16,441 bases of DNA from Pseudomonadota bacterium (GTDB lineage Bacteria; Pseudomonadota; Gammaproteobacteria; Halothiobacillales; Halothiobacillaceae), in NCBI GenBank assembly GCA_021795795.1, contig JAJYPA010000135.1:1-16441 (forward strand), in the 5' to 3' direction. Under the pieces are notes generated by a model, which was not told the origin of the DNA, made no database searches, and worked only from the letters and a program-made list of their open reading frames with translations. Both the position numbers and the translations under genes were made by a program. This document shows, piece by piece, positions 1 to 16,441 of this stretch (positions within the stretch are counted from its first letter, which is position 1; every line of letters begins with the position of its first letter).

Positions 1-696
1 GCCTTCCAGCCTATCGTCAACACCGCGACCAAGCGTGTATACGCCTACGAGGCGCTGGTTCGGGGGATTGCCGGGGAACCTGCGCTGTCGGTGCTGAGCC
101 AGATCAATAGCGATAATCGCTATTTTTTCGACCAGGCGGCACGGGTTACCGCAATCCGCCTGGCATCTGAGTTGGGTTTTTCCTCAAAAGATCCGGACAC
201 CAAGCTCAGTATCAATTTCATGCCGAACGCGGTTTATCGCGCTTCAACTTGTATTCGTGCAACGCTTGAGGCCGCTCGTCTTTATGACTTGGATCCGAAG
301 CGACTGATTTTTGAAATAGCCGAGGCAGATCAGATTGTTGATCGAAAACATCTGATGGACATCATCGAGGTCTATCGCACACAAGGCTTTACCATCGCGC
401 TTGATGATTTTGGTGAAGGATATGCTGGCTTGAATCACCTGATCGAGATTCGGCCGGATGTGATCAAGCTGGATTTGAATCTGATCCGCAATATTGACCA
501 TGATGCGGGTCGGCAAGCGGTGGTGCGTGCAACGGTGAGCATGTGCAAGGAATTGGGTATCGGCGTAGTCGCAGAGGGTGTTGAAACGCTTGAAGAGTGG
601 TCCTGCCTTGAAGACTTGGGCGTTTTCTTGCACCAGGGTTATTTATTCTCGAGGCCAGTATTTGAGGCGTTGCCTGAGCCCCAGTATCCCGCCTGA
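1..696 (+). CDS. EAL-domain c-di-GMP phosphodiesterase, 5' end missing
   Basis: Predicted to hydrolyse cyclic di-GMP to pGpG. The frame is open from base 1 to the TGA at 694-696, so the start and any sensor domain lie outside the window; 231 residues are visible. The EAL signature (YEALVRG) is at visible residues 16-22. The expected metal and catalytic positions are all readable: Asn72 (SINFMPN), Glu105 (FEIAE), Asp135-Asp136 (DDFG), Lys156 (VIKLD), Glu195 (AEGVE) and Gln212 (QGYLF). It should therefore be an active enzyme. In detail (ETLEEW, QGYLFSRP) the domain resembles the EAL modules of BLUF-type proteins such as BluF/YcgF and BlrP1, so a blue-light sensor could precede it, but that part is not visible. 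The internal GTG at 91 is a codon within the domain, not a start. The gene is convergent with the tetR-type gene. Confidence 0.93.
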   Translation, partial: AFQPIVNTATKRVYAYEALVRGIAGEPALSVLSQINSDNRYFFDQAARVTAIRLASELGFSSKDPDTKLSINFMPNAVYRASTCIRATLEAARLYDLDPKRLIFEIAEADQIVDRKHLMDIIEVYRTQGFTIALDDFGEGYAGLNHLIEIRPDVIKLDLNLIRNIDHDAGRQAVVRATVSMCKELGIGVVAEGVETLEEWSCLEDLGVFLHQGYLFSRPVFEALPEPQYPA

Positions 697-838
697 AGCT
701 TGGAGCTTGGACAGGCATGCCAGCATGTCGCGCCAAACACACTCGATGGTCATTAATTATCTTTTGCCGACGAGTTGGAACGTCTGGCGAAATACATTTC
801 CTTTGCTGATCAGTATTGCATCCCTACGCACTTCGGTA

Positions 839-1426
839 CTATTCACGCGGCTGTTCAAGCGCCTGTGAGATCAGTTTCAGGATGTTTGTCGCCAGATAAG
901 CTTCCGATTGCGTTTCTGTGCTGCCGCCGGGCAGATAGGGGCGCATCGGGTTAATCTGAAAGTGGAAAATCACGAGGCCGATCAGGCTCGTGGTGAGGAA
1001 GTGCGGATCGCAGGTGGGGTTGATGGCCAGAAAGATGTCATGCAGGGCATGACAGGTTTCGGCCATGACGACGTTCACGAGAAACCTGTATCGATCTTCG
1101 TCCTGCTCGATCAGTTCGCGCATGAACAATTGACGGAACATGGGTTGTTCATTCAGGTGGTGGCAGATCAGTCGAATGAAGTTGCCGAGCTTCTCTTCTG
1201 CGGGTTTCTCACCCTTCAGGCAGCCTATCAGACTGGCGCCGTGTTCTTCAAACACAAAGCTCAGGGTTTCCTGATACAGCGTCTTCTTGTCGGCGAAGTG
1301 GTTGTAGAGCGATGGCGCCTTGATCTGACAGGCGCCAGCGATATCGCGCATGGTGATCGTATCGAACCCCCGTGCGGCGAATAATTCGGCTGCGGTCGAT
1401 AGTATGGTGTCCCGAGTGCTGCTCAA
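839..1426 (-). CDS. TetR/AcrR-family transcriptional repressor
   Basis: A 195-residue one-component repressor, a normal length for the family. The N-terminal helix-turn-helix spans about residues 5-50 (AAELFAARGFDTITMRDIA then SLYNHFADKKTLY), the standard TetR signature. The rest is an all-helical ligand-binding and dimerisation domain of unknown ligand. The start is a TTG at 1426 that overlaps the TGA of the upstream gene (TTGA). The only later in-frame ATG falls inside the helix-turn-helix, so the TTG is preferred; an AGGA lies about nine bases before it. It is the last gene of a three-gene operon, and a perfect palindrome sits at the operon promoter (2581-2598). It most likely represses its own operon, and possibly the divergent DUF202 gene. 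The autoregulation is inference; the family call is secure. Confidence 0.93.
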   Translation of the reverse strand: MSSTRDTILSTAAELFAARGFDTITMRDIAGACQIKAPSLYNHFADKKTLYQETLSFVFEEHGASLIGCLKGEKPAEEKLGNFIRLICHHLNEQPMFRQLFMRELIEQDEDRYRFLVNVVMAETCHALHDIFLAINPTCDPHFLTTSLIGLVIFHFQINPMRPYLPGGSTETQSEAYLATNILKLISQALEQPRE

Positions 1427-2142
1427 CCTGTTTGGTCCTGTTTCTTGTTTCTGATGGCATCCCAGTCGATGTTGTTGCAGGCGTAGCAGGGTGTTTCGAT
1501 CAGGCGGAGCCGTACCAGCAACGAGTGGATTTTACACCCAAGGCAGAAACCCATCACCGCTTCCAGCCAGATCATGGCCAGGCAGACCCAAACCAGCGCA
1601 ACCGGAATTTGGTAGGGGATGTAGTTGACTGTTGTCGGTAGAATGTGATGCGCAAAGAGCGTGTTGACCCATCTGGCAAATACATCGGGATTGAAGAACA
1701 CGAGACAGAAGCTCGCCAGGAACAGGCCGAGCCCCCAGGCAAAGCGCTTGGGTGCCAGCGGTTTCCACACGGGCGTTTGGTTACGTGTCAGGAACGCGGC
1801 CAGTTGGATAGTCGGAGAAAAGCGCGAACTCCAGACGGTCATGCTGACCAGCAGTTCGAATAACGCATAGATCAGCACGAGCGTCTGCGGAGTGTAGTCG
1901 ATGATGCGCATCTTCATATCCCCCGAATAGATGATGTTCGACGCCGCATCCAGGTCGTAGGTGTCTTTCACCGTTGACGGATCAACGATCCAGGGTGAAG
2001 TGTAGAACACGTAAAAGAAGGTCAGCACCATGAAGAACGGGATGAACATCATGATGCCGGCCCGGATGCGCACGGCATTCTCGTTGATGAACAGATCGGG
2101 TTCGCTGGTGTCTCTGAACCATGTTTTCTTGAATGTGCTCAT
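1423..2142 (-). CDS. DUF4395-type integral membrane protein with two CXXC motifs
   Basis: A 239-residue inner-membrane protein of unknown function. About four hydrophobic segments are visible, near residues 28-50, 86-105, 133-151 and 178-200. The C-terminal half (RFAWGLGLFLASFCLVF through GFCLGCKIHSLL) has the look of DUF4395. The roughly 110-residue N-terminal part is longer than I expect for that family. Two CXXC pairs stand out: C200-L-G-C203 at the end of the last membrane segment and C219-Y-A-C222 in the soluble tail, which could bind metal or act in thiol redox chemistry. The ATG at 2142 overlaps the TGA of the upstream gene (ATGA) and is preceded by AGGAG at good spacing, so the two membrane proteins are translationally coupled. 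DUF4395 membership is from memory; function is unknown. Confidence 0.82.
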   Translation of the reverse strand: MSTFKKTWFRDTSEPDLFINENAVRIRAGIMMFIPFFMVLTFFYVFYTSPWIVDPSTVKDTYDLDAASNIIYSGDMKMRIIDYTPQTLVLIYALFELLVSMTVWSSRFSPTIQLAAFLTRNQTPVWKPLAPKRFAWGLGLFLASFCLVFFNPDVFARWVNTLFAHHILPTTVNYIPYQIPVALVWVCLAMIWLEAVMGFCLGCKIHSLLVRLRLIETPCYACNNIDWDAIRNKKQDQTG

Positions 2143-2546
2143 TGCGCGCTCCTGTTCTTTTGCACGGAACCCGAAACGGGTTTGCTGAAAAATGTGTTGA
2201 TGATCATGGAGACGCTGTAGGCCTCACTATGGTTCCATGGCATCAGTGACATGAAGCGGGCAAGGAAGCAGTAATCGAGCAGCACCATGGCACTGGTGCC
2301 GAGAATGACGGGGTAGATCAACCAGGCCATGGGGTGCCAGAGCGCCAGCAACAGAAGCAGCAGATAGGCAATGCGGACTTGGGTGGCAAAGCCGCGAATG
2401 GATCGTTCTTCCGCGTAGAAATGCACGACCTGAACGGCGGTGAGGCCAATGGCCAGCATCAGGCCGGTGTGCCCGAAGATGGCTTCAATGATGAGAAGCA
2501 CGTCCGTGATGAACCAGTAAATCCAGATCTTGTTCGGTATGCGCAT
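2139..2546 (-). CDS. Small integral membrane protein, first gene of TetR operon
   Basis: I do not recognise this 135-residue protein as a named family. It is strongly hydrophobic, with about four membrane segments near residues 8-25, 27-45, 58-77 and 78-95, and a basic C-terminal tail (VQKNRSAQ). No catalytic motif is evident. The ATG at 2546 follows a strong ribosome site (GGGGAGAG) at good spacing. Its stop overlaps the DUF4395 start by four bases, and the TetR gene follows, so all three should be on one transcript from the promoter near 2619. The fixed pairing suggests the two membrane proteins act together, perhaps as a small complex, under control of a TetR ligand. That role is inference. 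Confidence 0.75.
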   Translation of the reverse strand: MRIPNKIWIYWFITDVLLIIEAIFGHTGLMLAIGLTAVQVVHFYAEERSIRGFATQVRIAYLLLLLLALWHPMAWLIYPVILGTSAMVLLDYCFLARFMSLMPWNHSEAYSVSMIINTFFSKPVSGSVQKNRSAQ

Positions 2547-2580
2547 GATATCTCTCCCCTGAAATCGTTTTTCTTTGGCT

Positions 2581-2598
2581 AACTAACGTTCGTTAGTT
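2581..2598. promoter_or_regulatory. Perfect palindrome, probable TetR operator
   Basis: Inverted repeat with 8-bp arms AACTAACG and CGTTAGTT around a 2-bp TT spacer. The form (CTAACG...CGTTAG) is typical of operators bound by TetR-family dimers. It lies between a TTGACA -35 box on the minus strand (2619-2624) and the first gene of the operon, over the expected -10 and start-site region. Binding there would block transcription of the operon whose last gene is the TetR regulator. Confidence 0.82.
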
Positions 2599-2624
2599 TC
2601 ACGTAAAGCGCTTCCGATTGTCAA
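2596..2624 (-). promoter_or_regulatory. Probable promoter of the membrane-protein/TetR operon
   Basis: A consensus -35 box TTGACA is read on the minus strand at 2619-2624. At 17-18 bases the -10 candidates are weak (TGAAAC or GAAACT), and they touch the palindrome at 2581-2598. The leader to the ATG at 2546 would be about 40 bases. The -35 is clear; the -10 is not. Confidence 0.5.
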
Positions 2625-2646
2625 TGGGTAGGCTGTCCGCTGATTC

Positions 2647-2674
2647 TTGATCTTTCATTTTCGGGCGATACTGT
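2647..2674 (+). promoter_or_regulatory. Possible promoter of the DUF202 gene
   Basis: TTGATC at 2647-2652 and TACTGT at 2669-2674 are separated by 16 bases, upstream of the plus-strand DUF202 gene. The match is moderate. The promoter is about 50 bp from the TetR palindrome, so it may escape repression. Confidence 0.3.
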
Positions 2675-2740
2675 TCTTCCGCATACATCGCCGTGCTGTG
2701 TTGTCGGCCGGATTGTCCCGGTTTGCCATAAGGAGTGTTT

Positions 2741-3118
2741 ATGTCCGATTTGAATGACCCGCGTGTCTTTTTTGCCGCCGAACGCACCTTGATGGCGTGG
2801 AACCGTACCGGTTTGACGCTGATGGCTTTCGGTTTTGTGATCGAGCGATTCGATCTGTTCGTCACGATGCTGGCTCGGCTGCCCCAGAAACCACTGGATC
2901 ATGGCTTGTCGTTCTGGATCGGCATGGCGTTTATCTGCCTGGGGGCCGCATCGAGTGCCCTAGCCGTCGTGCAATACCGCAAGGTGTTGCACACACTGAA
3001 TCCGAACGAGGTGCCTCAAGGCTACTGGGTCAATATGGGCGTGCTGACAAATCTGGCCGTGGCGGTGCTGGGATTTATGTTGACTGCCTATCTTTTTACC
3101 AGTCATCCGGTCGGTTAA
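2741..3118 (+). CDS. YidH/DUF202-family inner-membrane protein
   Basis: A 125-residue membrane protein with the DUF202 signature at its start (DPRVFFAAERTLMAWNRTGL, residues 6-25). Three membrane segments lie near residues 22-44, 57-77 and 99-119, the usual YidH architecture and length. The ATG at 2741 is preceded by AAGGAG at good spacing. A GTG six bases upstream sits too close to that ribosome site to be the start. The biochemical role of YidH/DUF202 proteins is not established. The gene is divergent from the TetR-controlled membrane operon, with 194 bp between the two starts, which hints at a functional or regulatory link. It is followed by the nsrR-like gene on the same strand, with about 100 bp between them. 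Confidence 0.88.
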   Translation: MSDLNDPRVFFAAERTLMAWNRTGLTLMAFGFVIERFDLFVTMLARLPQKPLDHGLSFWIGMAFICLGAASSALAVVQYRKVLHTLNPNEVPQGYWVNMGVLTNLAVAVLGFMLTAYLFTSHPVG

Positions 3119-3173
3119 TCGGGTGAGGTTCTGTTTCTTTCTCTCCAACTTTTTTATCTGGCTCGACTACGGA

Positions 3174-3179
3174 TATGAT
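3174..3179 (+). promoter_or_regulatory. Candidate -10 box of the nsrR-like gene
   Basis: TATGAT at 3174-3179 matches a sigma-70 -10 box in five of six positions and would give a leader of about 30 bases to the ATG at 3218. No good -35 box is visible at 16-18 bases upstream (a T-rich tract is there), so the site is tentative. Confidence 0.35.
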
Positions 3180-3217
3180 GAAAAGACGTCCATCCCGGTA
3201 GAAAGGCACCCCTTCTC

Positions 3218-3652
3218 ATGCAATTGAATCAACAAACTGATTACGCATTGCGCGTCCTGCTGTTACTTGCCGAGCAGGAATCTGTTGAGCCTCAACACCT
3301 GTACACAATCAAGGAAATTGCCGAGTTTCATCAAATATCTCGAAACCACCTGATGAAGATTGTTAACTCCCTGGCAGAGCAAGGGTATGTGCAATCACAG
3401 CGTGGGAGAAATGGGGGGGTGAAGCTGGGTAGGTCAAGCAAGGACATCAATATTGGCGAGGTCGTGCGCGGCATGGAAAACAGTTGGGCTCTGGTCGATT
3501 GTTTTTCACCGACGGGATCCCATTGTCGGATTCAGGGCCGATGCCGATTGCAGCCTGTACTCCAGCAAGCGCTTCATGCGTTCTGGAGTACATTGGATCA
3601 GTTCAGTCTTGCGGATGTTTCAACTCGTCCTGTCATACCAGGCAGGTTGTAG
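3218..3652 (+). CDS. nsrR: Rrf2-family NO-sensing repressor, NsrR-like
   Basis: A 144-residue Rrf2-family regulator, the size of NsrR. NsrR is an iron-sulfur repressor that leaves DNA when nitric oxide attacks its cluster. The winged helix occupies about residues 1-75, with the NsrR-like pieces TDYALRVLLLLA, SRNHLMKIVNSL and RGRNGGVKLG. Three cluster cysteines follow: Cys95, Cys103 and Cys109 (C-X7-C-X5-C). The NHL/K helix and the context (convergent with a globin gene whose promoter carries an NsrR-like palindrome) favour NsrR over IscR. The ATG at 3218 begins the canonical MQL N-terminus; an AAAGG lies about 12 bases before it. Family call is strong; the NsrR assignment is likely. Confidence 0.85.
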   Translation: MQLNQQTDYALRVLLLLAEQESVEPQHLYTIKEIAEFHQISRNHLMKIVNSLAEQGYVQSQRGRNGGVKLGRSSKDINIGEVVRGMENSWALVDCFSPTGSHCRIQGRCRLQPVLQQALHAFWSTLDQFSLADVSTRPVIPGRL

Positions 3653-3658
3653 TCACGC

Positions 3659-3704
3659 GGCTCCTGACATCGTTACGATCTTCTTTGCTGGAATGTTAGG
3701 AGCC
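3659..3704. repeat. Long-loop inverted repeat between convergent genes
   Basis: Arms GGCTCCT (3659-3665) and AGGAGCC (3698-3704) enclose a 32-base loop holding a smaller ATCG/CGAT stem. It lies in the 65-bp gap between the convergent nsrR-like and globin genes. There is no T-tract, so it is not a standard intrinsic terminator, though it could weakly stop transcription both ways. Confidence 0.3.
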
Positions 3705-3717
3705 GATTCGCGGTGCT

Positions 3718-4119
3718 TTATGCGGCGCTTTGCATGGTCGTTGCGATCAGTGTGTATGCTTCTGTCCATGCTCCTTTTACCTCGGGTGTGAAGGCCGGGC
3801 CTAGTCCTTTTTCAAGGGCCCACAAGAGAGCGGCCCCCACCGTGGCATATTGGTGATTCTGTACACCGTAGCCTTTGTGGCGTTTCCCCATGTCCTGCAG
3901 AATCGGCACCATCGGTTCGAGTCGGTCGAGGGCGTTTACAACCGTGTTGATGGATATCATGAGCTTTTTGCCTTGCTCTGCCATGTCGTCTTTGAACATG
4001 GGTTTAACGCTGGGGTCGAGCTCGAATAGTTTGTTGTAAAAAAGTTCGGCGGCTTGTTCCTTGATGGGTACAACTTGCGCCCATGTGCTTCGAACCAGGT
4101 CTTTTTGCTGGGGGGTCAT
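3718..4119 (-). CDS. Single-domain bacterial globin (Vitreoscilla haemoglobin-like)
   Basis: A 133-residue haem protein of the flavohaemoglobin-type globin fold without a reductase domain. It is expected to bind oxygen and nitric oxide and take part in NO detoxification or oxygen supply. By hand alignment with Vitreoscilla haemoglobin, the key haem-pocket residues are Tyr28 (B10, ELFYNKLF), Gln49 (E7) and His81 (proximal F8, GKRHKGYGV). The ATG at 4119 is chosen because GGAG lies seven bases before it; the TTG at 4137 would add six residues without a better ribosome site. The promoter carries an NsrR-like palindrome and the adjacent gene encodes an NsrR-like repressor, so induction by NO is expected. 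The reductase partner is not in the window. Confidence 0.9.
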   Translation of the reverse strand: MTPQQKDLVRSTWAQVVPIKEQAAELFYNKLFELDPSVKPMFKDDMAEQGKKLMISINTVVNALDRLEPMVPILQDMGKRHKGYGVQNHQYATVGAALLWALEKGLGPAFTPEVKGAWTEAYTLIATTMQSAA

Positions 4120-4197
4120 AATGATTCTCCGAGTCAAAGTCGTTTGTGGGATGCTCTCGTGCCCTGTCGATCAGCAATGGGGCAACGTGCATGGCAC

Positions 4198-4221
4198 ATC
4201 CCGGCGACTGAGCACCGGGAT
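4198..4221 (-). repeat. Inverted repeat in the globin 5' leader
   Basis: Seven-bp arms ATCCCGG (4198-4204) and CCGGGAT (4215-4221) with a 10-base loop. It lies between the predicted globin promoter (near 4253) and the ATG at 4119, so it would fold in the untranslated leader of about 120 bases. No T-tract follows. Its role is unknown. Confidence 0.4.
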
Positions 4222-4252
4222 GAATTGATAACAGCAGGAAACAGGCCAATTT

Positions 4253-4281
4253 ATAATATGTATCTGAAATACATATTTAAT
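4253..4281 (-). promoter_or_regulatory. Globin promoter with overlapping NsrR-like site
   Basis: TATTAT on the minus strand (4253-4258) is the best -10 box. At 17 bases the -35 is weak (ATTAAA, 4276-4281). The palindrome at 4255-4277 covers the -10 and the spacer, the usual geometry for repression. Confidence 0.45.
4255..4277. promoter_or_regulatory. NsrR-like operator palindrome
   Basis: A 23-bp palindrome built 11-1-11: left half AATATGTATCT, centre G, right half AAATACATATT. Ten of eleven positions are symmetric. The ATGTAT..ATACAT core matches the gammaproteobacterial NsrR pattern as I recall it (ATG-C/T-ATTT repeated inverted around one base). It lies at the globin promoter, about 600 bp from the nsrR-like gene. 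No equally good copy is visible upstream of nsrR itself. Confidence 0.75.
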
Positions 4282-4430
4282 GCGGGTAGTCGTGTGGTCG
4301 TGGTATTTGCTCAGATGAATTCCTGCTTCATAAAAGGGAGTTCATTGCAGTGATCGCCCAAGCGTAGTGCATTGTTTGATCGGGCTCGTAGGGGAAAAGC
4401 AGGTTCGGTACTGTGTTGTTATTCCGCGTA

Positions 4431-4460
4431 TTGCGTTTTCAGCGGGTCATGAATTATCAT
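4431..4460 (+). promoter_or_regulatory. Probable umuDC promoter
   Basis: TTGCGT (4431-4436) and TATCAT (4455-4460) are spaced by 18 bases, upstream of the umuD start. The transcription start would fall near 4467, inside the palindrome at 4462-4484. No LexA box (CTG-N10-CAG) was found. The rest of the 359-base gap 4138-4496, apart from the globin leader, shows nothing else recognisable. Confidence 0.45.
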
Positions 4461-4461
4461 A

Positions 4462-4484
4462 TTGAATAATGTAACTTTATTCAA
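4462..4484. promoter_or_regulatory. Perfect palindrome, candidate UmuD-type repressor operator
   Basis: Perfect 8-bp arms TTGAATAA (4462-4469) and TTATTCAA (4477-4484) enclose TGTAACT. It begins one base past the -10 box and ends 12 bases before the umuD GTG, an ideal operator position. As I recall, the Acinetobacter UmuDAb/DdrR-regulated promoters share arms TTGAAA/TTTCAA around the same TGTAAC core, which this site matches closely. It is not a LexA box. Confidence 0.65.
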
Positions 4485-4496
4485 GAGTAAAGATTA

Positions 4497-5237
4497 GTGG
4501 ACTCATCTAACCGTTCATCACCTAAAAAAACACGCGTTTGCGATTCCAACGGGCATGGTGGTGCGCGTTCCGGGGCGGGGCGGCCCAAGGGTCAGGGGCG
4601 TTGGGGCGAGCCCACGGTGCCGGTTCGGGTGCCGCAAAGCCGGGTGGCGGTGGTCAAGGCTTTGCTGGATACACTGCCCGCGTTACCCGCCCTGAATGGC
4701 AATGACCAAAAACTCCCAAATCAAGTGGGTGAGGTACCAGTCATTGCTCGGGCGAGGGCCAGTAAGGAGCCGCTTTCACCGGATGCCTGGTCCGATGTGC
4801 TGGCCGCATCGGGGTTGATTCCGCGGCAGCCGGCCACTGTGTCGCCCGTGTTGACGTTGCCCCTGTTCGGTTATCGGATTGCGGCGGGGTTTCCGTCTCC
4901 GGCGGATGATTATGTCGAGGAGCGCATCGACCTGAATCGGCATTTGATCCGGCACAAGGAAGCCACGTTCTTTCTGCGCGTGCAGGGGGATTCGATGATC
5001 AATGCCGGAATTCACGATGGCGATATGCTGATCGTTGATCGGGCTATCGAGCCGGTATCGGGCAAGATCGTGATTGCGGCGCTGGATGGAGAGCTCACGG
5101 TCAAGCGGCTATCGACTATCGGCGGCGTGGTGCGTCTGCTGCCGGAAAACCCGGATTACCCGGTGATCGAGATCGGTGCGGAGCAGGAGTTGGTGATCTG
5201 GGGTGTGGTGATTCATGTCATCCATGCGCTGGGCTGA
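4497..5237 (+). CDS. umuD: UmuD-like autoproteolytic protein with long N-terminal extension
   Basis: A 246-residue LexA-fold S24 peptidase; E. coli UmuD is 139. The C-terminal part matches UmuD: cleavage bond Ala130-Gly131 ([21 protein letters not shown] region), catalytic Ser166 (GDSMINAG) and Lys203 (GELTVKRL). The gaps from cleavage site to Ser (35) and Ser to Lys (37) equal those of E. coli UmuD. RecA-stimulated self-cleavage gives the polymerase V subunit. The roughly 125-residue extension has an AT-hook-like GAGRPKG (residues 26-32), then a strand-helix stretch ([20 protein letters not shown], 40-59) that resembles a ribbon-helix-helix element. It may be a DNA-binding part, making this a UmuDAb-like self-repressor. 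GTG 4497 is the only reasonable start, as an in-frame TAA lies at 4488-4490; its ribosome site is weak. It overlaps umuC. Confidence 0.9.
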
Positions 5238-6561
5238 GAAAATGCCGGTTTCAGTATCTCCCCGATTGGACAGTACGCGGCGCAAGCCGGTATTTGCACT
5301 GGTCGATGGCAATAATTTCTATGTATCTTGCGAGCGGGTGTTCAATCCGGCGCTCGAGGGGCGTCCGGTCGTGGTGTTGTCGAATAACGATGGCTGTGCC
5401 GTCGCCCGTTCGGCAGAAGCCAAGGCGCTGGGGATTGCGATGGGGCAACCATGGTTCCAGATTCAGTCGATGGCGCAGTCGCATGGTCTGGTCGCCCTGT
5501 CGTCGAACTATGAGCTCTACGCGGACATGAGTAACCGCATGATGCGGATCCTGGCCGATTTTTCTCCCCGTCAGGAAGTCTATTCGATCGATGAATGCTT
5601 TTTGGATTTACGGGGGATGGATGTCGATCTGACGTTATTGGGGCACAGGATGCGCCAGCGTGTCGCACAGTGGATTGGTATTCCGGTCGGAATCGGGATT
5701 GGAGAATCCAAGACGCTGGCGAAGCTGGCCAATCATCTGGCGAAAAAACAGCCGCAGTGGCAGGGCGTGTGTGACTTGACCGCGCTGGAGGAATCGGCGC
5801 AGGATCGTTTGATGGCTTGTGTCGATGTCGGTGATGTCTGGGGTGTCGGGCGGCGCTTGAAAGAGCAGCTCAACGCGCGGGGTATTGTTACCGCGCTGGA
5901 TCTGAAACGCGCCGATCCGGTGATTGTTCAGCGGCAATTTTCGGTTGTATTGGCGCGCACGGTACGCGAGCTTCAGGGTATTTCCTGCCTGCCGCTGGAA
6001 TCGGTGGTGGCGCCCAGGCAACAAATCATCGTCAGTCGCTCATTTGGCAAACCGGTGTGGTATCTACCCGAACTGCGTCAAGCCATCACGGCGCACATGA
6101 GCCGCGCGGCCGAAAAGCTCAGAGCGCAAGCCAGCGTAACGCAGATGGTGCAGGTCTTTATTCGCACCAGTCCATTCAGTGCTCGGCCTTTTTATAGCCA
6201 GGGCATCACACTGCCCTTGGCTGCGGCCAGCGATGATACCCGCTTGCTGGTTAAAATCGCCCAGCAGGGGCTGGGGCGAATCTATCGAGCAGGTTTCGAA
6301 TATCAGAAGGTCGGCGTGGTGCTGATCGACATCCAGCCCAAAGGGCAGGGCGCGCGGACGGATTTATTCCACAATGCACAACACGACCGGCGCACAGACC
6401 AACTAATGCAAACACTCGACGCGATCAATGCCCGAATGGGCAAGCATACGCTGAAACTAGCCGGGGAAGGGTTCGCACAGCCTTGGGCCATGAAGCGCAA
6501 TCGGCACACACCGGCCTATACGACTGATATTCGGCAATTGGCGCGGGTGGTGGCAATGTGA
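5215..6561 (+). CDS. umuC: UmuC, Y-family translesion polymerase V catalytic subunit
   Basis: Catalytic subunit of error-prone DNA polymerase V, which copies past lesions together with processed UmuD and RecA. The product has 448 residues; E. coli UmuC has 422, and the excess is mostly about 25 residues at the N-terminus. Catalytic acids are Asp31 ([10 protein letters not shown]), Asp126 and Glu127 (YSIDECFLD); Tyr36 is the likely steric-gate residue. The ARTDLF stretch (380-385) stands where UmuC proteins carry a beta-clamp-binding motif, here degenerate. The ATG at 5215 overlaps the end of umuD by 23 bases, implying coupling. Later ATGs at 5224 and 5242 are also possible because the conserved homology begins only near residue 26. 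Regulation should follow umuD. Confidence 0.96.
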
Positions 6562-6611
6562 ATTTTGGCTATCTACCGCCCGGTACCTCTCTGCATGAAT
6601 TGGAGGCTCGG

Positions 6612-8246
6612 TCAGTTGGTGGTTTCGATCTCATGCAATGGTTTGCAGAAGGAGGTAACCCGGTAACAGCCACCACCCATCTGCTTGGATTCGTACATGG
6701 CCTTGTCGGCGGCAGCAATTAAACACTCCGGTTCACATTTACCGCAACACAAGGCGATACCAATTGAGACGCCGAGGTTGCACTCAACGTCTTGAATTTT
6801 TAGCGGTTCGGTAACCATCTGGATGCATTTGTCTGCGATTTTTCCGATACCATGATCCGGTTCTTCAGCCAGATCAGTTGCCAAGAGGATGAATTCGTCG
6901 CCTCCGATACGAGCCAGTGTATCCACTTCCCGTACAACAGAGGAAAGCCGTCTGGCTATTACGCGTAAGACCTCGTCGCCAGCGTCATGCCCCATCGTAT
7001 CGTTGATCTGTTTGAAGCCATCGAGATCCAGGAACAGGACGGCTAGTCTTGATTGATTCCGCTTCGAGCGCGCCAGCGCCTGCCGCAAGCGATCCACTAA
7101 CAAACTGCGATTGGGTAGTCCCGTCAGTGCGTCGTGATAAGCCATATGCCGAAGTGCGTTCTGACTACTGGCCAGCTTGGATATCAGCTTGTTGAATGCC
7201 GCAGTCAGGTGCCCGACTTCATCATTACGGACGACGGGTAACTCCTGGAGCGGCATTTCTTCCCTTGCCATTTTTTCGGCTTTGTCTGCTGCTTGAAACA
7301 GGGGCCGCAATATCCACGTCACAAACAACCCAATGGCAGGAAGGGCAATGGCAATGGTAAGCAGCAGATGCCAGAACAAATAGGATTTGGTTTGATCAAC
7401 GGCGGCAAGCGCGACCGATGTGGGTACACGGGCAATAATGAACCAGTTCGTATTGGATATGGACGCAATCGCTGCGATTTCCTCGATGCCCTTGCTGTGC
7501 GTTATGCCACTACCTCGAAAGCCATTCAACGCGCGGTCAAGAAATGGATCGACTCCTGATGCAGGGGCTGGTTCCAGCGCGGCGATGGGGCCGCTGAAAT
7601 CAACGATCAGCTTGCTTTTTGGTGCGATCAGACTGAAATTACTCGCATCTTTGTGTTGTCCCTTACTCAGAAAATCAAGAAATCCCGGAGATGGTAGCGC
7701 TGTTAGGCCGATCATGATGGCGCGAATGTTTCCATTATCGTCTTTAACAGGGACGCCCATTGGAATCAGTATCTTATGTGTCAGCGTGCCAACGGTTGGA
7801 TTTCCAATCCCTGATTCCCCCTTCATTACGCGACGGAAGTCTGCATTTTGCGCCAAAGACAAGCCAGACCGCCCAGGTACCGAGGGGTAGTCGGTAATCA
7901 CGGTGCCATCAGGATCTGTAACCAGCAACCCCAGTGAAAACAGCGGCAGCAATTCGGCGCGTTCCTTCAACCAGTTATGCAAACGTACAGGTTCCTGCAC
8001 GAGATCAAGTGGCATCGTCATGGCGACCCGTTTTAGAAATGCGAGTCGATCCTCCAGCTTGTCATCAATATTCTGTGCGACGGCTTCTGCCAGAGAAGCT
8101 TGTTGGGCGGTCGTAATCTGAATGAGATTATCGCGAATATATCCCGCAAGAGCGAAATAACGCGTTACCGTGCCGATCAGGACGAGGAGTATCCCGAACA
8201 CGATGATGCGTGCCACTAGACTGTTGGCACATCGGGAAATACTCAT
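6612..8246 (-). CDS. Membrane-anchored sensory diguanylate cyclase (Cache-HAMP-GGDEF)
   Basis: Makes cyclic di-GMP from two GTP. With the ATG at 8246 the product has 544 residues: membrane segment about 13-34, a periplasmic Cache-like sensor about 40-285, a second membrane segment about 292-313, a HAMP linker about 314-365, and a GGDEF domain about 370-530. The active site is intact (RIGGDEF, GGDEF at 448-452), and a product-inhibition RxxD (REVD, 439-442) precedes it by exactly five residues. There is no EAL domain. A cysteine cluster (C500, C501, C504, C508) lies in the loop after SIGIAL. The ATG at 8258 is an alternative start, but it abuts the AAGG that serves the 8246 start. It is convergent with umuC, and the 50-bp gap holds no clear terminator. 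Confidence 0.94.
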   Translation of the reverse strand: MSISRCANSLVARIIVFGILLVLIGTVTRYFALAGYIRDNLIQITTAQQASLAEAVAQNIDDKLEDRLAFLKRVAMTMPLDLVQEPVRLHNWLKERAELLPLFSLGLLVTDPDGTVITDYPSVPGRSGLSLAQNADFRRVMKGESGIGNPTVGTLTHKILIPMGVPVKDDNGNIRAIMIGLTALPSPGFLDFLSKGQHKDASNFSLIAPKSKLIVDFSGPIAALEPAPASGVDPFLDRALNGFRGSGITHSKGIEEIAAIASISNTNWFIIARVPTSVALAAVDQTKSYLFWHLLLTIAIALPAIGLFVTWILRPLFQAADKAEKMAREEMPLQELPVVRNDEVGHLTAAFNKLISKLASSQNALRHMAYHDALTGLPNRSLLVDRLRQALARSKRNQSRLAVLFLDLDGFKQINDTMGHDAGDEVLRVIARRLSSVVREVDTLARIGGDEFILLATDLAEEPDHGIGKIADKCIQMVTEPLKIQDVECNLGVSIGIALCCGKCEPECLIAAADKAMYESKQMGGGCYRVTSFCKPLHEIETTN

Positions 8247-8313
8247 GCAGGTATACATCCTTGGATTGTTTGTGAACAGCGGTGGTTGAAATAACTCTAC
8301 CCGAATAGCTTAT

Positions 8314-8342
8314 TAACCACAGCAAGTATAAGCCCATGGTTA
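8314..8342. promoter_or_regulatory. Candidate cyclase promoter flanked by inverted repeat
   Basis: TATACT on the minus strand (8325-8330) is a five-of-six -10 box that could drive the diguanylate cyclase with a leader of about 75 bases. No good -35 is seen. Arms TAACCA (8314-8319) and TGGTTA (8337-8342) lie symmetrically around the -10, so a dimeric regulator could bind here. The rest of the roughly 300-base gap 8259-8563 holds AT-rich sequence and the terminator at 8460-8483. Confidence 0.3.
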
Positions 8343-8459
8343 TTGAGCTGCGAACTTCTTGGAATGCTTATAGCCCTCTGGATCAAAGGTGACGTTTTTA
8401 AAATAACGTTTGAGTCGATTTTCGTATTTTGTTTTCGGATATGTTGATTGATATGTAAT

Positions 8460-8483
8460 AAAAAATGCCTGCTTTCGCAGGCA
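8460..8483 (-). terminator. Rho-independent terminator of yjcH-actP
   Basis: On the minus strand: stem TGCCTGC, loop GAAA, stem GCAGGCA, followed by six T. A perfect 7-bp stem with a GNRA-type tetraloop lies about 80 bases past the actP stop. Confidence 0.85.
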
Positions 8484-8537
8484 CTTATGAATGAATCGGG
8501 TCTTTTACCAGACTGACAGGGTGATATTCACCTCATG

Positions 8538-8552
8538 TCAGGCAAAGCCTGA
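8538..8552. repeat. Small hairpin just after actP stop
   Basis: Arms TCAGGC and GCCTGA with an AAA loop, 12 bases past the actP stop codon. There is no T-tract, so it is probably an mRNA 3'-end stabiliser or chance. Confidence 0.35.
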
Positions 8553-8563
8553 GTCAGGCGTGC

Positions 8564-10225
8564 TCAGTGTTTGACGGCCCCTTCGGCACCGATACCGGTT
8601 TCCGAACGCACATATTGGGCGTGGAAGCGGGCTCGTTCTTCGGCGGCACGTGCGCTGTTGTCGGTGATCGAGAAGAACCACGCGAAGACAAACGCCACCG
8701 GCATCGAGAACAGGGCAGGATAAGCGTACGGCATGATCGCTTTAGAGTAGCCGAGCACATCCACCCATACGCTCTTGGAGAGAATAACCAGAATGACAGC
8801 CGTCAACAGCCCGCCCAGCCCGCCCATGACGGCGCCACGTGTGGTGAGATTTTTCCAGTAGATTGCCAGGAAAAGAATCGGGAAGTTAGCCGAGGCCGCA
8901 ATCGCGAAAGCCAGTCCCACCATGAAGGCGATGTTCTGCTTCTCGAAGGCAATACCGAGGAAGATGGCCAGAATGCCCAGGGTGATGGTGGCATAGCGTG
9001 AAACGCGCATCTCGGTTTTTTCATCCACACGACCGTGGCGGAAGGCACTGGCATACAAGTCGTGTGAAACCGCAGAGGCACCGGCCAGTGTCAGACCGGA
9101 TACAACGGCAAGAATAGTGGCAAACGCAACCGCAGAGATAAAGCCCAGAAAGATGTTGCCGCCGATGGCGTGTGACAAGTGGATGGCCGCCATGTTATCG
9201 CCGCCGATCAGTTTATGTGCCGCATCGAGGTAGGCCGGATTGGTGGAAACCATGATGATGGCACCAAAACCGATGATGAATGTCAGTACATAGAAATAAC
9301 CGATAAAGCCCGTGGCGACAAACACGGATTTACGTGCTTCTTTGGCGTTGGTTACGGTGAAAAAACGCATCAGAATGTGCGGCAATCCAGCCACACCGAA
9401 CATCAGCGCCAAGCCAAGTGAAATGGCGGAAATCGGATCGTGGATCAAGCTGCCCGGCGCCATGATGGCATCATGCTTCGGGCTGATTTCGATGGCCTTG
9501 GTGAACATCGCGTTGAAATCGAAACCGAAGGCATACAGCACGGACAAAGCCATAAAGGTAGCGCCGGAGAGCAGCAGCGCAGCCTTGATGATCTGCACCC
9601 AGGTGGTCGCGAGCATGCCGCCCAGCGTGACGTACAGAATCATCAGCACGCCGACGATCACTACCGCATAGTTGTAGGGCAGGCCGAACAGGATTTCGAT
9701 CAGTTTACCCGCACCGACCATCTGGGCAATGAGGTACATCGCCACCACAATCAAGGATGAAATGGCAGCCACTGTGCGGGTAGGGATTTGCGACAGACGA
9801 TAGGAAGCGACATCGGCAAAAGTATATTTACCGAGGTTGCGCAGCTTTTCCGCCAGCAGAAACAGCATGATCGGCCAGCCGACCAAAAAGCCGATGGAAT
9901 AGATCAGGCCATCGAAACCGTTGGCGTACACCAGACCTGCGATACCGAGGAAGGATGCGGCAGACATGTAATCGCCCGCCAGAGCCAGACCATTCTGGAA
10001 GCCGGTGATATTACCGCCAGCCGCATAGAAGTCTTTGGTGGTGCGTGTACGTTGCGCGGCCCACCAGGTGATGAACAGGGTCAGTACCACGAAAATCACG
10101 AACATACTGACGGCAGGTACATTGATTGATTTTTGTGCGGCATCCGCGGCGAAGGCGCCGGTAGAGAATAAAGTCGCTGTTGCCAGGGCTGCAAGGCCAG
10201 CCAACATGAGCAGTGGGTTTTTCAT
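8564..10225 (-). CDS. actP: ActP cation/acetate symporter
   Basis: A sodium:solute symporter that takes up acetate and other short carboxylates across the inner membrane. The 553-residue length matches ActP of E. coli (549). The N-terminus is a signal-like segment ending AFA-AD (residues 24-28), as in ActP. Thirteen or so membrane segments follow, with the family features [32 protein letters not shown] near residues 63-94, conserved glycines, and [11 protein letters not shown] in the second half. The ATG at 10225 overlaps the stop of the DUF485 gene by four bases, giving the classic yjcH-actP pair. An acs gene, often upstream in enterobacteria, is not here. The operon ends at the terminator 8460-8483. 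Confidence 0.96.
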
Positions 10226-10530
10226 TCGTGTGATTCCTTGATCTTGGCTGTGATCTCATCGAACTGTGCGTTCGCCTTGTGCACGTACAGTCCGGTCATC
10301 ACAAAGGAAAAAATGATGATCAGAAAGCCTGCAGCAATACCTACGGAAATAGTCGATCCGGCAGAGATTTTTGTTGCCAGTAACTGCGGGTTATAGGCAA
10401 TCAGCAAAATGAAGGTGAAATACACCACGATGATGATGAAGGCCATCATCCAGCCATACCCCGTACGGCGTTTGATCAGGTGTTGGAAATCGGGATCGCT
10501 GGCGATCCGTTCGGCTAAGTCTGCTTTCAT
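10222..10530 (-). CDS. yjcH: YjcH-like DUF485 membrane protein
   Basis: A 102-residue inner-membrane protein of the DUF485 family that accompanies ActP in most proteobacteria. It is thought to aid the symporter, though its exact role is not settled. The N-terminal soluble stretch ([18 protein letters not shown]) is typical. Two membrane segments lie near residues 27-46 and 60-84, and a charged tail ([18 protein letters not shown]) ends the protein. The ATG at 10530 is chosen because GGGGAG lies four to five bases before it; the TTG at 10542 would lie upstream of that ribosome site. It is the first gene of the operon and is coupled to actP by an ATGA overlap. Confidence 0.92.
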
Positions 10531-10596
10531 GAGGCTCCCCAATTCAATTTTTGTTTGTTTTGCCAGCCCGACTCTTCATGGTTTTTGACTGGCATT

Positions 10597-10619
10597 TCTC
10601 CCGCCCAGCGTTGGCGAGA
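10597..10619. repeat. REP-like imperfect hairpin in yjcH leader
   Basis: TCTCCCGCC and GGCGAGA can pair around a short loop with a two-base bulge, a shape reminiscent of REP elements. It lies near a RAYT relic. No second copy was found in the window, so the call is weak. Confidence 0.2.
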
Positions 10620-10639
10620 TGAGGTTGCAAACCCTGTGT

Positions 10640-10678
10640 TTGGAGTCCTTTCCTCCAAGGGTGCGTGATTATACGCAC
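10640..10678 (-). promoter_or_regulatory. Candidate yjcH-actP promoter with two inverted repeats
   Basis: A perfect TATAAT on the minus strand (10668-10673) lies within an inverted repeat GTGCGT/ACGCAC (10661-10678). The -35 region is poor (CTTCTA at 17 bases), which suggests activator dependence. Just downstream in the leader is a second repeat, TTGGAG/CTCCAA (10640-10658). The leader to the yjcH ATG would be about 130 bases. Confidence 0.45.
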
Positions 10679-10711
10679 AAGTTTGGGGCGTAGAAGGTGT
10701 TGAATGGAAAA

Positions 10712-11008
10712 TCAGAGAAGCTCTGAATAATTCCATCTTGGAATCTTCAGAGGGCGAAAATCAAAAATTGAGATAATTGGAGTCAGAACAAAATTAAGCC
10801 CGTTTAGCAACCCCCAGGTTTCCTTCCCCCGACGCTTTGTTTCTTCGGTCCGACGTCCGGTCAATCGAGCCACTTCTTCCCTGAATCGCTGATTGCCCAA
10901 AGCCCTATTCTGGTTGGTTGCCGATCGTATGGCGTCTGTTTGCTTGGGATCAATATGTGCCTGAAACAGGCTACAGTTACGCACCCAATCTTTCTTCATG
11001 CGTCGCAC
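10712..11008 (-). pseudogene. C-terminal remnant of a RAYT (REP-associated, IS200-like) transposase
   Basis: The open frame carries only the C-terminal tail of a REP-associated tyrosine transposase: SLFQAHIDPKQTDAIRSATN, then ALGNQRFREEVARLTGRR and a basic end. The catalytic HUH motif and the tyrosine part are absent, because the upstream side is taken by the end of the MFS gene at 11009. The remaining reading (about 35 residues after RRGKE) is probably junk reading through border sequence. On the plus strand, 10775-10787 reads AATTGGAGTCAGA, which recalls the AATTGGGGTCAGA-type sequence often found at the ends of such genes. The frame opens with GTG 11008 or ATG 10999, but there is no reason to think it is expressed. 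It marks an old insertion or deletion between actP and fsr. Confidence 0.65.
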
Positions 11009-12241
11009 CTAGGATTTCGTCGGCGCGCTTGGATGCTGTTCACGCAGATCGGGCAGAAATAGCGCAATCACGCCGATCAAGGGTAAAAAGCTGCAATAGA
11101 AAATCAGGGTTTCGATACCGAAGTGATCGGCAAACTGACCAAGTAGGGCAGCCCCGATACCCGCCGTGCCGAAGGCGAAACCGAAGAACAGCCCGGACAC
11201 GGCGCCGATCCGGTTCGGGAATAACTCTTGTGCATACACCACCATGGCAGGGAAGGCCGACGCCAGCACGAAACCGATAACCAGCAGCAGGATCGATTGC
11301 GCTTCCAGCCCCATGTGCGGCAGCATCAATGTGAAGGGCGCAACCCCCAGAATCGACAACCAGATGACGCGCTGACGACCGATGCGATCACCGATCGGCC
11401 CGCCAAGCATCGTGCCCGCAGCCACGGCAAACAGCAAAATGAACAAATGCAGTTGCGCGGATTGCACCGGCAGGTCGAAGCGGTGCATCAGGTAGAACGT
11501 CATGTAGTTGTTCATGCTGGCTAAGTACAGGAACTTGGAGAACATCAACGTCAGCAGGCCAACCAGGATCCACAAACGCAGCGAACGGGACAGATCGACC
11601 GGCGGCAGATGGCGTGCGGTTTTGGGTTTGCGGTGTTGAACGGTCGCCCAGCGCCCCACGAAAAAAAGCACCACCATTGCCAATAAGGCCGCTGCGCTGA
11701 ACCAGGAGATGCTGACCTGCCCATGCGGAATGACGATCAGCGCGGCCAGAAGTGGGCCTGCCGCCGTGCCCCCGTTGCCACCCACCTGAAAGATGGACTG
11801 GGCCAGACCGGGCCGTTTCCCCGATGCCATGCGCGCCACGCGTGAGGACTCTGGATGGAAAATCGATGAGCCGATGCCCACCATCGCCGCGCCCGCGAGC
11901 AAAAAGCCATAACTCGGGGCAAACGCCAGGGTGATCAATCCACTGAAGGTAAAGCCCATGCCGAGCACCAGCGAATAGGGCATCGGTCGGCGGTCAAACG
12001 CCTGACCGATCAACGGTTGCAGGATGGAGGCCGTCAACTGGAAACACAGGGTGATCAGCCCGATCTGGGCAAAACTCAAGTCAAAATTGCTTTTGAACAG
12101 CGGATAAATCGAGATCATCAGCGACTGCATCAGATCATTGAGGAAATGCGAAACGCTGATGGCGCCGAGGACGCGGTATTGCGTTTCCACCGGTGCCGCT
12201 GGTGACACAGGCTGGGGGGTATCGGTCAGGGTTGTAGACAT
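11009..12241 (-). CDS. fsr: MFS efflux transporter, fosmidomycin-resistance (Fsr) type
   Basis: A 410-residue major facilitator exporter with 12 predicted membrane segments. It aligns by eye with E. coli Fsr almost end to end: LGAISVSHFLNDLMQSL near residues 25-41, SSIFHPESSRVARMASG near 125-141, GLAQSIFQVGGN near 144-155, QLHLFILLFAVAAGT near 263-277 and VSGLFFGFAFG near 345-355. Fsr confers resistance to fosmidomycin when overexpressed; the natural substrate is not established. The ATG at 12241 has only a weak ribosome site (GAG). A RAYT remnant abuts its stop codon. It is on the same strand as the photolyase operon upstream, but 130 bp and a separate promoter candidate lie between, so it is probably transcribed on its own. 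Confidence 0.93.
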   Translation of the reverse strand: MSTTLTDTPQPVSPAAPVETQYRVLGAISVSHFLNDLMQSLMISIYPLFKSNFDLSFAQIGLITLCFQLTASILQPLIGQAFDRRPMPYSLVLGMGFTFSGLITLAFAPSYGFLLAGAAMVGIGSSIFHPESSRVARMASGKRPGLAQSIFQVGGNGGTAAGPLLAALIVIPHGQVSISWFSAAALLAMVVLFFVGRWATVQHRKPKTARHLPPVDLSRSLRLWILVGLLTLMFSKFLYLASMNNYMTFYLMHRFDLPVQSAQLHLFILLFAVAAGTMLGGPIGDRIGRQRVIWLSILGVAPFTLMLPHMGLEAQSILLLVIGFVLASAFPAMVVYAQELFPNRIGAVSGLFFGFAFGTAGIGAALLGQFADHFGIETLIFYCSFLPLIGVIALFLPDLREQHPSAPTKS

Positions 12242-12283
12242 GGGGTGCTCGATGTGAGGCAGAAGAAAAGTGTGCTGGTGCTG

Positions 12284-12292
12284 ATTCTAGCA
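12284..12292 (-). promoter_or_regulatory. Candidate extended -10 promoter of fsr
   Basis: On the minus strand TGCTAGAAT matches the extended -10 form TGnTATAAT with one mismatch. The -35 region is poor, which an extended -10 tolerates. The leader to the ATG at 12241 would be about 37 bases. Confidence 0.4.
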
Positions 12293-12371
12293 GCCGGTCC
12301 ACGGTTTGTTTGGCTGGAGTTTTTTGCACTTGGTCAGTGAAACCGTCTTGTCCCTCATAGGGCGGGCGAGA

Positions 12372-13886
12372 TCAAAATAAGGGTAATTGGCCCTGCTGTT
12401 TTTTTTTGGGCGTTTTGCATTCAGCGGTTTTATTTAATCCTGATTTTCTGCTGCCGTGCTTATGCACAATTCGTTGAGCCCATTGTTTGTGATGGGGGTT
12501 GGTTTTTCGCAGCTGGAATATTTTCTCGGCGGCAGCCTTGCGTGATCGGGCTTCGTCAACAATTGGCGCTGGGTAATCAGGGGGTGGATTCGGGGCTAGC
12601 CAGGGTGTGTGGATTAATTTTTCATCCAAATGAGCCAGTTCGGGCACCCAGCGACGGATGAACGTTCCATCGGGGTCTTGGTCGATGCTTTGTTTTATCG
12701 GGTTGTAGATGCGAATGGCATTGATCCCGGTGGTACCCGATTGCATTTGCACCTGACTGTAATGTATGCCCGGTTCGTAATCGGTAAACAACTGGGCAAG
12801 ATGTAGGGCGGGTGGGCGCCAATGAAGCCAAAGGTGGTAACTGGCAAAACTCATGACCATTGCACGCATCCGAAAATTCAACCAGCCCGTGGCATGCAAT
12901 GCGCGCATACAGGCATCCACCATCGGGTACCCCGTTTTTCCCGCCTTCCATGCTTCAAAGTAGGCGGTATTAAATGTCTGTTCGCGCAAGCCGTCGTAGG
13001 CCGGGTGCAAATTTTCAAATTCGAGCCGCGGTTCATCCTCCAATTTCTGGATAAAGTGACAATGCCAGCGGAGCCTGCCTGAAAAGGAACGCAGAGCTCT
13101 GAGCCATTGGCCGCGTTCGGCAGCGGGTAGTGCTTTAATCGCATGGGCACGGCGCTGTGTCGCCTGAAAGACTTCTCGGATGGACACGGTGCCAAAGGCA
13201 AGATGGGCCGACAAGCGGGAACATTGTTCAAAGGCGGTAATCGGCGAGGACATCCCTCGGCTGTAGTTTTCTCCCCGTGCAAAAAGAAAGCTTTTCAGCA
13301 GTTCAATGGCCTGCGAACGGCCACCGATTTGCCATTGTGTGCCGTCCCCGTCGAAGGCTAGCGCCAAGTCACTGGCCGAAGGCCAAGGGTCGCTCGTTTC
13401 ATTGATTGAGATTATATTTTGCGGCACAGGGAAAACCGGCTGCTGCATTTGCCGCTGCCAGCGGGCCGCCCAACCGTTGCGATCCCGAAGTCGTCGTATC
13501 ACACCATGTTGCATCGGCTCATGCCATGGGATTGCCTGAGCTTGGCACCATGCCCTGACATCCCGATCTCGGGCGTAGGTATGATCATTGCCTGTTTCTT
13601 GATGCGACCATAGCCCGTGAATCGGTTGTTTTTGCTGAATTTGGGCCAGTACATCGATCGCCTCGCCCACACGGATCACGAAATGCTGGTTTAATTTTTG
13701 CGCCGCGCGACGAAGCTCCTCGATACATTGGGTCAAGAATCGATAATGCCGGGCACTCATATCCGGTTGTCGCCATAGGCTGGGTTCGAGAATATACAAC
13801 AGCAAAACCGGTCTATCGGCCGCCGCCTGTACCAAGGCGGCATGATCATGCAGGCGCAAATCCCGTTTGAACCAAACCACGTTCAT
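12372..13886 (-). CDS. DNA photolyase/cryptochrome-family flavoprotein
   Basis: A 504-residue photolyase/cryptochrome, expected to bind FAD and repair UV-induced pyrimidine dimers with blue light. An alpha/beta antenna domain starts at once (NVVWFKRDLRLHDHAAL). The FAD-binding half contains ENYSRGMSSPITAFEQCSRL, LRWHCHF, GKTGYPMVDACMRALHATGW and SGTTGINAIRIYNPIKQ. It belongs to the subgroup often called cryptochrome-like rather than to E. coli PhrB: where PhrB has the flavin-proximal WQW, this protein has SQVQ by hand alignment. The C-terminus ends QGQLPLF, a beta-clamp-like motif. The ATG at 13886 overlaps the TIGR03643 gene (ATGA) as third gene of the operon. Whether it repairs or signals cannot be told from sequence alone. 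Confidence 0.9.
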   Translation of the reverse strand: MNVVWFKRDLRLHDHAALVQAAADRPVLLLYILEPSLWRQPDMSARHYRFLTQCIEELRRAAQKLNQHFVIRVGEAIDVLAQIQQKQPIHGLWSHQETGNDHTYARDRDVRAWCQAQAIPWHEPMQHGVIRRLRDRNGWAARWQRQMQQPVFPVPQNIISINETSDPWPSASDLALAFDGDGTQWQIGGRSQAIELLKSFLFARGENYSRGMSSPITAFEQCSRLSAHLAFGTVSIREVFQATQRRAHAIKALPAAERGQWLRALRSFSGRLRWHCHFIQKLEDEPRLEFENLHPAYDGLREQTFNTAYFEAWKAGKTGYPMVDACMRALHATGWLNFRMRAMVMSFASYHLWLHWRPPALHLAQLFTDYEPGIHYSQVQMQSGTTGINAIRIYNPIKQSIDQDPDGTFIRRWVPELAHLDEKLIHTPWLAPNPPPDYPAPIVDEARSRKAAAEKIFQLRKTNPHHKQWAQRIVHKHGSRKSGLNKTAECKTPKKKQQGQLPLF

Positions 13887-14101
13887 AAGCGCAACATTTC
13901 TTGCTTTTGTTTATGTTTTGTCACCCTGCATGTGACGCGTTGACGCCATAAGCGAAAGCTTGAGGGTTTGAGTTGCGCACGCATCAATCGGACGGTTTGA
14001 GCTTCGCTCAGACCGGTGAGATTTTCGATATCTTCGAAAGCGACATGATCGCGCCATGCCATTTCGATGATTTCGCTGATGATTTCCGGGCGCAACTTCA
14101 T
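13883..14101 (-). CDS. TIGR03643/DUF2805-family small protein
   Basis: A 72-residue basic protein matching the small family TIGR03643 (DUF2805): IISEIIEMAWRDHVAFEDIENLTGLSE and then LMRAQLKPSSFRLWRQRV, with a lysine- and arginine-rich end (VTKHKQKQ). The pattern looks like a small helix-turn-helix, so nucleic-acid binding is possible but not shown. Its start overlaps the SDR stop by four bases, and its stop overlaps the photolyase start by four bases. It is therefore made in fixed proportion with both. As I recall, the family is found next to cryptochrome-like photolyases in many marine gammaproteobacteria, which supports a shared light or UV role. Function is unknown. Confidence 0.85.
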   Translation of the reverse strand: MKLRPEIISEIIEMAWRDHVAFEDIENLTGLSEAQTVRLMRAQLKPSSFRLWRQRVTCRVTKHKQKQEMLRL

Positions 14102-14799
14102 GGTTGTATCTCGTGGCCGTCCCAGCCGAAAAATCGACCAGATTGTTCCGGCGTTAATTGATCGAGTACAGAAAGCAAATGCCCCGCTGATTGATCGGGA
14201 GTAAACAACTTGTGGGCTGGCACATTGTTTTGAAAAGGCTTCAACAGGGCCGTATCTACGGTGCCCGGCTCCAACGCCACGACAACCGCTTGTTTGTTAC
14301 GGCGTGCCACCTCGATGGCAGCGGTTCGAATCAACATATTCAAAGCGGCTTTAGATGCACGATAGGCATACCAGCCACCGAGCCGGTTATCTGAAATACT
14401 CCCCACGCGCGCAGATAACACCACAAAATAAGCGGGCGCCTGTCGGTTCAATTTTGGCAAAAAGTGCTTAGCGATCAGGGCGGGGATGATGGTATTTATT
14501 TCAAAAACATGTTCAAAATTAGCAGCAGATAATTGACCCAAGGCTTTTTCAGGAGCGACTTGGTCATCATGCAAAATGCCATTGGCGATCAATATAAAAT
14601 CAAGCGGCTCGGTTTGCGTGACTCGTTCAGCGGCCGCGGCAAGGGCCGATTCGTCCAGATAATCGATTGGGTTATCGCCTTGGCGAGAAAATGCGTGCAC
14701 TGTCGCTTTGGGAAATCGTTCGGACAACCGGTTAACCATAGCCTGAGCCACCGCACTTGAGGCACCAAACACCGCGATATTTTTAGCTTTTAGGCTCAT
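14098..14799 (-). CDS. Short-chain dehydrogenase/reductase
   Basis: A 233-residue SDR oxidoreductase using NAD(P)H; the substrate is unknown. The nucleotide loop reads FGASSAVAQA (residues 11-20), in which the last glycine of the classical GxxxGxG is replaced. The rest is canonical: ANG at 72-74, Asn102, catalytic Ser129 (VVLSA), Tyr146 and Lys150 (YAYRASK), then EPGTVDT near 177-183. It resembles the C-factor (CsgA)-like SDRs. It is the first gene of the SDR/TIGR03643/photolyase operon, all joined by ATGA overlaps. The ATG at 14799 lacks a clear ribosome site. Its promoter must lie inside the divergent DUF429 gene because only 25 bp separate the two starts. Confidence 0.9.
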   Translation of the reverse strand: MSLKAKNIAVFGASSAVAQAMVNRLSERFPKATVHAFSRQGDNPIDYLDESALAAAAERVTQTEPLDFILIANGILHDDQVAPEKALGQLSAANFEHVFEINTIIPALIAKHFLPKLNRQAPAYFVVLSARVGSISDNRLGGWYAYRASKAALNMLIRTAAIEVARRNKQAVVVALEPGTVDTALLKPFQNNVPAHKLFTPDQSAGHLLSVLDQLTPEQSGRFFGWDGHEIQP

Positions 14800-14800
14800 T

Positions 14801-14809
14801 TGGTCTAAT
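14801..14809 (+). promoter_or_regulatory. Candidate extended -10 promoter of DUF429 gene
   Basis: TGGTCTAAT fits TGnTATAAT with one mismatch. Transcription would begin near 14816, only about nine bases before the DUF429 ATG, giving a nearly leaderless message. This agrees with the lack of a ribosome site there. Confidence 0.4.
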
Positions 14810-14824
14810 CAAAGAAAAATAAAA

Positions 14825-15586
14825 ATGAGTATAGAAAAGAAAATTTGTTTGGCAGGGATTGATATGGCTTGGGTGAGCGATCGCAACCCCACAGCCATTG
14901 CGATTGGTCAAATCCATGAGCAGCAACTGCTGGTGACTGCCATACACACCCAGCGATATGGCATCGCACAAATCATCGAATCGCTGGAATCGGCGCCCGA
15001 TTTAACAGGCGTGGCCATCGATGCACCAACCATCATCACCAATCAAGGCGGTGCGCGCGCATGCGAGATGGCCCTGAACAGGGTGTATGGACGGCGCAAG
15101 GCCGGTTGTCACCCAACGAATCTGGCGCGTTTTCCCTATGCCGATAGCGTAGCCTTGGCGAATTGGCTGGAACAAGAAGGGTTCGAACACGCCAATCCGA
15201 TGGCCACACGTTGGCAAATCGAGTGCTATCCGCATCCGGCGTTGATTGAGATTTTTGGCCTACCCGAGCGTCATCGTTATAAAAAAGGTACGGTACAAGA
15301 ACGCAAAGAAGGACAGGTCGCGCTTGCGGATATGCTTTTACGGCTCAAAAGATCAACTGTACTGAGTTTGCAGGTTGCCGCTGACCTGAACTATTTTTTT
15401 GACGCTGAACATATATACCATCTGCGCGGAGCCGCACTGAAACACAATGAAGATGTACTCGACGCCATTATTTGCTTGTATATCGCAGGCCTTTTTGCGT
15501 GTCTAAGCTCGGGGACTCTATTTGGCGACGCGAAAGCTGGCTATATTTATGTGCCGCAGCGATTGGCAATATTACCTTGCCCCTGA
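14825..15586 (+). CDS. DUF429-family protein (predicted RNase H-like fold)
   Basis: A 253-residue protein of the DUF429 family, predicted from known relatives to have an RNase H-like fold and possible nuclease activity; no biochemical role is established to my knowledge. Typical pieces are an early acidic residue in AGIDMAW (residues 10-16), the AIDAPTI strand (64-70), GRRKAGCHPTN (89-99), ECYPHPALIEIFGLPERHRYKKG (near 133-155), EDVLDAIICLYIAG near 217-230 and the C-terminal AGYIYVP. The scattered conserved Asp/Glu could form a metal site. The ATG at 14825 has no ribosome site but follows a candidate extended -10 closely. It is divergent from the SDR/photolyase operon. An IS3 element begins at or just after its stop, so the last few residues (RLAILPCP) may be altered. 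Confidence 0.87.
   Translation: MSIEKKICLAGIDMAWVSDRNPTAIAIGQIHEQQLLVTAIHTQRYGIAQIIESLESAPDLTGVAIDAPTIITNQGGARACEMALNRVYGRRKAGCHPTNLARFPYADSVALANWLEQEGFEHANPMATRWQIECYPHPALIEIFGLPERHRYKKGTVQERKEGQVALADMLLRLKRSTVLSLQVAADLNYFFDAEHIYHLRGAALKHNEDVLDAIICLYIAGLFACLSSGTLFGDAKAGYIYVPQRLAILPCP
14828..14856 (-). promoter_or_regulatory. Candidate SDR-operon promoter inside DUF429 start
   Basis: On the minus strand TATACT (14828-14833) is a five-of-six -10 box, and CTGCCA 17 bases upstream (14851-14856) matches four of six -35 positions. The site lies within the first codons of the DUF429 gene and would give the SDR gene a leader of about 22 bases. Confidence 0.4.
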
Positions 15587-15596
15587 AAAACGTATC

Positions 15597-15625
15597 CCTT
15601 GCAGTGTGATTTAATTTACGCAAGG
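15597..15625 (+). promoter_or_regulatory. Hairpin covering the orfA ribosome site
   Basis: CCTTGC (15597-15602) can pair with GCAAGG (15620-15625), which overlaps the AAGGAG ribosome site of orfA (15622-15627). Such sequestration is a known way for insertion sequences to block expression from read-through transcripts. The stem is only 6 bp, so it is tentative. Confidence 0.35.
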
Positions 15626-15899
15626 AGAACGACATGACAAAGACAACACGGGCGCGTTATACGCTTGAATTCAAACAAGAGGCGGTGCGGCTGGTTGAAG
15701 GCGGCCAGAGTCAGGCATCGGTGGCAAGAAGCCTCGGGGTGTCTGATCAGACGCTGTTTGACTGGGTCAAGGCGAGTCGGCAGGGGGCGCTCAAGGGGGC
15801 CGATCGGACGCCGGTGAGCGCGGAGCAGACGGAGATTTCCCGCCTGCGTGCCGAGCTTGCCCGAGTGAAGATGGAGCGCGACATCCTGGAAAAGGGTGA

Positions 15900-15937
15900 G
15901 CCCAAAAGCAGGACATCCTGTGAATGTCCTGCTGGGC
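15900..15937. repeat. Hairpin element inside orfA
   Basis: Perfect 9-bp arms GCAGGACAT (15908-15916) and ATGTCCTGC (15924-15932) with a 7-base loop, extended by GCCC (15900-15903) and GGGC (15934-15937). It makes up most of the 41 bases that break orfA. Confidence 0.8.
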
Positions 15938-15952
15938 GAACGCGTACTTCGC

Positions 15953-15976
15953 CAAGGGTGCAAACAAGGGTGCAAA
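15953..15976 (+). repeat. 12-bp tandem duplication in orfA/orfB junction
   Basis: CAAGGGTGCAAA occurs twice back to back (15953-15964 and 15965-15976). Being a multiple of three, it keeps both frames but adds four residues just before the orfB start. Confidence 0.85.
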
Positions 15977-16441
15977 GTGAAGTACGCCTTTATTCAGCGT
16001 CATTGCACGGTGTGGCCGATCAGCGTGCAGTGTCGGGTGCTGAACGTTAGCGTCAGCGGCTACCATGGGCATCTGGCTCGCCAAGCGAGCACTGCGCCGC
16101 GTCGATACCTCAGTGATTGAGCGCTGCTGGTGCCGATCAAGGCCATTCACACACGAACAAAGCGTGCGTACGGCTGGCCGCGTATCTGGCGGGAACTGCG
16201 CAACGAGGGCGTGCGCGTGGGCAAGCAGCGCGTACAAACCTTGATGCGCATGCACGGCATTCGCGCCAAGGGCAAGAAACGCTTCAAGGTCACCACCGAC
16301 AGTAACCATGACTTACCCATTGCACCGAACCTGCTCAACCGCCAGTTTGGCGTGCGCAAGCCAGATACGGTGTGGGTTGGCGATATCACCTATATCGCCA
16401 CCGACGAAGGCTGGCTGTTCCTTGCCGTGGTGATTGACCTG
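15977..16441 (+). pseudogene. IS3-family orfB transposase with nonsense codon, 3' end missing
   Basis: The catalytic part of an IS3 transposase, in the -1 frame relative to the original orfA. It starts GTG-AAG-TAC (VKYAFIQRH), continues through VSVSGYHGHLARQ and RYLSD, then meets an in-frame TGA at 16118-16120. The same frame resumes with ALLVPIKAIH, AYGWPRIWREL, and reaches the rve core VWVGDITYI, whose Asp is the first catalytic acid of DDE. The TGA could come from a CGA codon by one C-to-T change. The other two acids would lie beyond the window. With the orfA break, the element should not make transposase. Confidence 0.85.

Follow-up and report, generated by a model that had tools for sequence, protein, structure and literature searches.

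A umuDC operon of the Halothiobacillaceae probably repressed by its own UmuD, with a DNA-binding domain and operator akin to those of UmuDAb

The umuDC operon and the palindrome before it

The window, that is, the whole stretch of 16,441 nucleotides analysed here, derives from a member of the Halothiobacillaceae, is Halothiobacillus-like and carries a umuDC operon (Table 1). The product of the first gene matches Pfam Peptidase_S24 at residues 122-239 (E 2.9e-34) and the UmuD subfamily model PRK10276 (NCBIfam) at residues 129-243, scoring 167.5 bits where the cut-off is 110, and is a member of the UmuD subfamily. The winged-helix domain of LexA (PF01726) found no match in this protein in Pfam scans, and the NCBIfam lexA model scored below its cut-off and covered the S24 part only. 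UmuC matches Pfam IMS, IMS_C and DUF4113, as well as the NCBIfam UmuC model (PRK03609) above its cut-off; an alternative ATG for umuC is found at 5242, just past the umuD stop. The best named match of UmuD is a protein of Halothiobacillus neapolitanus c2 (P0004; 90%). The protein encoded at the related locus L120, in genome G023, is identical to P0004, and G023 is therefore very probably the H. neapolitanus c2 strain.

Just upstream of umuD lies TTGAATAATGTAACTTTATTCAA, a 23-bp palindrome with two perfect 8-bp arms and a core, TGTAACT, that is itself nearly symmetric (GT-A-AC). A search for both arms around any 7-base core, allowing up to three mismatches, returned this site as the single match in the window, and the same arm search gave a mean of 0.03 matches in 200 dinucleotide shuffles. 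The palindrome begins 1 base past the putative -10 element and ends 12 bp 5' of the GTG start codon. Three related loci (L001, L002 and L120) show ttgcgt or ttgcct, an 18-bp spacer and tatcct at the same positions, and the order of -35, 18-bp spacer, -10, operator and GTG is common to them and to the window. Judged from this layout, it is reasonable to place the palindrome on the expected transcription start of umuD. A LexA box (CTG-N10-CAG) is absent from positions 4141-4500, and four copies occur elsewhere in the window. The first-pass annotation had reported a perfect palindrome at the expected umuD start and a missing LexA box, and both observations hold, the promoter layout being repeated in the three relatives. 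The likeness that it saw to the operator of Acinetobacter UmuDAb also agrees with the literature, which describes a 21-bp operator whose TTGA/TCAA arms are separated by 13 bp and whose GTnAC core is the critical part (PMC11332147). The window has the same arms and core, but 15 bp between the arms (5+5+5) and 23 bp overall; in our reading of the same source, the known UmuDAb site is divided 4+5+4 between its arms.

In L001, L002 and L120, a DUF202 gene adjoins umuD and stops 62-65 bp short of the operator core; in the window, 1344 bp separate the DUF202 gene from the operator, and this interval holds an nsrR-like gene and a globin gene (block 3119-4461). Promoter and operator are kept despite the nsrR-globin block. 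The second perfect palindrome of this region (Table 1), which lies close to the NsrR-like gene, looks like an NsrR-type site, and we assume that the set forms a nitric-oxide response unit. The end of the window, from about 15574 to 16441, consists of IS3-family transposase sequence with plasmid matches.

Table 1. Coordinates of the features of the window discussed in the text
Feature	Position	Strand	Remarks
TetR gene	839..1426		
NsrR-like Rrf2 gene	3218..3652	+	below the NsrR cut-off (NCBIfam)
Globin gene	3718..4137	-	second palindrome upstream
Second palindrome	4255..4277		AATATGTATCTGAAATACATATT; perfect
Putative -35 of umuD	4431..4436	+	ttgcgt; read from the sequence
Putative -10 of umuD	4455..4460	+	tatcat; 18-bp spacer from the putative -35
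Candidate operator	4462..4484	.	TTGAATAATGTAACTTTATTCAA; arms TTGA/TCAA, core GTAAC, 5-5-5 spacing
umuD	4497..5237	+	246-aa product starting at GTG; domain of DNA-binding type at the N-terminus, then a variable linker and the S24/UmuD' domain
N-terminal domain, residues 19-62	4551..4682	+	basic AT-hook-like GHGGARSGAGRPKGQGR, then WGEPTVPVRVPQSRVAVVKALLDTL (predicted non-helical segment and helix)
Predicted self-cleavage site, codons of Ala130-Gly131	4884..4889	+	catalytic Ser166 and Lys203 downstream
umuC	5215..6561	+	Pol V catalytic subunit; longest frame, overlaps the end of umuD

The N-terminal domain of UmuD and its likeness to UmuDAb

The S24 part of UmuD is preceded by a domain of about 40 residues with the pattern GGxRxGAGRPKG...GEPTxxxRVPxS. 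The motif GGxRxx(A/S)GR is present within the first 110 residues of 115 of the 120 UmuD homologues listed (of 7675 matches), and in a 22-row alignment of the domain the residues G, G, R, G, R, E and P are invariant. Pfam scans of these 22 members returned nothing meaningful, RHH profiles included, and no Pfam model covers the domain; NCBIfam and Pfam scans of two standalone domain proteins were empty, and searching the PDB with the domain profile turned up nothing beyond short matches that look like chance (procarboxypeptidase, E 0.015). One viral GGKRxGAGR protein matched RHH_5 weakly (E 0.26). The GAGRPKG stretch of UmuD found no match to an AT-hook profile; its GRP core is what, in our view, makes it resemble an AT-hook.

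An AlphaFold2 model of UmuD (79 rows; mean pLDDT 72.8) is of low confidence in the basic stretch (pLDDT about 50-58 in GAGRPKG) and then places a non-helical segment followed by a helix at residues 47-62, with a pLDDT of 85 in the block 41-50. The same order is predicted for a shorter family member, with the helix at 31-41. Neither a strand nor a second helix is assigned in the domain in these models, which are of monomers, so that a dimer cannot appear in them. The modelled non-helical segment may be strand-like, and we give about even chances to the domain combining an AT-hook-like arm and a ribbon-helix-like unit.

The N-terminal sequence of UmuDAb was recovered from the mutagenesis primers in Table 2 of PMC4807011, with the wild-type residues restored at the mutated places. 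The primers translate to GRKAKYQ-E-PTKVI and RVPESQVAFI-KR-WLLDN, which the residue numbers make contiguous (17-46). The fragment scores 34.5 bits against the domain profile over positions 14-37, compared with at most 6.7 bits in 2000 shuffles; it starts at residue 17, and the GGxR part would precede it. The window UmuD, itself a row of the profile, scores 76.1 bits. Glu24 of UmuDAb corresponds to a Glu present in 22/22 rows of the alignment, and the column of Lys40 holds Lys in 10/22 and Arg in 3/22 rows (Lys or Arg, 13/22). According to PMC4807011, the substitutions E24K and K40P/R41P, as well as deletion of residues 2-59, derepress umuDAb and ddrR in A. baylyi, and induction is blocked when UmuDAb is non-cleavable. 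The distances from the cleavage-site Ala to the catalytic Ser and from Ser to Lys in the window protein (36 and 37 residues) equal those of UmuDAb (83/119/156; same source). The helix-turn-helix model given there for the N-terminus of UmuDAb has a helix at residues 22-29; the aligned residues are non-helical in our AlphaFold2 model, which disfavours a helix-turn-helix and calls the putative LexA-like model into question.

Distribution of the operator, the domain and LexA

The association of the operator with the domain was assessed in several ways. With seeds from Halothiobacillus half-sites and training sequences of less than 75% identity, leave-one-out scoring detected TTGAWTA...TAWTCAA before 29/36 umuD genes with the domain, leaving seven of the 36 without a significant element, versus 2/23 umuD genes without the domain; one of these 23 controls (L176) carries a domain variant and was kept in the counts. 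Scoring arms and core together, with a consensus that was not blind, 25/29 non-redundant domain umuDs and 0/23 of the others reach p 0.05. Arms taken from Halothiobacillus only pick out 16/36 versus 0/23, and a consensus-free dyad test leaves the groups unseparated (7/36 versus 3/23).

Searching 369 genomes of the class for the operator only, with at most one mismatch, gave 14 sites, ten of them before domain genes, versus 2 in the reversed control, the W positions of the pattern having been chosen, not blind, after viewing upstream regions from the same genomes. The four other sites lie inside unrelated coding genes and were taken as chance. A form of the 21-bp UmuDAb box was found in 0/369 of these genomes, so that no Acinetobacter chromosome entered the comparison. 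Four of the ten domain-gene sites are tandem copies at two loci of genome G211, before standalone proteins of 90-91 aa; because these proteins sit behind operators, domain and operator keep company also without the S24 part. At both loci (L191 on C16 and L200 on C88), the tandem operators are about 32 bp apart, as in an iterated autoregulatory array.

An exact operator-only scan of IMG/VR, which are independent data, returned 13 loci (reversed control 0/3), including the close-relative pairs L225/L232, L228/L230 and L229/L236. A gene with the domain or with GGxRxGAGR lies directly downstream at 6/13 loci by HMM, or at 8/13 if two recognised by reading are included, and encodes a UmuD-type protein (L226, L229, L236), a protein of 111 aa (L225, L232) or 70 aa (L237), or one of 195 aa with the motif near its C-terminus (L228, L230). 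At L227, L231, L233, L234 and L235 there is no such gene downstream. The viral GGKRxGAGR proteins of 111, 195 and 70 aa match the profile in the basic motif alone and not in the half that follows; since this motif is all that they share with the profile, it may carry much of the specificity. Taken together, these computations establish the coupling of operator and domain.

Four of the viral loci (L225, L228, L230 and L232) encode phage- or plasmid-like GGKREGAGRK proteins with a possible ribbon-helix-helix segment after the motif. Their operator is TTGAATAAAGTTACTTTATTCAA or differs from it by one base, and a second, similar copy lies further up in L225, L228 and L230.

A umuC gene was found by tblastn within 2.5 kb downstream of 19/36 domain umuDs, those of the Halothiobacillaceae included; for the other 17, only about 1.1 kb of downstream sequence was at hand in 11 cases and the full 2.5 kb in 6, and no umuC-like frame was present in the nine of them that were inspected. 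In view of this count, we do not regard a umuDC operon as the usual setting of domain umuDs, and a one-protein circuit would hold in no more than some members of the class. The umuDs of Vogesella and Pseudogulbenkiania (L010, L026) have the appearance of self-cleaving repressors that stand alone, as UmuDAb does. They belong, with L005, L158, L171 and others, to the roughly half of the domain umuDs that have no adjoining umuC and may be solo repressors.

Within the Halothiobacillaceae, the operator precedes all eight umuD copies whose domain and upstream region are readable, besides that of the window. A scan of 27 genomes of the family with 18 fixed bases (arms and GTnAC core) gave 17 sites with up to three mismatches; the core was added to the pattern because the arms on their own, at three mismatches, returned mostly chance-like sites. 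All seven sites with at most two mismatches precede domain umuDs (three in G001 and one each in G002, G023, G030 and G033), none being found away from umuD in the 27 genomes, and the remaining ten, with three mismatches, compare with six in the reversed control. G001, a Halothiobacillus genome, has three umuD loci (L001, L003 and L004), all with domain and operator. The core varies: it is GAAAC in two of the G001 copies, GTTTC in G033 and GCAC in G022, whose operator is a 22-bp form, TTGAATAACGCACAATATTCAA. One of the three-mismatch sites is kept between G001 (C49:37184) and G002 (C89:23817; L151), upstream of what looks like a release-factor gene.

The LexA-type domain PF01726 was found in 1/10 genomes of the first related loci. 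The 27 Halothiobacillaceae genomes comprise six with a domain umuD, one (G034) with a umuD cut at the contig edge, ten with LexA and ten with neither, and none has both umuD and LexA (PF01726). A check for lexA proposed in the first-pass annotation thus came out as expected when run in the relatives: the LexA domain is absent from all six genomes with the domain UmuD, and from these relatives we infer that the genome of the window lacks LexA as well. In the seven umuD-bearing genomes of the family, the umuD genes are the only PF00717 matches, and RecA is present. In G023 and other relatives with only one S24 match, Pol V, if it works there, must be served by this same UmuD. In the class sample, LexA occurs in 8/28 domain genomes versus 223/341 others (Fisher p 1.8e-4), where the others include five weak or short-frame matches (of 33 domain matches) and the genomes are related and of unstated completeness. 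Lack of LexA is no requirement for the domain, given the LexA-type domain in eight of the 28; the class is over-represented in genomes that lack LexA, without being limited to them.

A candidate one-protein circuit and its alternatives

We consider it quite likely that the UmuD of the window represses its own umuDC operon and that RecA-stimulated self-cleavage ends this repression; each step, from binding and repression to cleavage and induction, is proposed here by analogy with UmuDAb, whose homologous domain and similar operator have been tested by others (PMC4807011 and PMC11332147). A UmuD dimer would bind the palindrome at the transcription start through its N-terminal domains, contacting the AT-rich TTGA/TCAA arms and the GT(n)AC core, and would block transcription. 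Upon DNA damage, RecA filaments would stimulate UmuD to cut itself at Ala130-Gly131, which would separate the DNA-binding domain from the S24 domain and lift repression, and the same cut would yield UmuD', the UmuC-activating subunit. A single protein would thus combine the roles of sensor, repressor and polymerase subunit, and would do so in bacteria whose near relatives are without LexA. The variation of the core (GAAAC, GTTTC, GCAC) counts against this proposal, since the core is critical for UmuDAb (PMC11332147).

That the palindrome is instead the site of another regulator, such as NsrR, a CRP/FNR-type protein or TetR, and that the N-terminal domain of UmuD does something else, for example binds a partner, seems to us quite unlikely. 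AT-rich palindromes are common regulator sites, and an NsrR-like and a TetR gene lie nearby; however, the nsrR and globin genes come with a palindrome of their own that is unlike this one, and the three relatives that have no such block between the DUF202 gene and umuD keep the operator. Moreover, the element tracks the UmuD domain across lineages, is mostly absent from umuDs without it, and accompanies standalone domain proteins too. Even less probable, to the point of being hardly credible, is an mRNA hairpin or terminator-like element, as which a perfect 8-bp inverted repeat near a start codon could fold: the arms are AT-rich, it is the base identity of TTGA/TCAA that is kept rather than the pairing, a pure dyad score misses the group that the sequence picks out, and the palindrome follows directly on the -10 element.

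A wider, SOS-like regulon, in which repression by UmuD would extend from umuDC to other repair genes by way of weaker or different sites, is unlikely in our estimate. It has a precedent in UmuDAb, whose repression covers several umuDC loci as well as ddrR (PMC7273328 and PMC8565304), and cross-control is possible in G001 among its three operator-bearing umuD loci. Against it stand the scan of the 27 relatives, in which the three-mismatch sites are near the reversed-control number, the place of the one recurring site (G001/G002) before a release-factor-like rather than a repair gene, and the recA upstream regions of seven genomes (one with only about 50 bp), which contain neither the operator, the best stretch having 7-10 mismatches of 18, nor CTG-N10-CAG; in view of the latter, the circuit seems limited to umuDC. 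The first-pass annotation had suggested a damage circuit outside Acinetobacter with a UmuD-type protein as repressor and had looked to palindrome copies near other repair genes. The domain, its coupling to the operator and the lack of LexA in relatives favour such a repressor, whereas the circuit over further repair genes finds no backing in the sites, which stand only at umuD. The absence of copies with at most two mismatches near repair genes counts against a regulon and leaves a private, autoregulated umuDC untouched.

The operon differs from the closest known systems in several respects. In E. coli, the N-terminal arm of UmuD has 24 residues, and the protein is LexA-controlled. The UmuD' domain and the operon with umuC are the same here, but 130 residues, including the DNA-binding-type domain, precede the cleavage site. 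From LexA the window UmuD differs in the lack of PF01726, in its operator and in having, as far as seen, a single target operon. HdiR of the Streptococcaceae and the non-canonical LexA of Bacteroidetes are likewise S24 repressors of error-prone polymerases or SOS genes in the absence of LexA; unlike the UmuD considered here, they are phage-repressor-like, distinct from the polymerase subunit and have other motifs (PMC8565304). With UmuDAb the window UmuD has in common the homologous N-terminal domain (17-46 compared), the cleavage and catalytic spacing, the TTGA/TCAA arms, the GTnAC core and a host without LexA (Acinetobacter according to the papers; here according to relatives). It differs in that the UmuD of the operon itself, beside umuC, is the presumed repressor, that sites are found only at umuD and that the operator has 23 bp rather than 21; the polymerase accessory function, according to PMC4807011, is absent from UmuDAb.

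On balance we lean, with some reserve, towards a broader view: a portable DNA-binding module (basic GGxRxGAGR, strand-like segment and helix, with no helix-turn-helix) and its operator, TTGAWTA..GT(n)AC..TAWTCAA, would form a widespread class in proteobacteria, plasmids and viral contigs, which within a umuDC operon makes a one-protein SOS circuit and of which UmuDAb would be a solo member and no invention of its genus. The DNA-binding domain family of UmuDAb would then reach across beta- and gammaproteobacteria and further, usually accompanied by its own operator and in about half of the cases beside umuC. Such a class would show a possible origin of UmuDAb and how bacteria without LexA keep a mutagenic polymerase silent until it is needed, by a simple one-protein damage switch that is testable in a sulfur-oxidising bacterium. 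The literature treats UmuDAb as belonging to Acinetobacter or the Moraxellaceae and ascribes to it a putative LexA-like helix-turn-helix (PMC4807011, PMC11332147, PMC8565304), and it describes DdrR as restricted to Acinetobacter (PMC7273328). We found no report naming this UmuD class in the open-access literature, including PMC6511836, PMC8565304 and PMC7273328, and a search for LexA together with Halothiobacillus gave only unrelated-looking papers.

Acinetobacter itself offers two further loci. On one Acinetobacter plasmid, a umuD that carries the domain comes with a 21-bp site of its own (TTGATTTTGTTACAAAATCAA) and is followed by a DUF4113 gene. On a plasmid of Acinetobacter junii (L205, 2492-2632), an annotated hypothetical protein of 46 aa comprises nothing but the domain, and its gene is preceded by a 21-bp operator.
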